This document shows, in pieces, positions 1 through 64,000 of a DNA stretch of 64,000 bases (position 1 is its first letter; each line of letters starts with the position of its first letter). Both the position numbers and the translations under genes were made by a program. The notes beneath the pieces were generated by a model, which was given only the letters and a program-made list of their open reading frames with translations, made no database searches and was not told where the DNA came from. This DNA is from Mucilaginibacter sp. L294 (GTDB lineage Bacteria; Bacteroidota; Bacteroidia; Sphingobacteriales; Sphingobacteriaceae): contig NZ_LGEK01000007.1 in the NCBI RefSeq assembly GCF_001636615.1, positions 1 through 64,000 of the forward strand, in the 5' to 3' direction.

Positions 1-20
1 GAGATGTGTATAAGAGACAG
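1..20. other. Sequencing adapter remnant (Nextera/Tn5 mosaic end)
   Basis: Bases 2-20 read AGATGTGTATAAGAGACAG, the 19 bp Tn5 mosaic end used in Nextera libraries. Base 1 (G) matches the base preceding it in the read-2 adapter. The glutamine synthetase reading frame is coherent from base 21 onward, with the AA at 21-22 completing a Lys or Glu codon. This is library contamination at a contig end, not a genomic feature. Confidence 0.97.
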
Positions 21-1021
21 AACTTGAGTACATCTGGCTTGATGGCTACAAACCAACCCAAAGCCTGCGTAGTAAAACAAAAATTGTTAAATCTTTTAGC
101 GGTAAAGTTGAAGATTTAGATAACTGGAGCTTTGACGGTTCATCAACCGAGCAAGCACCGGGTGGTTCATCAGATTGTATTTTAAAGCCGGTATTTACCT
201 GCCCGGATCCACAACGCAAAGATGCTCACCTTGTAATGTGCGAAGTGCTGAATTCAAAAGGCCAGCCACATGAGTCAAACGGCCGTGCGCTTATCCAGGA
301 TGATGATAATGATTTTTGGTTTGGTTTTGAGCAGGAATATTTCCTTTGGGACCCTGAAACTGATAAACCGCTTGGTTTCCCTAAAGGTGGTTACCCTGCA
401 CCACAAGGCCCATACTATTGCTCGGTAGGTGCTAAGAACGCTTACGGCCGCGATATTGTTGAAGAGCACTTAGATGCTTGTTTAGAAGCAGGCTTAAACG
501 TTGAAGGTATCAACGCTGAGGTTGCTGCCGGCCAGTGGGAGTTCCAGATCTTCGCTAAAGGTGCTAAAGAAGCAGGCGATCAAATTTGGGTTGCACGTTA
601 CTTATTAGAAAGAATTGGCGAAAGCTACGGTGTTGCCATTAACTGGCATTGTAAACCATTAGGTCAGTTAGACTGGAATGGTTCTGGTATGCACGCTAAC
701 TTCTCAAATACTTTATTACGTACTGCAAACAGCGAAGCTAAATTTAAAGCAGTTTGTGAGGCATTCCGCCCTGCAGTTGCTGAGTGTATAGCTGTTTACG
801 GTGCCGATAACGATCAGCGCTTAACCGGTAAACACGAAACTGCTTCTATAACCGACTTTAGCTACGGTGTATCTGATCGTGGTGCTTCTATCCGTATCCC
901 TCTGTATGCTGTAGATCATAACTGGAGTGGTTACCTGGAAGATCGTCGCCCTAACTCTGCGGCAGATCCATATAAAGTTGCTGCGGTTATCATCAAAACT
1001 GTAAAAACAGCCAAGGTTTAA
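21..1021 (+). CDS. glnII: Type II glutamine synthetase, 5' end missing
   Basis: ATP-dependent ligation of ammonia to glutamate. The frame is open from base 23 upstream of the first ATG (236), giving 332 visible residues. An N-terminal beta-grasp part reads YIWLDGYKPTQSLRSKTKI and then WSFDGSSTEQA at about 35-45. The catalytic half has FGFEQEYFLW (metal-binding glutamates near 103-105) and NGSGMHANFS. These are hallmarks of eukaryote-like GSII rather than GlnA-type GSI. Only a few N-terminal residues should be lost, because the contig begins at an adapter. A strong terminator follows. The internal ATG at 236 is not the true start, since conserved sequence precedes it. Confidence 0.95.
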
Positions 1022-1040
1022 TAACCCAACTATATTTAAA

Positions 1041-1073
1041 ATCCCCCGCTTAACTATCGGGGGATTTTTTTTT
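1041..1073 (+). terminator. Intrinsic terminator of the type II glutamine synthetase gene
   Basis: Stem ATCCCCCG / CGGGGGAT with an 8-base loop, followed by nine T residues. It lies 20 bp after the stop at 1021. The 3' arm and T-tract are also the last codons of the convergent gene ending at 1054. Confidence 0.9.
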
Positions 1074-1467
1074 GCTCTATATATTCAGCGTAATTACCTG
1101 CTGTTATTTGCAGTAGGCCATCAACCGGTAAATTGTACAGGTATATCCAGGCGTTAACAAAGCCAGGATCAGTTTCAACGGATACCACCGACCTGATGTA
1201 TAAATTAGGGTGATCCTGCTCTGGCCCAAAACCCTCATAATTATCAATCACCCTTAAGTTTTCTTTTGGGTGAAGTAGTTTAAAAATACTGCCATGAATA
1301 TAGCCATCGGTATTATTTGTAATAACAGCGCCGGGGTATTCGCCAATATCATAAAGCAAACCCCTGATCTTTCCAGGAGATACGTACGTACAGTTTAAGT
1401 TAAGGTATTCTGCAAAATCATTACCGGGTTGCAACAGGGTGCCATAAACAAACAAGAGGTTGATCAT
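1054..1467 (-). CDS. Gamma-glutamylcyclotransferase-like (AIG2/GGCT fold) protein
   Basis: The start at 1467 (MINLLFVYGTLLQPG) puts the family's N-terminal VYGTLL signature at residue 7. The longer upstream reading runs into a repeat arm and is not used. The 137-residue product has GEYPGAVIT and DNYEGFG, typical of the GGCT/BtrG-like fold that cyclises gamma-glutamyl amides to 5-oxoproline. It lies between two glutamine synthetase genes and is divergent from the second, so a role in gamma-glutamyl metabolism is plausible but inferred. Its last codons (KKIPR and stop) are encoded by the terminator hairpin of the convergent GSII gene. The substrate cannot be read from sequence. Confidence 0.8.
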   Translation of the reverse strand: MINLLFVYGTLLQPGNDFAEYLNLNCTYVSPGKIRGLLYDIGEYPGAVITNNTDGYIHGSIFKLLHPKENLRVIDNYEGFGPEQDHPNLYIRSVVSVETDPGFVNAWIYLYNLPVDGLLQITAGNYAEYIEQKKIPR

Positions 1468-1542
1468 TAAACTAAAGGTAGGGAAGTGCAAATAATAATT
1501 AGTCACAAAACTTACAATGTTTAAAACGGAAGTAACCAAAGT

Positions 1543-1584
1543 AATTCTCTGTGTACTTTGTGTTCTCTGTGGTAAAAAATTAAA
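1543..1584. repeat. Solitary repeat arm of the CACAGAG/CTCTGTG family
   Basis: Contains TTTGTGTTCTCTGTGGT preceded by a second, shorter TTCTCTGTG unit. It is the same two-unit design as the right-hand arms at 3441-3500 and in the 52.3-52.7 kb copies, but no partner arm is visible nearby. It lies in the leader between divergent genes and is the source of the spurious N-terminal extensions of both neighbouring reading frames. Confidence 0.75.
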
Positions 1585-1636
1585 TCCTCCCACATATTAT
1601 TTATCTTGCTTAAATTGGCATTTTATACTACAAACA

Positions 1637-2995
1637 ATGAATACGGAACAAGTTATCACCTATATAAAAGAAAATAATATTCAGAAGGTGAAGTTCGCCT
1701 TCGCCGATATTGATGGCATACTGCGTGGCAAAGTGATCAGCACTCAAAAGTTTATTGACGGTTTGCAGGGCGGATACGGCTTTTGCGATGTGGTTTTTGG
1801 ATGGGACAGTACCGATGTTACGTATGATAATGTGCAGCTTACCGGCTGGCACACAGGTTACCCCGATAAGCAATGCTATATAGACCTGGTAACCATGCGT
1901 AACGTACCATGGCAGGATAACATCCCATTCTTTTTAGCTGATTATACCGGGCCGGATAATAAAGCCCTGCCTGCCTGTCCGCGCAGTCTGTTAAAACAAG
2001 TTGCCAAACAATGCGCAGATATGGGTTATCATGCCGAATTTGCGCAAGAGTTTGAATGGTTCAATTTTAAAGAAACACCACAAACACTACAGCAAAAAGG
2101 TTTTGCCAACATGGAGCCCTTAACGCCGGGTATGTTCGGTTATTCTATATTGCGCACCTCGCAAAATAGCGATTTCTATTATGATCTGTTTAACCTTTTA
2201 ACTCAGTTTAACATCCCGATAGAAGGTTTGCATACCGAAACCGGGCCCGGAGTTTATGAAGCGGCTATAGCACATTCCGAAGTATTAGACGCTGCGGATA
2301 AAGCCGTGCTTTTTAAAACCGCCGTTAAAGAAATTGCTTATAAACATGGCATTGCTGCCACCTTTATGGCCAAATGGAACCAGGATTTACCCGGTTGCAG
2401 TGGTCATATCCACCAAAGCCTGTGGTCGAAAGATCAATCAGACAACTTGTTTTATGATGGCAAGGATATAAATAAAATGAGCGAGCTGCATAAGCAATAT
2501 CTTGCAGGTCAGTTATATTGCCTGCCGCATCTGCTGCCTATGTATGCGCCAACCATAAACAGTTATAAACGACTTGTTGAGGGTGCCTGGGCGCCAACCA
2601 CCATCACATGGGGGTTGGATAACCGCACTACCGCCCTGCGTGTTATCAATACATCAAAAGCAACCACCAGGCTTGAAACCCGCATCCCCGGTTCTGATAC
2701 CAACCCGTATTTAGCCATCGCGGCGGCTTTGGCATCGGGCTTATATGGTATAAAACACAAACTGAAGCTTGATGTAGCGCCTACCATAGGCAACGGCTAT
2801 CAAAACAAAAGCAACGGAAGCCTGCATACCAACCTTTTTGATTCCGCAACAGCCATGCAGCAATCCGCCGTTGCCAAAGAGTTATTCGGCGAAGGCTTTG
2901 TTGAGCATTTTACCAATACACGCCTTTGGGAGCATCGCCAATACGCCAAAAGCGTAAGCGACTGGGAGTTGAAACGTTACTTTGAAAGTATTTAG
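1637..2995 (+). CDS. Type I-like glutamine synthetase family protein
   Basis: A 452-residue GlnA-superfamily ligase. The N-terminal domain has FAFADIDGILRGK (about 20-32), the family's DxxGxxRG loop. The catalytic domain shows TETGPGVYEAA (metal ligand Glu), CSGHIHQSL (GHxH, ATP/metal), INSYKRLV and TTRLETRIPG. The ATG at 1637 is chosen because the upstream extension is repeat-derived and conservation begins directly after it. With a complete GSII nearby it may be a second glutamine synthetase, or a gamma-glutamyl-amine ligase such as a gamma-glutamylpolyamine synthetase, which shares these motifs. I could not identify an adenylylation loop, so regulation is unresolved. Confidence 0.88.
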   Translation: MNTEQVITYIKENNIQKVKFAFADIDGILRGKVISTQKFIDGLQGGYGFCDVVFGWDSTDVTYDNVQLTGWHTGYPDKQCYIDLVTMRNVPWQDNIPFFLADYTGPDNKALPACPRSLLKQVAKQCADMGYHAEFAQEFEWFNFKETPQTLQQKGFANMEPLTPGMFGYSILRTSQNSDFYYDLFNLLTQFNIPIEGLHTETGPGVYEAAIAHSEVLDAADKAVLFKTAVKEIAYKHGIAATFMAKWNQDLPGCSGHIHQSLWSKDQSDNLFYDGKDINKMSELHKQYLAGQLYCLPHLLPMYAPTINSYKRLVEGAWAPTTITWGLDNRTTALRVINTSKATTRLETRIPGSDTNPYLAIAAALASGLYGIKHKLKLDVAPTIGNGYQNKSNGSLHTNLFDSATAMQQSAVAKELFGEGFVEHFTNTRLWEHRQYAKSVSDWELKRYFESI

Positions 2996-3000
2996 GTTTT

Positions 3001-3052
3001 TATTTTTAACCACAAAGAACACCAAGGGGAACCACAAAGGACACTAAGATTT
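3001..3052. repeat. Left inverted arm of the GxxExxY element
   Basis: Outer unit AACCACAAAGAACACC (3008-3023) and inner unit AACCACAAAGGACACTAAGA (from 3030). The reverse complement of 3441-3500 aligns along the whole arm with a few mismatches and small gaps. The arm ends at 3052, one base before the ATG. Confidence 0.85.
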
Positions 3053-3433
3053 ATGGATGAAAACGAATTGTCTAATCGTGTAATTGGAATTGCTATCGAA
3101 GTTCACAAAGCTTTGGGGCCAGGTTTGTTAGAGAGCGCTTACAAAGAATGCCTCTTTTATAAATTAGTTCAAACCGGATATTATGTAGAAAAGGAAAAAC
3201 CAATGCCTTTAATATTTGAAGAAGTAAGATTAGATTGTGGCTACAGGATTGATTTATTAGTAGAAAATAAGCTTATAATTGAAACCAAATGTGTGGAGGC
3301 AATAAATGATGTGCATCTTGCTCAAACACTTACTTACATGAAGTTAGGTAACTATAAACTGGGGTTACTTATGAATTTTCATGTAGTTAAATTAAAAGAT
3401 GGCATCAGGCGTATTATTAATGGAACTTTATAA
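3053..3433 (+). CDS. GxxExxY family protein (PD-(D/E)XK nuclease-like)
   Basis: 126 residues. The family-naming motif GxxExxY is G24-L-L-E27-S-A-Y30. A PD-(D/E)XK-like core follows: D67 in YRIDLLV, then E77-T-K79 in LIIETKC, and Q91 in the downstream helix. The family is widespread and of unknown biological role. From general knowledge it is placed in the PD-(D/E)XK superfamily, which suggests but does not prove nuclease activity. It stands alone between a glutamine synthetase gene and a kinase-like gene and is wrapped by inverted repeats, so it reads as cargo of a mobile element rather than part of either neighbour's pathway. The complete domain and intact motifs argue it is not decaying. 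Confidence 0.85.
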   Translation: MDENELSNRVIGIAIEVHKALGPGLLESAYKECLFYKLVQTGYYVEKEKPMPLIFEEVRLDCGYRIDLLVENKLIIETKCVEAINDVHLAQTLTYMKLGNYKLGLLMNFHVVKLKDGIRRIINGTL

Positions 3434-3440
3434 TAAATAA

Positions 3441-3500
3441 CTAATCTTAGTGTCCTTTGTGAAAAAAACTTTGTGCTCTTTGTGGTTAAAATAAATTTAT
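3441..3500. repeat. Right inverted arm of the GxxExxY element
   Basis: Inner unit AATCTTAGTGTCCTTTGTG (3443-3461), then an A-rich spacer, then outer unit TTTGTGCTCTTTGTGGTTAA (from 3470). It begins eight bases after the ORF's stop codon and mirrors the left arm in order and spacing. Confidence 0.85.
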
Positions 3501-3534
3501 ACAAGTATCTATGCAATTATAAACCCAATCTAAA

Positions 3535-4563
3535 GTGGACTTTCATCTCATTATAAAATCGGCCTGGGAAGGCTACGATAGTTCTAAAACCATCAGGGAT
3601 ATTGAAGATATCAGCGCGATGGTTTCTACCAATCACGTATATCGCATTACTTTTCATGATGAGGATATCATTATTGCCAAACTTTCCTTTTTCGGCAAGT
3701 TTGAGCATTTTAAAGAAGATCATCGCATTATCCAGTCGTTATCAAACAACCTGCTTTATCCGTTCGAAAACCTGCTATCTAAGTCGCTGCTTAAAAACAA
3801 CAGGGTATATGTTTACCGCTATAAACACGGTAAAGACGACGCCTGGGTAGTATTTTACAACCCAACCCGAATTTTAGATAGGTTACCCCGCCGCCTTGAT
3901 GACGACCAGATAAAAAAACTGGGTATACAGCTGGGTAAATTTCATAAAGCTTGTTCGCGGGTTAAAAACGTGCTGCCCAAGTCCTCAAAAACACTGCGTA
4001 CCGATATTTATGACCTGCAACGCCAGTTAGAAAAAAATCCGGACAAGTTTGGTAACGCCGACCTGATCAAACACCATTGCGAGCAATTCCTGAAGAACAG
4101 ATCGAGGTATAATATGAAATCGTTCGAGATCATCCCGGTATTTATCGACTGGAATATTGGCAACTTCTCGGTAACGCCAGATCTTGACCTGTACTCGCGT
4201 TGGGATTACGACTGGTTTAGGATGAGTTACCGTCTGCTTGATTTTTACTTTTTTAGCCGCGTGGTATCTGATGCCGGCGACCGCACCGTATTTAGCTACG
4301 TAATAGGGCCGATGATGGAGGACAGGTTTATCACTTTCCTTAAAGAATACCATGAGGTTAACCCTATAACAGCCGATGAGATAAGGTTTTTGAAAGAGGC
4401 CTATCGTTTTTTTATACTGAACTATGTGATAAAAGACGGCAAGTATTTCTTTAACGAGCAGTACGCTAAAAAACTGCAGACAGAGGCATTAGAGATCTAT
4501 CTGCCGTCAGTCGACAGGGATTTTGATGCCGAAGTAATTATTAAAGCATTAAAATTGGAGTAA
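3535..4563 (+). CDS. APH-fold (aminoglycoside/choline kinase-like) phosphotransferase family protein
   Basis: 342 residues from a GTG start at 3535; the nearest upstream ATG (3511) runs into a stop after two codons. The C-terminal half has PVFIDWNIGNFSV, a variant of the HGDxxxxN catalytic loop with the usual His-Gly-Asp replaced by Ile-Asp-Trp, and then RWDYDWFRMSYRLLDFYFF in the place of the metal-binding DxD segment. The N-terminal part has NHVYRITF and IIAKLSFF, resembling the nucleotide-binding strands. The substrate is unknown; the kinase assignment rests on fold-level motifs only. It converges on a glycosyltransferase gene with a 12 bp gap. Confidence 0.55.
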   Translation: MDFHLIIKSAWEGYDSSKTIRDIEDISAMVSTNHVYRITFHDEDIIIAKLSFFGKFEHFKEDHRIIQSLSNNLLYPFENLLSKSLLKNNRVYVYRYKHGKDDAWVVFYNPTRILDRLPRRLDDDQIKKLGIQLGKFHKACSRVKNVLPKSSKTLRTDIYDLQRQLEKNPDKFGNADLIKHHCEQFLKNRSRYNMKSFEIIPVFIDWNIGNFSVTPDLDLYSRWDYDWFRMSYRLLDFYFFSRVVSDAGDRTVFSYVIGPMMEDRFITFLKEYHEVNPITADEIRFLKEAYRFFILNYVIKDGKYFFNEQYAKKLQTEALEIYLPSVDRDFDAEVIIKALKLE

Positions 4564-4575
4564 TTGCGGGTTTTA

Positions 4576-5706
4576 TTATTCACTAATAAACGTAACCAAT
4601 GCCTGTTTTAATTGGCTAATATCAATATACAGGTTTTCCTTTTGTGGAGGGATGGTTTCTGAACCTGTAGTTGTTCCTATTAAATAGGAGTAACTTAAGC
4701 CCAGCGTTTTTGAAAGTATCCTGTAACTGGAATCGTGATAATACTCCGGGAAAATTTCAAGGACTTTTGCATCAGTACTGGCAAAATAAAGGTTTGCAAA
4801 GCCGGCACCGTGAATACCGGCAATAAAACCCGCATTGGCAAATAGTTCAATTTGCCGGGTAATGCTCATTTCTTCCAGGTAGTAAGTTTCAAAACCTAAT
4901 TGGGTAAAAATTGAGTTAGCCTCTTTGTGGTTTTCAAAATTCCGGTAACTCGCTTTGTCTCTTGAAATATAAATTTTCTTCCTTTCATTACTGGCATTGG
5001 TTAATAAGCTGATCCTTTCCCGGTATAAGTTCACTATCCAGGCCGGTTGCCATTGTTTTTGGTAACCTTCAAACCCTCTGTAATGTATCTTGCTCCAGTT
5101 GTTAACAAGATCGGGCACTATAAGGGTTTTAACCCGAAGTAAAAGGTCGGAATTTGTTGGGATTATCCTGTCTGCGCTTATTCCCAAAAGCCCCAACAAC
5201 TCAGCCTGGAAAGGTAAATGGTTAGCTATTATATAAAATTCGGGCTTAAATTTTGATTGCTCCAATAAATAAACCCTGGCTAAACACTCGGTTAAAAAAT
5301 GGTAATAATTATTCTCAAGCCCGGATAATGACAGATGCGCTGCTGTAGCGTTCACCTCTCTTTTTTTTGATCGGTAGAACATTTTTTTGCTTTCCCCGAT
5401 CCGTGGGTTTGTTTTTTGTGAAGTGTACTCAACTATAACATCTTTTTTTCCGGAAAACACTTCCTCGCGGTTGGTAAAGCAAAACGCATTATTAAAACAC
5501 CTGACATAAAAAGAAGGCATTGCGGCTTCGTGGTTCACAAAATCACTGTGCGGCTGGCCGAAAATGTCTTTTATCGCCGGCATCACGAACGTTTCGGACG
5601 GATAGATAAGTTGCTCATCAATAGCTTCATCCGCAGCATTAATGGCCTTAATAGTCCCAAAGCGTATGTTTTTTAGTTTTTTAAGGTATAATTTAGCTTT
5701 GTTCAT
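4576..5706 (-). CDS. Glycosyltransferase family 61 (DUF563) protein
   Basis: 376 residues. Diagnostic GT61/DUF563 features are LENNYYHFLTECLARVYLL (about 129-148), RKKIYISRDKASYRNFEN and the C-terminal block GFIAGIHGAGFANLYFAS with the GxHGAG signature, followed by KVLEIFP. Such enzymes transfer sugars during capsule, exopolysaccharide or glycan assembly. There is no signal peptide or membrane segment, so it probably acts in the cytoplasm or at the inner membrane face. No other polysaccharide genes are adjacent, so the acceptor cannot be inferred. Confidence 0.85.
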   Translation of the reverse strand: MNKAKLYLKKLKNIRFGTIKAINAADEAIDEQLIYPSETFVMPAIKDIFGQPHSDFVNHEAAMPSFYVRCFNNAFCFTNREEVFSGKKDVIVEYTSQKTNPRIGESKKMFYRSKKREVNATAAHLSLSGLENNYYHFLTECLARVYLLEQSKFKPEFYIIANHLPFQAELLGLLGISADRIIPTNSDLLLRVKTLIVPDLVNNWSKIHYRGFEGYQKQWQPAWIVNLYRERISLLTNASNERKKIYISRDKASYRNFENHKEANSIFTQLGFETYYLEEMSITRQIELFANAGFIAGIHGAGFANLYFASTDAKVLEIFPEYYHDSSYRILSKTLGLSYSYLIGTTTGSETIPPQKENLYIDISQLKQALVTFISE

Positions 5707-5841
5707 TTAAGGCAGATCATATTTATTAGCAGGTAAAACTAATAAGATTTACATTGTGGCCATAAAACTATTACTGTACTAAATTTAAGTAGTTTCTTAA
5801 AATTTAAGCATATTGTGCCGTCAAACCATTAAACACAAGGA

Positions 5842-6711
5842 ATGCATCGGATAGACAATTTTAAATCGATTATTGACCGTTACGAGATCATTTTTTTTGA
5901 TGCTTTTGGTGTTTTAAAAACCCATAGTGGCCTGGTGCCCGGTATCGAACGTACTTTTGAATATCTGGAAGCACAGAAAAAAGAATACTACATTGTAACG
6001 AATGATGCATCGCGCAGCCCCGGCCAGTTAGCACAATCATACCACGATAAGGGGCTTTATGCCATTACATCCGACAGGATCATCTCATCCGGAATGCTTA
6101 CCAAAGAATACCTGGACCTAAAGGTAAATGATGGTATTGTAGCCTATTTGGGTACCGAAGATTCGGCGCATTACCTGGAGAGCGCCGGGCTGCACACTTT
6201 ACCCGTGCGTGATATAAACAGCAGCAATATTGATAAAGTAAACGTACTGGTTTTTATGGACGACGAGGGGTTTGATTGGTGTGATGACCTAAATAAAACC
6301 GTTAACCTGCTGCGTAAACGTACCATCCCCGCTATTGTGGCTAATACAGATTATGCGTACCCGGTATCAAAAAACGATGTGGGTATTGCCATTGGTGGTT
6401 TGGCGCAAATGATAGAAACCATTGTGGGTAAAAAGTTTATTCGTTTTGGTAAGCCCGACTCGCAGATGTTTATGTTTGCTTATGATCTGATCCGCGATTA
6501 TCGCAGCATCAGCAAAAAACAAATTTTAATGGTAGGCGATACCCTGCAAACCGATATTATTGGCGGCAATAAGTTTGGCCTTGATACCGTGCTGGTACTT
6601 ACCGGTAATACACAAGTGGCCGATTATGAGAACCGGATTGCCGCAACCGGGATAGTGCCAACCTATATATGTAATAGCGCCGTTTTAGAGCCCGATGCAT
6701 TAAATTTATAG
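5842..6711 (+). CDS. HAD-IIA family phosphatase (NagD-like)
   Basis: 289 residues with the class IIA order of motifs: IIFFDAFGVLKT near the N-terminus (nucleophile Asp of the DxFG(V/T)L motif), VTNDASRS (motif II), the cap with ANTDYAYP, FGKPDSQMF (motif III Lys) and MVGDTLQTDIIGGNKFGLDT (motif IV). This family dephosphorylates nucleotides or sugar phosphates, and exact specificity is not visible. The downstream aldose 1-epimerase lies on the same strand 146 bp away. All catalytic residues are present. Confidence 0.88.
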   Translation: MHRIDNFKSIIDRYEIIFFDAFGVLKTHSGLVPGIERTFEYLEAQKKEYYIVTNDASRSPGQLAQSYHDKGLYAITSDRIISSGMLTKEYLDLKVNDGIVAYLGTEDSAHYLESAGLHTLPVRDINSSNIDKVNVLVFMDDEGFDWCDDLNKTVNLLRKRTIPAIVANTDYAYPVSKNDVGIAIGGLAQMIETIVGKKFIRFGKPDSQMFMFAYDLIRDYRSISKKQILMVGDTLQTDIIGGNKFGLDTVLVLTGNTQVADYENRIAATGIVPTYICNSAVLEPDALNL

Positions 6712-6857
6712 CACCCCATGGAAAAATAACATTGATACTATTTAAAATCGGAAAACCTGTTTTAAAAGAAGCTGTTAAACTGGTGTGTATGTATCCGATC
6801 ATCATTGCCAACACCATCGCAAAGCAAATAAAATACTACAATAATTATAAAAATATT

Positions 6858-8033
6858 ATGCTAAACTCATTAAAAAAACCAATTTTAGCCCTCGCAATTT
6901 CAGGCAGCGTATGTATCGCGGCCTGCAATCAATCAGCTAAAAAAACAACTACCATGACAGACAGTACCGCAACCTCACTACAATTACCACCTGCATCTGC
7001 CTTTGAGAAAACCATTAACGGAAAACAAACACATCTTTACATCCTAAAAAACAAAAATGGGGTAGAAGCTGCTGTAACCAATTACGGCGGCCGCATTGTA
7101 AGCCTGTTTGTACCCAATAAAGATGGCAAACTAACAGATGTTGTTTTGGGTTTTGAGAGTGTAGATGGTTTTATTGGTTCAAAAGAACCCTATTATGGCG
7201 CCACTATTGGCCGCTATGGTAACCGTATAGCCAAAGGCAAGTTTAAAATAAACGGTAAAGAGTACACACTGGCTACCAACAACGGGCCAAATACGCTGCA
7301 TGGCGGCCATCCGGGCTTCCAGGAAGTGGTTTGGGATGCCAAACAGATAGACAGCGCTACTTTAGAGTTGAGCTACCTGGCAAAAGATATGGAAGGCGGT
7401 TTCCCGGGTAATTTAAACGTTAAAGTTACTTACCAAATAACCGATGACAATGCCATGAAGGTAAGCTACCTGGCTACTACAGATAAAGCCACCGTGGTAA
7501 ACCTAACCAACCACGCCTTTTTTAACCTGAATGGAGAAGGTAGTGGTACAATATTAGACCACACCGTACAGATAACTGCTGATAATTATACCCCGGTAGA
7601 TAGCACCCTTATCCCAACAGGTAAAATAGAAGCGGTTGCCGGTACGCCGTTTGATTTTACAAAACCAACAAAAATTGGCGCGCGTATTAATGCTGACAAC
7701 ATCCAGCTAAAAGACGGCAAGGGGTATGATCATAACTTTGTGCTGAGCAACCATGATATCACCACGCCAATTGCTACCGTTATTGGCGATAAAAGCGGCA
7801 TAAAAATGGAAGTATTTACCGAAGAACCTGCTTTGCAGTTTTATAGCGGCAACTTTATGCAGGCGCAAAATGTGATGAAGGGTGGCAAGAAAGATGAATA
7901 TCGTACCTCATTCGCGCTGGAAACACAGCATTACCCTGATTCGCCAAACCAGCCTACGTTCCCATCTACAGAATTAGAGCCCGGCCAAACCTATAAAACA
8001 CAATCGATATATAAATTTTCGGTAGTAAAATAA
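6858..8033 (+). CDS. galM: Aldose 1-epimerase (galactose mutarotase), lipoprotein
   Basis: 391 residues from the ATG at 6858, which places a lipoprotein signal (KKPILALAISGSVCIAAC, lipobox IAAC, lipidated Cys23) at the N-terminus; the longer frame would bury it. The mutarotase fold shows NGPNTLHGGHPGF and NLTNHAFFNLNG (catalytic histidines), GYDHNFVL and ALETQHYPDSPNQP (catalytic Glu). It interconverts alpha and beta anomers of hexoses. A lipidated form implies a periplasmic or outer-membrane location, as is common for Bacteroidota carbohydrate scavenging. A hairpin follows directly. Confidence 0.92.
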   Translation: MLNSLKKPILALAISGSVCIAACNQSAKKTTTMTDSTATSLQLPPASAFEKTINGKQTHLYILKNKNGVEAAVTNYGGRIVSLFVPNKDGKLTDVVLGFESVDGFIGSKEPYYGATIGRYGNRIAKGKFKINGKEYTLATNNGPNTLHGGHPGFQEVVWDAKQIDSATLELSYLAKDMEGGFPGNLNVKVTYQITDDNAMKVSYLATTDKATVVNLTNHAFFNLNGEGSGTILDHTVQITADNYTPVDSTLIPTGKIEAVAGTPFDFTKPTKIGARINADNIQLKDGKGYDHNFVLSNHDITTPIATVIGDKSGIKMEVFTEEPALQFYSGNFMQAQNVMKGGKKDEYRTSFALETQHYPDSPNQPTFPSTELEPGQTYKTQSIYKFSVVK

Positions 8034-8040
8034 ATAGTGC

Positions 8041-8064
8041 AGAGACGCGATACTTCGCGTCTCT
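8041..8064 (+). terminator. Perfect hairpin between galM and moaA (terminator or dispersed palindrome)
   Basis: AGAGACGCGA, loop TACT, TCGCGTCTCT, followed by TTCGTT. It sits 7 bp after the galM stop and 15 bp before the moaA start. The poly-T is short, so it could be a weak terminator. Palindromes with a GAGACGCGA arm recur in many genomes as a repeat, which is a general observation not tested here. Confidence 0.7.
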
Positions 8065-8078
8065 TTCGTTTAAAACAT

Positions 8079-9068
8079 ATGTTGTTAGATAACCACGGAA
8101 GAAAGATCAATTACCTGCGGCTGGCCGTTACCGACCGCTGCAACCTGCGCTGCTTTTATTGCATGCCCGAGGATGGATTGAACTGGTTATCGCGTAAGGA
8201 ACTGATGACCGGCGAGGAAATGCTGCAGGCATGTACCTTGCTGGTTAAAATGGGGATAGAGAAGATCCGTATTACCGGCGGGGAGCCTTTTGTGCGGAAA
8301 GATATTATGCAGCTGCTTACAGCGCTTTCTAAACTGGATGGGTTAAAAGAGCTAAGTATTACTACAAACGGTGTTTTAACAGCCCCGCACGTGGCCGAAT
8401 TGAAAGCAATAGGAGTACGATCTGTAAACCTGAGTTTAGATACCCTGGATGCTAACCGCTTTTTTGCCATTACCCGTCGCGATGAGTTTGCCAGCGTGAT
8501 GGAAACCATGCAGCAGCTTTTAAAGCACAATATTGAGGTGAAGATAAACACCGTGGTAATGGCAGGGAAAAACATACAGGATATTATCCCGCTGGTGCAG
8601 CTGACCAAAGAACTGCCGGTAAGTGTGCGTTTCATCGAAGAAATGCCCTTTAATGGCGATGGACATAGTTACAGCGGCATGGTATGGGATTATGTGAGGA
8701 TCTTTGACGAGATCAGGCAATCGTTTCCTGATATTCAGAAAGTGCCCGACCCGCAATTTTCTACTTCATACAACTATCACATACCCGGGCATAAGGGCGG
8801 TATAGGTATTATAGCGGCTTATTCACGTACTTTTTGTGGTACCTGTAACCGTATCCGTATAACGCCGCAGGGCACATTGAAAAATTGCCTTTATGATGAT
8901 GGTGTGCTTAATATAAAAGACCTGATGCGTTTGGGAATGAGCGATGTTAAACTGGAAGAAACTTTACGCGCAGCATTCAACGTACGCGAGAAGGACGGCT
9001 GGGAGGCAGAACGCAAACGTTTGGAGAATCCAAACTTTCATGAATCAATGGCTACCATTGGCGGTTAA
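8079..9068 (+). CDS. moaA: GTP 3',8-cyclase MoaA (molybdopterin biosynthesis)
   Basis: A 329-residue radical-SAM enzyme that converts GTP to 3',8-cyclo-7,8-dihydro-GTP, the first step of the molybdenum cofactor pathway. The N-terminal cluster motif is TDRCNLRCFYC (CX3CX2C). ITGGEPFVR is the SAM-binding GGE motif. The C-terminal second cluster is CGTCNRIRITPQGTLKNC (CX2CX13C). The start at 8079 (MLLDNHGRKINYLRL) fits the family; upstream codons overlap the hairpin. It leads a same-strand run moaA-moeA-moaC-mobA-moeB with gaps of at most 12 bp or overlaps, so one transcript is likely. Confidence 0.97.
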   Translation: MLLDNHGRKINYLRLAVTDRCNLRCFYCMPEDGLNWLSRKELMTGEEMLQACTLLVKMGIEKIRITGGEPFVRKDIMQLLTALSKLDGLKELSITTNGVLTAPHVAELKAIGVRSVNLSLDTLDANRFFAITRRDEFASVMETMQQLLKHNIEVKINTVVMAGKNIQDIIPLVQLTKELPVSVRFIEEMPFNGDGHSYSGMVWDYVRIFDEIRQSFPDIQKVPDPQFSTSYNYHIPGHKGGIGIIAAYSRTFCGTCNRIRITPQGTLKNCLYDDGVLNIKDLMRLGMSDVKLEETLRAAFNVREKDGWEAERKRLENPNFHESMATIGG

Positions 9069-9080
9069 ATCAATCAAACA

Positions 9081-10283
9081 ATGATAACGGTAGAAGAAGC
9101 CGAACGCATCATACTTACCCAGCTAAAAGATTACGGCACCGAAACCGTACCCTTTGAAGATGCGCCTGGTCGCGTTTTGGCCGAAGATATCAGGGCCGAC
9201 CGAGACCTGCCGCCCTACAACCGGGTAACCATGGATGGCATCGCAATAGCGTATAAAGCTATTGAACAAGGCATTACAACATTCAGGGTAAAAGCCACCC
9301 AGGCAGCAGGAGCGCAACCTGTTGATATTAATGATACAGGTGAATGCATCGAGATAATGACCGGCGCGGCTTTAGCAACATCGGTTAATACCATCATCAG
9401 GTATGAAGATCTGGAGATAAAAGACGGTAAAGCAACATTGCTTACAGCCGATATCAAGCAAAGTCAAAATATCCACCAAAAAGGGAAGGATAAGAAACAG
9501 GGCGATGTGGTTGCCGCGGCTAATCAATACATAACGCCCGCTATAATTAGTTTAGCGGCATCAGTAGGGAAAACTCACCTGCTTGTTAAAAAATTGCCTA
9601 AAGTGATGATCATATCGTCGGGTGATGAGCTGGTAGATGTGGCCGATACACCATCAGGCTATCAGATCAGGCGTTCAAATAACTACACTATAAAAGCTGT
9701 TTTAAAACAATACGGGCTTGATGCGGATATGCTGCACATCCCCGATGACCCTGAAATAACCAAACAGCAATTGCAACACTGCCTTGAAAATTACGATGTG
9801 ATATTGTTAAGCGGTGGCATCAGCATGGGCAAATTTGATTATGTGCCGCAGGCTTTAGAAGGCCTGCAGGTGAAAAAGCTGTTTCATAAGGTACAGCAAC
9901 GCCCGGGTAAACCTTTTTGGTTTGGCAGGCATGATAATAGTGCGCTGGTATTCGCGTTCCCTGGTAACCCCGTGGCTACGTTTATGTGCCTGCACCGCTA
10001 TTTTTTAATGTGGCTGAGCACTACACTCGGTTTGCCCGTAAAAACCCCCGTGTACGCGCAATTAGTCCACGATTTTATTTTTATACCGCCGTTAAAATAC
10101 TTTCTACAAGTAAAGCTTAACTTTACAGAGCAAGGCGTTTTATCGGCACAACCCATTGAAGGTAATGGCTCGGGCGATTTTGCTAACTTAGCTGATACTG
10201 ATGCGTTTATGGAGCTGCCTTTGGAGCGGGATGAGTTTAAGGCAGGAGAGGTGTTTAAAGTGCACTTATTTAAATCGCTGTAA
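9081..10283 (+). CDS. moeA: Molybdopterin molybdotransferase MoeA
   Basis: 400 residues, the usual length. It inserts molybdate into adenylylated molybdopterin. Seen are the N-terminal YNRVTMDGIAI, the central MPT-binding SSGDELV, then LLSGGISMGKFDYVPQAL and FAFPGNPVATFMCLHRY, and a C-terminal beta domain. The start lies 12 bp after moaA. No separate MogA/MoaB adenylyltransferase gene occurs in this window, so that activity must come from elsewhere in the genome. Confidence 0.95.
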   Translation: MITVEEAERIILTQLKDYGTETVPFEDAPGRVLAEDIRADRDLPPYNRVTMDGIAIAYKAIEQGITTFRVKATQAAGAQPVDINDTGECIEIMTGAALATSVNTIIRYEDLEIKDGKATLLTADIKQSQNIHQKGKDKKQGDVVAAANQYITPAIISLAASVGKTHLLVKKLPKVMIISSGDELVDVADTPSGYQIRRSNNYTIKAVLKQYGLDADMLHIPDDPEITKQQLQHCLENYDVILLSGGISMGKFDYVPQALEGLQVKKLFHKVQQRPGKPFWFGRHDNSALVFAFPGNPVATFMCLHRYFLMWLSTTLGLPVKTPVYAQLVHDFIFIPPLKYFLQVKLNFTEQGVLSAQPIEGNGSGDFANLADTDAFMELPLERDEFKAGEVFKVHLFKSL

Positions 10284-10295
10284 TCAAATAAATCT

Positions 10296-10775
10296 GTGGA
10301 ACCAAACTTTAGTCATTTAGATAAAAACGATAACCCTACGATGGTTGATGTATCAGCAAAAGCGGTTACACACCGCACAGCTACTGCGCGCAGTATTGTG
10401 ATATTGCCCCATGACGTATTGGCGCATCTGGTGGATGGTAACCTGCAAACCAAAAAAGGGTCGGTGTTTCAAACGGCTATCATAGCCGGTATTATGGCTG
10501 CCAAAAAAACCGGCGACCTGATACCGCTTTGTCACTCGCTTGGTATGGATAACTGCAAGGTTACTATTGAGTTATCAGGCCAAAATGAAGTGATTGTTGA
10601 ATGCACGGCAAGCATCACAGCCAAAACAGGTGTAGAGATGGAAGCATTGGTTGGTGCATCCATAGCGGCTTTAACCGTCTACGATATGTGTAAGGCCATG
10701 AGCCATGATATTGTGATAAAAGAAACCAAACTGATCTCAAAAACAGGAGGTAAGCGTGACTTTAAACGAACATAA
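10296..10775 (+). CDS. moaC: Cyclic pyranopterin monophosphate synthase MoaC
   Basis: 159 residues from a GTG start at 10296. It rearranges the MoaA product to cyclic pyranopterin monophosphate. Signatures are PLCHSLGMDNCKV and TGVEMEALVGASIAALTVYD followed by MCKAMSHD. It overlaps the next gene by 20 bp in a different frame, indicating translational coupling. Confidence 0.95.
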   Translation: MEPNFSHLDKNDNPTMVDVSAKAVTHRTATARSIVILPHDVLAHLVDGNLQTKKGSVFQTAIIAGIMAAKKTGDLIPLCHSLGMDNCKVTIELSGQNEVIVECTASITAKTGVEMEALVGASIAALTVYDMCKAMSHDIVIKETKLISKTGGKRDFKRT

Positions 10776-11937
10776 AAAGCATACCAATATTGCCCGCCCT
10801 GCCATGGGCAACTTTGCCCGGAACGAATGGGCTATACTGGGTGGGCCATGCACAGTTATTAAATTTCTGGCAGACCAGGTGATCACAGCGTTATCGTCCG
10901 AATACCTGTGTGCCTATGCCGATACCTCGCATAACGATGATATGGTGGGCATGCCGGGCAAATTGGCAAGTGGTGCAGCGTTGGAGTATACTGATCAGCT
11001 CAATCACAGTCAGCTGAATTATAAAGCGGCCTTAAATCCGTTTAAACAACGCGAACTATTTTCTGCAATGGACCTGGTATTGGTTAACGGCAACCATCAA
11101 CCGGCCGCCGCGCAGGTAGTTATTATCGATGCAAACAAAAAGGCATCCCTACAGCGCAGGCTTCAGCAACTGACCAATGTGCAACTTTTTCTGTTTGCTG
11201 ATAATGCAGAAGGCGTGTTTGATTATTTACAGGAAGCCATCCCCAATTGGGAGCAGGTACCGGTATTAAGCTTAAATAATGATACCCGGCAGATCATTGA
11301 GTTTTTCAAAACCAAATTGCAACAAGCCAAACCTATTTTAAACGGATTGGTATTGGCCGGGGGTAAAAGTACTCGCATGGGTTTTGATAAAGGAGAAGTA
11401 AACTGGTACGGTAAAGAACAACGTTACCACATGGCCGACCTGCTGAAAAAACATTGCACCCAGGTTTATATTTCCTGCCGGGATGAGGAGCAGCGGAAGG
11501 GGATGAACGCCGATTATTTAAGTCTGCCCGATACCTTTACGGGGTTAGGCCCTTATGGGGCGATTTTGTCCGCCTTTCGCCAAGAACCGGATTCAGCATG
11601 GCTGGTTATAGCTTGCGACCTGCCTTTGGTGGATGCCGATGTGATACAGCATCTGGTAGATAACCGTAACACAGCTACTATCGCGACGGCTTATAAAAGC
11701 GATTATAAAGACTTCCCTGAACCATTGATAACTATTTATGAACCAAAAAGTTATCCCGTGTTACTTCAATATTTAGCGCAGGGGTATTCCTGCCCGCGCA
11801 AGGTGCTTATTAACAGCGATGTTACCGTGCTGGAATCGCCTAATGCTGATGCTTTAGCTAATGTAAACACGCCCGAAGAACTGGAGCGGATAAAGCGCAT
11901 CCTCCATCAAAAAATTGCCACAAATAATGCATCCTGA
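10756..11937 (+). CDS. mobA: MobA-type nucleotidyltransferase with an N-terminal MobB-like domain
   Basis: 393 residues from a GTG start inside the end of moaC. An AGGAGG stretch 5 bp upstream is unusual for this phylum but is also moaC coding sequence. Residues about 20-180 resemble a MobB-like module whose nucleotide loop is degenerate (AILGGPCTVIKFLAD, lacking GKT/S). Residues 200-212 (LAGGKSTRMGFDK) start a canonical MobA domain, with GLGPYGAILSAF and ACDLPLVD (metal-binding Asp). MobA attaches GMP to Mo-molybdopterin. The fused domain may act as an adaptor rather than a GTPase. MobA assignment is firm; the N-terminal domain is an inference from position and size. Confidence 0.85.
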   Translation: MTLNEHKKHTNIARPAMGNFARNEWAILGGPCTVIKFLADQVITALSSEYLCAYADTSHNDDMVGMPGKLASGAALEYTDQLNHSQLNYKAALNPFKQRELFSAMDLVLVNGNHQPAAAQVVIIDANKKASLQRRLQQLTNVQLFLFADNAEGVFDYLQEAIPNWEQVPVLSLNNDTRQIIEFFKTKLQQAKPILNGLVLAGGKSTRMGFDKGEVNWYGKEQRYHMADLLKKHCTQVYISCRDEEQRKGMNADYLSLPDTFTGLGPYGAILSAFRQEPDSAWLVIACDLPLVDADVIQHLVDNRNTATIATAYKSDYKDFPEPLITIYEPKSYPVLLQYLAQGYSCPRKVLINSDVTVLESPNADALANVNTPEELERIKRILHQKIATNNAS

Positions 11938-12982
11938 TCTGTTGCGATATAGTTGCCAGGTGGCGTTACCCGGTTTTGGTGAAGCGGCACAACAACTTTT
12001 AAAGCAAGCCAAAGTGCTGATAGTAGGTGCAGGCGGACTTGGTTGCCCGGCAGCGCAATACCTGGCATCAAGCGGTGTGGGTACTATTGGTATTGCCGAT
12101 TTTGATATCGTATCCGTAAGTAATCTGCACAGGCAGGTGTTGTATAATCCAACAGATGCAGGGCAGCTAAAGGCCGAGGTTGCTTGTAAAAGACTGCAGG
12201 AACAAAATCCGGATATTACGATGGTGCCTATTACCTACAAGATAACTTCAGCTAACGCAATGCAAATTATTGATAGTTATGACATTATAGTAGATGGCAC
12301 CGATAATTTTGAGACACGCTATTTATTGAACGATGCGGCAGTGCTAACAGGTAAACCTATAGTGTATGGTGCTATTTACCAGTTTGAAGGCCAGGTTGCC
12401 GTTTGGAATGCCCGTAACAATGACGGCAGCTATTCGCCCAACTATCGCGACCTATACCCGCAGGTAGATGCCACACAGGTGCCTAATTGCTCGGTAGGTG
12501 GCGTGATGCCAACGCTGGCCGGGATAATTGGTTGTATGCAGGCTAATGAAGTTATAAAGCTTATTACAAATAGTGGTGAGCCTCTTGTTGGCAAAGTATT
12601 GTTGTTTGATGCCCAAACCATGCAAAGCAGGGTGATCAAAATTGGCGCATCAACCAAAGTCAAAATCACCGCTTTGCAGCGGAGCGTGGAAATTTCAACT
12701 ATTACTGCTAAAGCGGCGAAAGAAGGTTTGGCAAACAATACATTAGAATTGGTTGACGTACGCACCGACCAGGAGCGTGACGAATTTGACATAGGCGGGA
12801 TACACTTTGAACTTGATGAAGTAGAAGATAACCTGGATGAATTTAAGCCCGGCAAAACCTATGTATTTTATTGTTCGTCAGGCAAAAGGAGTGGAGAAGC
12901 TGTAAAATTACTTCAACAGAAATTACCAGGTGTTATAGCGTATTCTTTGGAAGGCGGCTTAGGCAACTGGAACCGGGATTAA
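11927..12982 (+). CDS. moeB: MoeB/ThiF-family adenylyltransferase with C-terminal rhodanese domain
   Basis: 351 residues from the ATG at 11927, overlapping mobA by 11 bp. The N-terminal E1-like fold has VGAGGLGCPAAQYL (34-39 nucleotide loop), DFDIVSVSNLHRQ, VDGTDNFETRYLLND and VPNCSVGGVM (Cys188). The C-terminal rhodanese part (from about 272) has LVDVRTDQERDEFDI and FYCSSGKRSGEA with Cys316. It adenylates the MoaD C-terminus and could pass sulfur via the rhodanese cysteine. The zinc cysteines of E. coli-type MoeB are absent: NYRD replaces the usual CYRC. Because moaD is encoded next door, a molybdopterin role is likelier than thiamine. Confidence 0.9.
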   Translation: MHPDLLRYSCQVALPGFGEAAQQLLKQAKVLIVGAGGLGCPAAQYLASSGVGTIGIADFDIVSVSNLHRQVLYNPTDAGQLKAEVACKRLQEQNPDITMVPITYKITSANAMQIIDSYDIIVDGTDNFETRYLLNDAAVLTGKPIVYGAIYQFEGQVAVWNARNNDGSYSPNYRDLYPQVDATQVPNCSVGGVMPTLAGIIGCMQANEVIKLITNSGEPLVGKVLLFDAQTMQSRVIKIGASTKVKITALQRSVEISTITAKAAKEGLANNTLELVDVRTDQERDEFDIGGIHFELDEVEDNLDEFKPGKTYVFYCSSGKRSGEAVKLLQQKLPGVIAYSLEGGLGNWNRD

Positions 12983-12984
12983 GC

Positions 12985-13066
12985 GGATTTGTACGATTAA
13001 TACGATTTTGATTTGCATAGCCATCACTGTAATCAAATCACTAAATCTGCTCAATCGTACAAATCC
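12985..13066. repeat. Palindromic spacer between convergent moeB and moaE
   Basis: GGATTTGTACGATT (12985-12998) is exactly complementary to AATCGTACAAATCC (13053-13066). A second inner pair, TGATTTG with CAAATCA, lies between. The 82 bp block fills nearly the entire gap, so it is probably a bidirectional transcription end or a small palindromic repeat. It lacks a classical poly-T tract. Confidence 0.7.
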
Positions 13067-13070
13067 CGGT

Positions 13071-13490
13071 TTATGGATGCGCTGCTACCCAAACTTCGCC
13101 ATCCTCAAAAAATTCTTTTTTCCAGATAGGTACAGTTTGTTTCAGGGTGTCGATGATATATCGGCAGGCCTCAAAAGCGGCGTCGCGATGCGCGGCGGAT
13201 ACGGCTATGATAACCGGAATTTCACCAACCTGCAGTGTGCCGGTTCGATGATGTACAAGCACTTTTTGTACCGGCCATTGTTTAAATGCTTGTTTAGATA
13301 TCTTATTTATTTCATTGATAGCCATTTTGTTATATGCTTCGAACTCAAGTTTTAATACAGTCTTGCCTTTGGTAGCATTACGCACGGTGCCGATAAAAAC
13401 ATCTATCCCACCAGAGTCGGGCGACATCACCCAATCAATGCAGGATTGTATATTTAAAGGTTCGGTATGTATCTCTATCTGGGTTTGCAT
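13071..13490 (-). CDS. moaE: Molybdopterin synthase catalytic subunit MoaE
   Basis: 139 residues. Seen are GGIDVFIGTVRN near the N-terminus, LEFEAYNKMA, VLVHHRTGTLQVGE and the C-terminal VPIWKKEFFEDGEVWV with the active-site Lys. It transfers sulfur from thiocarboxylated MoaD to cyclic pyranopterin monophosphate. Its ATG directly follows the moaD stop codon, so the two subunits are translationally linked. Transcription opposes the moaA-moeB run. Confidence 0.96.
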   Translation of the reverse strand: MQTQIEIHTEPLNIQSCIDWVMSPDSGGIDVFIGTVRNATKGKTVLKLEFEAYNKMAINEINKISKQAFKQWPVQKVLVHHRTGTLQVGEIPVIIAVSAAHRDAAFEACRYIIDTLKQTVPIWKKEFFEDGEVWVAAHP

Positions 13491-13733
13491 TTATCCTCCA
13501 CTTACTGGTGGTATGATGGCCACCTCATCACGTTCGGTAATAACAAGATTGCTTTCTGCATATTCGTTATTCACGGCTACCATATAGCTGGCAAGTTGCT
13601 TTAGTTTAGGATATCTTTCTTCAAGCGATGCTTTAAGTTCAGCAATTGTCGCAGCATCACTTAGTTGAATTGTAACCTTTGAAGCCCCAAATATGTCTTT
13701 TGCAATGCCGAATGCCAGTATATTGATCTCCAT
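13491..13733 (-). CDS. moaD: Molybdopterin synthase sulfur carrier subunit MoaD
   Basis: An 80-residue ubiquitin-fold protein ending in PPVSGG. The terminal Gly-Gly is adenylated by MoeB and thiocarboxylated. Length and the EVAIIPPVSGG tail are diagnostic. The stop codon abuts the moaE start. It is divergent from fdhD with a 109 bp gap. Confidence 0.95.
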   Translation of the reverse strand: MEINILAFGIAKDIFGASKVTIQLSDAATIAELKASLEERYPKLKQLASYMVAVNNEYAESNLVITERDEVAIIPPVSGG

Positions 13734-13831
13734 AATTTATCCCTGTTACAAATATGCAACAATCTTGTTCATAACATAAATTAACATGCTTTGGTTGCGG
13801 TAAAATCAGAACAATCTTTACTGCCAAATTG

Positions 13832-13839
13832 TATATTTG
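13832..13839 (+). promoter_or_regulatory. Candidate -7 element for fdhD
   Basis: TATATTTG matches the Bacteroidota -7 consensus TAnnTTTG. It ends three bases before the fdhD ATG (13843), so transcription would begin at or next to the start codon, giving a leaderless or nearly leaderless mRNA. I see no TTG at the usual -33 spacing. Confidence 0.45.
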
Positions 13840-13842
13840 ATT

Positions 13843-14718
13843 ATGGCCAATAACGCTGTTCAGCAAATACAGGTTACCCGGGTAATAGATGGTGCCAGCG
13901 AAGAAATATCTGATGCTATTGCTATCGAAGAACCTTTAGAGATCCGTTTAGAGCACGGCCCTGCAGGCGAACGCAAAGTGCAGAATATCTCTGTTACTAT
14001 GCGTACGCCCGGCAATGATGCAGAGCTGGCTACAGGCTTTTTGTTCACCGAAGGCATCATTAAAAATATTCAGGATATCCAAACCGCAGCGCACTGTTTC
14101 ATAGCCTGTGCTGAAAACCGGGAAAATGTGATACAGGTTAGCCTGGCCGAAAATGTAACTCCACACCTCCAAAATACCGAACGCAATTTTTACACTACAT
14201 CAAGCTGCGGGGTGTGCGGCAAAGGTTCAATAAACGCTATACGTACAGTTGGTAATTATATTGATATACAGAAAGATATAAATTCTATCTCAATAGAAAC
14301 GCTAACCGGATTTCCGGATAAATTACGCCTCCATCAAAAGGTATTTGCAGATACGGGGGGCCTTCATGCCTCAGCTTTGTTTACACCGGAGGGTGAATTA
14401 CTATTACTCCGCGAGGATGTAGGCCGGCACAACGCTTTAGATAAACTGATCGGCGCTGCTATCAAACAACAAAGCTTACCACTTGATAAAACGGTGTTGC
14501 TATTAAGCGGCCGCGCCAGTTTTGAATTGATACAGAAGGCCGCCATGGCAGGCATTAATATTATTGCAGCGGTTGGAGCACCATCAAGTTTGGCGGTGCA
14601 GCTGGCACAGGAGTTTAACATTACACTGGCCGGCTTTCTGCGCGGGCAGCGATTTAATATTTATACAGCGCCACAGCGCATTTTAATACCCAGCTATGAA
14701 AATTCGTATCAAAAATAA
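13843..14718 (+). CDS. fdhD: Formate dehydrogenase accessory sulfurtransferase FdhD
   Basis: 291 residues from the ATG at 13843. FdhD carries sulfur from a cysteine desulfurase to the molybdenum cofactor before insertion into FdhF-type enzymes. The catalytic pair is in TTSSCGVCGKGSI (Cys122, Cys125). TGGLHASALF and REDVGRHNALDKLIG are family blocks. It overlaps the following small gene by 23 bp, and that gene overlaps the FdhF/YdeP oxidoreductase by 8 bp, so all three are probably made together and the oxidoreductase is the likely client. Confidence 0.95.
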   Translation: MANNAVQQIQVTRVIDGASEEISDAIAIEEPLEIRLEHGPAGERKVQNISVTMRTPGNDAELATGFLFTEGIIKNIQDIQTAAHCFIACAENRENVIQVSLAENVTPHLQNTERNFYTTSSCGVCGKGSINAIRTVGNYIDIQKDINSISIETLTGFPDKLRLHQKVFADTGGLHASALFTPEGELLLLREDVGRHNALDKLIGAAIKQQSLPLDKTVLLLSGRASFELIQKAAMAGINIIAAVGAPSSLAVQLAQEFNITLAGFLRGQRFNIYTAPQRILIPSYENSYQK

Positions 14719-15055
14719 CGGACTGCGATACAGGCTTACCCGCAGCGAAGTAGCGGCATTTGCCCATGATGGTATCTTTAAAGAAAAAGTACAGATAGGC
14801 GACGATTCGCTTATCTACATTTTGCAGCGTACAGCAGAGGTACAGCTTTCAGCATCGTTTAAAAATAACATTATTACCATGTTAGTGCCCGAAAGCGTGG
14901 CAGACGAATGGACAAATACCGACCAGGTAGGGTTTAAAGCCAAACAGGATGATACGGAATTATTAGTAGAGAAGGATTTTACCTGCCTGGATGATGTAGA
15001 CGAAGACCAGAGCGATAATTACCCCAACCCATTAGCCGCTAAAAACCATGAGTAA
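14696..15055 (+). CDS. Small conserved protein between fdhD and its oxidoreductase (unknown)
   Basis: 119 residues from the ATG at 14696 (MKIRIKNNGLRYRLTRSEVA). It has no signal peptide, membrane segment or cysteine pair, a predicted beta-rich start and an acidic tail (DDVDEDQSDN). It may belong to the family Pfam lists as DUF7009; this is from memory and unchecked. Both ends overlap the flanking molybdoenzyme genes, which supports a maturation or subunit role, but no function can be assigned from sequence. Confidence 0.8.
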   Translation: MKIRIKNNGLRYRLTRSEVAAFAHDGIFKEKVQIGDDSLIYILQRTAEVQLSASFKNNIITMLVPESVADEWTNTDQVGFKAKQDDTELLVEKDFTCLDDVDEDQSDNYPNPLAAKNHE

Positions 15056-17363
15056 GGAAACTAAGGGGCAGCCCGCTGCCGAAAACCCGGAAGAACTACA
15101 TGAATTAAAGGTTACCAAACCTAAAGAATGGGCCGCGGGTATACCTGCTGTAACTGCGGCTTTAGCTGATGTTTTTGAAGAAACCGGCCCTACACGTGGC
15201 GCGCTGGCCTTATTCACCATGAACCAAAAGGGTGGGTTTGATTGCTCCAGTTGCGCATGGCCCGATCCGGACGACGACCGTTCGCCGATAGCGGAGTATT
15301 GCGAGAACGGTGCAAAAGCCTTGGCAGAAGAAGCAACCACGAAAAAACTAACCCCCGAATTTTTTGCCGAAAACTCCGTTGCCGACCTGGCTAAACTGGA
15401 CGATATGGAGATAGGCAAAAAGGGCCGTATCGCACAGCCTGTATATTTACCTAAAGGTGCTACGCATTATCAGCCCATTAGCTGGAATGATGCTTTTCAT
15501 AAAATAGGTGATAAATTGAATAGCCTGGCATCGCCTGATGAAGTGGCATTTTACACATCGGGCCGTACCAGTAACGAGGCATCGTTTGTTTATCAGCTTT
15601 TTGTACGCGAATATGGCACCAACAATATGCCCGATTGCTCCAATATGTGCCATGAATCTACCAGTGTGGCGCTGGCCGAGGCTATCGGAATAGGCAAGGG
15701 CACAGTTACACTGAATGATTTTTACGATACGGATGTGATCATCATTGTGGGGCAAAACCCTGGTACTAACCACCCAAGAATGCTTACCGCGCTTGAAAAA
15801 GCTAAAAAGAAAGGGTCTAAGATCATTGCCATAAACCCGCTGCATGAGGCCGGGCTGATGGGGTTTAAAAACCCACAAACGGTTAAAGGTATCATGGGTA
15901 TTACCACCCAACTGGCTGATGTATACCTGCAGGTACAAATAAACGGTGATATGGCCCTGTTTAAAGCTTTAGAAAAGCTTTTATATGATGCAGAGCAGCA
16001 ACAGCCGGGAACAGTGTTTGACAAGGAATTTATTGAAAAAAGCACCGTTGGTTATGATAATTTTATTGAATATGTAAAACACTTTGATGTAGATGCCCTA
16101 TGTGCTACTGCTGGTGTGTCTGTTGAACAGGTAAAACAAGCGGCAGATCTGATCAAACACAAAAGCAAGATCATCATTTGCTGGGCTATGGGTATTACGC
16201 AGCATAAAAATGGCGTAGATACGGTTAAAGAAATTGTGAACCTTACCCTGCTTAAAGGCAGTATTGGTAAGGCTGGCGCTGGTTTATGCCCCGTACGCGG
16301 CCATAGTAACGTGCAGGGCAACCGTACCATGATCATATGGGATAAGCCCAAGAAAGAGCAATTAGATAAGATACAAGAAGTGTACGGCTTTACCCCGCCG
16401 CAAAAAAACGGACTTGATGTGGTAGAATCTATCAAAGCCATGCACGAGGGTAAGCTGAAAGTGTTTTTTGCCATGGGCGGCAATTTTCTATCGGCTACGC
16501 CGGATACCACTTTTACGGCCGATGCGATGCGCAAGCTGGAACTGAGCGTACATGTATCAACCAAATTAAACCGCAGCCATCTGGTACATGGTGAGGAGGC
16601 TATCATCCTGCCAACACTGGCCCGGAGTGATAAGGATGTGGTAAACGGCGAAGATCAATTCATCAGCTGCGAAAACTCGATGGGGGTGGTACAGATGTCG
16701 AAAGGGATCTTGAAACCGGTTTCAATGGAACTACTAAATGAAACCCAGATAGTTTGCGAACTGGCCAAAGCTACCTTAAAAGACCGTACGGTTATTGATT
16801 GGGACAGGTTTGCCAATAGCTATGATGCTATCCGTGATGATATTGGTAAAGTGATACCTGGGTTTGAAAATTACAACCAGCGTGTACGCTTGCCGGGAGG
16901 CTTTTACCTGCCCAATGCAGCCAGGGAAGGCACTTTTAAAACAGAAAAATTTAAGGATAAAGCGCCATTTACCATAACTAAGTTACCCGATCATAAACTG
17001 GCCGATGATGAGTATATGATGACCACCATCCGTAGTCACGACCAGTTTAATACCACTATTTATGGCATGGACGACAGGTACCGGGGCATCCATAACGAAC
17101 GCCGGGTGATATTCATGAACCCCAAGGATATTGCCAAAGCGGGCTTTATGCAGGGCGATAAGGTAGACCTGTTTAACTATTATGATGATATTGAGCGTGT
17201 TGCACGTTTATTTGTTATTGTACCTTACAATATCCCCGAACGCAATACCGCAACCTATTACCCCGAAGGCAATGTTTTAGTACCCATTAACAGCGTGGCC
17301 GAGAAGAGCAACTGCCCAACCAGTAAGCTGGTATTTATAAAGATCAGGAAGCATGAGGGGTAG
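15048..17363 (+). CDS. FdhF/YdeP family molybdopterin oxidoreductase
   Basis: 771 residues. The N-terminal region has GFDCSSCAWPDP and IAEYCENGAKA, typical of the YdeP-like (formate dehydrogenase alpha-like) branch. The bis-MGD core follows: VAFYTSGRTSNEASF, CSNMCHESTSVALAEAIG, DVIIIVGQNPGTNHPRML and CPVRGHSNVQGNRTM. The C-terminal cofactor domain has TIRSHDQFNTTIYG. There is no twin-arginine signal, so it is cytoplasmic. Electron partner and substrate of this branch are poorly known; formate is only one possibility. Coupling to fdhD and the nearby cofactor genes marks it as the client of this island. Confidence 0.9.
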   Translation: MSKETKGQPAAENPEELHELKVTKPKEWAAGIPAVTAALADVFEETGPTRGALALFTMNQKGGFDCSSCAWPDPDDDRSPIAEYCENGAKALAEEATTKKLTPEFFAENSVADLAKLDDMEIGKKGRIAQPVYLPKGATHYQPISWNDAFHKIGDKLNSLASPDEVAFYTSGRTSNEASFVYQLFVREYGTNNMPDCSNMCHESTSVALAEAIGIGKGTVTLNDFYDTDVIIIVGQNPGTNHPRMLTALEKAKKKGSKIIAINPLHEAGLMGFKNPQTVKGIMGITTQLADVYLQVQINGDMALFKALEKLLYDAEQQQPGTVFDKEFIEKSTVGYDNFIEYVKHFDVDALCATAGVSVEQVKQAADLIKHKSKIIICWAMGITQHKNGVDTVKEIVNLTLLKGSIGKAGAGLCPVRGHSNVQGNRTMIIWDKPKKEQLDKIQEVYGFTPPQKNGLDVVESIKAMHEGKLKVFFAMGGNFLSATPDTTFTADAMRKLELSVHVSTKLNRSHLVHGEEAIILPTLARSDKDVVNGEDQFISCENSMGVVQMSKGILKPVSMELLNETQIVCELAKATLKDRTVIDWDRFANSYDAIRDDIGKVIPGFENYNQRVRLPGGFYLPNAAREGTFKTEKFKDKAPFTITKLPDHKLADDEYMMTTIRSHDQFNTTIYGMDDRYRGIHNERRVIFMNPKDIAKAGFMQGDKVDLFNYYDDIERVARLFVIVPYNIPERNTATYYPEGNVLVPINSVAEKSNCPTSKLVFIKIRKHEG

Positions 17364-17368
17364 CATTC

Positions 17369-17720
17369 TGTTCCATTGTAAAATGGAACAAGTGGAACAA
17401 ACGGAACATATTGACAAATAGGCAATTAACGTTTTTATTTTATCGCTCTACTTAAAGTTTTACTTTCAATATTTTATATAAGTATCTATATATAAAATGT
17501 TTATTAAAATCATGTTTTTGTTCCACTTTTTGAGAAATGGAACAAAAACGGCACCGATCTAACACGATATGAAACGACTTTTTTCGCCTTTTTTCGACCT
17601 TAGTTCGTCCTGGTTAGGTTACCCAAAGCCGGAAATCGATATATAGTAATTAAAGTTTAAATATTTGATATATAGATAGTTATATGTTTAAAGTTTGTTC
17701 CACCTTGTTCCGTTTGGAAC
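17369..17720. repeat. AT-rich palindromic block with GGAAC/GTTCC arms (MITE-like or ncRNA)
   Basis: This fills the 369 bp gene-free gap between two convergent genes. It contains TGTTCCATT/AATGGAACA (17369-17390), a 12 bp perfect stem GTTTTTGTTCCA/TGGAACAAAAAC (17514-17549) and GTTCC/GGAAC (17707-17720). The ends form an inverted pair: GGAACAAGTGGAACAAA (17385-17401) against TTTGTTCCACCTTGTTCC (17694-17711). The interior is rich in TATATA runs. No ORF of note is present, and no promoter is required here. Confidence 0.6.
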
Positions 17721-17732
17721 GCATAAATTTGG

Positions 17733-18134
17733 TTATTTCTTATACGCCTTCAACAGGTCCTCCACCAAAATACCATTAATGGTCATGCCGGTAAGGTTAC
17801 AATCGCTGATGCTTACGCCACTTAAATTGCAATCCGTTATGGTGCTGTGGTTTAAGTCGCAATCATCAAACTTTAGGGGGCGGTGTTTGGCATTGGCATC
17901 ATAATAGGGATGGCCTTTGGGCGGCATGCCTATGTTGTGGATATAAGCACCACCCATTTGCGCGCCGTTGATCTCCAGGTCGCTTAAATTGGCATCAGAT
18001 ATCCTGACGTTTGTGGCCGATACATCATCCATCGTTAAACCGTTAATGCACGACATCCGGATGGTGGAGTTCTCAACCCTGGCTTCGTAAACATTGAGTT
18101 GTTTGGCAGTATTTATGATCTCTATCAATTCCAT
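17733..18134 (-). CDS. Pentapeptide-repeat-like protein
   Basis: 133 residues from the ATG at 18134; a GTG 30 bp upstream is a weaker alternative. Two runs of A(D/N)LxX-type repeats are visible: about 43-62 (ISDANLSDLEINGAQ) and about 95-122 (FDDCDLNHSTITDC, CNLSGVSISDCNLTG), separated by a short GMPPKGHPYYDANAKHR insert. Such repeats fold into a right-handed quadrilateral beta helix. The family is functionally diverse and no role can be assigned. Confidence 0.75.
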   Translation of the reverse strand: MELIEIINTAKQLNVYEARVENSTIRMSCINGLTMDDVSATNVRISDANLSDLEINGAQMGGAYIHNIGMPPKGHPYYDANAKHRPLKFDDCDLNHSTITDCNLSGVSISDCNLTGMTINGILVEDLLKAYKK

Positions 18135-18248
18135 AATATCAATATTGGTTATTATAAAGGTCACAAAAGTATGGCCAGTATATGGGGTGTTTTTGCGCCA
18201 AAAAAAGAGGTGAATAACGACGTTCCTTCGGCAGGCTCAGGATGAAAT

Positions 18249-18671
18249 TTATTCGCCCCAGGCAGTAATAATAAGGCGCCTTGTACCGCCATGGTTACGA
18301 TGCTCACATAAATAGATGCCCTGCCACGTACCTAATGCCAGCCGGCCATTGCGGATGGGAATGGTTACCGAGCAGCCCAGCATGGCGGCCTTCAGGTGGG
18401 CGGGCATATCGTCGGGGCCTTCATCATCGTGGCGGTAGTCGGGGTCGTTTTCGGGTACCGCTTTATTGAAATACATTTCAAAATCCTGCCGAACGGTTGG
18501 GTCGGCATTTTCATTGATACTCAAGGATGCGGAGGTATGCTGAATAAACACCTGGCAGATGCCCGTTTTAATTTCGTGGAGCTGTGGCAGCGCCTCCGTA
18601 ACCTCATACGTGATGATATGGAAACCCCGGCGTTTCTGTGGCACGTCAAGCGCTTGCTGAAATATTTTCAT
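18249..18671 (-). CDS. YjbQ family protein (UPF0047, thiamine-phosphate-synthase-like)
   Basis: 140 residues, the family's usual size. Signatures are VFIQHTSASLSINENADP, DPDYRHDDEGPDDMPAHLKA and LGTWQGIYLCEHRNHGG, which carry the conserved His and Asp residues of the metal/active site. Family members are annotated as secondary thiamine-phosphate synthase enzymes from weak in vivo activity, and the true function is unsettled. The 114 bp gap downstream holds a CCTTCGGCAGGCTCAGGATG stretch of the kind often seen as a dispersed repeat. Confidence 0.9.
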   Translation of the reverse strand: MKIFQQALDVPQKRRGFHIITYEVTEALPQLHEIKTGICQVFIQHTSASLSINENADPTVRQDFEMYFNKAVPENDPDYRHDDEGPDDMPAHLKAAMLGCSVTIPIRNGRLALGTWQGIYLCEHRNHGGTRRLIITAWGE

Positions 18672-18690
18672 AATGGGTAAGATATAAATT

Positions 18691-19569
18691 CTATGCGGTT
18701 TCTTTCACCCGCAATGCCTGGTTTATATACTGTTGTAATGTGGTTGAAGCCTTAAGCACGGTAGTACCTTTAGCTTCGGCGGCGGTTTTCCCGGCAATCA
18801 CAAGGTCGGTCATTTCAATAAAATTTTTGATGCCATCGGGCGAGAAACCTGTCTGTTTCAAAGTTTTATCCCACTGATCGCGCGGGATCTGTTCGGCCTT
18901 AACAGCCTTACCCAGTGTATCTGCAAAAGCATCGGCAACATCCTGCGTGCTGTAGTACCCGGGGCCAAATAATTCATATATCTTACCGTTATCATCATTT
19001 TTGGTAAGCAGGTCTGCCGCGTATTGGGCAACATCCATGGGCGATACCATCGCTATCTGCATATCAACAAGGTAAAAGCTTGCCAAAACACCTTGCTCTT
19101 TAATAGCCGGCAGGTACATCATCCAGTTACTGAAATAATATGCGGGGCGGATAAAGGTAGTTTGTACATCCAACCCGTTAAAAGCACGTTCCAGTAGATA
19201 GGACATGTACAGGTTCCCCGAGCTCTCGCCCAGTTGCGCACCCATGGAAGATAAACCCACCACTTTTTGAATGCCCGATGCTTCGACCGCCGCGCGATAG
19301 TTTGCCAGGATCTTTTTGGTATCGGCAATAACATCATCATTCCTGCCTGTTTCGGGGGTAATGGCAAAGAGGGTAGAGCCACCTTGCGTGGCTTTGGTTA
19401 AAGCCTGCAAGTCAAAAGCATCTGCAACGGCGACTTCAGCACCCAGCTTTTTGAGTTTATCTGCTTTTTTCTCATCGTGAATGATACCCTTAACGGTTTC
19501 GCCTTTTTTAATGAGGTTGGCCACAACTGCCGACCCAACCTGCCCTGATGCGCCTGTGATGATATGCAT
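18691..19569 (-). CDS. NmrA-like NAD(P)-binding oxidoreductase
   Basis: 292 residues from the ATG at 19569 (MHIITGASGQVGSAVVANL), which starts with the Rossmann GxxGxxG loop; the longer frame adds only unconserved residues. VGLSSMGAQLGESSG and AYYFSNWMMYLPAIKEQG resemble the NmrA/QOR2-type atypical SDR group, which often lacks the catalytic Tyr-Lys pair. Substrate unknown. It is divergent from a DUF4342 gene. Confidence 0.85.
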   Translation of the reverse strand: MHIITGASGQVGSAVVANLIKKGETVKGIIHDEKKADKLKKLGAEVAVADAFDLQALTKATQGGSTLFAITPETGRNDDVIADTKKILANYRAAVEASGIQKVVGLSSMGAQLGESSGNLYMSYLLERAFNGLDVQTTFIRPAYYFSNWMMYLPAIKEQGVLASFYLVDMQIAMVSPMDVAQYAADLLTKNDDNGKIYELFGPGYYSTQDVADAFADTLGKAVKAEQIPRDQWDKTLKQTGFSPDGIKNFIEMTDLVIAGKTAAEAKGTTVLKASTTLQQYINQALRVKETA

Positions 19570-19685
19570 AACGGTAAAATTAGTTTCCTTAATACTGTTT
19601 GTTGATAGTGATAAAGCAAAAACCAAACCATTTGGGTTATAGAGGATATAATGTAACTTTAAGCATCGTTTAACATCTAACCAAT

Positions 19686-19952
19686 ATGACAACAAAAGAA
19701 ACCTTTAACCTGCACGGTAAAAACCTGGTCAATAAAGTTAAGGAGCTTATTGAAGAGGGTAATATTACCAGCATCAGCATTAGCGATAAACACGGTAAAG
19801 AGTTAGTGCATTTCCCCTTAACCATTGGTGTAGTTGCCGCGGTTGTAGCGCCTGTACTGGCGGCAATTGGCGCGTTGGCTATATTTGTAGGCGAATGCAG
19901 CCTTACGGTTGAACGTGAAGTAACCGGGGAAGAGGAAAATAAGCCTGAATAA
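19686..19952 (+). CDS. DUF4342 domain-containing small membrane protein
   Basis: 88 residues. The N-terminal amphipathic part (LVNKVKELIEEGNITSISI) is followed by FPLTIGVVAAVVAPVLAAIG and a hydrophobic run to about residue 75, then an acidic tail. This is the DUF4342 layout. Function unknown. It converges on the sensor kinase gene with 4 bp between stops. Confidence 0.8.
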   Translation: MTTKETFNLHGKNLVNKVKELIEEGNITSISISDKHGKELVHFPLTIGVVAAVVAPVLAAIGALAIFVGECSLTVEREVTGEEENKPE

Positions 19953-19956
19953 GCTA

Positions 19957-21957
19957 TCAGGCCCTTTTTAGCTTTATTGTAAATGCCGAACCTATACCGG
20001 GTTGGCTTTCGGCAGATATACTGCCGCCGTTTATGGCTATAAATTCCTTACACAATAACAGCCCCAGGCCGGTACCGCTTTCGTTACCTGTACCACGGGT
20101 ACTTTCTGTACCCAGGTTAAATATATCCTTTAACTTATCCGGAGCTATGCCAATACCACTGTCGGTTACGGTTATTGCTACCTCATTATTAGTTACTGCC
20201 GCGTGTATCAAAACCTCGCCGCCGCGTTTACTGAATTTGATAGCGTTTGATAAAAGGTTACGCATAATAAACTCGAAATGATCTGCATCGGCCAGCACTA
20301 CCGTATCGCCGGGCACATGGTTAATCAATTTAATGGCTTTTGCATCTGCAACGCCCGATAAAAAGATCACCGTACGGTGTATTAATGGGTTTATTTGCAG
20401 CGCTGTTTGTTTTAGGGGGATGCCCTTTATCTGCATTTGTCCCCACCGCAGCAAGCTGTCAAGCGTTTCTAATGATGCCGTGGTGTTTATTTCCAGGCGT
20501 TGTAATATCTCCTTGCGTTGTTCGGGTTCCAGGTCGTCGTCAATGATCTGCAACAGGTTAAGTACCGAAATAAAGGGCGAACGCAAGTCATGGCCCAGTA
20601 CCGAGAACAGCTTATCCTTAACCATGTTGGAGTCCTGCAAATCGGTGTTTGTTTTGTGAAGCAAACGGTTAAGCCGGCGGGTTCTGAAATAGTAAAAGGC
20701 AAATATGACCAGGATAATAATAACCCCGGCAAGTATTACTAAAGTAACCTTCCGCTCAAGCGCCTGTTTATTATTTGCAAAACGTAATTCCTGCACGCGC
20801 GCTTTCGACTGGTTTAACTCAAAGGCATCCTGCAGGCTTACTATCTGTTTAGACATTTTCTTGTAAAAGAACTCATCAGCCAGCTGGTATTGCTTTGTAC
20901 GCGCGTTGTAAGCCGCTTTATAATCCTGTTGGTATTCATATATGCCGGCAATGGCGTTCAGCTCGTCAACCTGTTCTTTATAGCCGTTCTTGCTATCAGA
21001 TAATTGCAGGGCCTGCTTCCAGTAAAACAATGAGTTGACCGGGTCGGCCTTACCATAAGTGGTTGCCAGGCCCGTTAGGGTTTGTATCTGGCGGATGTAA
21101 TTGTTTATCTTCCGGGCTTTCTCCAACGCCGTTTTTTGCAGTTCGATAGATGTTTTGAGATCGCCTTCTTTGGCGTATACGGATGCAAGCGTATTGGTTA
21201 ACGTAATATTTAAACCCTGGTATTGGGGTACGTTGCTTAGCTCAATGCCCTTTAGCAAATAAGGTTTAGCCTCGGCAAATTTACCGGTTTCGCGATAGGC
21301 GATGCTGATATCATTAAAAAGGTTGAGCGAGAGGTTTGAAAAGGGGATACGGTTGTTTATTTTTTCGGCAGTGTGGTAATAGCTGATGGCCTCGGGGTAT
21401 TTCTTCTGACCGGCAAATGCCTCACCCAGGGTAATATAACTCTCCATTTGCCCTAAAAGGTTGCCGTTGCGCTGGCTCAGGCCAAGCGATCTTAAAAAAT
21501 AATCAATGGCTTTATCGTACTGGCCCTTGCGCAATTCAATCACCCCCAGGCGAATGTTTTCTGTAGCCATACCTTTGGTATTACCTGCCTGCTTATAAAG
21601 TTCGAGCGCTTGCAGGTATTTTTTTCGAGAATCATCATACTGGCCTAAGTTATCATCTATCATACCCAATTGATTGAGCATTAAGGCCTGGCCTGATGCA
21701 TTTTTTAATTGTTTGGCCAGGTTAAGGCCAATGTTTGCAAAGTAAGCGGCCGAGTCGGGCTTATCATACCGGTAGCGCGAAACCAATTTGTTATAATAGT
21801 CAATGGTATCGGCAGGTGGTGGGGTAGCGCGCAGCGCTTGCGAAGCAATGGTTAAAAGTATAAATACACTGATACTTTTATAAAAACACAAAGGTATTTG
21901 CCAACGCAATTTCAATGCTATAAGTTGTTTTTTAGCGCCAATAATTAAGGGATGCAA
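19957..21957 (-). CDS. TPR-containing sensor histidine kinase
   Basis: 666 residues from a TTG start; no ATG gives the N-terminal signal segment, so the exact start is uncertain. Order: hydrophobic signal (about 26-43), TPR-like helical repeats (about 50-370), short coiled coil, one membrane helix (403-424), HisKA with phospho-acceptor His456 in FSVLGHDLRSPF, then HATPase with N571 (RNLLSNAIKFS), DSGIGI (599-604) and GTGLGL (628-633). The periplasmic TPR sensor topology is common in Bacteroidota. No response regulator is adjacent, so the partner is unknown. Confidence 0.9.
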   Translation of the reverse strand: MHPLIIGAKKQLIALKLRWQIPLCFYKSISVFILLTIASQALRATPPPADTIDYYNKLVSRYRYDKPDSAAYFANIGLNLAKQLKNASGQALMLNQLGMIDDNLGQYDDSRKKYLQALELYKQAGNTKGMATENIRLGVIELRKGQYDKAIDYFLRSLGLSQRNGNLLGQMESYITLGEAFAGQKKYPEAISYYHTAEKINNRIPFSNLSLNLFNDISIAYRETGKFAEAKPYLLKGIELSNVPQYQGLNITLTNTLASVYAKEGDLKTSIELQKTALEKARKINNYIRQIQTLTGLATTYGKADPVNSLFYWKQALQLSDSKNGYKEQVDELNAIAGIYEYQQDYKAAYNARTKQYQLADEFFYKKMSKQIVSLQDAFELNQSKARVQELRFANNKQALERKVTLVILAGVIIILVIFAFYYFRTRRLNRLLHKTNTDLQDSNMVKDKLFSVLGHDLRSPFISVLNLLQIIDDDLEPEQRKEILQRLEINTTASLETLDSLLRWGQMQIKGIPLKQTALQINPLIHRTVIFLSGVADAKAIKLINHVPGDTVVLADADHFEFIMRNLLSNAIKFSKRGGEVLIHAAVTNNEVAITVTDSGIGIAPDKLKDIFNLGTESTRGTGNESGTGLGLLLCKEFIAINGGSISAESQPGIGSAFTIKLKRA

Positions 21958-22085
21958 ATATATTAATTTATAAAATTTTTATAGGCTTTTAGCGTTGTAA
22001 ATGTAAAATTCCAGTTAATTTTATTTCTGTATTAACATAATATTATGTTATTGAAAAGTTAACAATTAATCAAACAACTTAAGCG

Positions 22086-22093
22086 TATTTTTG
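22086..22093 (+). promoter_or_regulatory. Candidate -7 element for the 100-residue unknown gene
   Basis: TATTTTTG fits TAnnTTTG and lies 25 bp upstream of the ATG at 22119. The surrounding gap is AT-rich. No TTG is visible at the expected -33 spacing. Confidence 0.4.
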
Positions 22094-22118
22094 TCGTAAC
22101 AATATAATCTTAAAGCAA

Positions 22119-22421
22119 ATGGTGATCTTAAAAGTTGGCATAGAAAACGAAACCGAGAAGCATGTGGAAATTGTTACCGAAAGAGGTGTTTGGGGTAGCG
22201 GCGCATATAAAATATTTGCCGCTAAACTGCTGAATAAACTTTACCACAAGGATGTTCCGCATGAACCTACAGATAGTAACGACCCGAATTTTCTTGGGGA
22301 GATAAGCATAGATAAAGAAAAAGAGAAATGGGAGTACAAAGGCACCAAATTAAAGATGCCCGAGCTGAAAAAAATAGTTGATTTTATATTCGACTATAAC
22401 GCTCCCGACGCGGTTTATTAA
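22119..22421 (+). CDS. Hypothetical protein, 100 residues
   Basis: Not recognised. A soluble, charged protein without signal or membrane segment. The middle has KIFAAKLLNKLYHKDVPHEP and the end LKMPELKKIVDFIFDYNAP. A candidate -7 element precedes it, and the codon pattern is like its neighbours, so it is probably a real gene. It converges on the 934-residue gene with a 16 bp gap. Confidence 0.65.
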   Translation: MVILKVGIENETEKHVEIVTERGVWGSGAYKIFAAKLLNKLYHKDVPHEPTDSNDPNFLGEISIDKEKEKWEYKGTKLKMPELKKIVDFIFDYNAPDAVY

Positions 22422-22437
22422 CCGTTGCCGCTCCTTT

Positions 22438-25242
22438 TTAATTTACATCGCTTAAATTAAAGTACAGCCTGTCTATAGTTAGTAAAGGTGTGTCTGATTC
22501 TTTGAGCGATGTAAATATATCCATCTCAAAATAAAGCCTCGGCTCATTACCCTCGGGGCTTACGGCATCAAGCCAGTTTTTGATACTGTTGTACAGATCA
22601 GATGCAACCGTACTTTTGTCTGAAGTATTTACTGATATCATTGGGGTCAATAATACCGGGATAGAAACGGGCGGCAAAATGCCGCTGTCGTCAATCTTAT
22701 ACTCATAACTTACTTTAACTCTTGTATTGTAGGTTACATCATTAATGTTGCTGAATAATTTACCGAACAACAATTGTAAACAAACCTGCAAATTGGCTTT
22801 AGCAGGTGTAGGCTTTATGTTTTGCAGATCAAGTTCAACACCATCCCAAAATAAACCGGGCGTAAATGTTGGTATGCTGCTATTTTGCGGAATAGTGTAT
22901 ATAAACCGTTCATCCGTAGTGTAATGCCCGCCTTTGGGGTTTGGCAGCAGGTTTTTATTACGGGTTTCATTTACAAGCAAGGTTATTTTCTCCGCACTTA
23001 AAATATCAAGGGAGGTGACTTTTATAACAGGCGAGAGTTGCGTTAGTTGACTGTTGAACAGCAGTGGCTCATTTGCAGCAGAAACGTAAGTATAGCTTTT
23101 TGTGATGCTTGCATCATTTTCAACCGTATCAAACAAAACGGCATCGTAACCATCTATCAACAGCAACGGAAGGCCTAATTGTGCCGACTGGCCTTTATTT
23201 GCGGTAACCTGTATAAGCAGGCGTTTATCAGTAACCGGTTTTACCGGCCCTTGTTTAAGCGTAAAACTATAATAGGCTGTCGGGTTTTGGCTTAAGTGTT
23301 CGGCTTTTAGTGTTGTATTTGTGGCGTTTAAAGCGCTTTTTACTTTCTTTATTAATCCTGCCAGGGTAATTAATGCCGGTAAGGCTACTTTGTACGCCTT
23401 ACTATCAACCGTTGTTTCGTTATTAATAAGCGGTAATGATGTTTTCAGATCTGTTACTATCTGCGGATAAACGCTTATAAATTGCGCCAGGCTTTCAAAC
23501 AAATTATTTGAATCGCCATAACTGGAAGCAGCTAAAGTACTGATACCGTTAATAACGAGCCTTGTTTCTACAATTTGCTGTGCTACAGTAGGTTGGTTAT
23601 ACCTGTAAGTATAATTGTACAGCTTTACGTTTTGAATGTTAATGGCATCATCCGCGTATGTTTTCTCGTTAGCTTGATCAGCAATGGTCAGTGCCTGAGG
23701 GTAGGCCCGCAAAACCAGCGGCACATTGGCAGAAAGCACTGTTGAATTACCCACCGGCGGGATAATAAAGCTCAGCGGAATAACCACGCCTTCATCAAAC
23801 TTATAATCGAGCCCGGTAGGCTGGTAGGTTACACTGATTGGTAAATAGCTTTGCAGCCTTGCGTTGGTAGGTTTTACAGTAAACGAGATTGTTGAGCCGG
23901 TTGCGTTAGGTATCAGCGCCTCAGAAAATGATGCCGACCTTGTTGCAGATACCGGTACTATTTTACCGTACAGGTTAACCAGTTCGGAGCCGCTGTTTGC
24001 AGTTACCGAGGCGTTAAACTGAACAATGGCCGTACCTGAATAAAAGTTTGCCAGCTCATAGTTCAGCTGATTGGTTAAATGTTGGGCCGCGCTATCTAAA
24101 TTGCCCGTTTGTTCGGTTACCACCAGTGCAAGCAGTTTAACCAGTTGTGCAGCAATGCCTGTTTTTGTTGCCAGGATCTCCTGAAGCGGGTTTACCCCAC
24201 CCGGCTGTTGCAAAGTATTAAGCGTTGCGCAGGTTACCACTGCATTAATGGTAGATGGGGCCAGAACCAGGTCGACACTTTGCAGGAATGTTGCCATCCA
24301 TGCATCCAGGTCAACCTGCCGGTACTGGATATTTACAGGGAGAGCGTTGGGGTCAATACCTTGCCCGCTTACGTAAGCCGGTACACTTACATCACCGTTA
24401 ATGAGGTTTTTTAATAAAAGCACAGGGGCAAAAGAGGTGGCTATATCAGGCGTAATATCGTAATAAATGCCATCGCTCTTATCGCTATCGGCCCAGCGTA
24501 CTGCCCATAGTTGGGTTGCATTGTTGTAATCGCCCCGGCCGGATGCTAATTTTAACTGCGAACCCGTTGTTTTAAATGCTGTTTCGAAGCTTTGAGCGAA
24601 TGCCTTTTGCCCGGCTTTTAAGGAAACGCCTGTTTTTATATCGGGCAGTATGGTTTTGCTTGTTTGGCTCACCTGCAAACTGGTATCGGCATCAATGCGG
24701 TTGATATGCAGGTTAACCCCAATTTCAAAAATGTTGTTTACCGCTAATGCGCCTGTTATGGGTAATAAAACAGGTTTCATTACAGGTGTGCGGGCGGCGT
24801 GTTTTACTTTAGAAGCATCATCCAATAACCGCTGTAACCAAGTGGTGATTGTCTTTACAAACTTTGATAAACTCACATGATCGTCCCCGGCAAAGCTTAA
24901 GGGGGCGGCAGGGGTTAAATTAGTGGTGGCCGCGTGTTTTATTACCCGCAGCTGCTCATCAGGTTTTTCATCAGTACTATATAGCCAGCTTAGCTGGTTA
25001 TGGATGTTTTTAAAAGTAACCAGGTCGGCCGTTGCTTTTTGCTTTAATGCTTCTAAATCAGTATCCGCGCTATTTTTTTGTGGCAGATAAGCGGCTGTAT
25101 CAAACTTATAATTTAGCTGTAATTGTGGTATTGGCCCTATGTTTTTAAAAGCATATTTTATGGTTACAGAAGGCCATTGATCGTAGCCAATAACATCAAG
25201 CGTATAACCCTGTTTTAGCCCTGAGTTTACAGATAAGTTCAT
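22438..25242 (-). CDS. Large hypothetical protein, 934 residues
   Basis: Not recognised. It has no signal peptide and no membrane helices. It starts MNLSVNSGLKQGYTLDVIGY. The sequence is rich in Thr, Ser, Asn and Val with alternating hydrophobic segments, suggesting a multi-domain beta-sandwich architecture. Repeated phrases of the type VVIPLSFIIPPVGN and PPVSIPVLLTPMISV suggest internally related domains. Two low-cysteine helical stretches (about 60-150 and 620-660) interrupt it. It stands alone with opposing or unrelated neighbours. I can offer no function. Confidence 0.8.
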   Translation of the reverse strand: MNLSVNSGLKQGYTLDVIGYDQWPSVTIKYAFKNIGPIPQLQLNYKFDTAAYLPQKNSADTDLEALKQKATADLVTFKNIHNQLSWLYSTDEKPDEQLRVIKHAATTNLTPAAPLSFAGDDHVSLSKFVKTITTWLQRLLDDASKVKHAARTPVMKPVLLPITGALAVNNIFEIGVNLHINRIDADTSLQVSQTSKTILPDIKTGVSLKAGQKAFAQSFETAFKTTGSQLKLASGRGDYNNATQLWAVRWADSDKSDGIYYDITPDIATSFAPVLLLKNLINGDVSVPAYVSGQGIDPNALPVNIQYRQVDLDAWMATFLQSVDLVLAPSTINAVVTCATLNTLQQPGGVNPLQEILATKTGIAAQLVKLLALVVTEQTGNLDSAAQHLTNQLNYELANFYSGTAIVQFNASVTANSGSELVNLYGKIVPVSATRSASFSEALIPNATGSTISFTVKPTNARLQSYLPISVTYQPTGLDYKFDEGVVIPLSFIIPPVGNSTVLSANVPLVLRAYPQALTIADQANEKTYADDAINIQNVKLYNYTYRYNQPTVAQQIVETRLVINGISTLAASSYGDSNNLFESLAQFISVYPQIVTDLKTSLPLINNETTVDSKAYKVALPALITLAGLIKKVKSALNATNTTLKAEHLSQNPTAYYSFTLKQGPVKPVTDKRLLIQVTANKGQSAQLGLPLLLIDGYDAVLFDTVENDASITKSYTYVSAANEPLLFNSQLTQLSPVIKVTSLDILSAEKITLLVNETRNKNLLPNPKGGHYTTDERFIYTIPQNSSIPTFTPGLFWDGVELDLQNIKPTPAKANLQVCLQLLFGKLFSNINDVTYNTRVKVSYEYKIDDSGILPPVSIPVLLTPMISVNTSDKSTVASDLYNSIKNWLDAVSPEGNEPRLYFEMDIFTSLKESDTPLLTIDRLYFNLSDVN

Positions 25243-25327
25243 GATGGGAGCGTGTAAAGTTTAGGCTATCAAGATAATGTATTATCGCTGCAAAACAATG
25301 GGTTTCTTTTTGGGGGGATGCACTCAT

Positions 25328-26239
25328 CTACATCCATGTAAACGGATCGCTGGTTGTGATATAACTAACCTTTACACCATTTAATTTGGGCCGTAGCCAG
25401 TCTGCAAAGTAATCCATACCGGCCTGTTCGCTCAGGGCGTGCCCCAGTATAATCAATGCCATAGTAGAGCCCATTGCCCGTGCATCGCGGATATACTCGG
25501 CGGTTTCCCATTCAGAAAGCTCGCCAACAACCAATACATCGGGTTTATCCTTTTCAACATGCCCAACCTGCTCCTGGCCGCCCCATGCACCCGGTAATAA
25601 GGTAACACGACTACACTTTTGCTGTGGATCGCCAATAATACGCAGGTGATTTACCCCCAGTGAGGTTTTAAAATGCTGAACCAGCGCACCTAAAGTAGTA
25701 ACAGGAATGGTCATGGTAGCTTCACCGGTTTTAAAATAGGGCAGCCAGTTGAGTTTTTTTACAGCGCCGTAGCTAATAAAATCGGGTTTTAGGGAATGTA
25801 TATAATCATGAAAGCGCCACACGGTGATGTTGTGCTTTTTTAGCAACGCCTGTTTTTGTTTAACAATGCTGTTGTTTTTTACCCAGTCGGGGTTATCGGT
25901 ATGGTTATAAAAGGTAGGCTCGTGTGCTATAATGAAGTTTGCATTCAGCTTTGCTGCTTGTTTTATCAGATCAACAGTGGCGAACATGGTGGTTACTATA
26001 CCGGTAACTACCTGATCTGCCGAGCCCGACTTTAGCGTATCCACCGTACCCGGAATAGGCGAGAGGTTGCCCTCCTTCATGATCAGATCAATAACCTGCT
26101 GAACGGTATATGGCTGTTGCATGGATAATAACCCACCAGCAAATGCCGGTTTCATGGATAGCAAAGCTAAGCCGCCAGCTGATATAGCCGAGGTGGTGAT
26201 GAATTTTCTGCGTGATAAGGTGTTGTTAGCTGGCTTCAT
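25328..26239 (-). CDS. Exported Nif3-like dinuclear metal-centre protein
   Basis: 303 residues. The N-terminus carries a Tat-type signal (SRRKFITTSAISAGG, ending near AFA), unusual for the mostly cytoplasmic Nif3 family. Metal-site motifs are ANFIIAHEPTFYNHTD and, near the C-terminus, GHALSEQAGMDYFADWL. PGAWGGQEQVGHVEKDKPDV fills the middle. Nif3-like proteins form toroidal hexamers with two metal ions; biochemical function is uncertain, and a hydrolase role is inferred. Confidence 0.82.
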   Translation of the reverse strand: MKPANNTLSRRKFITTSAISAGGLALLSMKPAFAGGLLSMQQPYTVQQVIDLIMKEGNLSPIPGTVDTLKSGSADQVVTGIVTTMFATVDLIKQAAKLNANFIIAHEPTFYNHTDNPDWVKNNSIVKQKQALLKKHNITVWRFHDYIHSLKPDFISYGAVKKLNWLPYFKTGEATMTIPVTTLGALVQHFKTSLGVNHLRIIGDPQQKCSRVTLLPGAWGGQEQVGHVEKDKPDVLVVGELSEWETAEYIRDARAMGSTMALIILGHALSEQAGMDYFADWLRPKLNGVKVSYITTSDPFTWM

Positions 26240-26333
26240 AATTTGAGATTAATGAATGCAATATATTAAATATGCCTGTTAGTTTATCCTAATACTTATT
26301 AGAACAGTTGCCATAATTTTACGTTGATAGTAT

Positions 26334-26834
26334 ATGGCAAACTCAAAAAATATTTTAGTGGCAACCAGCCCCGATGATGGTGATAACCTTTCTGTAGCGG
26401 GTGGCATTTATCGCATATTGGTGAGCGGCAAACAAACCAATGGCGGCTTCGCGGTGATAGAAATGTCGGTACCTGCGGGTGGCGGGCCTGGGCCGCATGC
26501 ACACGCGGGTTTCCAGGAATCGTTTTATGTGATAGAGGGAGAGGTGGAAGTAAAAACCGAAGAAACAACCTTTACGGCAACAAAAGGCGCTTTTGTGAAT
26601 ATTCCGCTGGGCGGTATGGTGCACTGTTTCAAGAACAGATCAAACAACCTGGCCAAATTACTTTGCACTGTTGTACCTGCGGGGCTCGAAGAAATGTTTT
26701 TGGAAATTGGCAAACCTGTAAAGGCGGGTGAGTTCATTGCCCCGCAACCTATGGACGAAGAAACGATAAAGAAGTTTACCGCAATTGCCGAACGGCACGG
26801 GCAAAAGCTATACCCGCCCGATTATTTGGGATAA
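26334..26834 (+). CDS. Cupin domain-containing protein
   Basis: 166 residues. Cupin motif 1 is PGPHAHAGFQESFYVIEGEV (His-His-Glu ligands) and motif 2 is FVNIPLGGMVHCFKNRS (His). A C-terminal extension follows (MDEETIKKFTAIAERHG). Small single cupins include sugar isomerases, dioxygenases and binding proteins, so the activity is open. It converges on the next gene with a 2 bp gap. Confidence 0.85.
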   Translation: MANSKNILVATSPDDGDNLSVAGGIYRILVSGKQTNGGFAVIEMSVPAGGGPGPHAHAGFQESFYVIEGEVEVKTEETTFTATKGAFVNIPLGGMVHCFKNRSNNLAKLLCTVVPAGLEEMFLEIGKPVKAGEFIAPQPMDEETIKKFTAIAERHGQKLYPPDYLG

Positions 26835-26836
26835 GA

Positions 26837-27073
26837 TTATTCCGAATCTTCGTCTTCTGCCTCCTCGGTTTTTTCGGGTTTTATATTAGCCTTTAGCATT
26901 ACGCGGCCTTTTTTGGTTAGGCCGTAAGTTTCTTTTTTGCCTTTGCCATCGGGTTTAAAAATATCTATCAGGGTGTATGATCTTAGCTGTGCCAGTTCGT
27001 CTTTTGTAAGGTTACCCGCCGCGCCCGTAGTGGCTATTTTATGTAAGGCGATAACTATATCTTCATGTTTCAT
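26837..27073 (-). CDS. Small hypothetical protein, winged-helix-like
   Basis: 78 residues. LTKDELAQLRSYTLIDIFK and YGLTKKGRVMLKANIK resemble the recognition helix and wing of short winged-helix proteins, followed by an acidic tail (EKTEEAEDEDSE). The stop lies 2 bp from that of the convergent cupin gene. No regulatory target can be suggested. Confidence 0.6.
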   Translation of the reverse strand: MKHEDIVIALHKIATTGAAGNLTKDELAQLRSYTLIDIFKPDGKGKKETYGLTKKGRVMLKANIKPEKTEEAEDEDSE

Positions 27074-27111
27074 AGCTGCAAAATTAGGGATTAAAACCGT
27101 TAAACTGGCGT

Positions 27112-27723
27112 TTACTTAACTTCCACTACTTTAAAATCCTCAAAAGTAACATCAAAGTGCTGTTTGCCGGGGGCGGCGGCCACCATACCTATCATCGCCT
27201 TTACATTCGGCGGGAAGTAGGCAAGGCGCAGCATATCGTATTTTACGCCATCAAAAGAGTATTTGATCTCTACATAATCGCCTTTGCGCAACAGCTTTAA
27301 CCATACCGATTTTGGGCTGTCATGCCTCGGCACTACCGACCAATCCGACACCTCGCGGGTAACCACCGCGCTCACATTCTGCACACCATCAACATATTCG
27401 ATGCCTGTTTTTATCCAGTTCTTATTATCAATCCGCACCATCAGGCCTGCCTGGTGAAAAAGCTCCTGGTATGCACCGGTAATTTTTACGCTTGCCTCAA
27501 AGTTGCCTGCTTGTTCTGTATAATAAAACGGGCCATTATCCCTTTTAAAACCATAATGTGTTACCTGCCAGTAATCGGTGCCCGGGTCAACAGTCATTTT
27601 TAGAGTATTACCTTCAATAGCCGATTTTACCGGTTTACTGTACCATTTCATAGAGGTTAGGGATTGTGCAAATGTAACGGAGCAAAAAAGTGTGAATACA
27701 ACAAGCAGGGCAGATCTTTTCAT
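27112..27723 (-). CDS. Secreted DUF1349 (concanavalin-like) protein
   Basis: 203 residues from the ATG at 27723, giving a clean signal peptide (KRSALLVVFTLFCSVTFAQ); the longer frame would mask it. DUF1349 features are YYTEQAGNFEASVKITGAY, HQAGLMVRIDNKNWIKTGIE and VWLKLLRKGDYVEIKYSFDG. This is a jelly-roll fold seen in carbohydrate-binding and lectin-like proteins. Function unknown; periplasmic location likely. Confidence 0.85.
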   Translation of the reverse strand: MKRSALLVVFTLFCSVTFAQSLTSMKWYSKPVKSAIEGNTLKMTVDPGTDYWQVTHYGFKRDNGPFYYTEQAGNFEASVKITGAYQELFHQAGLMVRIDNKNWIKTGIEYVDGVQNVSAVVTREVSDWSVVPRHDSPKSVWLKLLRKGDYVEIKYSFDGVKYDMLRLAYFPPNVKAMIGMVAAAPGKQHFDVTFEDFKVVEVK

Positions 27724-27760
27724 GCCCAAAGCTATTAAATTCTGCAGAATACAGCTCAAT

Positions 27761-28102
27761 TTAATGCCACATAGTGCCAACCAGGCCTAAAACAATGCCC
27801 ATCCAAATAGCGATGATGAAGCCAATAAAGCTTAACACATAAGCCGCTATGGTTTTCCAGCCGCCCTGGTAGCGCAAAAAATCCATCAGGTAATACCAAA
27901 CACCACCAGCAGCGCCGGCCAGCGGAGTAATAATCAACGGGCGTAACATCCAATACTTTGGCCAGTCGGGGTGGGAGTGGTTGAGTACCGGGAGTATAAA
28001 AACCAAGATCACCGCTAAGCCGATAATCCAGCCGATGAACGCCAATTTAGCTAACGGGAATTTGTGATAGGGTTGGGTTGGTAAGTTTTCTGCCTGTGTC
28101 AT
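27761..28102 (-). CDS. Small integral membrane protein (unknown)
   Basis: 113 residues with three hydrophobic segments at about 18-40, 54-72 and 82-107. Central motif: PDWPKYWMLRPLIITPLAGA. It lies upstream of the DUF1349 gene on the same strand (37 bp), so co-transcription is possible. Function unknown. Confidence 0.7.
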   Translation of the reverse strand: MTQAENLPTQPYHKFPLAKLAFIGWIIGLAVILVFILPVLNHSHPDWPKYWMLRPLIITPLAGAAGGVWYYLMDFLRYQGGWKTIAAYVLSFIGFIIAIWMGIVLGLVGTMWH

Positions 28103-28243
28103 AACAATTTAGTTTATAAGGGTTTCTAATAACTCAAAGGTAAGTAAAAGTACTTTGTATTTCAAAGTAAATATATAAAAAATATATGACGATCGTTTCT
28201 TTTAAGCGGAATTGTCATTCCAATATGATCTTTTTAAATAACA

Positions 28244-28290
28244 GAACGTACGTTCCGATATCGTTATATATTTGCGGAACGATTATTCCG
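28244..28290 (+). promoter_or_regulatory. Promoter with flanking palindromic operators, SDR gene
   Basis: A -7-like TATATTTG (28267-28274) lies between GAACGTACGTTC (28244-28255, perfect palindrome) and CGGAACGATTATTCCG (28275-28290). CGTTCCG (28251-28257) and CGGAACG (28275-28281) also form an inverted pair across the -7 element. This fits repression by the TetR-type regulator encoded downstream, which is inference. Confidence 0.6.
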
Positions 28291-28315
28291 ATTAACAAAA
28301 TAATCGCTCACAAAA

Positions 28316-29065
28316 ATGAAAAAATTAGAAAACAAAGTAGCAGTAGTAACCGGCGCCTCTAAAGGTATTGGCGCGGGTATAGCCAAAAGCCTTGCAGCAG
28401 CAGGCGCATCGGTGGTAGTAAATTATTCGTCATCAAAAGAGGGTGCCGATAAAGTGGTTGAAGAGATTGTAGCAGCAGGTGGTAAAGCCATTGCAGTACA
28501 GGGCAGTGTATCAAAACAAGCGGATGTTACCCGTTTGTTTGACGAAACAACAAAAGCATTTGGCCCTACAGATATCTTGGTAAATAACGCCGGCGTATAC
28601 GAGTTTGGCCAGATAGAGCAGATCACCGAAGACCATTTTCACAAACAGTTTGATACCAACGTACTTGGTTTATTGTTAACCACACAAGCTGCGGTAGCAA
28701 ACTTCAATACAAATGGTGGCAGCATCATCAATATTGGGTCGGTAGTAAGTGCTATTACCCCTGTAGGCAGTGCTGTTTACACCGCAACAAAAGGCGCGGT
28801 AGACGCCATTACCCACGTGTTAGCAAAAGAGCTTGGCCCTAAAAATATCAGGGTAAACTCTATTAACCCGGGTATGGTAGAAACTGAAGGCACGCATGCC
28901 GCGGGCTTCATAGGCAGCGACTTTCACCACGAAGCTGTTAAAACCACGCCATTGGGCAGGATCGGCCAGCCGGAAGATATCGCATTGATAGCGGTTTTCC
29001 TGGCATCAGAAGATTCGCGCTGGTTAACAAACGAAACCCTGCTTGCAGGTGGCGGTGTAAGATAA
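28316..29065 (+). CDS. SDR family oxidoreductase (classical, glucose/3-oxoacyl reductase-like)
   Basis: 249 residues. Motifs are TGASKGIGAGIA (cofactor loop), NNAGVYEFG, and active site INIGSVVS...SAVYTATKG with the Ser, Tyr and Lys triad. The C-terminus SRWLTNETLLAGGGVR is typical of FabG-like SDRs. Its promoter is embedded in palindromes and a TetR gene follows on the same strand, so it is probably inducible by a small molecule. Confidence 0.92.
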   Translation: MKKLENKVAVVTGASKGIGAGIAKSLAAAGASVVVNYSSSKEGADKVVEEIVAAGGKAIAVQGSVSKQADVTRLFDETTKAFGPTDILVNNAGVYEFGQIEQITEDHFHKQFDTNVLGLLLTTQAAVANFNTNGGSIINIGSVVSAITPVGSAVYTATKGAVDAITHVLAKELGPKNIRVNSINPGMVETEGTHAAGFIGSDFHHEAVKTTPLGRIGQPEDIALIAVFLASEDSRWLTNETLLAGGGVR

Positions 29066-29094
29066 TACCCGCTTTTTAATAAGAACTTTTAAAT

Positions 29095-29128
29095 GAATAG
29101 CTTTGCTTAATTTTAAGCAAAGCTATTC
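29095..29128 (+). terminator. Long perfect hairpin between the SDR and TetR genes
   Basis: GAATAGCTTTGCTTAA, two bases, then the exact complement TTAAGCAAAGCTATTC. It lacks a poly-T tract and ends 5 bp before the TetR ATG. It could be a weak terminator, a translation-blocking structure or an operator for autoregulation. Confidence 0.65.
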
Positions 29129-29133
29129 CTGTT

Positions 29134-29715
29134 ATGGCAAGAACGAAAGATTTTGATGAAAACGAAGTGCTGGCTAAAGCGGTTAACCTTTTTTGGCTTA
29201 AAGGATACAACGCTACCTCCATGCAGGACCTTGTAGACGAGCTCGGTATCAGTCGCTCCAGCCTGTACGATACTTACGGGGATAAACACACCTTGTTTAT
29301 AAAAGCCCTGGAGAGTTACCAGTGCACCAATACCGGTAAGTTTGTACAGATCATAGAGGGCAATACATCGGCAAAGGAAACGATTAAGGCTTTGCTGGAT
29401 TTTGTTGTTAGCGGACTGCTGAACGATAAAAGCCAGAAAGGTTGTTTCATCGTAAACGCGGAGGTAGAAGTAGCCCTGCATGATAAAGAAGTGAGCGAGA
29501 TGATCCAAAAGAACGATCAGCATATGGAAGATGCGTTTTTCCGGGTGATTGAAAGAGGGCAGGAGAATGGCGAGATCGCTAACACGCAAAACGCGCGGGC
29601 ACTGGCCCGGTTCGTGTTCAATACGGTAAAGGGTATACAGGTAACGGCTAAATCAACCACCGAGCGGGCCGTTTTTGACGATATTATTAATTCGGCGTTG
29701 GTGGTGTTGGGGTAG
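29134..29715 (+). CDS. TetR/AcrR family transcriptional regulator
   Basis: 193 residues. The N-terminal HTH reads EVLAKAVNLFWLKGYNATSM then QDLVDELGISRSSLYDTYGD, the classic TetR signature. The C-terminal ligand domain is diverged, as usual. The palindromes in front of the upstream SDR gene are the best candidate targets. The start codon lies just after a long hairpin, which may restrain its translation or transcription. Confidence 0.93.
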   Translation: MARTKDFDENEVLAKAVNLFWLKGYNATSMQDLVDELGISRSSLYDTYGDKHTLFIKALESYQCTNTGKFVQIIEGNTSAKETIKALLDFVVSGLLNDKSQKGCFIVNAEVEVALHDKEVSEMIQKNDQHMEDAFFRVIERGQENGEIANTQNARALARFVFNTVKGIQVTAKSTTERAVFDDIINSALVVLG

Positions 29716-29733
29716 TGTTTTTTGTGTTATTTT

Positions 29734-30642
29734 TTAGTCCTTATCTTTTAACTTACTCCAACTCCAGGGCGCAGTTTTTGATGATCTTGTAGCTATATAT
29801 CCCTTTGGCATCCGTGATAGTAATAATATTGATTTGTCCAATTTTACTATAGATGCTAACCTGACTTTTTTCGCAGCAGTTTCCGGTGTGTAGGTTCTAT
29901 TACTACTATAAAAAAACCAGGATCCATTTTTAAGATGGTCTACATTTGTTATCTCATCTTTGTTATCCAAAACATACTTTGTGGCGAATACAGTTATCGT
30001 ATCCGATCCCATAAATGAGTTGGCAATAAGGTTTGATTGTGTTTGACTATGTAGCTTGTGTTTTCTTACAGGTGCCGGCACAACTTTACAGCAATTGCCA
30101 TCATTATCAAATCGCTTATTAGGAGGGAGATATAAGCCGTTTAATTTAATATCCTCGCTTTTTGTGAGTGCATTATCCGGTCGGATTTCGCCGTTTCTTA
30201 TCTCATAATATGCTGATGGTATATAATACATGGAGTCGGGGTTAAGGTATACCTCTGTTAAATCCCGTCCGCCAAATTCCAGAAACCCATCCTTGTCATA
30301 ATCTTTAATTTCTGATAGAATTGCACTTTCGCCCGGCGTAACTTTTGTTGGTGTGATCTTGAAAACGATTAATTTGTCGAGATTGGGATTATCTATCATT
30401 CCTATAAACAGGAATATGGAACCATGATCTTCAATTAAGCGGTTGTATTTACTTTTGTAAATGATATCATCCGGATACTTAATGTTGTGTATCAACTTCT
30501 CGTCGTAAAAGATATGGCCTTTGTATACTTTGATGATGTGCCCGGCAGCTGATTTAAAACTTAGCGTGTTTTTTACCGGCGATTGAAAAGCGAAAAGACT
30601 TGTGAGCGTTATCAGTAAAACAAAAAAGTGTTTATATCTCAT
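29734..30642 (-). CDS. Secreted hypothetical protein, 302 residues
   Basis: Not recognised. It has a signal peptide (MRYKHFFVLLITLTSLFAFQ). An EF-hand-like DYDKDGFLEFGGRDL segment lies around residue 110-125 and a CC pair in NDGNCCKVVPAPVRK. The C-terminus is basic with SRMPKGYIATRSSK. Probably exported to the periplasm or beyond. It converges on the TetR gene. Confidence 0.65.
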   Translation of the reverse strand: MRYKHFFVLLITLTSLFAFQSPVKNTLSFKSAAGHIIKVYKGHIFYDEKLIHNIKYPDDIIYKSKYNRLIEDHGSIFLFIGMIDNPNLDKLIVFKITPTKVTPGESAILSEIKDYDKDGFLEFGGRDLTEVYLNPDSMYYIPSAYYEIRNGEIRPDNALTKSEDIKLNGLYLPPNKRFDNDGNCCKVVPAPVRKHKLHSQTQSNLIANSFMGSDTITVFATKYVLDNKDEITNVDHLKNGSWFFYSSNRTYTPETAAKKVRLASIVKLDKSILLLSRMPKGYIATRSSKTAPWSWSKLKDKD

Positions 30643-30827
30643 AGTGCAGGTTCTGCGGTTAAATATAATTATAAATAAATATTAGGGGTTAAACCTAAGC
30701 CGCTATATATCTCTGACGTTCTTATTATTTTAATCGTCATCCTTTCCAAAATAATGCTAATTTTAATGCAATCAAGCAGGAGTACCGCTCCGCTGTTATC
30801 CAATTTATAATCTAATAGGTTTAATAC

Positions 30828-31616
30828 ATGAAAAGATCTTTTTTAGTGCTGTTTTTATTCGTCTGTTTATCGGGATACGCGCAAAGCACCATTAATAATT
30901 ATAAATATGTAATAGTGCCCGAAAAATTCACGCAGTTTAAGGGAACTTATCAAGACTTACTAAAAAGCCTGACCAAAGGACTATTGGAGGATAAAGGGTT
31001 TACCGTTTACCTTGAAAATGCCGATATGCCATCTGAAGTGGCTAACAATAAATGCCAGGCGTTAAACGCCGACCTGTTGCAAAAAAGCGGGATGCTCACT
31101 ACCGAGATCACGCTTTTATTAAAAGATTGTAGGGGTAATGTTGTTTATAAAAGCAATGCCGGCAAAAGCCGGGAGAAAGATTATAATACCGCCTATAATA
31201 TGGCTTTAAGAGATGCTTTCACAGGTGTTTCGTATACCTATAGCGGGCCGGCTACTGAGGCAGCTCAGCCAATTGTTACGGCAACAGCGCCCGAAAAACC
31301 CACACCGGTAACCACAGCTGTGGCTGTGCCTGTAAAACCACCGGTAGCGGCTTCGGTAACTGCTGCCCAACCAACCGAAACAATGATCAGCCGCCCGGCA
31401 GGTACGTTGTATGCCCAGGCAATTGCCAATGGCTATCAATTGATTGACACTACCCCCAAAATAGTCTTAACCCTCCTGAAAACCTCTGCAGAGAACTATT
31501 ATATAGCCAGTAATGCAGATGCCAACGGCATAGTGCTTAAAAAGGGCGAAGAGTGGTTTTTTGAATACTATAAGGGGGGCAAGCTTGTTTCGGAAAAACT
31601 ACTGGTTAAATTTTAA
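30828..31616 (+). CDS. Secreted hypothetical protein with Pro/Ala/Thr-rich linker
   Basis: 262 residues. Signal peptide KRSFLVLFLFVCLSGYAQ. The N-terminal domain (about 20-140) has YKYVIVPEKFTQFKG and LLEDKGFTVYLEN, a pattern I associate with Bacteroidota periplasmic proteins of unknown function. A low-complexity linker of Pro, Ala, Thr and Val follows (about 141-190), then a C-terminal domain (QLIDTTPKIVLTLLKTSAEN to the end). The stop overlaps the convergent small membrane gene by 4 bp. Confidence 0.75.
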   Translation: MKRSFLVLFLFVCLSGYAQSTINNYKYVIVPEKFTQFKGTYQDLLKSLTKGLLEDKGFTVYLENADMPSEVANNKCQALNADLLQKSGMLTTEITLLLKDCRGNVVYKSNAGKSREKDYNTAYNMALRDAFTGVSYTYSGPATEAAQPIVTATAPEKPTPVTTAVAVPVKPPVAASVTAAQPTETMISRPAGTLYAQAIANGYQLIDTTPKIVLTLLKTSAENYYIASNADANGIVLKKGEEWFFEYYKGGKLVSEKLLVKF

Positions 31617-31816
31617 TTGTTCCCGCCCTTGTTGGTTGTTGTTGTTAAACTCTTTATTATAAAATAAATTGAGGCTGCAAACACAATCAGGTAAACAATG
31701 GCTAATCCTGTTTTCTCGAATTTTAAGTTTTCAAAGTCGAATTGCTTATACAATGTCACACCTAAAATGATTGCTACAATAGTGAAAGTAAACAATGGTG
31801 CCTTATTCTTTTCCAT
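31613..31816 (-). CDS. Small membrane protein, 67 residues
   Basis: Two hydrophobic segments, about 8-23 (LFTFTIVAIILGVTLY) and 38-57 (GLAIVYLIVFAASIYFIIKS), with a short polar tail. The 3' end overlaps the convergent gene's stop. No function recognised; coding potential is moderate because of small size. Confidence 0.5.
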   Translation of the reverse strand: MEKNKAPLFTFTIVAIILGVTLYKQFDFENLKFEKTGLAIVYLIVFAASIYFIIKSLTTTTNKGGNN

Positions 31817-31973
31817 GTTTTAATGTTTGATGCTTTATGATGAAGTTAATTGATGTTCCCGAAAGGATCAACCTGCCTGTTCCATTACAAAGCATAAAAG
31901 TATAAGAATTTCAAAAAAATGTAGTCGTATTTTCTAAAAAGAGTTTTAAGTACAGGTTACGCTGTTCGCCCAA

Positions 31974-32864
31974 TCAGTTAACCAACCCTTTTTTAAACTG
32001 GTTAGGGCTTACACCTGTTTCCTTTTTAAAAAGCCGCGAAAAGTAGGGCAGGTTTTCAAAGCCCAGCTCGTAGGCAATATCAGATACCCGCTGGTCGTCG
32101 CTTTTAAGGCGGTTCTTGGCTTCGTTTACCAGGTAGATATGGATCAGTTCCATGGCGGTTTTACCGGTTTCCTGTTTAAGCATATCGCTCAGGTAGCGCG
32201 ATGATAGGTTGAGCTGCGATGCCAGTGCATGCACTGTTGGCAAGCCTTGGGCAAGCAATAAGCCATTCGCAAAATAAGCAGCCAGGGCATCATTAAATTT
32301 CGATACCGTTTTGCCCGATAGCTGGGTACGGTTTATAAACTGGCGCTTATAAAACCGCTGTGAGTATTTCAGTATCGAATCGATATGCGTCAGCATAATA
32401 TCCTTGCTGTATTCGTCGGTATTGTTCTGGTATTCTGCTTCTATTTTGTGATAAAGGTCCCAAATGGTTAGCTCTTCAGATGGCGAAAGGTGCAGCGCTT
32501 CGTTGGCCTCGTAATCAAAAAAAGCATATTTGTTGATCTCGGTATGCAGAAAGTGGCCATGGAAAAAATCCTCATGAATAAACATGATGAAAGCGTCTTC
32601 CTCATATTCCACGGTCTTAAATTCAATAACCTGCCGGGGTTTAACAAACATCATACTGCCGTTATCATGGTCGTACTTGGTACGGCCATACATAATAACG
32701 CCCGATTTTATTTTTTTAAACCCGATCATATAAAAATCAGATGTAAACTCCCTGTCGCCGATGCTGCAGTTACGGGTGCACCTGTGTATGCTGAAGAGCG
32801 GGTGCTCCGGCATAGGGAAACCGTTGTAACGGTGCATATCGGCTAAATTTTTAAAATGTTGCAT
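31974..32864 (-). CDS. AraC family transcriptional regulator
   Basis: 296 residues. An N-terminal cupin-like ligand domain (about 20-160) is followed by a C-terminal double HTH: LASQLNLSSRYLSDMLKQE and RVSDIAYELGFENLPYFSRL, then FKKETGVSPNQFKK, the AraC signature. It lies downstream of an SDR gene on the same strand, separated by a hairpin, so it may regulate that gene. The inducer is unknown. Confidence 0.93.
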   Translation of the reverse strand: MQHFKNLADMHRYNGFPMPEHPLFSIHRCTRNCSIGDREFTSDFYMIGFKKIKSGVIMYGRTKYDHDNGSMMFVKPRQVIEFKTVEYEEDAFIMFIHEDFFHGHFLHTEINKYAFFDYEANEALHLSPSEELTIWDLYHKIEAEYQNNTDEYSKDIMLTHIDSILKYSQRFYKRQFINRTQLSGKTVSKFNDALAAYFANGLLLAQGLPTVHALASQLNLSSRYLSDMLKQETGKTAMELIHIYLVNEAKNRLKSDDQRVSDIAYELGFENLPYFSRLFKKETGVSPNQFKKGLVN

Positions 32865-32883
32865 GGTTATACAAATTACACAA

Positions 32884-32908
32884 ATCTACGCCGTATTACG
32901 GCGTAGAT
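32884..32908 (-). terminator. Hairpin between SDR and AraC genes
   Basis: ATCTACGCCGTA, one base, TACGGCGTAGAT: a perfect 12 bp stem located 28 bp after the SDR stop and 20 bp before the AraC start, both on the minus strand. It has no poly-T, so it may be a partial terminator or an RNA-stabilising structure. Confidence 0.6.
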
Positions 32909-32935
32909 CAGTCAGGATAATATCATTAAAACAGG

Positions 32936-33754
32936 TTATTTTCCGTGTGCTGCAGATGCCACCTCGTTCCAGTTTTCCCATTCGGCAAAACGGCCTTCAT
33001 AAGTTTGTTTTACCCATGGGTAAGCCATCTTACCAAGGAATAAACGCAGGGGAGGGGTTTCACTGTCAATCAGTTTCAGCACAGCAGGCGTGGTAGCCTC
33101 CGGAACGCCGAAAATATCATCTGTTAAACCGGCCTGGAAAGCAGCGCGTACAGCATCATACTCGGGCATAGCAGCCGTTTGTGCAGATGAAGCGCCCGCC
33201 CAGTCGGTTGCAAAACCGTTGGGCTCTATTAATGAAATGTTAATGCCAAAGCCCTTTACTTCTGTAGCCAGGGTTTCGCTTAAACCTTCTACCGCAAATT
33301 TTGAGGCGTTGTATAAGCCCAGTACCGGTAATGTAACCAGCCCTAACACGCTCGAAACCTGGATAATGTGGCCATGGCCCTGTTCGCGCATTACAGGCAA
33401 TACCGCCTGTGTTAGCCATAGCAAACCAAAAAAGTTGGTTTCCATCTGCTCGCGTGCTTCTTTCTCGGTAGTTTCTTCAATGCTGCCAAACAGGCCATAA
33501 CCAGCGTTGTTGATCAGCACATCAATACCTCCGAAATATTCTTTAGCTTTTTGGATTGCTGCGATATCCGCGTCGCGGTCATTAACATCCAGTTTTAGCG
33601 GTAAAATGATATCACCGTATTTACTTACCAAGTCGTCCAGTGCGCTCAGGTCGCGTGCTGTTGCTACTACTTTATCGCCTCGTTGCAAAAGTGCCTCGGC
33701 CCATAATTTACCGAAGCCACGTGAGGCGCCGGTAATGAAAATTGTTTTTGCCAT
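32936..33754 (-). CDS. SDR family oxidoreductase
   Basis: 272 residues from the ATG at 33754 (MAKTIFITGASRGFGKLW), which places the cofactor loop at the start; the longer frame has cysteine-rich unconserved sequence. NNAGYGLFG, QVSSVLGLVTLPVLGLYN and the YNASKFAVEGLSE active site (Tyr-x-x-x-Lys) are clear. It belongs to the retinol-dehydrogenase-like/oxidoreductase subgroup by overall look. Substrate unknown. An AraC regulator follows. Confidence 0.92.
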   Translation of the reverse strand: MAKTIFITGASRGFGKLWAEALLQRGDKVVATARDLSALDDLVSKYGDIILPLKLDVNDRDADIAAIQKAKEYFGGIDVLINNAGYGLFGSIEETTEKEAREQMETNFFGLLWLTQAVLPVMREQGHGHIIQVSSVLGLVTLPVLGLYNASKFAVEGLSETLATEVKGFGINISLIEPNGFATDWAGASSAQTAAMPEYDAVRAAFQAGLTDDIFGVPEATTPAVLKLIDSETPPLRLFLGKMAYPWVKQTYEGRFAEWENWNEVASAAHGK

Positions 33755-33778
33755 TGTTGTTGTTTTAAAATGTTGAGG

Positions 33779-33786
33779 CAAAGTTA
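33779..33786 (-). promoter_or_regulatory. Candidate -7 element of the SDR gene
   Basis: On the minus strand the bases read TAACTTTG, matching TAnnTTTG, 24 bp upstream of the ATG at 33754. No clear TTG at -33. Confidence 0.4.
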
Positions 33787-33973
33787 TATGGGCTGGTGCC
33801 GGGCAGTTTATACAGAAGTGGGTAACATTGATACATTTTAACGCATTGCCTATAATGCAGGGCGTGCAACCGGTTTTATTGAAAATATTCTCCCGGAAAT
33901 CTGAATAATCCATATCTTGTTTCGATTTTAAGGAGGTAGCTTTTTACCTCAAATCAAAACCTTATTAATTGCT

Positions 33974-34708
33974 ATGTACGTGTTAGATACTATTACTTGC
34001 AAAAATTGCACGAAGCCGGTCACTGATAATTATTGTTCGAATTGTGGCCATACCAGATCATTAAAAAGGGTAGACGGGCATTACGTTTCACATGAGATTC
34101 AACATATCCTGCATTTCGAAAAAGGTATTTTATATACCGTTAAGGAACTATTGATCCATCCGGGGAGAAGCATCAGGGAATTTATTACCGATAACCGCAA
34201 CCGCCTGGTAAAACCCATCATTTTTATAATCATCACCTCGCTCATCTATTCCTCCATTAATCACTTTTTTCATGTAGAGGAAGGATATATTAATTATACC
34301 GGTCCAAAAAAATCTGCAATATTTCAGATCTTTGACTGGGTAGAAAGCCATTATGGGTACGCCAATATTATCATGGGTGTATTTATTGCGTTTTGGTTAA
34401 AGCTGTTTTTTAGAAAATACAACTATAATATTTTCGAGATACTTATACTTTTATGCTTTGTAATAGGCATGGGGATGCTTATCCTTTCCGTTTTTGCCAT
34501 TGCTGAAGCCTTGTTGAAGATCAAGCTAATGCAGATATCAACTGTTATTTGGATGGCCTATTGTACCTGGGCTATCGCTCAGTTTTTTAACGGCAAAAAG
34601 GTGTTAGATTACGTAAAATCGTTTTTCGCTTACCTGTTAGGTCTGCTGACGTTTTCTATAGCTGCTTTTTTGCTGGGGTTTTTGATTGATGTGTTTATTA
34701 AACATTAA
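33974..34708 (+). CDS. DUF3667 domain-containing membrane protein
   Basis: 244 residues. The N-terminal zinc ribbon has two CxxC pairs (TCKNC and YCSNCGHT), followed by the family's amphipathic stretch HPGRSIREFITDNRNRLVKP and four to five hydrophobic helices (about 75-93, 120-140, 155-185, 190-205, 215-242). Function unknown. It converges on a thioredoxin-like gene with 9 bp between the ends. Confidence 0.85.
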   Translation: MYVLDTITCKNCTKPVTDNYCSNCGHTRSLKRVDGHYVSHEIQHILHFEKGILYTVKELLIHPGRSIREFITDNRNRLVKPIIFIIITSLIYSSINHFFHVEEGYINYTGPKKSAIFQIFDWVESHYGYANIIMGVFIAFWLKLFFRKYNYNIFEILILLCFVIGMGMLILSVFAIAEALLKIKLMQISTVIWMAYCTWAIAQFFNGKKVLDYVKSFFAYLLGLLTFSIAAFLLGFLIDVFIKH

Positions 34709-34717
34709 GCTGAGCTG

Positions 34718-35281
34718 TTACTTAATAATAGGAGGTAGCATTGCAATCAACTCTTTTTGCAGACTAACCCCTTTATCCGCATTATACCATTGCTGTAATG
34801 CTATTTTCTTTTGATCCATCTCCACATGATCTTTTAGCAGTTGGTTATATAAAACCTGGCATTCGGCAGGCCGCGGCCCCCAAACCGCAAGATCGTTATG
34901 GTTATCGTCGGCAATAATTAGTTTTGGGATTGATCTGGTTCCGTTGGTCAGGTACTGTTCTATCAGGAATGGCTCACTGTCCCTTAGCTGGTAATCAACT
35001 TTTATTAACGGGTTCAGTTCAGATAGCCTGTGCAGAAATGGGATGATATGGGCCGCATCACCACACCAGGGTTCGGTGATGATTGTCCATCGCTGCTCTT
35101 CTTTAATGCTTTCAATAATGGTTGCCAGTTCTTCATTCAGGATGCCCACTTTTAACCAGCGTTGTTGCCGCGACCAGTTTAATTTCGCGTAATTCAAATA
35201 ATCGGCATCCTGGTAAGGTGCCGGTGGGTGCACATTATTTAAAATTTGCTGAAAGATTTGCTGGTAGGCTATAAAATGCAT
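34718..35281 (-). CDS. Thioredoxin-like fold protein with single active-site cysteine
   Basis: 187 residues from the ATG at 35281; an alternative ATG at 35311 adds ten residues. WTIITEPWCGDAAHIIPFL aligns with a thioredoxin active site but has WCGDA rather than CxxC, so only one cysteine. SIPKLIIADD carries the cis-proline region. This is the thioredoxin-like family seen in Firmicutes and Bacteroidota, not a classical dithiol oxidoreductase. Cytoplasmic; role unknown. Confidence 0.8.
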   Translation of the reverse strand: MHFIAYQQIFQQILNNVHPPAPYQDADYLNYAKLNWSRQQRWLKVGILNEELATIIESIKEEQRWTIITEPWCGDAAHIIPFLHRLSELNPLIKVDYQLRDSEPFLIEQYLTNGTRSIPKLIIADDNHNDLAVWGPRPAECQVLYNQLLKDHVEMDQKKIALQQWYNADKGVSLQKELIAMLPPIIK

Positions 35282-35404
35282 AGCATTATACTTCGTCAAA
35301 ACTTTTCGCATTAACAGATTATTAACTTTTTTTTAATCGCCAGCTTGTTATTTGTTGCTGTAACCTAAAAATTGTTCGGGTTAAACCTGAATAACATGCT
35401 ATAT

Positions 35405-36355
35405 ATGAAATTAAACAAATACACCTTTACGGTACTTATTGTCGCCTGCTTATTTTTCTCATTACCCAGCCAGGCACAAAATCCCATTATTCGTGATATT
35501 TATACAGCGGACCCGTCTGCCCATGTTTGGAGTGACGGGAGATTATATATTTATCCATCGCACGATGTTGACCCGCCAAGAGGATGCGACCTGATGGATA
35601 AATACCATGTATTCTCTACAGATGATATGGTACATTGGAAGGATCATGGAGAGATACTTAACGCCAACCAGGTACCCTGGGGGCGCAAGGAGGGTGGCTT
35701 TATGTGGGCGCCGGATTGCGCCTATAAAAACGGCCAATATTATTTCTACTTCCCGCACCCCAGCGGGGCCGACTGGGACACCACTTGGAAGGTTGGCATT
35801 GCCACCAGTACACAGCCTGCCGGTGGTTTTAAAGCACATGGATTTCTTGACCTGGGTAAGGACAGCCGCTCGATGATTGACCCATGCATTTTTATGGACG
35901 ACGACGGACAAGCTTATTTTTATTACGGCGGCGGCAGCAGGTGTGTAGGCACAAGGTTAAAAGAAAATATGACGGAAATTGCAGAGCCATTGAAAGCAAT
36001 GACAGGGTTAAAAGACTTTCACGAAGGCACATGGGTGTTCAAAAGAAACGGTATCTATTACCTTACCTATGCAGATAACCATACCGAAAACGGGAAAGGA
36101 GCTAACCGGCTAAACTATGCAACAAGCAAAAGCCCACTTGGGCCATGGACCTATGGGGGAGTATATCTTGACCCTACGGGGTGCGATACCAGCCACGGCT
36201 CGGTAGTTGAATACAAAGGCCAGTGGTATGCATTTTACCACAACAGTGTGCTTTCCGGCCGTGGTAACCTGCGCTCAGTTTGCGTGGATAAACTATATTT
36301 CAATAATGACGGATCGATACAAAAGGTGGTTCAAACAGGCCTTCTGAGTAAATAA
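35405..36355 (+). CDS. Secreted glycoside hydrolase family 43 protein
   Basis: 316 residues from the ATG at 35405; another in-frame ATG at 35396 is possible. The signal peptide reaches SQAQ (residue 25). The five-bladed propeller has catalytic-type residues in order: Asp36 (YTADPS), Asp159 (SMIDPCIF) and Glu207 (HEGTWVF). The family includes beta-xylosidases, alpha-arabinofuranosidases and galactosidases; specificity cannot be read. There is no SusC/SusD pair here, so it is not part of a visible polysaccharide-utilisation locus. A strong terminator follows. Confidence 0.9.
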   Translation: MKLNKYTFTVLIVACLFFSLPSQAQNPIIRDIYTADPSAHVWSDGRLYIYPSHDVDPPRGCDLMDKYHVFSTDDMVHWKDHGEILNANQVPWGRKEGGFMWAPDCAYKNGQYYFYFPHPSGADWDTTWKVGIATSTQPAGGFKAHGFLDLGKDSRSMIDPCIFMDDDGQAYFYYGGGSRCVGTRLKENMTEIAEPLKAMTGLKDFHEGTWVFKRNGIYYLTYADNHTENGKGANRLNYATSKSPLGPWTYGGVYLDPTGCDTSHGSVVEYKGQWYAFYHNSVLSGRGNLRSVCVDKLYFNNDGSIQKVVQTGLLSK

Positions 36356-36389
36356 TGATATAAGTATTGGCCCGCCAGGATTTTGCAAT

Positions 36390-36427
36390 AAAAAAGCGAT
36401 CAGTGTAATCCACCTGATCGCTTTTTT
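36390..36427 (+). terminator. Intrinsic terminator after the GH43 gene
   Basis: AAAAAAGCGATCAG pairs with CTGATCGCTTTTTT across a 10-base loop, ending in a T-tract. The A-run makes it usable from either strand. The remaining ~160 bp to 36592 holds an AAATATCGA/TCGATATTT inverted pair but no gene. Confidence 0.9.
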
Positions 36428-36591
36428 GCTTTTCAATAAGTCTATTAATTTGCCATTTTACAACATGCCAGGAACGACCGACGATTGCCGGATACTTATT
36501 TCCTATCCTTATTTGCTTCCTTCTCAAGCATAGTAAATATCGAAAAACTTATATTTCTCGATATTTGGTAAATGACGTACGCCCGAAGCGC

Positions 36592-37560
36592 TCAAAGCTC
36601 TTGAAACGCAATAACCGGGTTTTTGATCGGTTTAACAGTTCTTAAATAAGCATATATAGCTGCAAGATCATTGGCTTTCATTCCAGCGTACATATACCAT
36701 GGCATTGGTATTTGTGGATCGCCGGGGTTAAGTTTAGCCGCTTGCTTTTCTTTACCTTCAAAGCTTTTAAATCGTTGGATGAATATATCTTTACTCCATG
36801 ATCCAATACCGGTTAGCTTATCCGGTGTGATATTTGCAGAATATACAATACCTCCCTGCTGTTTAAATTCCATTCCACCGCCAAACGCTGTCCCAGGGAT
36901 GATATCCCCATGATATCTTTTACTATGACAATCTACACAAGCCGCTGCGTTAACAAGGTAAGCGCCATACTTGATGGTATCATTTTCCGATGGTCGCTTA
37001 CCCAAATTTGCCTTATGCGGCATGGTATTAATGATAAAATTGACCGGGAAGTCAATTTCAGATGCCGGTATGTTTTTTTTAATTGCGGGAATTGAACGCA
37101 AATAAGCAATAATGCTATACACGTCTTCTTTATCCATCTGCCCTATATGACCCCAGGGCATTAGTGGAAAGATGGCTTTGCCAAATTTGTTCTCCCCGGT
37201 AGTTAGCGCCCTGAATATTTCGCCATCTGTCCAACTAATTAATTTATAAGGGGTTATGTTAGATGCGTAAAACTTACCGGGAAGGCCCATCTGCTGATCA
37301 AACTTTTCTCCTCCAGCCCCGAAGCCACCCACCACCGGGCCTCCGTACAAACCCTCGTCCTTGGTGCTGTGGCAATCCATACAAGCTGAAACGTGGTTGG
37401 CTAAATAATCGCCGCGTTTTATCCGTTCTGCTGTGCGTTCTATTTTAATTTGAGGCGCTGTGCCAGTGTTTGGTAATGCTACCTTAACATAAGTGCCTGT
37501 GGCAGCCACTACTACCAACAATCCGAGTAGGATAAATCCAATTACTTTTACTGCTTTCAT
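36592..37560 (-). CDS. Membrane-anchored di-heme cytochrome c
   Basis: 322 residues from the ATG at 37560, giving an N-terminal membrane anchor (VIGFILLGLLVVVAATGTYV). Two heme c sites: SACMDCHSTKD and AACVDCHSKRY. Candidate Met ligands lie in LMPWGHIGQM and IPMPWYMYAG. This is the layout of cytochrome c subunits that accept electrons from periplasmic dehydrogenases. No dehydrogenase is adjacent, so the partner is unknown. Confidence 0.9.
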   Translation of the reverse strand: MKAVKVIGFILLGLLVVVAATGTYVKVALPNTGTAPQIKIERTAERIKRGDYLANHVSACMDCHSTKDEGLYGGPVVGGFGAGGEKFDQQMGLPGKFYASNITPYKLISWTDGEIFRALTTGENKFGKAIFPLMPWGHIGQMDKEDVYSIIAYLRSIPAIKKNIPASEIDFPVNFIINTMPHKANLGKRPSENDTIKYGAYLVNAAACVDCHSKRYHGDIIPGTAFGGGMEFKQQGGIVYSANITPDKLTGIGSWSKDIFIQRFKSFEGKEKQAAKLNPGDPQIPMPWYMYAGMKANDLAAIYAYLRTVKPIKNPVIAFQEL

Positions 37561-37727
37561 ATTATGCTGATTTGTGCTTATATGTTTTAATGACATAAAA
37601 AAATGGGTGGAAGCCTTTTGATGTTTTGCTGATTTTTTCACTAAGCAGGCCCTTAGTTACTGATGTAAATTGCTGCCCTTTGTAGGTTTTATCACCAATA
37701 AGACCTTTTGTTTGCAGCTCCATCTTA

Positions 37728-38384
37728 TTAATTTTCAGAAATAGTAGGGCTTTTCATATCGTACTTATCAGATTTTACGATATCAAGAATGAATTTAGCT
37801 ACACTTTGCCTGCTGATTTGTAAACTTGGCTTAGGGGAGTTGTTAAAACTCACCTTTAAAGTTTTTATCTTTTGGGAATCATTTAAGGCAACAGGCCGTA
37901 CAGCCGTCCAGTTTAAGTCTGAATTGGCTAATAGTTTTTCCTCTCTTTCGTGTTCTGCGTAAACAGGGCCCATGTTGGTATAGTCAATTAACCATCTGAG
38001 CCAAAAAGGTATATCTTTTTTGCTGTCCCCAACACCCCACGCAGAGACTGTAATTAACCGTTTTAGGCCTTGTTGATCCGCTTCGGCTATCGCATTTTTT
38101 ATACTTTCAGATATGAAATTTTTGGCGGTTATTAATTTAGACCAGGGAGCATCTGAGGCTCTGACGATACCCAAAGCACTTATTATTAAATCACAACCCT
38201 GCATTGCAGCCGATAAATCTGCTCTGCGGGTAGGTGTTCCCTGGTATACTTTAATTGATTTTGAACTAAAGGATATTTTGTTTTTATCTCGCACCAAAAC
38301 ATTTAAATCATAACCTTGCTTTAGTGCCTCTTCAACAATAAGACGACCGGTTCTACCAGTGGCCCCTAAAATGAGTATTTTCAT
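37728..38384 (-). CDS. NAD(P)-binding Rossmann protein (atypical SDR)
   Basis: 218 residues. MKILILGATGRTGRLIVEEA is the GxxGxxG loop, LIISALGIVRAS and LITVSAWGVGDSKK follow, and LNWTAVRPVALND is the atypical SDR (flavin-reductase/NmrA-like) C-terminal signature. No conserved YxxxK. Same strand as the next SDR gene 80 bp upstream, so co-expression is plausible. Confidence 0.85.
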   Translation of the reverse strand: MKILILGATGRTGRLIVEEALKQGYDLNVLVRDKNKISFSSKSIKVYQGTPTRRADLSAAMQGCDLIISALGIVRASDAPWSKLITAKNFISESIKNAIAEADQQGLKRLITVSAWGVGDSKKDIPFWLRWLIDYTNMGPVYAEHEREEKLLANSDLNWTAVRPVALNDSQKIKTLKVSFNNSPKPSLQISRQSVAKFILDIVKSDKYDMKSPTISEN

Positions 38385-38464
38385 AATATTTATTTACTTG
38401 TTTGTTAATTCATTTATTGAACACAAACTATTTTTATCTTTTTATTTTATTTTTTGAGTGCCCG

Positions 38465-39061
38465 TTACAACACTTTATAGATCTGACCGGTTTGTCCGCC
38501 CAAAACGCTTTTGACATAAGCCTGTGTAACCCGGCTCATGGTAACCGGAACGTGTCCAGGGAAATATGAAAAATAGGCTGTAGATTCTTCAACTATATCA
38601 GGACCGACCGCATTTATACGCACTCCATTCTCCAGCTCTATTGCTGCACCCTTTACAAATCCATTGATCGCTCCATTCATCGTACTGATGTTTGCTCCCA
38701 TTGCAATGGGGTCATCGGCTAATGCGCCTGATGTTAAAGTAAACGACCCTTTCGGATTAATGTAATGCTGGCCGATCAATACCAGGTTAACCTGGCCCAT
38801 CAATTTGCTGTTAACGCCAATCCTGAAATCAGCATCCTTCATACTTGTTAAAGGCCCGAACTGCGCGTCCCCGGCAGCGCAAATTAAGGCGTCAAATTTT
38901 CCGGCCTGTTTGTAAAAGTTTTCTATCGACTCGGTTGATGATATATCTACCTGAATATCGGCACTTTTTGAACCGGCTTTAATTATTTCATGATCTTTTT
39001 GTAATGCGGCGGTTACGTGTTTTCCGATGGTACCTGTGGCACCTATAATTAATATTTTCAT
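38465..39061 (-). CDS. Short-chain dehydrogenase-like protein
   Basis: 198 residues from the ATG at 39061 (MKILIIGATGTIGKHVTAAL). LICAAGDAQFG (NAG-like), FTLTSGALADD (Ser) and the MNGAINGFVKG region stand where YxxxK is expected, so the catalytic Tyr-Lys is missing or altered. Short SDRs of this type are common next to HxlR regulators. It is divergent from hxlR, sharing an intergenic operator-like repeat. Confidence 0.85.
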   Translation of the reverse strand: MKILIIGATGTIGKHVTAALQKDHEIIKAGSKSADIQVDISSTESIENFYKQAGKFDALICAAGDAQFGPLTSMKDADFRIGVNSKLMGQVNLVLIGQHYINPKGSFTLTSGALADDPIAMGANISTMNGAINGFVKGAAIELENGVRINAVGPDIVEESTAYFSYFPGHVPVTMSRVTQAYVKSVLGGQTGQIYKVL

Positions 39062-39100
39062 ATTCAATTTTTTTAACAAAATTCATCCATAACTTTACCT

Positions 39101-39135
39101 TTGTCAAGTAATGGCACATTTGTCAAGTATTGACA
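39101..39135. promoter_or_regulatory. Direct/inverted operator-like repeats between SDR and HxlR genes
   Basis: TTGTCAAGTAATGGCA (39101-39116) and TTGTCAAGTATTGACA (39120-39135) repeat at 19 bp spacing, and the second contains the near-palindrome TGTCAAgtaTTGACA. Location between divergent genes with an HxlR regulator makes this the likely binding site. Confidence 0.65.
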
Positions 39136-39162
39136 TTAAAGACACTAATACACATTATCAGT

Positions 39163-39507
39163 ATGTTAGCAGAAAAAATAATTGAAAAAAAAGTAGAGTT
39201 GGATTGTGATTGTTCAATAATAGGTTCAATCAATATCATAAGCGGCAAATGGAAACCCGTTATTATCTGGATGTTATTATCGGGCCCCAGGCGATTTGGT
39301 GAGCTGCATAAAGCCGTTCAAGGTATAGCACTAAAGGTTTTATCCAGGCATTTAAAGGAACTGGAAGCGGATGGTATCATTAGTCGAAAAGTTTATGCCG
39401 AAGTCCCGCCAAAGGTGGAGTACACACTCACCGAAAAGGGGATGTCGCTCAACGATGTGATGCAGCTATTAGCCGAATGGGGTAAAAAAAATGTAGTAGC
39501 CGAATAG
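39163..39507 (+). CDS. HxlR family transcriptional regulator
   Basis: 114 residues from the ATG at 39163. CDCSIIGSINIISGKWKPVI has the conserved N-terminal Cys and the GKWK motif. RRFGELHKAVQGIALKVLSR is the winged-helix recognition region, followed by LKELEADGIISRKVY. The N-terminal cysteines (two within CDC) suggest thiol or electrophile sensing, as in some HxlR proteins; this is inference. Confidence 0.93.
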   Translation: MLAEKIIEKKVELDCDCSIIGSINIISGKWKPVIIWMLLSGPRRFGELHKAVQGIALKVLSRHLKELEADGIISRKVYAEVPPKVEYTLTEKGMSLNDVMQLLAEWGKKNVVAE

Positions 39508-39550
39508 ACTTTTAGGATATTTCAAAGAATACCTTCGCTATCGTGGGGAT

Positions 39551-39586
39551 AAAAAAAATCGCAAGTACTTGGGTACTTGCGATTTT
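39551..39586 (-). terminator. Terminator of the tRNA-Gly/tRNA-Leu operon
   Basis: On the minus strand AAAATCGCAAGTA, a 6-base loop, TACTTGCGATTTT, then further T residues (A run at 39551-39554). It starts 4 bp beyond the 3' end of tRNA-Leu. Confidence 0.9.
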
Positions 39587-39590
39587 GATG

Positions 39591-39675
39591 TACTCAGAGC
39601 GGGAATCGAACCCGCACTCCTTTAACGGGAACAGGATTTTAAGTCCTGCGTGTCTACCAGTTCCACCATCTGAGC
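39591..39675 (-). tRNA. tRNA-Leu (anticodon UAA)
   Basis: 85 nt reading from 39675. Acceptor GCTCAGA pairs with TCTGAGT and discriminator A. The anticodon stem-loop CAGGACTTAAAATCCTG holds TAA. A long variable arm and GGTTCGATTCC T-arm identify a class II leucine tRNA. CCA is not encoded. Confidence 0.96.
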
Positions 39676-39761
39676 AGGTGTTGTGATCATGCTTGTTTAA
39701 TTTCACCCAAGCCGGTGATTAACCTTTTAACAATAAATCCCTCCGATAAGGAAGGGATTTG

Positions 39762-39834
<73 letters not shown>

Positions 39835-39876
39835 GTTGGTATTTTCCTACTTAGCATTACTGCGTTTGCGGGAGTG

Positions 39877-39906
39877 CAAATATAGACAGAAATGAATGTT
39901 CTGCAA
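39877..39906 (-). promoter_or_regulatory. Promoter of the tRNA operon
   Basis: Minus strand: TTG (39904-39906), 19 bp spacer, TATATTTG (39877-39884). Both Bacteroidota elements are present at the expected distance, about 43 bp upstream of tRNA-Gly. This is the best promoter match in the window. Confidence 0.75.
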
Positions 39907-39934
39907 GGAAAAATTAAACTTTTTTTAAAGTTTT

Positions 39935-40417
39935 TTATAACTCGCTGTTTTTCAAAACCTCTGCGGCAAGCTCAGGTTCAAAACCACGGCTTAAAGCATA
40001 CTGCTGCAGTTTATACCTGCGTTTATATGGGTCTTTTTCTATTAACGTGGCTTCTTTTTTTTCAATTAATCGCGTTAATGCACCCATGTAATCGCTGGCA
40101 TCAATGATTAAAAGCGCCTTTTTTATCAGTATGGGCGATACATTTTTTAATTTTAAGCCTTGTTTTATCTTAATGCGGCCCCATGCTTTCTGGCTGAATT
40201 TGCCTTTTACGTAAGCTTTGGCAAAGCGTTCCTCGTTAAGGTAATTCTCTTCAATCAGCCTGATAATAATGTTTTCTACGGCATCTGTCCAAAGCCCCCA
40301 CTCGTACAGTTTGTTGCGCACTTCCTGCTGCGAACGCTCCTGGTAAGCGCAGTAATGTTCGGCCTTCGCCGTAGCCACATTTACATCGGTGATTTTTATT
40401 TTTTTAGGGGCATCCAT
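39935..40417 (-). CDS. recX: Regulatory protein RecX
   Basis: 160 residues from the ATG at 40417. Three-helix repeats of the RecX fold: YQERSQQEVRNKLYEWGL, LIEENYLNEERFAKAYVKGK then FSQKAWGRIKIKQGLKLKNV, and KDPYKRRYKLQQYALSRGFE. RecX modulates RecA filaments. recA is not in the window. Confidence 0.9.
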   Translation of the reverse strand: MDAPKKIKITDVNVATAKAEHYCAYQERSQQEVRNKLYEWGLWTDAVENIIIRLIEENYLNEERFAKAYVKGKFSQKAWGRIKIKQGLKLKNVSPILIKKALLIIDASDYMGALTRLIEKKEATLIEKDPYKRRYKLQQYALSRGFEPELAAEVLKNSEL

Positions 40418-40452
40418 CAAAATCAAAATTCGTTAAAATTATGCGATATTAT

Positions 40453-41196
40453 TTACCCGGTTACCGATTTGATAAACAAAAACACCCCTATACCCAACAA
40501 AACAAAATAGATGTATTTGAAAAAGCTATCGCCTTGTAAGCGATGGTTTATCATCCGGCCTAAAAAAACGGCTGGCAATAGCACGGGTAAACTCCATAAA
40601 TAATAATGTATCACAGCCGGAACAAGCAAGCCCTCAAACCAATAACCTATGATGCCTACAACACTGGCAACTAAAAAATATCCCTGTAATGTTGCCCTGA
40701 AATGCTGGGCCGACCAACGCCTTTTAGCGCCATAAATAACAAGCGGGGGCCCATTAATGCCGTATGCACCGCCAAGTACGCCTGCCAACAGGCCACATGT
40801 AAAAAGCCATATAAAATTGTCGGTCTTTAGTTCTTTAAGTTGTTTGCCTATCAGTAAATACAGGGAGAATATGATAATGACAGCTCCCAGTACGGCTTTT
40901 ACAACTTGCTCGTTTAAATGCAGCAGGCCTATTAGGCCTAACGGGATGCCAATAAGGGTGTATAGTATGAGCCCGCCGGCGCTACGAAAGTGGATCTTGT
41001 TCCAATCCTGGGCCACTACAACCGCGGCAATGGTTATTGATACCAATACCGAAAGTGGTACGGCTACATTAAGGGGGATCCATAAGGCTAATAATGGTAC
41101 TGCAACAAGCGATTCGCCAAAACCAAAGGCTGATCTGAAAACGGTGGCAATAAAAATAACGGCTAAAATATTGATAATAACAGGGTCTGAATACAT
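40453..41196 (-). CDS. Sulfite exporter TauE/SafE family transporter
   Basis: 247 residues with seven to eight hydrophobic helices. The two inverted TauE/SafE repeats are visible: FRSAFGFGESLVAVPLLAL near the N-terminus and LAGVLGGAYGINGPPLVIYG in the middle. Family members export sulfite, sulfoacetate or related anions. Same strand as recX but probably independent. Substrate unknown. Confidence 0.88.
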   Translation of the reverse strand: MYSDPVIINILAVIFIATVFRSAFGFGESLVAVPLLALWIPLNVAVPLSVLVSITIAAVVVAQDWNKIHFRSAGGLILYTLIGIPLGLIGLLHLNEQVVKAVLGAVIIIFSLYLLIGKQLKELKTDNFIWLFTCGLLAGVLGGAYGINGPPLVIYGAKRRWSAQHFRATLQGYFLVASVVGIIGYWFEGLLVPAVIHYYLWSLPVLLPAVFLGRMINHRLQGDSFFKYIYFVLLGIGVFLFIKSVTG

Positions 41197-41370
41197 CTGG
41201 TTTTTGGTGGACGATAAGCTTAAATATACCCAATTTTGAGCGTTTTTTAAAGCTGTAGCCTTAATATATCCTCATTTTTACACTCCTTTTTCAGGTTAAA
41301 ACCCGTAGGCATTTTTAATATTTTATTTTACTTAATATTAAATCCATCAAAAGTGTACGATATTCGTGTC

Positions 41371-43830
41371 ATGCAAAATTCTTACGCTATAAATGATATA
41401 AAACAGGTTATAAACGCAGGCGGTAGCATAGTTGATGATGCCATCATCAACACCCTGCTTACCGATAGCCGCCGTATAAATAACCCTGCAGGCTCGTTGT
41501 TTTTTGCATTGGATGGCCGCCGGGATGGTCACGAATTTATTGCGGATGCGTATACCGCCGGTGTGCGTAATTTTGTAGTAAACCATCGGCCTGATACCGT
41601 TATGCCTGATGCTAATTTCCTGGTAGTGGCCGATGTATTGGCTGCATTACAGGCATTAGCTGCATATCATCGTAAACAATTTAACCTTGATGTTATAGGC
41701 ATTACCGGCAGCAATGGCAAAACCATTGTAAAGGAGTGGCTATACCAGTTAATGAGCCCCGAAAAAAGCATCGTACGTAACCCTAAAAGTTATAATTCGC
41801 AAATAGGGGTGCCTGTTTCGGTATGGCAGATAAATGAAACCCATAACCTGGGCATATTTGAGGCCGGTATATCAACCACCGGCGAAATGGATAAACTGGA
41901 GGCCGTTATCCAGCCAACTATAGGGGTGCTTACGCATATAGGTACTGCGCACGATGAGGGATTCGCATCGCCGGAGGAGAAACTATCTGAAAAACTAAAA
42001 CTGTTTAAAAACTGTAAACAGCTTATTTATAACTACGAAGCACTGATTGACCATAAGGACGAACTGAAAACCCGCCAGTGCTTCTCCTGGAGCCGTAAGT
42101 TTAACCAGGTAGATCTGTACGTGTTTAGCGAAACCACCATATCCGGCAAGTACTACATGCGTGCTATGTATAAGGAGAAGGAGATAGAATGCCTTTTACC
42201 GTACCGGGATGAAGCATCGATAGAAAACGCCATAGTTTGCTGGGCAACCATGCTGGCCATGGGGTATAACCCTGCGGATGCCGACGACCGGATTGAACGC
42301 CTGGCCGCCGTAAGTATGCGCCTGGAACTGAAGCACGGTATAAACGATTGTTCTATTATTGATGATTCTTATAATTCGGATATTCAATCGCTGGAGATAG
42401 CGTTAAACTTTCTGAACCAGCAAAACCAGCATCGAAAGAAAACACTGATCCTGTCTGATATCTACCAATCCGGCTTACAGCGGGATGCTTTGTACAAACA
42501 GGTTGCTCAATTGGTAAGCACCAAGCAGGTTGATCGCTTTATTGGTGTGGGCACTTCTTTACAGGAGCACGCATCATTGTTTAACCTGCCACAAACGCAT
42601 TTTTATGCCGATACAGCCGCTTTATTAAAGGACCTGGGCAAACTGCACCTGCAAGAAGAAACCATCCTGATCAAGGGCTCGCGCAGCTTTGAGTTTGAAA
42701 AGATAAGCCGCGTCCTGGTTCAAAAAGCACACGAAACAATTTTAGAGATAAACCTGAACACCCTACTCAGTAACCTTAACTTTTATAAAGGCAGGCTAAA
42801 GCCCGGTGTTAAAATAATGGCGATGGTGAAAGCCTTCTCGTACGGCAGCGGCACTTTCGAGGTGGCTAATATGCTGCAATACAACAAAGTTGATTACCTG
42901 GCAGTTGCCTATACTGACGAAGGCGTGGAGCTGCGCGAGAACGGTATTACCATGCCGATAATGGTACTTAACCCCGAACCTGAATCATACGACAAGCTGG
43001 TAGCCAATAAATTAGAGCCTGCTATCTATAGTTTTAGTTTACTGGATGAATTTGTAAAATTTGCGCAGGATGAGGATATCATCAACTACCCGGTACACAT
43101 TAAAATTGATAGCGGGATGCACCGTGTAGGGTTTGAAGCCTTTGAGGTAGAGACCCTTTGCGACCTGCTGGAGATCAACCAATACATCCGTGTGCAATCG
43201 GTTTACTCGCACCTGGTGGCCAGCGATGCCGAGCAGCATGATCTGTTCACCATGCAGCAGATCAAGATCTTTGAAGCGGCTTATAAGCAAATAGAAGATG
43301 CTTTGGGTTATACGGTTATTAAGCACATCAGCAATACATCGGGCATTACCCGCTGGCCAAACGCGCAGTATGATATGGTGAGGCTGGGCATAGGCCTGTA
43401 TGGGGTTGATGCTGCCGTACCACGTGACGAAAGCGGGTTACAACCGGTAGCTACGTTAAAAACCACCATATCTCAGGTGAAAAAAATAGCCGCAAATGAA
43501 ACCATTAGCTACAATCGCAACGGTAGCCTTAAAACCGATGGTAAAATAGCCACCGTACGTATTGGCTATGCCGATGGCTACCTGCGTGCTTTTGGCAATG
43601 GCGTTGGCCGCATGCTGGTTAATGGCACGCTGGTGCCCACCGTTGGTAACATCACCATGGACATGTGTATGCTTGATGTAAGCAACGTGGAAGTGAAGGA
43701 AGGCGATGAGGTTATCGTGTTTAACGAACAGCAACGTATAGAAGAACTTGCCCTGCAAATTGGCACTATCCCTTACGAAATACTAACAAACATTTCGCAA
43801 AGGGTAAAAAGAGTGTACTTTTACGAGTAG
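41371..43830 (+). CDS. murF-alr: Bifunctional MurF ligase / alanine racemase
   Basis: 819 residues from the ATG at 41371; a GTG at 41353 is an alternative. The N-terminal MurF part adds D-Ala-D-Ala to UDP-MurNAc-tripeptide: TGSNGKT P-loop (Lys117), LGIFEAGIST, DDSYNSD. The C-terminal PLP racemase starts near residue 460: MVKAFSYGSG with the PLP Lys487, SIYSHLVASDAEQ-type region, IGYADGYLRAFGNG and GNITMDMCMLDVSN. The fusion is characteristic of Bacteroidota and couples D-Ala supply with its use in peptidoglycan. Confidence 0.95.
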   Translation: MQNSYAINDIKQVINAGGSIVDDAIINTLLTDSRRINNPAGSLFFALDGRRDGHEFIADAYTAGVRNFVVNHRPDTVMPDANFLVVADVLAALQALAAYHRKQFNLDVIGITGSNGKTIVKEWLYQLMSPEKSIVRNPKSYNSQIGVPVSVWQINETHNLGIFEAGISTTGEMDKLEAVIQPTIGVLTHIGTAHDEGFASPEEKLSEKLKLFKNCKQLIYNYEALIDHKDELKTRQCFSWSRKFNQVDLYVFSETTISGKYYMRAMYKEKEIECLLPYRDEASIENAIVCWATMLAMGYNPADADDRIERLAAVSMRLELKHGINDCSIIDDSYNSDIQSLEIALNFLNQQNQHRKKTLILSDIYQSGLQRDALYKQVAQLVSTKQVDRFIGVGTSLQEHASLFNLPQTHFYADTAALLKDLGKLHLQEETILIKGSRSFEFEKISRVLVQKAHETILEINLNTLLSNLNFYKGRLKPGVKIMAMVKAFSYGSGTFEVANMLQYNKVDYLAVAYTDEGVELRENGITMPIMVLNPEPESYDKLVANKLEPAIYSFSLLDEFVKFAQDEDIINYPVHIKIDSGMHRVGFEAFEVETLCDLLEINQYIRVQSVYSHLVASDAEQHDLFTMQQIKIFEAAYKQIEDALGYTVIKHISNTSGITRWPNAQYDMVRLGIGLYGVDAAVPRDESGLQPVATLKTTISQVKKIAANETISYNRNGSLKTDGKIATVRIGYADGYLRAFGNGVGRMLVNGTLVPTVGNITMDMCMLDVSNVEVKEGDEVIVFNEQQRIEELALQIGTIPYEILTNISQRVKRVYFYE

Positions 43831-43869
43831 GGCTTTTTATTCTATAAAACAAATCAAAAACCGATTATA

Positions 43870-44292
43870 ATGAAATTAGTTTTCTTAGCAGCACTGCTGT
43901 TTGTGAGCATTATAACCAACAGACAACAAAAGCCTCAGAATGTATTCAAAATAACAACTTTTACAAAGGTGCCAAGAAATATGGAAGGTTGTGGCGAAAA
44001 CCTTTTCTTGAATAAACAAGATGAAAAGGCAGAACGATTTGTTTTTTATACAGATTATTCTCGGGCATTGATTTGTATCAATAATAACATGATTTTGATA
44101 ACTCGTAGCGATAAATCCCATGAAAAAAGTAGTAGCGTTTTTTCTAATAAGGATTACACTTTAATAGTTAAATATGGGCAACGGAAACCGGCGGGAGATG
44201 AAAGCTACCAAATTAAAAATGCTATTATTACTTTAAAATATCATTCAAAAGTTATCTGGATGAAAAATGTTATTGGCGGAGGTGGGTGTTAA
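43870..44292 (+). CDS. Hypothetical exported protein, 140 residues
   Basis: Not recognised. An N-terminal hydrophobic segment (KLVFLAALLFVSIITN) suggests export. Three cysteines (about residues 41, 68 and the last residue) could form disulfides. The C-terminus ends NVIGGGGC. It lies 39 bp after murF-alr with lower GC than its neighbours, so it could be a more recent addition. Confidence 0.6.
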   Translation: MKLVFLAALLFVSIITNRQQKPQNVFKITTFTKVPRNMEGCGENLFLNKQDEKAERFVFYTDYSRALICINNNMILITRSDKSHEKSSSVFSNKDYTLIVKYGQRKPAGDESYQIKNAIITLKYHSKVIWMKNVIGGGGC

Positions 44293-44424
44293 AATATTTA
44301 AATTAATAGGTTATACTTAATAATAGGTGAAAAATTTAAGAGTAATGATTATGTAAAAGAAACACACATTTTTTTTACCAATTTAAAAGAGAGTACTTTT
44401 ACCAGTAGATTTTGATAGATAGAG

Positions 44425-45018
44425 ATGAAGAGAATATTCGGTGCCCTGCTTAATTACTTTATAAAAGGCCTTTTAATTGTTGTGCCGCTTGGCGCAGCCT
44501 TTTTCCTGATCTTCTGGATAGTATCGCGGATAGATACCTCGCTTAACCTGAGCAGCGAGATCCTGGTAGATAGCCAGGGTAAACCGCTTTACATCCCCGG
44601 TTTGGGTATTTTAAATGTCATTGTTATTATCCTGATAGCGGGGATACTGGTTACCAACGTTATTACCGACCCTATCAAAAAATGGTTTGGCCGCTGGCTA
44701 AACCGGCTGCCGCTGTTCAAATTCCTGTACTCATCCATTAAAGACCTTACCGAAGCTTTTGTAGGCGAGGAAAAGAAGTTTAACGAACCCGTTTTAGTTG
44801 AAGTAAATGAGTTTGGATTAAAAAAGATAGGCTTTTTAGTACAAAAGGATATGAAGGCTATTAACCTGCCGGGCGAGGTTGCCGTATATTTCCCCATGTC
44901 GTACTCGTTTGCGGGCCAGGTGGTTATTGTATCTGCCGACAAGGTAAAACCCATCGACCGTAACGCTGCCGACGTGATGAAGTTTGTGATATCCGGCGGG
45001 GTTAGCGGGTTACATTAA
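44425..45018 (+). CDS. DUF502 family membrane protein
   Basis: 197 residues. Two membrane helices (about 10-33 and 60-80), then LNRLPLFKFLYSSIKDLTEAF, the family's signature after the second helix, and a soluble C-terminal domain with FGLKKIGFLVQKD and PMSYSFAGQVVIVSADKV. Function unknown. Its 3' end overlaps the convergent MFS gene by 9 bp. Confidence 0.88.
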   Translation: MKRIFGALLNYFIKGLLIVVPLGAAFFLIFWIVSRIDTSLNLSSEILVDSQGKPLYIPGLGILNVIVIILIAGILVTNVITDPIKKWFGRWLNRLPLFKFLYSSIKDLTEAFVGEEKKFNEPVLVEVNEFGLKKIGFLVQKDMKAINLPGEVAVYFPMSYSFAGQVVIVSADKVKPIDRNAADVMKFVISGGVSGLH

Positions 45019-46266
45019 GGTAGGCTCCGGCAGTTTATGCGAATCGTCCTTTTTCTTAAAGCTTCTTATCGTTAAAATAACGCTGATCAACATCAGTATC
45101 GCGCCCAGCAAAAACGGCGCCCCCGGGAAATACACCGACGCACCTTTAATGGTAAAATGGTGAAACAGGGTGGTCATCATCAGCGGGCCAATAATGGTTG
45201 TTAAACTTACCAGGCTGGCAAGTGCGCCCTGTAGTTCACCCTGCTCATTGGCCGGCACATTATCTGATATAAACCCTTGCAATGCTGTTCCGCCTATGCC
45301 GCCAAGGCAGTACGGTATCATACATACGTACATTAGCCAGCCCACGTTATTAAAGGCAATTAGTGCAAGGCCTATACCATAAAAAGTGATGCCTGCCAGT
45401 ATGTTTTTACGCAGGCCAAACTTCGGGATCGTCCAGCGGACAAAGCCGCCTTGTATGGCCGCTATCAGCAGGCCGATAAAAATCCCCAACGCACCGATGC
45501 TTTGTGTAGTCCACTGGAATTTTTCTATCACATAAAAGGGCAGTACACCCTCAACCGCTTTTTGGCCAATATAAACCACCGTATAAGCGGTTATCAGGGT
45601 ACTAATAGCCATCGAATATTTCCTTAACCTTAATAACGATCCAACCGGGTTTGCACGTTTCCATTCAAACCTGCGCCTGTTTCTAATGGCTAATGATTCG
45701 GGCAGTACAAAGAAACCGTACAATGCGTTTAACAAGGCAAGCCCCGCGGCTACAATAAACGGCAGCCTTATCCATATCGCGCCCAAAAAACCACCCAGGC
45801 CAATGCCCAAAATAAAACCTAAGCCTGTTGCTGCACCTATCAGGCCAAAGTTGGCGGCCCTTTTATCGCCGGTGCTTACATCGGCTATGTAGGCCGTTGC
45901 TGTTGTGGTACTGGCGCCGGCAATACCTGCTATCAGCCTGCCTACAAAGAGCCAGGCAATGGTAGGGGCAAAGGCCATAAAAAGATAATCAATACCAAAG
46001 CCAAAAAGTGAGAAGAGTAACACCGGCCTGCGGCCTACCAGATCGCTCAGGTTACCCAGCACCGGTGCAAACAAAAACTGCATAGATGCATAGGTGAAGG
46101 TAAGGTAACCACTATACTGGCTGGCCATACTGATATCAACATGGCCAAGTTCTTCTAATAATTTGGGCAGGATAGGGATAATAACGCCCAAGCCCAATAC
46201 ATCAATAAATATGGTGACGAAAATAAATCCTAAAGCGGCTTTGCCATGTTGGGCGGGTTTACTCAT
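45010..46266 (-). CDS. TCR/Tet-type MFS transporter (second of a tandem pair)
   Basis: 418 residues, 12 hydrophobic helices. GNLSDLVGRRPVLLFSLFGF is the MFS loop 2-3 motif, with FVGRLIAGIAGASTTTATAY and ADVSTGDKRAANFGLIGAA as in Tet(A)-class drug/H+ antiporters. Highly similar by eye to the upstream gene, 15 bp away, so a tandem duplication. Resistance to a specific drug should not be assumed: chromosomal homologues are common and substrates are unknown. Confidence 0.9.
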   Translation of the reverse strand: MSKPAQHGKAALGFIFVTIFIDVLGLGVIIPILPKLLEELGHVDISMASQYSGYLTFTYASMQFLFAPVLGNLSDLVGRRPVLLFSLFGFGIDYLFMAFAPTIAWLFVGRLIAGIAGASTTTATAYIADVSTGDKRAANFGLIGAATGLGFILGIGLGGFLGAIWIRLPFIVAAGLALLNALYGFFVLPESLAIRNRRRFEWKRANPVGSLLRLRKYSMAISTLITAYTVVYIGQKAVEGVLPFYVIEKFQWTTQSIGALGIFIGLLIAAIQGGFVRWTIPKFGLRKNILAGITFYGIGLALIAFNNVGWLMYVCMIPYCLGGIGGTALQGFISDNVPANEQGELQGALASLVSLTTIIGPLMMTTLFHHFTIKGASVYFPGAPFLLGAILMLISVILTIRSFKKKDDSHKLPEPTLM

Positions 46267-46281
46267 ATAATGTATGGGCTG

Positions 46282-47544
46282 TTAATGCGAACCGCTGTTA
46301 TAAGATGTTTTATCAACTGAATGTTTTTCTTTTTTGAAGCTACGTACTGCAAGTATCGCGCCAATCAGCATTAATGCCGATGCTACGAAGTATGGTGCAC
46401 CAGGTAAATGAACTGGTGCATTATCGGCAGTGAAATAAGCAAATATCCACGTCATAAACAATGGGCCGAATACTGCACTAAGGCTCATTAAACCTGTTAA
46501 GGCACCTTGTAACTCTCCTTGTGCATTCTTCGGCACTTCACTGGTCATAACACTTTGTAACGCCGGCCCACAGATTCCGCCCAGTGAATAGGGTATCATA
46601 AAGGCAAACATCATCCAACTTTTATTAGCTAACCCAAATAAAAGCATGCCAAGAGCGTAAAGTAAAAGACCTATCCAAATACTTCTGTTTTGTCCAATTT
46701 TGGGTATTACTACTCGTATTAAGCCACCTTGAACCAAGGCTATCATCGCTCCAATAAAGGTTAATGAGTAACCAATGGTACGTATACTCCAGTTAAATTT
46801 TTCTATGGTATAATATGTCCATACACTTTGTACGGCATGGGTGGCAATATAAATAATGAACAAGCAAGTAGCCAACCCAATAACAGCCGGGTATTTTTTT
46901 AATTGTAAAAGCGACCCCACGGGGTTAGCGCGTTTCCAGTCAAATTCTCTACGATGTTCCTTATCTAATGATTCGGGCAATATAAAAAAGCCATAGGCAG
47001 CATTTATTAAGGCAAGGGCTGCTGCTGCGTAAAATGGATATTTGACATTGAAATCGCCCAAAACACCACCTATAAATGGGCCAATAATAAAGCCAAGGCC
47101 AAAGGCAACACCAATCATCCCAAAGTTTTGGGCGCGTTTTTCGGGTTCGCTCACATCAGCTATATAGGCCGATGCCGTTGTAAAACTTGCGCCGGTAATA
47201 CCTGCTATAATACGGCCCACAAACAGCCAGCCAATGGTAGGGGCAAACGCCATGAAAATATAATCGATGCCAAACCCTAAAAGGGAAAATAGCAGTACCG
47301 GCCTGCGGCCGTACTTATCGCTAAGGTTACCCACCAGCGGCGAAAACAGGAACTGCATAATCGCATAAGCCATCACTAATAAACCCGAATATTTGGATGC
47401 CTGGCTGATATTGCCATGTATCAGTGTTTCTATCAGCTTGGGGAAAACCGGAATTATAATAGCTAAACCTATAACATCAATAAGCAGGGTAATAAATATA
47501 AAGCTTAGGGCAGCCTTCTTTTTTGGTTGGGTTAAAGTATCCAT
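46282..47544 (-). CDS. TCR/Tet-type MFS transporter (first of a tandem pair)
   Basis: 420 residues from the ATG at 47544 (MDTLTQPKKKAALSFIF). Same motif set as its neighbour: GNLSDKYGRRPVLLFSLLGF, FVGRIIAGITGASFTTASAY and ADVSEPEKRAQNFGMIGVA. KRANPVGSLLQLKKYP in the central loop is shared with the paralogue. It probably leads a two-gene operon. Confidence 0.9.
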   Translation of the reverse strand: MDTLTQPKKKAALSFIFITLLIDVIGLAIIIPVFPKLIETLIHGNISQASKYSGLLVMAYAIMQFLFSPLVGNLSDKYGRRPVLLFSLLGFGIDYIFMAFAPTIGWLFVGRIIAGITGASFTTASAYIADVSEPEKRAQNFGMIGVAFGLGFIIGPFIGGVLGDFNVKYPFYAAAALALINAAYGFFILPESLDKEHRREFDWKRANPVGSLLQLKKYPAVIGLATCLFIIYIATHAVQSVWTYYTIEKFNWSIRTIGYSLTFIGAMIALVQGGLIRVVIPKIGQNRSIWIGLLLYALGMLLFGLANKSWMMFAFMIPYSLGGICGPALQSVMTSEVPKNAQGELQGALTGLMSLSAVFGPLFMTWIFAYFTADNAPVHLPGAPYFVASALMLIGAILAVRSFKKEKHSVDKTSYNSGSH

Positions 47545-47562
47545 TAGCTGGCTAAAATATAT

Positions 47563-47591
47563 AAAAAAAGCGACAGGCATAGCCCGTCGCT
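47563..47591 (-). terminator. Terminator downstream of the LOG family gene
   Basis: Minus strand: AGCGACGGGC, TAT, GCCTGTCGCT, followed by a run of T. It lies 21 bp after the LOG stop and precedes the MFS pair, separating the transcription units. Confidence 0.85.
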
Positions 47592-47612
47592 GTATAAACA
47601 TGCGTGTGCAGC

Positions 47613-48320
47613 TTAAAAGTTGGGTTTCAAAACATACTTGTCGTAAAAACGGAAGATGTGTTCGGCAGCTTCTTCGGCGGTATCAACTACGCGGTACAGG
47701 TTCAGGTCGTCCGCGCTGATGTTATGCTCATTGGCCAGCATTTTTTCTTCCACCCATTTAAACAGGCCGCCCCAGTAATCAACCCCAAGAAATACAATAG
47801 GGAAGCGGGCAATTTTACCGGTCTGGATCAGCGTTATCGCCTCGAATGATTCGTCCATGGTACCAAACCCACCGGGCAGGATGATAAAACCCTGCGAATA
47901 CTTCATGAACATTACCTTGCGGATAAAGAAGTAATCAAACTCCAGGATCTTGTCCCTGTCGATATACTTATTATGGAACTGCTCAAAAGGCAGCTCGATA
48001 TTTAAACCTACAGATTTACCACCGGCCTCGTAAGCACCCTTGTTGGCAGCCTCCATAATACCCGGGCCACCGCCCGATATTACACCGTAGCCACGTTCGG
48101 TAAGCAAACGGGCGGTATTCTCGGCCAGTTGGTAGTACTTATTATCATTATGTGTACGTGCCGACCCAAAGATGGATACGCAGGGGCCAATTTTAGCCAG
48201 TTTCTCGAAGCCGTCAACAAACTCGGCCATTATTTTAAAGATCTGCCAAGAGTCGGTTACTTTTATCTCCTGCCAGTTTTTATTCTCAAATGCTTGTCTT
48301 ATTTTTTCTTCACCAGTCAT
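47613..48320 (-). CDS. LOG family protein (TIGR00730, nucleotide 5'-monophosphate ribohydrolase-like)
   Basis: 235 residues. CVSIFGSARTHNDNKYYQLA, GYGVISGGGPGIMEAANKGA and ILPGGFGTMDESFEAITLIQ contain the two LOG signatures (GxGxGxMEA-like and PGGxGTxxE). The family includes cytokinin-type phosphoribohydrolases and is often mislabelled lysine decarboxylase. The catalytic Glu and Arg are present. Physiological substrate unknown. Confidence 0.92.
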   Translation of the reverse strand: MTGEEKIRQAFENKNWQEIKVTDSWQIFKIMAEFVDGFEKLAKIGPCVSIFGSARTHNDNKYYQLAENTARLLTERGYGVISGGGPGIMEAANKGAYEAGGKSVGLNIELPFEQFHNKYIDRDKILEFDYFFIRKVMFMKYSQGFIILPGGFGTMDESFEAITLIQTGKIARFPIVFLGVDYWGGLFKWVEEKMLANEHNISADDLNLYRVVDTAEEAAEHIFRFYDKYVLKPNF

Positions 48321-48362
48321 GTTATTACAAAAAATTAAATATGATGCTCAATAGCTTTTATG

Positions 48363-50663
48363 TTATTGGTTATGTTTAAACCACGATTCAGGTACATCAC
48401 CCCGTTCACTTCCGTTTATACTGTATTGTAGTTTAAGGGTGTATCCTCCGCCTCCTTCAACAAAATCTAACGCAAATGGTTGCAACCCTTTTTTCAGGGC
48501 AACCTGGCCGTTTTTTTCCATAGGCGAGTGCATACCATCATTATTCACCGTTTCGCGGTTGGCCACGTTTAGTATACCGCTGTCATCGCAAGTTAGGTAA
48601 AAAGTGTAAATGCCCTGTTGCGGAACATCAATATACCCCCTGTACTTTATACCGAACGACGCTGCCTTAACCGATGCCGGTACGGAAACACTTTGTACAA
48701 CGAAGGTACTATCGGCAGCGCCCTGTTTTATACCCGAGGCCCCTTTAAAAAGGCCTTTATAGTAACTTGCTGTTAACCCGGGGGCAACTTTTGCTGCCGT
48801 TTGGGGCTCTGCCGGTTTTTGCTGCAGGTATTTTACGGTATAAATATCGCCGCGTTTACCGCTTGGGGTAAATGCAGCCAGTTTAATAGTTTGCGGGTAG
48901 CTCACCACATAATTACGTAACAGCGGCGAATTCTGGCCTGGTAAATCACCATTGGTTGTGTACCTGATGGCAGATGTACTTAACGGCGAATTTACTTTCA
49001 CAGTATCTGTAGTGATAAAAACGCGGCTGTCAACGATCCCCTCAAGATCGGGCTGCCTGTAATTTATATTCAGCGCTTCCAGCCGGTTGTATTGCTGAAC
49101 CAGGCGTTGTGTATAGCTCTTATAGTAATCCTGTTTATTCGTCCACAGCAATTCGGCCAGGGCGGTCATCCGGGGCATATACATATAATCGGCACGTTTT
49201 TCTGATGGGATGTTCTCCGTCCAAATATTAGCCTGTGCACCAATAATGAGTTTAGCCTGTTCTGCAGTTAAATTTTGCGGTACCGGGTTAAAGTGATAAA
49301 CATTAGAAATGGAATTTTTATCGGCCGGGTTGTCAAAGTACAATGGCGTACCGGGCGTCATGATAACCTGGTTGCCGTTTTGTGCCGCTTTAACCGGTGC
49401 GTCGGGTACCCAGGTGCGCCAATACATGATCATCGCTGTCGAACTTATCTTGCCTTCCAGCACCTCGTCCCAGCCTATAAGCTTGCGGCCTTTTGAGTTG
49501 AAAAACTTCTCCATCCGGTCTATAAAATAATTTTGCAGGTCGGGTAAACTGGTTATGCCTTCGCGTTTCATCAATTCCTTGCAAGCGTCAGATTTGCCCC
49601 AGTCGCTACGGTCAACCTCATCACCACCAATATGGATATACTTAGATGGGAAGATCTCCATGATCTCGGTATATATATTCTTTGCAAACTCAAAGGTAGT
49701 TTCATTACAAGGGTATATCGGCGTTGAGAATACCTCGCCCCATTTGTTCTGGCTGTCGCAGGTTAAATAGGGGTAGGCGTTAATGGCAGCCATCATGTGG
49801 CCGGGCATATCTATTTCAGGGATAATATCGATATGCTTGTTGGCCGCGTAGGAAACAAGGTCCTTTAATTGTTTTTGGGTATAAAAACCGCCGTAAAGTG
49901 TTTTACCGTTTTTTTGAATGATGTGTTGTTTATCGATATTAAAGTCGGGGTTATCCACCGCTTTTTTCATACAGGCCGAATCCTGGTTGTTAAATGTACG
50001 CCAGGCGCCTTGTTCGGTTAACTTCGGATATTTTTTTATTTCAACACGCCAGCCCTGGTCGTCGGTAAGGTGCAGGTGAAACTTGTTCATTTTATAAAGG
50101 GCCATTACATCAATAAACTTTTTAAGATAGCTTATCGAAAAAAAGTGCCTTGATACATCCAGGTGCATCCCCCGCCAGGCATAGGCAGGCTGGTCGTTAA
50201 TATTTACCGATGGCAGGCGTAAAGCCGCCCTGTTTTGCCCTGTTTCAACAGAAACAGGCAGCAGTTGCCTGATGGTTTCAACCGCGTGAAATGCGCCTGC
50301 AGGTGCGCCTGCCGTAATAATGATGTGTTTAGGCGTAATGTTAAGCAGGTATGCTTCCTGGTTTTTTATGGTACCATCATAAACAAACTGCACCGTATTT
50401 GTTGGGTGCGATTTCCCTGCGGGGAGGATATACCCGCTTCCCGCTTTTATCAGTTTATTAAGCTGTGCGGCTTCATTGGCAAACCGGTTGGGTGTAATAA
50501 GTGTGGTTTTTGCATTGATAACAAAGTAGCCATTGCCCGGTGTAAGGGCTGACGGATATGGAATGATGTTTAAATTTTTAGAATACCCTTGCGCATTAAC
50601 ATTTGTGCAATAACATAAAAAAAGGAAAAATAATAACAGTTTAGAAGTTACTGTTTTAGTCAT
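48363..50663 (-). CDS. Secreted GH20 beta-N-acetylhexosaminidase with PA14 domain
   Basis: 766 residues. Signal peptide to NVNAQ. GH20b N-terminal domain (about 30-150), then the TIM barrel (about 158-500) with WRGMHLDVSRHF, HLHLTDDQGWR and the catalytic Asp348-Glu349 of IHIGGDEVDR. The C-terminal part (about 625-760) has GLTASYYKGLFKGASG and YTFYLTCDDSGIL, a PA14 fold that usually binds glycans. It releases terminal GlcNAc/GalNAc from glycans or chitin. Directly downstream of an SSS symporter, so products may be imported by it. Confidence 0.94.
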   Translation of the reverse strand: MTKTVTSKLLLFFLFLCYCTNVNAQGYSKNLNIIPYPSALTPGNGYFVINAKTTLITPNRFANEAAQLNKLIKAGSGYILPAGKSHPTNTVQFVYDGTIKNQEAYLLNITPKHIIITAGAPAGAFHAVETIRQLLPVSVETGQNRAALRLPSVNINDQPAYAWRGMHLDVSRHFFSISYLKKFIDVMALYKMNKFHLHLTDDQGWRVEIKKYPKLTEQGAWRTFNNQDSACMKKAVDNPDFNIDKQHIIQKNGKTLYGGFYTQKQLKDLVSYAANKHIDIIPEIDMPGHMMAAINAYPYLTCDSQNKWGEVFSTPIYPCNETTFEFAKNIYTEIMEIFPSKYIHIGGDEVDRSDWGKSDACKELMKREGITSLPDLQNYFIDRMEKFFNSKGRKLIGWDEVLEGKISSTAMIMYWRTWVPDAPVKAAQNGNQVIMTPGTPLYFDNPADKNSISNVYHFNPVPQNLTAEQAKLIIGAQANIWTENIPSEKRADYMYMPRMTALAELLWTNKQDYYKSYTQRLVQQYNRLEALNINYRQPDLEGIVDSRVFITTDTVKVNSPLSTSAIRYTTNGDLPGQNSPLLRNYVVSYPQTIKLAAFTPSGKRGDIYTVKYLQQKPAEPQTAAKVAPGLTASYYKGLFKGASGIKQGAADSTFVVQSVSVPASVKAASFGIKYRGYIDVPQQGIYTFYLTCDDSGILNVANRETVNNDGMHSPMEKNGQVALKKGLQPFALDFVEGGGGYTLKLQYSINGSERGDVPESWFKHNQ

Positions 50664-50682
50664 GATAAAGAAGAATTAGCTT

Positions 50683-52161
50683 TTATACTTTTGATTTTTT
50701 TGGTGATGAACAGATCCACAAGCCGGCAAAGGTAATTAATCCGTTTACAATGATGAGTTCGTTGTCAAAAACATACCCGCCTAAAAGCACTTTGGATTCG
50801 GTACTCAGGAAGTAGCATACCGCGGGCGATATTAAGCAGATAAAAGGAACCAGTTTATCCTTCACCTGCCTGTAACTCATAAACAGGCCAAAACTGTATA
50901 AGCCCAGCAACGGCCCATAGGTATATGATGCTACCTTGAATATGGCTGTTACCACGGCATCATTATTCAGGGCGTTAAACAAAATAATGGTCAGGAACAT
51001 CAACCCCGAAAACGCTATGTGCACATAATGCCTAACGTTTATCATTTTTTTGCTGTTCACATCGCCGCGTTTATTGAAGTTCAGGAAATCCACACAAAAC
51101 GAGGTGGTAAGAGCTGTTAATGCCGAATCGGTAGTGGCAAAGGTGGCCGCTGTTAGGCCCAGCATAAACACCATGGCCGGTACTATGCCCAGGTATTGCA
51201 GCGCGATGGTAGGATACAGGTAGTCGGTTTTTTCTACAGAAATACCGTTGCGTTGCGCGTACATATATAGCAATGCGCCAACGCTTAAAAAGAAAATATT
51301 GATTACCACGAATACGGCGGTAAAGCTGAACATGTTTTTCTGCGCTTCTTTAATGTTTTTAAGGCTCAGGTTTTTCTGCATCAGGTCCTGATCAAGCCCC
51401 GTCATACCCACGGTGATGAACAAACCACCCAAAAATTGCTTGCTCAGGTGGAAATGGCTCCCCAGGAAATCGTTAAAGAAGAAGATCTTGGAATAGCTGC
51501 TGTTCTTGATGGCTTCGGCAGCTTCAAATATATTGTAATTAAGGCTGCGGCAAATGAAATAGATAGACAGGAACACCGATGATACCAGGAACAACGTCTG
51601 CAAGCTATCGGTAATAATAATGGTTTTAAGGCCGCCTTTAAACGTGTACGACCAGATGAGCACCAAACAGATGAGCACCGTAACCGCGAAAGGAACGCCA
51701 TAGCTATCGAAAATGAACTTCTGCAATACGATCACCACCAAATAAAGCCTGAACGACGAGCCAATGGTACGGCTCAACAAAAAGATACCCGCTGCGGTTT
51801 TGTAGCTCCACGTGCCTAAAGCCTGTTCTATATAGCTATAAATAGAAGTGAGCTTTAAGCGGTAATATAAAGGCAGCAATACGGTAGCTATAATAATAAA
51901 GCCCGCCGCGTTGCCCAATACGAACTGGAAGTACGCGAACTGATCGCCGCTTGGCGCGCCCACCTTGCCCGGCACCGATATAAAGGTTACGCCGCTAAGT
52001 GCGGTGCCTATCATCCCGAAGGCCACCAGATACCATTTGGAGTTGCGGTTGGCCACAAAAAAGGTATCGTTATCTGATGATTTTTTGGAGGTGAGGTACG
52101 ATATCACCATCAATACCAAAAAATAACCAATGATGAAGGATAGTAATATTGCCGGCGACAT
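50683..52161 (-). CDS. Sodium:solute symporter (SSS) family transporter
   Basis: 492 residues with about 13 hydrophobic helices. GMIGTALSGVTFISVPGKVG in the first half and GTWSYKTAAGIFLLSRTIGS are typical of SSS family Na+-coupled transporters. TDSLQTLFLVSSVF and TTDSALTALTTSFCVDFL follow. It starts a two-gene operon with the GH20 hexosaminidase 19 bp downstream, so the likely cargo is an amino sugar or its derivative. Substrate is inferred from context only. Confidence 0.9.
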   Translation of the reverse strand: MSPAILLSFIIGYFLVLMVISYLTSKKSSDNDTFFVANRNSKWYLVAFGMIGTALSGVTFISVPGKVGAPSGDQFAYFQFVLGNAAGFIIIATVLLPLYYRLKLTSIYSYIEQALGTWSYKTAAGIFLLSRTIGSSFRLYLVVIVLQKFIFDSYGVPFAVTVLICLVLIWSYTFKGGLKTIIITDSLQTLFLVSSVFLSIYFICRSLNYNIFEAAEAIKNSSYSKIFFFNDFLGSHFHLSKQFLGGLFITVGMTGLDQDLMQKNLSLKNIKEAQKNMFSFTAVFVVINIFFLSVGALLYMYAQRNGISVEKTDYLYPTIALQYLGIVPAMVFMLGLTAATFATTDSALTALTTSFCVDFLNFNKRGDVNSKKMINVRHYVHIAFSGLMFLTIILFNALNNDAVVTAIFKVASYTYGPLLGLYSFGLFMSYRQVKDKLVPFICLISPAVCYFLSTESKVLLGGYVFDNELIIVNGLITFAGLWICSSPKKSKV

Positions 52162-52248
52162 AATTTAGTTTTTACAGGTGTATTAAGCAGATTGCCCTAA
52201 AGTAGAAGTTAGGATCAGCAAAAACAAAATTATTTAGTTGTACGATGG

Positions 52249-52272
52249 TTATTTTAACCACAAAGGGCACAA
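52249..52272. repeat. Solitary outer arm of the GxxExxY element family
   Basis: TTATTTTAACCACAAAGGGC continuing ACAA matches the outer unit of the arms at 3001-3052 and 3441-3500 (TATTTTTAACCACAAAGAAC), with the AAAG rather than GAG variant. No partner or ORF is present. Confidence 0.65.
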
Positions 52273-52299
52273 TAAACATCATAAAATCAATCGTGATAA

Positions 52300-52439
52300 T
52301 TAACCACAGAGAACACTGAGAAAAAACAACAGAGAGCACAGAGATTAAATTATTGCAAAGATTTGTGTTCTCTGTGAAAAAAACGCTGTGCACGCTGTGG
52401 TAAAAAACTATAAATACTATTTAATTAACAATACTTTTC
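52300..52439. repeat. ORF-less repeat element, copy A
   Basis: Left arm TAACCACAGAGAACACTGAG plus ACAGAGAGCACAGAGATTAA, a ~15 bp centre, and right arm TTTGTGTTCTCTGTG plus GCTGTGCACGCTGTGGTAAA. It has the same two-unit inverted design as the GxxExxY element but no ORF. It continues through a 30+ bp flank that also recurs in copy B. Part of the 541 bp gene-free interval 52162-52703. Confidence 0.85.
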
Positions 52440-52446
52440 TTCGCCG

Positions 52447-52531
52447 TTGTTGGTGTTGTCACCAACAACATTTAGGACGGCCAACTTGCAAGATTGGATG
52501 CATGGCGGCTTTTTGGTGACAACACCAACAA
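52447..52531. repeat. Short element with 17 bp terminal inverted repeats
   Basis: TTGTTGGTGTTGTCACC (52447-52463) is the exact complement of GGTGACAACACCAACAA (52515-52531). The 51 bp interior has a quasi-palindrome CCAACTTGCAAGATTGG. It lies exactly between copies A and B of the other repeat, so it appears to have inserted there. Confidence 0.7.
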
Positions 52532-52553
52532 GGGAGAAATTAACCATAAACAT

Positions 52554-52695
52554 TTTTACCACAGAGAAGACTGAGAAAAAACCACAGAGAGCACAGAGAT
52601 TAAAATAGTTGCAAAACTTTGTGTTCTCTGTGAAAAAAACTCTGTGCACTCTGTGGTAAAAAAACTATAAATACTATTTAATTAACTATACTTTT
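52554..52695. repeat. ORF-less repeat element, copy B
   Basis: Nearly identical to copy A across arms, centre and the downstream flank ACTATAAATACTATTTAA. Copy A ends ATACTTTTC where B ends ATACTTTTG. The flank identity indicates a segmental duplication rather than two independent insertions. It ends 8 bp before trpA. Confidence 0.85.
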
Positions 52696-52696
52696 G
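52689..52696 (+). promoter_or_regulatory. Candidate -7 element for trpA inside repeat copy B
   Basis: TACTTTTG fits TAnnTTTG and ends 7 bp before the trpA ATG. The equivalent bases in copy A are TACTTTTC, one mismatch from consensus. No -33 TTG is seen at the usual spacing, and initiation would leave almost no leader. Confidence 0.4.
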
Positions 52697-52703
52697 CAAG
52701 CAA

Positions 52704-53495
52704 ATGGCTAATACTACTGCATCAATGAACCGATTGAACCAACTTTTTGCAACAAAAAAGGAAAACCTGCTTTCTATATATTTTACAGCCGGTTACCCGG
52801 AGCTTAATACTACTGTTGATATTGCCGAAGCGCTGGAAAAAGCGGGCGCGGATTTCCTAGAGATAGGTTTCCCATATTCAGACCCGGTTGCGGATGGGCC
52901 AACTATTCAACATAGCTCACAAACCGCGCTGGATAATGGCATGAACCTGAACCTGCTGTTTGAACAGTTGAAAGACTTGCGTAGCCGTGTAAATATCCCG
53001 GTGCTGTTAATGGGCTATGTTAACCCTATTGTACAGTATGGCGTTGAGCGTTTTTGCAAAGCAGCAGCAGCTGCAGGGGTAGATGGCATCATCGTGCCCG
53101 ACCTGCCTATGTATGAGTATGAATTGCTGTACAGTAACCATTTTACAGATAACGGCCTGAGCAATATATTCCTGGTTACGCCGCAAACATCTGAGGATCG
53201 CATCCGTAAGATTGATGAATTAAGCAACAGCTTTATCTACCTGCTATCGTCATCATCTATAACCGGTGGCAGCCTACAGCTTACGGATAGCATTGAAGGT
53301 TATTACAACCGTATTAAAGCCATGGAGCTGAAAAATCCAACCATTATTGGTTTCGGCATCTCAGATCACAGATCGTTCAGTAAAGCCTGCGAATACGCTA
53401 ACGGAGCCATTGTGGGCAGCGCATTTGTGAAGCTATTGGCCGAAGATGATTATATGAGCAAGATCCCGGCGTTTATTGGCAGTATTAAAGCTTAG
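52704..53495 (+). CDS. trpA: Tryptophan synthase alpha chain
   Basis: 263 residues. Cleaves indole-3-glycerol phosphate and channels indole to TrpB. FLEIGFPYSDPVADGPTIQ contains catalytic Glu53 and Asp64, LLMGYVNPIVQYG and GVDGIIVPDLP follow, and TNIFLVTPQTS-like and GFGISDHRSF complete the barrel. No trpB or other trp gene is in this window; the upstream neighbour is an opposing transporter and repeats. All residues look intact. Confidence 0.96.
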   Translation: MANTTASMNRLNQLFATKKENLLSIYFTAGYPELNTTVDIAEALEKAGADFLEIGFPYSDPVADGPTIQHSSQTALDNGMNLNLLFEQLKDLRSRVNIPVLLMGYVNPIVQYGVERFCKAAAAAGVDGIIVPDLPMYEYELLYSNHFTDNGLSNIFLVTPQTSEDRIRKIDELSNSFIYLLSSSSITGGSLQLTDSIEGYYNRIKAMELKNPTIIGFGISDHRSFSKACEYANGAIVGSAFVKLLAEDDYMSKIPAFIGSIKA

Positions 53496-54631
53496 TTTTT
53501 TTTAACCTGGAGCAGGATAACATAACCTGTTACGGCAGCTAATACCGATGTAACCAATATGGTGAACTTTGCCTGGCTTTGTAATTCTGCATCGGCAAAG
53601 GAAAGCAGCGCCATAAATATCGACATAGTAAAGCCTATGCCCGCCAGCTGGCCGATCCCCCAAACCTGTACCCATTTTACGCCATCGGCCAGTTTTGATA
53701 GTTTTAGTTTTACCGCCAGCCAGCTAAATAAGGTTATACCAATAGGTTTACCTAAGAACAAGCCAAATAGTATCCCCGCGGACAGCGGAGTGATGATACT
53801 ACCACCCGCCAAACTCTCATGGATATTGATATTTGAATTTGCCAGCGCGAACAGGGGGATGATGACGAAATTTACCGGGTTTTCCAGCAGATGAATCAGT
53901 TTCTTTAAAGGCGAAAAGTTCAATTTAACGTTATGCGGAATGGCCATAGCTGTTAACACGCCCGCCACTGTAGCATGGATGCCGCTGTGATGGATGAAAT
54001 ACCACATCAATACCCCGGGAATAAGGTAAGCCAGCAGGTAACGCACGTTAAAACGGTTAAACAACATTTGCAAAATAAACATGCCCAGTGCCAGCAGCAG
54101 GTACGTGGTATGCAAGCCCGCCGAATAGAATATGGCGATAACCAGTATTGCACCCAGGTCATCTACAATAGCCAGTGCCTTTATAAATACCTGTAATGAT
54201 TGCGGTACGCGGTTTTTTATAATGCTGATGATAGCCACCACAAAGGCAATATCTGTTGCCATAGGGATGCCCCAGCCGGCACCAGTCGCGGTATGTAGAT
54301 TGATGATGGCATATATCCCCGCCGGAATAAGCATACCGCCAAGGGCCGCAAAAACGGGGAGGGTGGCCGATTGCCTGTCTGATAATTCTCCGTTTAAAAC
54401 TTCGTCCTTAATCTCTAAACCAACCAGCAGGAAAAAGATGGCCATTAAACCATCGTTTATCCAACCCAGTGTGGTATAAGGGCCAATAACAGTATCAAGA
54501 ACATGAGTGAAGGAAGCATGTAACCCAGTGTTTGCAATTACCAGCGAAACAATTACACAGGCAATGAGGATACTGCCGCCGGTAGCGTACGAGCGTATAA
54601 ATTCGGCAAATTGTTTAAGGTTACTGATCAA
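53492..54631 (-). CDS. nhaA: Na+/H+ antiporter NhaA
   Basis: 379 residues, 12 hydrophobic helices. FFLLVGLEIKDEVLNGELSD near the N-terminus, PMATDIAFVVAI with the transport-site aspartate, and KALAIVDDLGAILVIAIFY with the two adjacent Asp residues are the NhaA hallmarks. It extrudes sodium in exchange for protons. Its end overlaps the trpA stop by 4 bp in convergent orientation. Confidence 0.96.
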   Translation of the reverse strand: MISNLKQFAEFIRSYATGGSILIACVIVSLVIANTGLHASFTHVLDTVIGPYTTLGWINDGLMAIFFLLVGLEIKDEVLNGELSDRQSATLPVFAALGGMLIPAGIYAIINLHTATGAGWGIPMATDIAFVVAIISIIKNRVPQSLQVFIKALAIVDDLGAILVIAIFYSAGLHTTYLLLALGMFILQMLFNRFNVRYLLAYLIPGVLMWYFIHHSGIHATVAGVLTAMAIPHNVKLNFSPLKKLIHLLENPVNFVIIPLFALANSNINIHESLAGGSIITPLSAGILFGLFLGKPIGITLFSWLAVKLKLSKLADGVKWVQVWGIGQLAGIGFTMSIFMALLSFADAELQSQAKFTILVTSVLAAVTGYVILLQVKKN

Positions 54632-54669
54632 GATATGTTTTTGGTGAAGTAAGCGTGGTAAAGATAAGA

Positions 54670-55290
54670 TTATAAATAATCTTCCAGTTCGCCTTTTCCC
54701 TCACGTACCAATTCAAACCCGCCCGATGTGCAATCTACCACGGTCGATGGGATGTTTTCGCCATAGCCACCATCAATAACAATATCTACCAGGTCCTGGT
54801 ATTTCTCATAGATCAGTTCCGGGTCGGTAGAGTATTCGATGATCTCATCCTCATCGTGGATAGAGGTTGACAGGATAGGGTTGCCCAAAACCTTTACAAT
54901 TTCGCGGGCTATGTTATTATCGGGCACACGGATACCCACCGTTTTTTTATTGGAGCTTAACAGCTTTGGTACAGCGTGGCTGGCATTAAATATAAAGGTG
55001 AACGGCCCGGGTAAAGCTTTTTTCAATACACGGAAGGTGGTGTTGTCAATCGGTTTAATATAATCTGAGATATGGCTAAGATCGTAACAAATGAAGGAGA
55101 AGTTAGCCTTTTCAGGTTTAATATTCCTGATCCTGGCAACGGCTTCAATGGCCTTGTGGTTGGTAATATCGCAGCCAAGGCCGTAAACGGTATCGGTAGG
55201 GTATATGATGAGCCCGCCTTTACGCAGTACATCAACCACCTGCTCAATAGCTTTTTCGTTTGGGTTTTCAGGGTAGATCTTTATCAGCAT
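54670..55290 (-). CDS. L-threonylcarbamoyladenylate synthase (Sua5/YciO/YrdC)
   Basis: 206 residues. LIIYPTDTVYGLGCDIT at the N-terminus, IRNIKPEKANFSFICYDLSH (KxR-like region) and TVGIRVPDNNIAREIV define the family. It makes threonylcarbamoyl-AMP for t6A37 modification of ANN-decoding tRNAs. Single-domain length like TsaC/YciO. The YciO paralogue cannot be excluded. Confidence 0.88.
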   Translation of the reverse strand: MLIKIYPENPNEKAIEQVVDVLRKGGLIIYPTDTVYGLGCDITNHKAIEAVARIRNIKPEKANFSFICYDLSHISDYIKPIDNTTFRVLKKALPGPFTFIFNASHAVPKLLSSNKKTVGIRVPDNNIAREIVKVLGNPILSTSIHDEDEIIEYSTDPELIYEKYQDLVDIVIDGGYGENIPSTVVDCTSGGFELVREGKGELEDYL

Positions 55291-55299
55291 AATACAAAT

Positions 55300-55420
55300 A
55301 TCGAATTTCGAATTTTCAATTTCGAATGTATTAAAGCAAAAGGTGCAATAACCGTTCCGATTATTGCACCTTTTAATATTTTGAAGCGAAATTCGAAATT
55401 TAAAATTCTAATTTCGAAAT
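55300..55420. repeat. TTCGAAATT-rich inverted arms around a terminator
   Basis: Left block about 55300-55326 (ATCGAATTTCGAATTTTCAA then TTTCGAAT) and right block about 55386-55420 (CGAAATTCGAAATTTAAAAT then TCTAATTTCGAAAT) are inverted relatives. They enclose the terminator at 55338-55374. Arms of TTCGAAATT units suggest a palindromic repeat family. Confidence 0.6.
55338..55374 (-). terminator. Intrinsic terminator of yceI
   Basis: AAAAGGTGCAATAA, 9-base loop, TTATTGCACCTTTT: a 14 bp stem. It lies 51 bp downstream of the YceI stop on the minus strand and is symmetric enough to work in both directions. Confidence 0.85.
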
Positions 55421-55424
55421 CAAA

Positions 55425-55955
55425 TTACGCTTGTTTTGCAAACTGTATGTTCATACTCAGTTTAATGTCTTCACCTACAACGATAGAACCTGCTTCGGTT
55501 ACACCATCCCAGGTTAAGCCAAACTCTTTACGGTTAATTTTACCGGTAACTTCAAAGCCAGCTTTGGTGTTGCCATAAAAATCGCCTGCATTACCACCGT
55601 ATTCAACAGCAAGGGTAACCGGTTTGGTAATATCCTTAATAGTAAGGTTACCTACCAGTTTATAGTCATCACCATCAGCAGTAAATGATGTTGATTTGAA
55701 ACTGATCTTCGGATAGGTTGCCGCGTCGAAAAACTCGGCAGATTTTAAGTGCTCGTCTCTTTGTGGTTGTGTGGTATCAATGCTGTTCACATCAAGCGAA
55801 AAGTCGATCTCTGCACCTGTAAAATCTTCGTTCTCTGTAGTCAGTTCACCTTCAAATGTTTTGAAGAAACCGCTTACTGTTGATATTACAAGGTGTTTTA
55901 CTTTAAATTGTACTTCTGAGTGCATTGGGTCTAAAACCCATTTAGTTGTTGCCAT
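55425..55955 (-). CDS. YceI family protein
   Basis: 176 residues. WVLDPMHSEVQFKVKHLVIS is the YceI start (Asp-x-x-His-S), followed by IDFSLDVNSIDTTQPQRDEH and FFDAATYPKISFKS. The fold is a lipocalin-like barrel that binds isoprenoid quinones or similar lipids. There is no signal peptide, so this member is cytoplasmic, which is common in Bacteroidota. Its promoter is covered by a large palindrome. Confidence 0.93.
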   Translation of the reverse strand: MATTKWVLDPMHSEVQFKVKHLVISTVSGFFKTFEGELTTENEDFTGAEIDFSLDVNSIDTTQPQRDEHLKSAEFFDAATYPKISFKSTSFTADGDDYKLVGNLTIKDITKPVTLAVEYGGNAGDFYGNTKAGFEVTGKINRKEFGLTWDGVTEAGSIVVGEDIKLSMNIQFAKQA

Positions 55956-55995
55956 GATATTTTTTATTTAGTTGTGTTTCTGATTAATTATAGAA

Positions 55996-56029
55996 CAAAG
56001 ATAATAATAGATGTTTAAACATCTATTAT
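55996..56029 (-). promoter_or_regulatory. yceI promoter with a 26 bp perfect palindrome
   Basis: On the minus strand a -7 element TATCTTTG (55996-56003) directly follows a 26 bp perfect palindrome (56004-56029; core AGATGTTTAAACATCT), which fills the spacer and the -33 region. A dimeric repressor bound there would block the promoter. The rest of the 299 bp interval up to 56254 shows no gene or other structure. Confidence 0.65.
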
Positions 56030-56254
56030 GTTTTCAAAGTATTACAATAAGCAGACATTTGATTAAATAACGGTATAAATAGGGGAAATGTTAGTTTAAA
56101 CTTATATTAGTAATGCACAATTGTTAATGATAAGTAAAAGGACAGTTTAATTGATGATGATCCCGAAGTAATCCTCATCTTTACTGAACGCCTAACATTA
56201 AGCAGTAATATTTTATTGTTGAGCTAAGCGTGTAGATTTATTAAAATTATATTT

Positions 56255-57898
56255 ATGAGGAAGCTATTTATCATATCGACTGTAATAATACTTGTACTGG
56301 TTACCGCGTGGACTATTGTATGGCCGCCCGCAGTTTGGTCATTCCTGCTTTTAGGGCCGGTATTTATCATTGGGGTTTATGACCTGATGCAAAAGAAACA
56401 CAGCATCGTCAGAAACTTCCCGGTGTTTGGGCACTTGCGGTTCTTAATGGAAGAGCTTCGCCCTAAAATATACCAGTATTTTATTGAGAGCGATACCAAC
56501 GGCACCCCGTTTAACAGGCAAAACAGGAGCGTTATTTATCAACGTGCAAAAAAGGTTGATGACACCCGCCCGTTTGGTACCGAGCTGGATGTTTATGAAA
56601 ATGGTTACGAGTGGCTAAACCACAGCATAGCAGCGTTAGACCATAAAGCGCTTGATCTGTCGCCGCGTGTAAGAGTGGGCGGGCCAGATTGTGCACAGCC
56701 TTACAGTGCAAGCGTATACAATATATCTGCCATGAGCTTTGGCTCGCTTAGCGAGAACGCCATCCTGGCTTTAAATGGCGGGGCCAAAATTGGTGGCTTT
56801 GCGCATAACACCGGCGAAGGTGGTTTAAGCGATTATCATTTGCAGCCCAATGGCGATATTATATGGCAAATTGGTACAGGTTATTTTAGCTGCCGCAACA
56901 CCGACGGTACTTTTGATGAAGATGCTTTTGCCAAACGTGCGGTATTGCCGCAGGTAAAAATGATTGAGATAAAACTATCGCAGGGGGCAAAGCCCGGCCA
57001 CGGCGGTATACTGCCTGCTGCAAAAGTTACGCCCGAGATTGCCCGTATCAGGTTAGTGCAAATGGGGGAGGATGTGGTATCGCCGCCATACCATACGGCT
57101 TTTAGTAATCCTTTAGGGTTAATGAATTTTGTGAAAAAACTGCGTGAGCTATCGGGCGGAAAGCCTATTGGCTTTAAATTGTGCGTTGGCCACAAAAGCG
57201 AGTTCCTGGCTATTTGCAAGGCCATGATCAAAACAAACATATACCCCGATTTTATTACCGTTGATGGGGGCGAGGGCGGAACGGGTGCGGCGCCGCTGGA
57301 ATTTTCCAACTCGGTTGGTATGCCGCTGCGTGAGGCCCTGGCTTTTATATATGATGCGTTAACCGGTTTTGATATTAAAAAGCATATTAAACTGATCGCA
57401 TCGGGCAAGGTGGCTACCGGGTTCGACCTGGTAAAGAACTTTGCCCTTGGGGCCGATATGTGCAACAGCGCCCGCGGGATGATGTTTGCCCTTGGCTGCA
57501 TCCAGGCGCTGGAGTGTAATATGAATACCTGCCCAGCAGGTGTTGCCACGCAGGATAAAGGCCTGATGCGCGGCCTGGTGGTAGATGATAAAAAAGTGCG
57601 CGTGGCTAATTTTCATAAACAAACAGTTAGCGCCGCCATACAAATGATTGGGGCGGCAGGTATGAAAAAACCATGCGACCTGCACCGCATGTTTATATAC
57701 AGGCGGGTAAATGCCAGCCAGATACAAACGTATGCCGAATTGTTCCCTTATATACCCAAAGGCAGTTTGTTAAATACGCCATACCCGCAAAGCTTTGAAA
57801 TGGATATGACACTGAGCAGTGCCGAAACCTTTGTACCCGATTACAGCAAGGTATCGCAGGTAGAGCTTACCACTTCAAGCGCTTACGTGCAAAACTGA
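56255..57898 (+). CDS. FMN-binding glutamate-synthase-like protein (GltB domain)
   Basis: 547 residues. An N-terminal membrane segment (about 4-42) is followed by the glutamate synthase central/FMN barrel: YNISAMSFGSLSENAILALN, HNTGEGGLSDYH, SQGAKPGHGGILPAAKVT and VDGGEGGTGAAPLEFSNS. The cysteine motif CIQALECNMNTCPAGVATQD fits a [3Fe-4S] site. The amidotransferase domain of true GltB is absent, so it is probably not a complete glutamate synthase; the physiological reaction of this stand-alone form is unclear. Confidence 0.9.
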   Translation: MRKLFIISTVIILVLVTAWTIVWPPAVWSFLLLGPVFIIGVYDLMQKKHSIVRNFPVFGHLRFLMEELRPKIYQYFIESDTNGTPFNRQNRSVIYQRAKKVDDTRPFGTELDVYENGYEWLNHSIAALDHKALDLSPRVRVGGPDCAQPYSASVYNISAMSFGSLSENAILALNGGAKIGGFAHNTGEGGLSDYHLQPNGDIIWQIGTGYFSCRNTDGTFDEDAFAKRAVLPQVKMIEIKLSQGAKPGHGGILPAAKVTPEIARIRLVQMGEDVVSPPYHTAFSNPLGLMNFVKKLRELSGGKPIGFKLCVGHKSEFLAICKAMIKTNIYPDFITVDGGEGGTGAAPLEFSNSVGMPLREALAFIYDALTGFDIKKHIKLIASGKVATGFDLVKNFALGADMCNSARGMMFALGCIQALECNMNTCPAGVATQDKGLMRGLVVDDKKVRVANFHKQTVSAAIQMIGAAGMKKPCDLHRMFIYRRVNASQIQTYAELFPYIPKGSLLNTPYPQSFEMDMTLSSAETFVPDYSKVSQVELTTSSAYVQN

Positions 57899-57909
57899 TC
57901 AACAAAAAA

Positions 57910-57930
57910 AGGGAGCCTTTCGGGCTCCCT
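57910..57930 (-). terminator. Bidirectional terminator between the GltB-like gene and sucC
   Basis: AGGGAGCC, loop TTTCG, GGCTCCCT. An A-run (57904-57910) gives a T-tract for minus-strand sucC transcription; the plus side ends in CATATTTT. It lies between convergent genes. Confidence 0.85.
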
Positions 57931-57951
57931 CATATTTTAAGGCTAAAAAAA

Positions 57952-59145
57952 TTAAAGTGCTAACACTTCTTTAACCCTGTCTGCAGCTTCTTTTAAAAGG
58001 ATAGCCGAGAATACTTTTAAGCCAGAGTTATCTATCAGTTCTTTTGCTTCTTTAGCATTGGTACCTTGTAAACGTACAATGATCGGTACAGGGATGTTGC
58101 CAATTTCATGGTATGCATCAATAACACCTTGTGCAACACGGTCGCAACGAACAATACCACCAAATATGTTAATCAGGATAGCTTTAACGTTCGGGTCTGA
58201 CAGGATGATGTTAAAACCAGCCTTAACCGTTTGCGCGTTAGCAGTACCACCAACATCAAGGAAGTTGGCAGGCTCGCCGCCGGCAATTTTAATAATATCC
58301 ATGGTAGCCATAGCTAAACCTGCACCGTTAACCATACAACCAACGTTACCGTCAAGCTTTACATAGTTAAGGTTGCTTTTGCTTGCTTCAACCTCGGTAG
58401 GGTCTTCCTCGTCGGTATCGCGCATCGCAGCATAATCCGGGTGGCGGTATAAAGCGTTATCATCAATATTAACCTTAGCATCAACCGCTAAAATTTTATT
58501 ATCAGATGTTTTTAACACCGGGTTAATTTCAAATTGTGATGAATCGGTAGCATCATAAGCTTTATATAAAGCTGTGATGAATTTCACCATATCTTTATGG
58601 GCATCGCCTGACAGGCCCAGGTTAAACGCAATTTTACGCGCCTGGAAGCCTTGTAAGCCAACCTTAGGGTCAATTTCTTCTTTGTGTATCAGTTCAGGTG
58701 TAGAGTGTGCTACTTCTTCAATATCCATACCACCTTCGGTGCTGTACATGATAATGTTACGGCCTTTGGCACGGTCAAGCAATACACTTACGTAATATTC
58801 CTTTACTTCGCTTTCGCCGGGGTAGTAAACATCCTGCGCAACTAAAACTTTTTTAACCAGTTTGCCTTCGGGGCCGGTTTGCGGGGTTACTAATTGCATG
58901 CCAATTATCTTGCCTGCAATCTCTTTAACCTGTTCGGCATTTTTGGCCAGTTTTACACCACCGCCTTTACCGCGGCCACCTGCGTGTATCTGTGCTTTTA
59001 TAACTGTCCAGTCCGACCCAAAGTCTTCCTTCATTTTCTGCGCCGCTGCAACAGCCTCTTCAGGTGTATCTGCAACTATGCCTTCCTGTACTCTTACGCC
59101 AAAGCTTTTTAATATCGCTTTGCCCTGATATTCGTGAATGTTCAT
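57952..59145 (-). CDS. sucC: Succinate-CoA ligase (ADP-forming) beta subunit
   Basis: 397 residues. TCA cycle enzyme for substrate-level phosphorylation. MNIHEYQGKAILKSFGV is the family start, IKAQIHAGGRGKGGGVKLA is the ATP-grasp nucleotide site, and MVNGAGLAMATMDIIKIAGG with FGGIVRCDRVAQGVI forms the C-terminal CoA/phosphohistidine interface. The alpha subunit sucD is not nearby, a common arrangement in this phylum. Confidence 0.96.
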   Translation of the reverse strand: MNIHEYQGKAILKSFGVRVQEGIVADTPEEAVAAAQKMKEDFGSDWTVIKAQIHAGGRGKGGGVKLAKNAEQVKEIAGKIIGMQLVTPQTGPEGKLVKKVLVAQDVYYPGESEVKEYYVSVLLDRAKGRNIIMYSTEGGMDIEEVAHSTPELIHKEEIDPKVGLQGFQARKIAFNLGLSGDAHKDMVKFITALYKAYDATDSSQFEINPVLKTSDNKILAVDAKVNIDDNALYRHPDYAAMRDTDEEDPTEVEASKSNLNYVKLDGNVGCMVNGAGLAMATMDIIKIAGGEPANFLDVGGTANAQTVKAGFNIILSDPNVKAILINIFGGIVRCDRVAQGVIDAYHEIGNIPVPIIVRLQGTNAKEAKELIDNSGLKVFSAILLKEAADRVKEVLAL

Positions 59146-59300
59146 GTTATTTGAAGAATTTGCGGTAAAGCTACTATTTTCGTTTTAAAGATTAGTGGGT
59201 ACAAGTTAGAGATTTGTAATATTTGTACAATGCTTGTTTTCCCCGGTCTATTTTAACAACTAATCTTTATTCTCTAATCAACTATTCACTAACTTCGCCC

Positions 59301-59960
59301 ATGCTTAAAGCACATGCAATAAATAAATCGTATGGTAAGCTCCATATTTTAAAAGGGGTTGACCTGGAGGTAAAACGCGGCGAAATTGTAACCATTGTAG
59401 GTGCATCCGGCGCTGGTAAAAGTTCGTTATTAAATATCCTGGGTACGCTGGATAACCCCGATTCGGGCCAGCTATTTATTGATAATATTGAGGTTAGTAA
59501 GCTTAACAACAAAAATTTAAGTGCGTTCCGCAATCAAAAAATAGGCTTTATATTTCAATTTCATCATTTACTGGTAGAGTTTAATGCTATCGAGAATGTT
59601 TGTATCCCGGCGTTTATAGCGGGTGTGCCACGCGCCGAAGCCGAGAAAAAAGCAAAAGAGCTTTTAGAAATGCTGGGCCTGGGTGATAGGATAACCCACA
59701 AACCGGCAGAGCTATCGGGCGGCGAGCAGCAGCGCGTTGCGGTAGCCCGGGCCTTAATAAATGATCCTGCTTTGATATTCGCGGATGAACCATCAGGTAA
59801 CCTCGATTCGAAAAACGCGCTCGAACTGCATGAGTTGTTCATCAAGTTACGTAACGATTTTAACCAAACGTTTGTGATTGTTACGCACAACCAGGAGCTA
59901 TCTGACATGAGCGACCGCACCATACTAATGAAGGACGGATTAATTGTAACTAATTTATAG
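59301..59960 (+). CDS. ABC transporter ATP-binding protein, LolD-like
   Basis: 219 residues from the ATG at 59301 ([20 protein letters not shown]). Walker A is GASGAGKSS, signature [13 protein letters not shown], Walker [14 protein letters not shown]. This is the MacB/LolD/FtsE class, which drives lipoprotein release, efflux or cell-division complexes. No permease gene lies beside it; the next two genes overlap or abut it. Confidence 0.9.
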
Positions 59961-60257
59961 GTGAAGATTCTGATTACATCTGCCACATCGGCACAGGCCC
60001 ATAAGCTAAAAAATACTTTAATAAACGATGAAGTTGTTTTAGGCGATTTTACAGAGCTTCCCGCATTTATGGGGATCCTGAAGCTCCCAAACCCCGCATC
60101 AGATACCTACGCACACGAAATGCTGACCCTGGCATTAGATAATAATATTGACGCCATTTACCTGCTTAACACGCAGGAGGCGGCCGTGCTGTTATTATCA
60201 GAGCAATTATTTAAAGAATATAATATTACCCTTATAAATGGCCACAATAACTTATAG
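59961..60257 (+). CDS. Small Rossmann-like protein, 98 residues (unknown)
   Basis: Starts with GTG immediately after the ABC ATPase stop, with no gap. MKILITSATSAQAHKLKNTL and NNIDAIYLLNTQEAAVLLL look like the pre-ATP-grasp Rossmann strands of carboxylate-amine ligases, but no ATP-grasp domain follows. It overlaps the next gene by 20 bp. Probably real because of tight coupling; function unknown. Confidence 0.6.
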   Translation: MKILITSATSAQAHKLKNTLINDEVVLGDFTELPAFMGILKLPNPASDTYAHEMLTLALDNNIDAIYLLNTQEAAVLLLSEQLFKEYNITLINGHNNL

Positions 60258-60855
60258 TGATATAGACCCACATAAAAAGGCTTTTGTTTTTGAACTGGAC
60301 GATGTACTTTACCCCGCTAAAGATTATTATTACCAGATATATTACCTTTTTGCGAATTTGCTGGAATACACCGAATTAAATAGTGCTTCGCAGACAACCG
60401 ATCTGATGATTGATACGTATACAAAGAAAGGAGCGGGGGAAGTATTCGATACCATCGTATCGGCATTAAATGTGGAGGAAAAATACCGCAAAAATTTAGA
60501 GATAATGCTGTTAACAGCGCGCTTGCCATTAAAATTGCTTCTGTATAAAAATATACTTACATTTATACAGGAAGTGGTTTTAGACCGTAAACAGCTATTT
60601 ATTGTAACAAACGGTAACCCGCAAATGCAACTGAATAAAATGCGGCAAACAGAATGGCACGGTTTAGAGACTTATTTAACCTGTTATTTTGCTGAAGAAA
60701 CCTTACCGAAACCCGAACCCGATTCATTACACCTGCTGATGAAAGAGCATGATTTACAGAGGCGCGACCTTGTAATGATAGGTAACTCTGACACAGATAG
60801 TTTATGTGCTGAAACTTGCGGAATTGATTATATATCCGCTACAGAAATAATATAA
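60238..60855 (+). CDS. HAD superfamily protein with altered catalytic residues
   Basis: 205 residues. Motif I reads FVFELDDVLYP where the family has DxDxT/V: the nucleophile position is Glu19, while Asp21 is retained. Motif II Thr124 (IVTNGNP) and motif III Lys158 (LPKPEPD) are present. Motif IV reads MIGNSDTDS, with Asn183 in place of the first acidic residue. The scaffold resembles pyrimidine 5'-nucleotidase/phosphoglycolate types. Phosphatase activity may be lost; a structural or regulatory role is possible. Coupled to the preceding small gene. Confidence 0.8.
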   Translation: MATITYSDIDPHKKAFVFELDDVLYPAKDYYYQIYYLFANLLEYTELNSASQTTDLMIDTYTKKGAGEVFDTIVSALNVEEKYRKNLEIMLLTARLPLKLLLYKNILTFIQEVVLDRKQLFIVTNGNPQMQLNKMRQTEWHGLETYLTCYFAEETLPKPEPDSLHLLMKEHDLQRRDLVMIGNSDTDSLCAETCGIDYISATEII

Positions 60856-60913
60856 TTTGAATACTATAATATATAAATAATAATGCCGTTAACTCGGATA
60901 TAATTAATAAACC

Positions 60914-62425
60914 ATGAAGAAAATATTTTACCCGCTTATACTTGCTTGTGTAGTAATTGCATCTTGTTCAAAAGATAAAAAGATTACGCCATCTAACAGC
61001 ACACTTGACCTGATCAAAGATTCGGTTTATTTGTATGCCAAAGAAACTTATTACTGGAACAAAGACCTGCCAAGTTATGACGCGTTTAAGCCAAGGTCTT
61101 TTACCGGTGCGAATGATATAGATGCATTATCAACCGAGGTGGATGCATTGTCACAATATGCTATTAACCCCGAAACCGGTAAACCTTATGAATATTACAC
61201 TCCGTCACCAGGGTATGCCAAATATTCATTTATTGATGATGGCAGTGTGTCCGGTGAATTAAATGGCCAAAAAGGCGATTTTGGTTTTGCACCGGCTTAT
61301 GGCGATACTAATGACGATTTAAGGGTAAAATATGTTTATCCGGGTTCTCCTGCCGATGTTAAAGGTATTAAAAGGGGGTACAAAATTATAACGATAAATA
61401 ATCGTACGGGGTCTGGTTTAACTTACGACGGCAACACAAGTGGTGCAAATGTTAATTTTATTGTGAATGCATATGCCAATAGTTCAAACATTACCATGAC
61501 CCTGCAAAAACCTGATAATACCACATTTGATGTTACCATGGCGACAGGTAACTACACGGTAAACCCAGTGTTGGCTACTAAGGTAATAGATGCCGGCAAC
61601 GACAGGAAAATAGGGTACATCGTATTTAATAGCTTTACCTCGCTTGATAATGCAAAACCTAAGCTTGATGCGGCCTTTAGTGATTTTGTAACACAAGGCA
61701 TAACTGACCTTGTTGTTGACCTGCGCTACAATGGTGGCGGATATGTTAATACAGCCGAATACCTGAGTGATCTTATCTCTCCATCATCTGCCAACGGTTC
61801 TTTAATGTATACTTCATATTACAATCAGGATCTTCAGAATGATAAACACCCTCTTTTGAGTAGTCAATTTAATATTACGAAGGGCGAATTTTTGCCTACT
61901 AACCCAGAAAATTTTAAGAATTTTAATAAAGCAGGTTCACTAAACATTAGTAAAGTATTTTTTATTGTAACAAACTCAACAGCATCAGCAAGCGAGCTTA
62001 CTATAAATAATCTTATACCTAAAATGGATGTAAAATTAATAGGTGGTATAAGCTATGGTAAACCGGTTGGCTTTTTTGCAATTGATATCAACAAATATCA
62101 ATTGTATGTACCACAGTTCGAGACTAAAAACTCGGCAGGGAATGGCGGTTATTATGCCGGTATGGAACCTGGTTCTCAAAAGTATCCGGGTAAAAAAGAT
62201 TATGATGATGTAACTAAAGAATTTGGTGACCCTACAGAGATCTTATTAAAATACGCTATCAATTATGTTAAAACAGGTGTGTTTTCTACAACCAGCACAA
62301 GGGTGCAAAGCCTATCTAATAATGCTAAAGTATTTTCAATAGATGAAGCGAACAAAGCAGGGCTCGATATGGATCGTAAGCAGTTTAAAGGAATGATATT
62401 TAACCATCCAAAGGCTAAAAAATAG
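60914..62425 (+). CDS. S41 family C-terminal-processing peptidase, lipoprotein
   Basis: 503 residues. Lipoprotein signal with lipobox IASC (Cys18). A PDZ-like region (about 115-220, VKYVYPGSPADVKGIKRGYK) precedes the S41 core: DLVVDLRYNGGGYVNTAEYL and VTNSTASASELTINNLIP, where Ser of the SASE motif is the nucleophile. Periplasmic or surface lipoprotein protease. A 22 bp stem terminator follows. Confidence 0.92.
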   Translation: MKKIFYPLILACVVIASCSKDKKITPSNSTLDLIKDSVYLYAKETYYWNKDLPSYDAFKPRSFTGANDIDALSTEVDALSQYAINPETGKPYEYYTPSPGYAKYSFIDDGSVSGELNGQKGDFGFAPAYGDTNDDLRVKYVYPGSPADVKGIKRGYKIITINNRTGSGLTYDGNTSGANVNFIVNAYANSSNITMTLQKPDNTTFDVTMATGNYTVNPVLATKVIDAGNDRKIGYIVFNSFTSLDNAKPKLDAAFSDFVTQGITDLVVDLRYNGGGYVNTAEYLSDLISPSSANGSLMYTSYYNQDLQNDKHPLLSSQFNITKGEFLPTNPENFKNFNKAGSLNISKVFFIVTNSTASASELTINNLIPKMDVKLIGGISYGKPVGFFAIDINKYQLYVPQFETKNSAGNGGYYAGMEPGSQKYPGKKDYDDVTKEFGDPTEILLKYAINYVKTGVFSTTSTRVQSLSNNAKVFSIDEANKAGLDMDRKQFKGMIFNHPKAKK

Positions 62426-62437
62426 TCGGGTTTAATT

Positions 62438-62482
62438 TATACAAGAAAGGCCGGTAGATTATCTACCGGCCTTTCTTGTATA
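62438..62482. terminator. 22 bp perfect-stem bidirectional terminator
   Basis: A perfect inverted repeat (TATACAAGAAAGGCCGGTAG... and its complement) with a single central base, between the convergent S41 and SMC genes. Rich in GGCCGG at the top of the stem and without long poly-T. Confidence 0.85.
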
Positions 62483-62495
62483 ATAGATTTTGCAA

Positions 62496-64000
62496 TTAAT
62501 CTGCCAGTTCCCGCAGGTCTACCGGTACCACTCTGGATATTCCCTGCTCAACCATGGTTACGCCATAAATAATATCGGTACAGGCAATAGTGCGCTTATT
62601 GTGCGATATGATAATGAACTGCGACTCGGTAGAGAACTTACGGATGATGTTATTGAACTTATCAATATTGGTATCATCAAGCGGGGCATCCACCTCATCA
62701 AAAATACAGAAGGGGGCAGGCTTTAACAGGTAAAGCGAGAACAGGATGGCCGTAGCCGTCAGCGTTTTCTCTCCACCCGAAAGCTGGTTGATTGATAACG
62801 GGCGTTTTCCCTTCGGCCGTGCAATGATATCGATATCCGACTCAAGCGGTTGATCGGGGTTGCTCAGTATCAGGTCGCATGAATCTTCCTCGTTAAACAA
62901 CGAGCGGAATACCTTGATAAAGTTCTCGCGCACCATAATAAACGCAGCCATAAACTTCTCTTTGGCGGTGTCATCAATCTCTTGTATGGTAGCCAGCAGG
63001 GATGCTTTTGCTTCGGCCAGATCTTTCTTTTGGCCTTGTATAAAGGCATGGCGCTCGCTCATCTCCGTATAAGCCTCAACTGCCATGGGGTTTATGGCGC
63101 CAAAATCATCAAGCTGGCGTTTCATCTTTTCCGTTTTATCCCGGATGTCGTCCTCGTTTTCGGCTTCGTTAACTTCCAGGTCAAGCAGGTCGTTAATATC
63201 CACGTTAAACTCTACCGAAAGGCGCTCGCGCAAGGCGTTCAACTCCAGCTTAAGGTTATTGCGCTCGTCTTTCAGTTCATTCTCGATCGCCTCGGCCTGG
63301 TCTTTCTTTTGCCTTAGTTTTGATACTTCGTTCTCGCTTTCGGTAATAGCGGCGCGCCATGCATAGTATTCCTGCTCGGCCTCGGCGGTGCCTTTTTCAA
63401 GCGCCTCCTTTTGTTCGTACATTTCCAGCAGGCTTTCGTCGCTGTCGCCGGTTTGCTGCAGGTTCTCCATGATCTGGGCCTTCACCTTTTCCAGTTCGGT
63501 GCTGTTTTGCCTGATGCGTACCTCCAGGTGCTCCAGCTGCGTTTCGCGGTAATCAAGGTCTTTTACTAAGCCCGATACCTTGTTTTGCTGCTGATGGAAA
63601 CGGATGTTCTCCTGGTTATAGGTGTTTGATTGCACCGATACCATTTCGTTCAGTTCGTTAAAAGCCTGTTGTTTATCCAGCATCAGGTCGGCCTGTGCCT
63701 GCTTTTGTTCTTTCAGTTCTATCAGCAGCGGGCCAAGGGTCAGTATCTCGTTTTTGATGCCGGCTACCTTATTGGCAATATCCTGTTTGCGGTTAAGGCT
63801 GTTCTCAATAAAGGCCTGGTATTGTTCCTGCTTGGTTTTAACGGTAACCAATTCGGTATTTAGCTGGTTAAGCTCGTATTGCTTTTGCCTCACCTCGTTA
63901 GCCTTGCCCGATTGCTTTAAAGCCGATAAACGGCTCTGCAATTCCTCACTATTGTTCTTAAAGGTTTGGATACGGGTTTCGGCTTGTTTTATCTCTTTTA
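62496..64000 (-). CDS. smc: Chromosome segregation protein SMC, C-terminal part (5' end outside window)
   Basis: About 501 residues visible; the frame is open to the window edge. Long coiled coil (from the edge to about residue 330 of the visible part, with alternating charged heptads such as LRQKKDQAEAIENELKDER). The ATPase head follows: INQLSGGEKTLTATAILFSL (signature), then KPAPFCIFDEVDAPLDDTNI (Walker B), and SHNKRTIACTDIIYGVTM (D-loop/His). SMC condenses and segregates the chromosome. The N-terminal Walker A half lies beyond the window. Confidence 0.95.
   Translation of the reverse strand, partial: KEIKQAETRIQTFKNNSEELQSRLSALKQSGKANEVRQKQYELNQLNTELVTVKTKQEQYQAFIENSLNRKQDIANKVAGIKNEILTLGPLLIELKEQKQAQADLMLDKQQAFNELNEMVSVQSNTYNQENIRFHQQQNKVSGLVKDLDYRETQLEHLEVRIRQNSTELEKVKAQIMENLQQTGDSDESLLEMYEQKEALEKGTAEAEQEYYAWRAAITESENEVSKLRQKKDQAEAIENELKDERNNLKLELNALRERLSVEFNVDINDLLDLEVNEAENEDDIRDKTEKMKRQLDDFGAINPMAVEAYTEMSERHAFIQGQKKDLAEAKASLLATIQEIDDTAKEKFMAAFIMVRENFIKVFRSLFNEEDSCDLILSNPDQPLESDIDIIARPKGKRPLSINQLSGGEKTLTATAILFSLYLLKPAPFCIFDEVDAPLDDTNIDKFNNIIRKFSTESQFIIISHNKRTIACTDIIYGVTMVEQGISRVVPVDLRELAD

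Follow-up and report, generated by a model that had tools for sequence, protein, structure and literature searches.

Two short hairpins that lie between a sodium:solute symporter gene and trpA, here termed copies A and B, are well supported as duplicated GxxExxY-family elements without a gene. The explanation that we favor as a whole, and consider probable, is that both copies are duplicated ORF-less relics of GxxExxY elements, the nuclease of which reads the words repeated in the arms and has spread these arms. The window, i.e., the whole stretch of 64,000 nucleotides that was analyzed, is contig C264 of a 5.25 Mb genome, and the features around the two copies are as follows:

50683..52161, minus strand: sodium:solute symporter family gene, divergent neighbor
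52254..52270, plus strand: partial extra left arm, TTAACCACAAAGGGCAC, 5' of A
52300..52404, plus strand: copy A, ORF-less two-unit inverted hairpin with CACARAG words and a loop of ~20 nt
52405..52438, plus strand: copied flank of A, a copy of the trpA upstream region
52440..52538, no strand: second, unrelated family, two REP-like hairpins in inverse order, TTGTTGGTG-TTGT-CACCAACAA
52555..52660, plus strand: copy B, ORF-less two-unit inverted hairpin, holding the position of the relatives' single copy
52661..52695, plus strand: trpA upstream flank common to B and A
52704..53495, plus strand: trpA, tryptophan synthase alpha chain, with its ATG at 52704

Local alignment of A (52300-52438) with B (52555-52695) gave 130 identical columns out of 141 (92%) with 2 gap columns, in agreement with the preliminary description of two nearly identical copies with common arms, center and flank. 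That description had placed the pair at 52300-52695; the two copies were indeed found there, and it had missed the REP-like doublet at 52440-52538 and the left arm at 52254-52270. The common flank 3' of the hairpin measures 34-35 nt and reaches into the trpA upstream DNA, and the copied flanks (52405-52438 and 52661-52695) match at 97%. The flank of A ends in TACTTTTC and its equivalent in B is TACTTTTGC; the Bacteroidota -7-like motif TAnnTTTG would be broken in the flank of A. No ORF was found inside A or B. Compared with dinucleotide shuffles, copy B folded with z scores of -9.06 as RNA and -5.44 as DNA, and copy A with -6.00 and -2.86, respectively. A covariance model built from seven other ORF-less copies of the same genome recovered B at an E value of 3.2e-18 and A at 5.8e-13. 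In addition, ACCACAGAG occurred 18 times in the window with at most one mismatch, a count that takes in sites beyond A and B, compared with a mean of 6.3 and a maximum of 13 in 100 shuffles.

The genus was searched with 52000-52900 in 120 genomes, our own included, and the symporter-trpA gap was read by eye in 16 genomes (own included; 30 loci), with both sides on one locus. A single hairpin was present in G044, G006, G100, G021, and G067, and G114 showed a decayed right half; G057, G082, and G065 kept a short right-end remnant at most, G119 and G043 had other sequence, and no hairpin was seen by eye in G028, G004, G075, and G039. The two-copy state was restricted to our own genome among the 16 gaps read. 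Since one hairpin occupies the same site in five congeners, A and B are read as a duplication that includes trpA upstream DNA, as the preliminary description had argued from the flank. On a tree of the relatives (14 genomes; at most 8.2 kb of sequence, largely coding), the carriers at this site clustered in a single group of eight genomes (support 85/95) that also includes G114 (decayed) and G028 (none), and the simplest reading is one gain with later loss. Tandem copies were also found at three further sites of the own genome, namely L021 (unit of 112 nt), L027 (118 nt), and L017 (173-185 nt), the repeat including some flank; these hairpins are thus prone to duplication of this kind. Identity among 24 copies was 79 to 99% within sites and reached 80% at most between sites, so no recent burst is visible. 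By eye, a right arm of a GxxExxY element in G028 (L210) is tandemly duplicated together with its downstream flank, another A/B-like case. That A and B were instead two independent insertions into similar sites is very improbable: the left end of their identity does coincide with the element terminus TTAACC, but the identity runs 34-35 nt into trpA upstream DNA, the flank is missing from the other matches in the genome, with the exception of a single weak one at 68% (C5), the relatives hold one copy only, and tandem copies with flank recur at L017, L021, and L027.

The DNA between A and B belongs to a different palindrome family. Its REP-like doublet has a 41-nt spacer and many copies in the genome; many genome matches to the interval concern this part only, and 13 of 19 loci fetched for the palindrome showed such a doublet. 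The genome has three Y1_Tnp genes; in the search for a RAYT partner of the middle palindrome, one weak palindrome match was found, in one of the three Y1_Tnp loci. As for the CACARAG hairpins, one of the model matches listed lies on a contig with a Y1_Tnp gene (C21, ~2.4 kb away). The doublet also adjoins a CACARAG hairpin at L029, where, by eye, positions 1279-1450 hold an isolated right half, the spacer of which matches the left arm of a hairpin ~300 bp upstream, and a REP-like doublet lies between the two, as at A/B.

The gene-bearing counterpart of A and B lies near 3.0 kb in the same window, 3' of a glutamine synthetase gene, and consists of three parts:

3004..3052, plus strand: left arm of the ORF-bearing GxxExxY element, CACAAAG words
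3053..3433, plus strand: GxxExxY protein gene (TIGR04256 / PF13366) with RecB/Cas4-like active-site residues
3443..3491, plus strand: right arm of the GxxExxY element

The encoded protein scored 139.4 bits against TIGR04256 (cut-off 35) and is thus a GxxExxY member. The arms of A and B share their word family and layout with the arms flanking this gene, which bears out the earlier view that they keep the two-unit inverted design and the words of the 3.0 kb element. That view had also regarded A and B as MITE-like derivatives from which the ORF had gone. Loss of the gene was seen at the glutamine synthetase site, where 18 relatives were read or attempted by eye, and none of the five single-copy trpA orthologs contained an ORF. 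At the glutamine synthetase site, both the element and its gene are present in G021, G063, and G028, the gene of the element is broken by frame changes or stops in G006 and G077, and G025 has a RAG-clade gene beside glutamine synthetase with its other flank elsewhere. In G044 (L209), the two arms survive along with 21 nt from the ORF start and an ORF end that can still be aligned, the middle being gone; this is an ORF-less derivative in place, seen directly. The same site in G067, G119, G043, and G096 carries a GxxExxY gene with GATT-word arms, the genes of G067, G119, and G096 falling on the non-RAG side of the protein tree. Traces of GATT arms were seen in G065, G082, G086, and G114, and none in G015; no CACARAG-type arms were found in G100 and G004, G100 keeping a short AATCCCGGT that resembles a GATT-arm end. 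The two arm types or their relics indicate that the site has been occupied more than once. This gap (window 2996-3534, L205-L222) may be an insertion hot spot or a place of repeated replacement.

In the genome as a whole, at least 36 ORF-less places were counted, as against three GxxExxY genes. The 36 places comprise 28 listed covariance-model matches and eight directly listed copies outside them; the model counts, for which at most 33 candidates were scored per genome, are rough, and some places were counted on both strands. Two of the three genes, at 3.0 kb and at L009, have CACARAG arms and the third (L010) has CGCAAAG/CGCAGAG arms. At L010 (contig C46) the GxxExxY gene lies between two ORF-less CGCAAAGACGCAGAGACGC-word hairpins, which are direct repeats. 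Each arm of the full element contains three to four copies of the family word, in pairs 9 nt apart, and a hairpin has up to eight words. Genomic context was recorded for 22 entries, with A and B counted apart and two gene-bearing elements included. None lay inside an ORF of at least 100 codons, and four overlapped a called end by 4-37 nt (mechanical ORF calling); 11 were between codirectional, six between convergent, and five, including A and B, between divergent genes. A and B resemble MITEs in being short, ORF-less, dispersed, and multicopy, with inverted ends. TTAA stands at both hairpin ends and is a candidate target, the empty and filled sites being too diverged to place the join; neither a target duplication nor an excised form was demonstrated, and no transposase of known type was found. 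In the same genome, six of seven TIGR02436 four-helix-bundle genes (L079-L085) lie within inverted, word-repetitive arms that score above five shuffles, each with a different word family, e.g., GAGATTTGAGACGTTAGATATGAGA and TAGTCCATGGACCATAGTCGATAG, and L083 is without such arms. The arm-gene-arm design thus occurs in a protein family unrelated to GxxExxY.

Filled and empty sites were also compared elsewhere, by searching the joined flanks of four own hairpins against eight relatives. The prx site (L014) was filled in G044, G021, G067, and G006 and empty in G028, G114, and G004, the last three having a terminator-like GC stem in place of the hairpin. This distribution poorly fits a simple single gain on the relatives' tree, and it could reflect either one gain with at least two losses that left an outgroup-type stem, or repeated insertion or interspecies exchange. 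L018 was filled in G044 and G067 and empty in G021, G028, and G100, and the spacing in G114 suggests a filled site. L020 was filled in G044, half decayed in G021, and empty in G028 and G114. At L012, G100, G114, and G006 showed other repeats, none of them of the CACARAG hairpin family.

We then consider whether the hairpins are host transcription or RNA-processing signals, such as terminators or RNase III sites, in some of which a GxxExxY gene merely nests. This reading is unlikely. It draws on the strong predicted RNA folds, on the prx hairpin, the place of which is taken by a GC stem in three relatives, on the L018 hairpin that lies directly 3' of a GC stem with a T-run, on the 17 of 22 entries that adjoin one or more gene ends, and on three R positions at which Watson-Crick pairing exceeded that of shuffles (73 vs. 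56, 60 vs. 48, and 59 vs. 47%). On the other hand, A and B sit between divergent genes, and 77 of the 120 genus genomes had no covariance-model match at the search sensitivity used. Pairing is hardly maintained: variable paired positions at 59 sites could pair in 61.1% of cells as compared with 57.8% after shuffling, a figure from one strand per site that is generous because the alignment was fitted to the structure, and RNA covariation in seven copies showed no clear excess over shuffles. The refuting case named in the preliminary description, a general transcription-termination sequence unrelated to the GxxExxY arms, found no backing either, since 52162-52720 contained no terminator-like site and five of the 22 entries lie between divergent genes. 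An intrinsic terminator in the strict sense (GC stem followed by a T-run) was rejected on the same count, although terminators occur in the vicinity of the prx and L018 sites. Eight Rfam matches with E values up to 1 all lay far below the gathering scores and were taken as chance.

Conservation distinguishes words from pairing as well. Hairpins of the own genome were compared with their orthologs at four sites, using word masks drawn up after the arms had been viewed. In these 17 comparisons, which are non-independent since A and B share orthologs, identity was 89.6% at word positions (717/800) and 71.8% at the R base (79/110), compared with 72.4% in the spacers (595/822) and 73.4% in the flanks (1255/1710). 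Words more conserved than spacers, flanks, and pairing favor a protein that reads DNA words over an RNA hairpin. These sequence comparisons point to a constraint mainly on the words and hardly on pairing, in which case a protein would read the word arrays.

The link between arms and protein was examined across the genus, in which 93 of 120 genomes have a GxxExxY gene. We examined 92 loci taken from the best-scoring matches (three own, 29 brought in, and 60 fetched). The GxxExxY motif was present in all 92 ORFs, and the inverted-repeat score of the flanks exceeded all five shuffles in 84 loci, by at least 10 in 71. Word labels, for which the rule was fixed after the arms had been viewed, could be given to 87 loci: GATT to 50, RAG to 23, GAATT to 12, and CACCGATT to two, with five unclear. 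On the protein tree, RAG against the rest required three changes (minimum of 17 in 200 shuffles), and all five label groups required 12 changes as compared with a shuffle mean of 37.9. A branch with support 99 separates 27 RAG-side loci from the other 65, and none of the 23 RAG labels falls among the latter. The exceptions on that side are L089, L093, and L147, labeled GATT, and L094, unclear; L089 and L147 have RAG words in one arm only. The 9-nt spacing accounted for 72 of 122 word spacings in own ORF-less copies, 35 of 92 in gene-bearing RAG arms, 151 of 361 in GATT arms (81 at 8 nt), and 37 of 61 in GAATT arms (11 at 8 nt). A spacing of 8-9 nt therefore recurs in three different words, far above shuffled arms.

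A scan beyond the genus set with RAG-clade proteins gave at least 80 loci, 79 of which could be scored. Among the matches listed, the repeat score exceeded five shuffles in 60 of 79, and at least two inward RAG words stood in both arms in 42 of 79, the opposite sense occurring in eight. Among the clear cases are single records under the names Treponema, Planctomycetota, Tolypothrix, and Alphaproteobacteria, although several are metagenome bins that may be misbinned. Model matches were likewise associated with the clade, being present in 15 of 17 genomes with a RAG-side gene among the 92 loci and in 28 of the 103 others (p = 2.4e-6; 6.0e-6 without the own genome, which is one of the 17), p-values that ignore relatedness, and unexamined genes may hide among the 103. 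Hairpin matches in genomes in which no GxxExxY gene was found occurred in G100, G047, G082, and G118. G047 is 63% complete, and G082 and G118 had only two and one weak model matches, respectively. In G100, a genome 99% complete, the model matched 25 times and no GxxExxY gene was found; its hairpins appear stranded.

These results bear on another reading, in which the arms are a genomic parasite spread by other machinery (e.g., RAYT or recombination) and the GxxExxY genes are caught passengers. The L010 gene flanked on both sides by ORF-less hairpins in direct repeat, the four-helix-bundle genes of this genome, which are enclosed by inverted word repeats of their own, and the hairpin-rich G100 without the gene would all suit it. 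The word around a mere passenger should vary freely, and the match of word to protein clade across the genus counts against it, as do the RAG words that flank the protein in records of other phyla; we regard this reading as improbable. Our preferred explanation has points against it as well: neither a target duplication, an excised form, nor a known transposase came to light, G100 and three other genomes have hairpins although no gene was found in them, no recent burst is visible, the prx site fits poorly, and the labels of L089, L093, and L147 run counter to the pattern. Arm and protein may also co-occur merely by joint inheritance as one piece.

We predict that the GxxExxY protein is a minimal nuclease resembling Cas4 and RecB. 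Invariant positions in 44 sequences are H18, G22, G24, E27, Y30, D67, E77, K79, Q91, and Y95, plus four more, and the pattern H, E, D, ExK, and QxxxY is that of RecB/Cas4-type nucleases; the protein thus shows the RecB-type nuclease core. The AlphaFold2 model of the 3.0 kb protein had a pLDDT of 94.6 and a pTM of 0.88. Foldseek gave no match at E 0.001, its best being the Cas4 protein SSO0001 (4ic1) and lambda exonuclease. VIA-align placed SSO0001 (4ic1) first with a Z score of 9.9 and an rmsd of 3.5 over 101 residues, followed by 8.1, where an ordinary best Z is 7 to 8 according to the tool's own note. Cysteines of the Cas4 iron-sulphur type were absent from the invariant and nearly invariant columns of the 44 sequences. 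The protein had no match in PADLOC, nor in a PDB sequence profile search up to E 1. In the literature covered, which excludes subscription journals and preprints, a search by name returned only single mentions of GxxExxY and no description of its flanking arms, ORF-less copies, or word-clade link; the raw arm words returned only unrelated papers among the best matches.

The probable course of events is as follows. A full element comprises two inverted word arms around a gene for a ~125-aa Cas4/RecB-like nuclease. Internal deletion, as at the glutamine synthetase site of one relative, would leave a gene-less hairpin that persists in intergenic DNA. From its presence and absence in relatives, one hairpin would have inserted between the symporter gene and trpA in an ancestor of the species group. 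In the own lineage, comparison shows that this hairpin and the trpA upstream flank were duplicated, with the REP-like doublet now at the join. The nuclease of the matching clade would recognize its own word array as double-stranded DNA and may have acted both in cis and in trans, spreading the arms, and A and B would now be mostly passive relics. The likeliest mechanism, as we infer, is word reading and arm movement by the nuclease.

If so, a common gene family without an assigned function and an equally common intergenic repeat would belong to a single entity, the recognition code of which can be read, in that the words differ, the 9-nt spacing is the same, and each word is tied to a protein branch. 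Such a code makes the function of GxxExxY proteins directly testable in binding and cleavage assays with defined DNA. It would account for many intergenic repeats that lack annotation, and it may provide a small element moved by a Cas4-like nuclease, linking mobile elements to CRISPR-type nucleases. More tentatively, and with considerable doubt, GxxExxY elements could be a cross-phylum class of minimal mobile DNA, the mobility enzyme of which, a 125-aa Cas4/RecB-like nuclease, recognizes a word that is specific to its clade and recurs every 9 bp; hairpins without a gene, A and B among them, would be derivatives mobilized in trans or stranded, and the word-array design would have been adopted by unrelated four-helix-bundle genes.

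Several known systems offer comparison. First, the 3.0 kb gene is a member of the GxxExxY family (TIGR04256 / PF13366, PDDEXK_3), and its arm words are those of A and B. The protein shares the conserved H, E, D, ExK, and QxxxY with the Cas4, RecB, and lambda-exonuclease nucleases, and its best structural matches are SSO0001 and lambda exonuclease; Cas4 proteins have an iron-sulphur site, whereas the GxxExxY protein is 126 aa long without an invariant cysteine. Second, REP/BIME sequences with RAYT also combine many intergenic palindromes with few genes for the partner enzyme. RAYT is an HUH (Y1) enzyme, whereas the partner here is of the PD-(D/E)XK type. REPs measure 20-40 bp (PMC3733652), whereas hairpins of the A/B type are ~100 bp each with up to eight words. 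Third, 23S rRNA intervening sequences, of which one report describes a small selfish example 428 nt long and carrying an ORF (PMC4990558), were rejected as an identity for A and B, which lie between symporter and trpA genes with no ORF inside; compared with those that carry an S23p ORF, A and B stand outside rRNA, belong with another protein, and hardly keep their pairing. Finally, bacterial MITEs are, like A and B, short, gene-less, and dispersed, with inverted ends. MITEs can be derived from a gene-bearing element by internal deletion, as seen at the 3.0 kb site in G044; no ORF-bearing ortholog was found at the trpA site. A and B differ from them in that no target duplication was seen, in that their ends are arrays of words spaced by 9 nt, and in that their partner is a Cas4/RecB-like nuclease instead of a known transposase.
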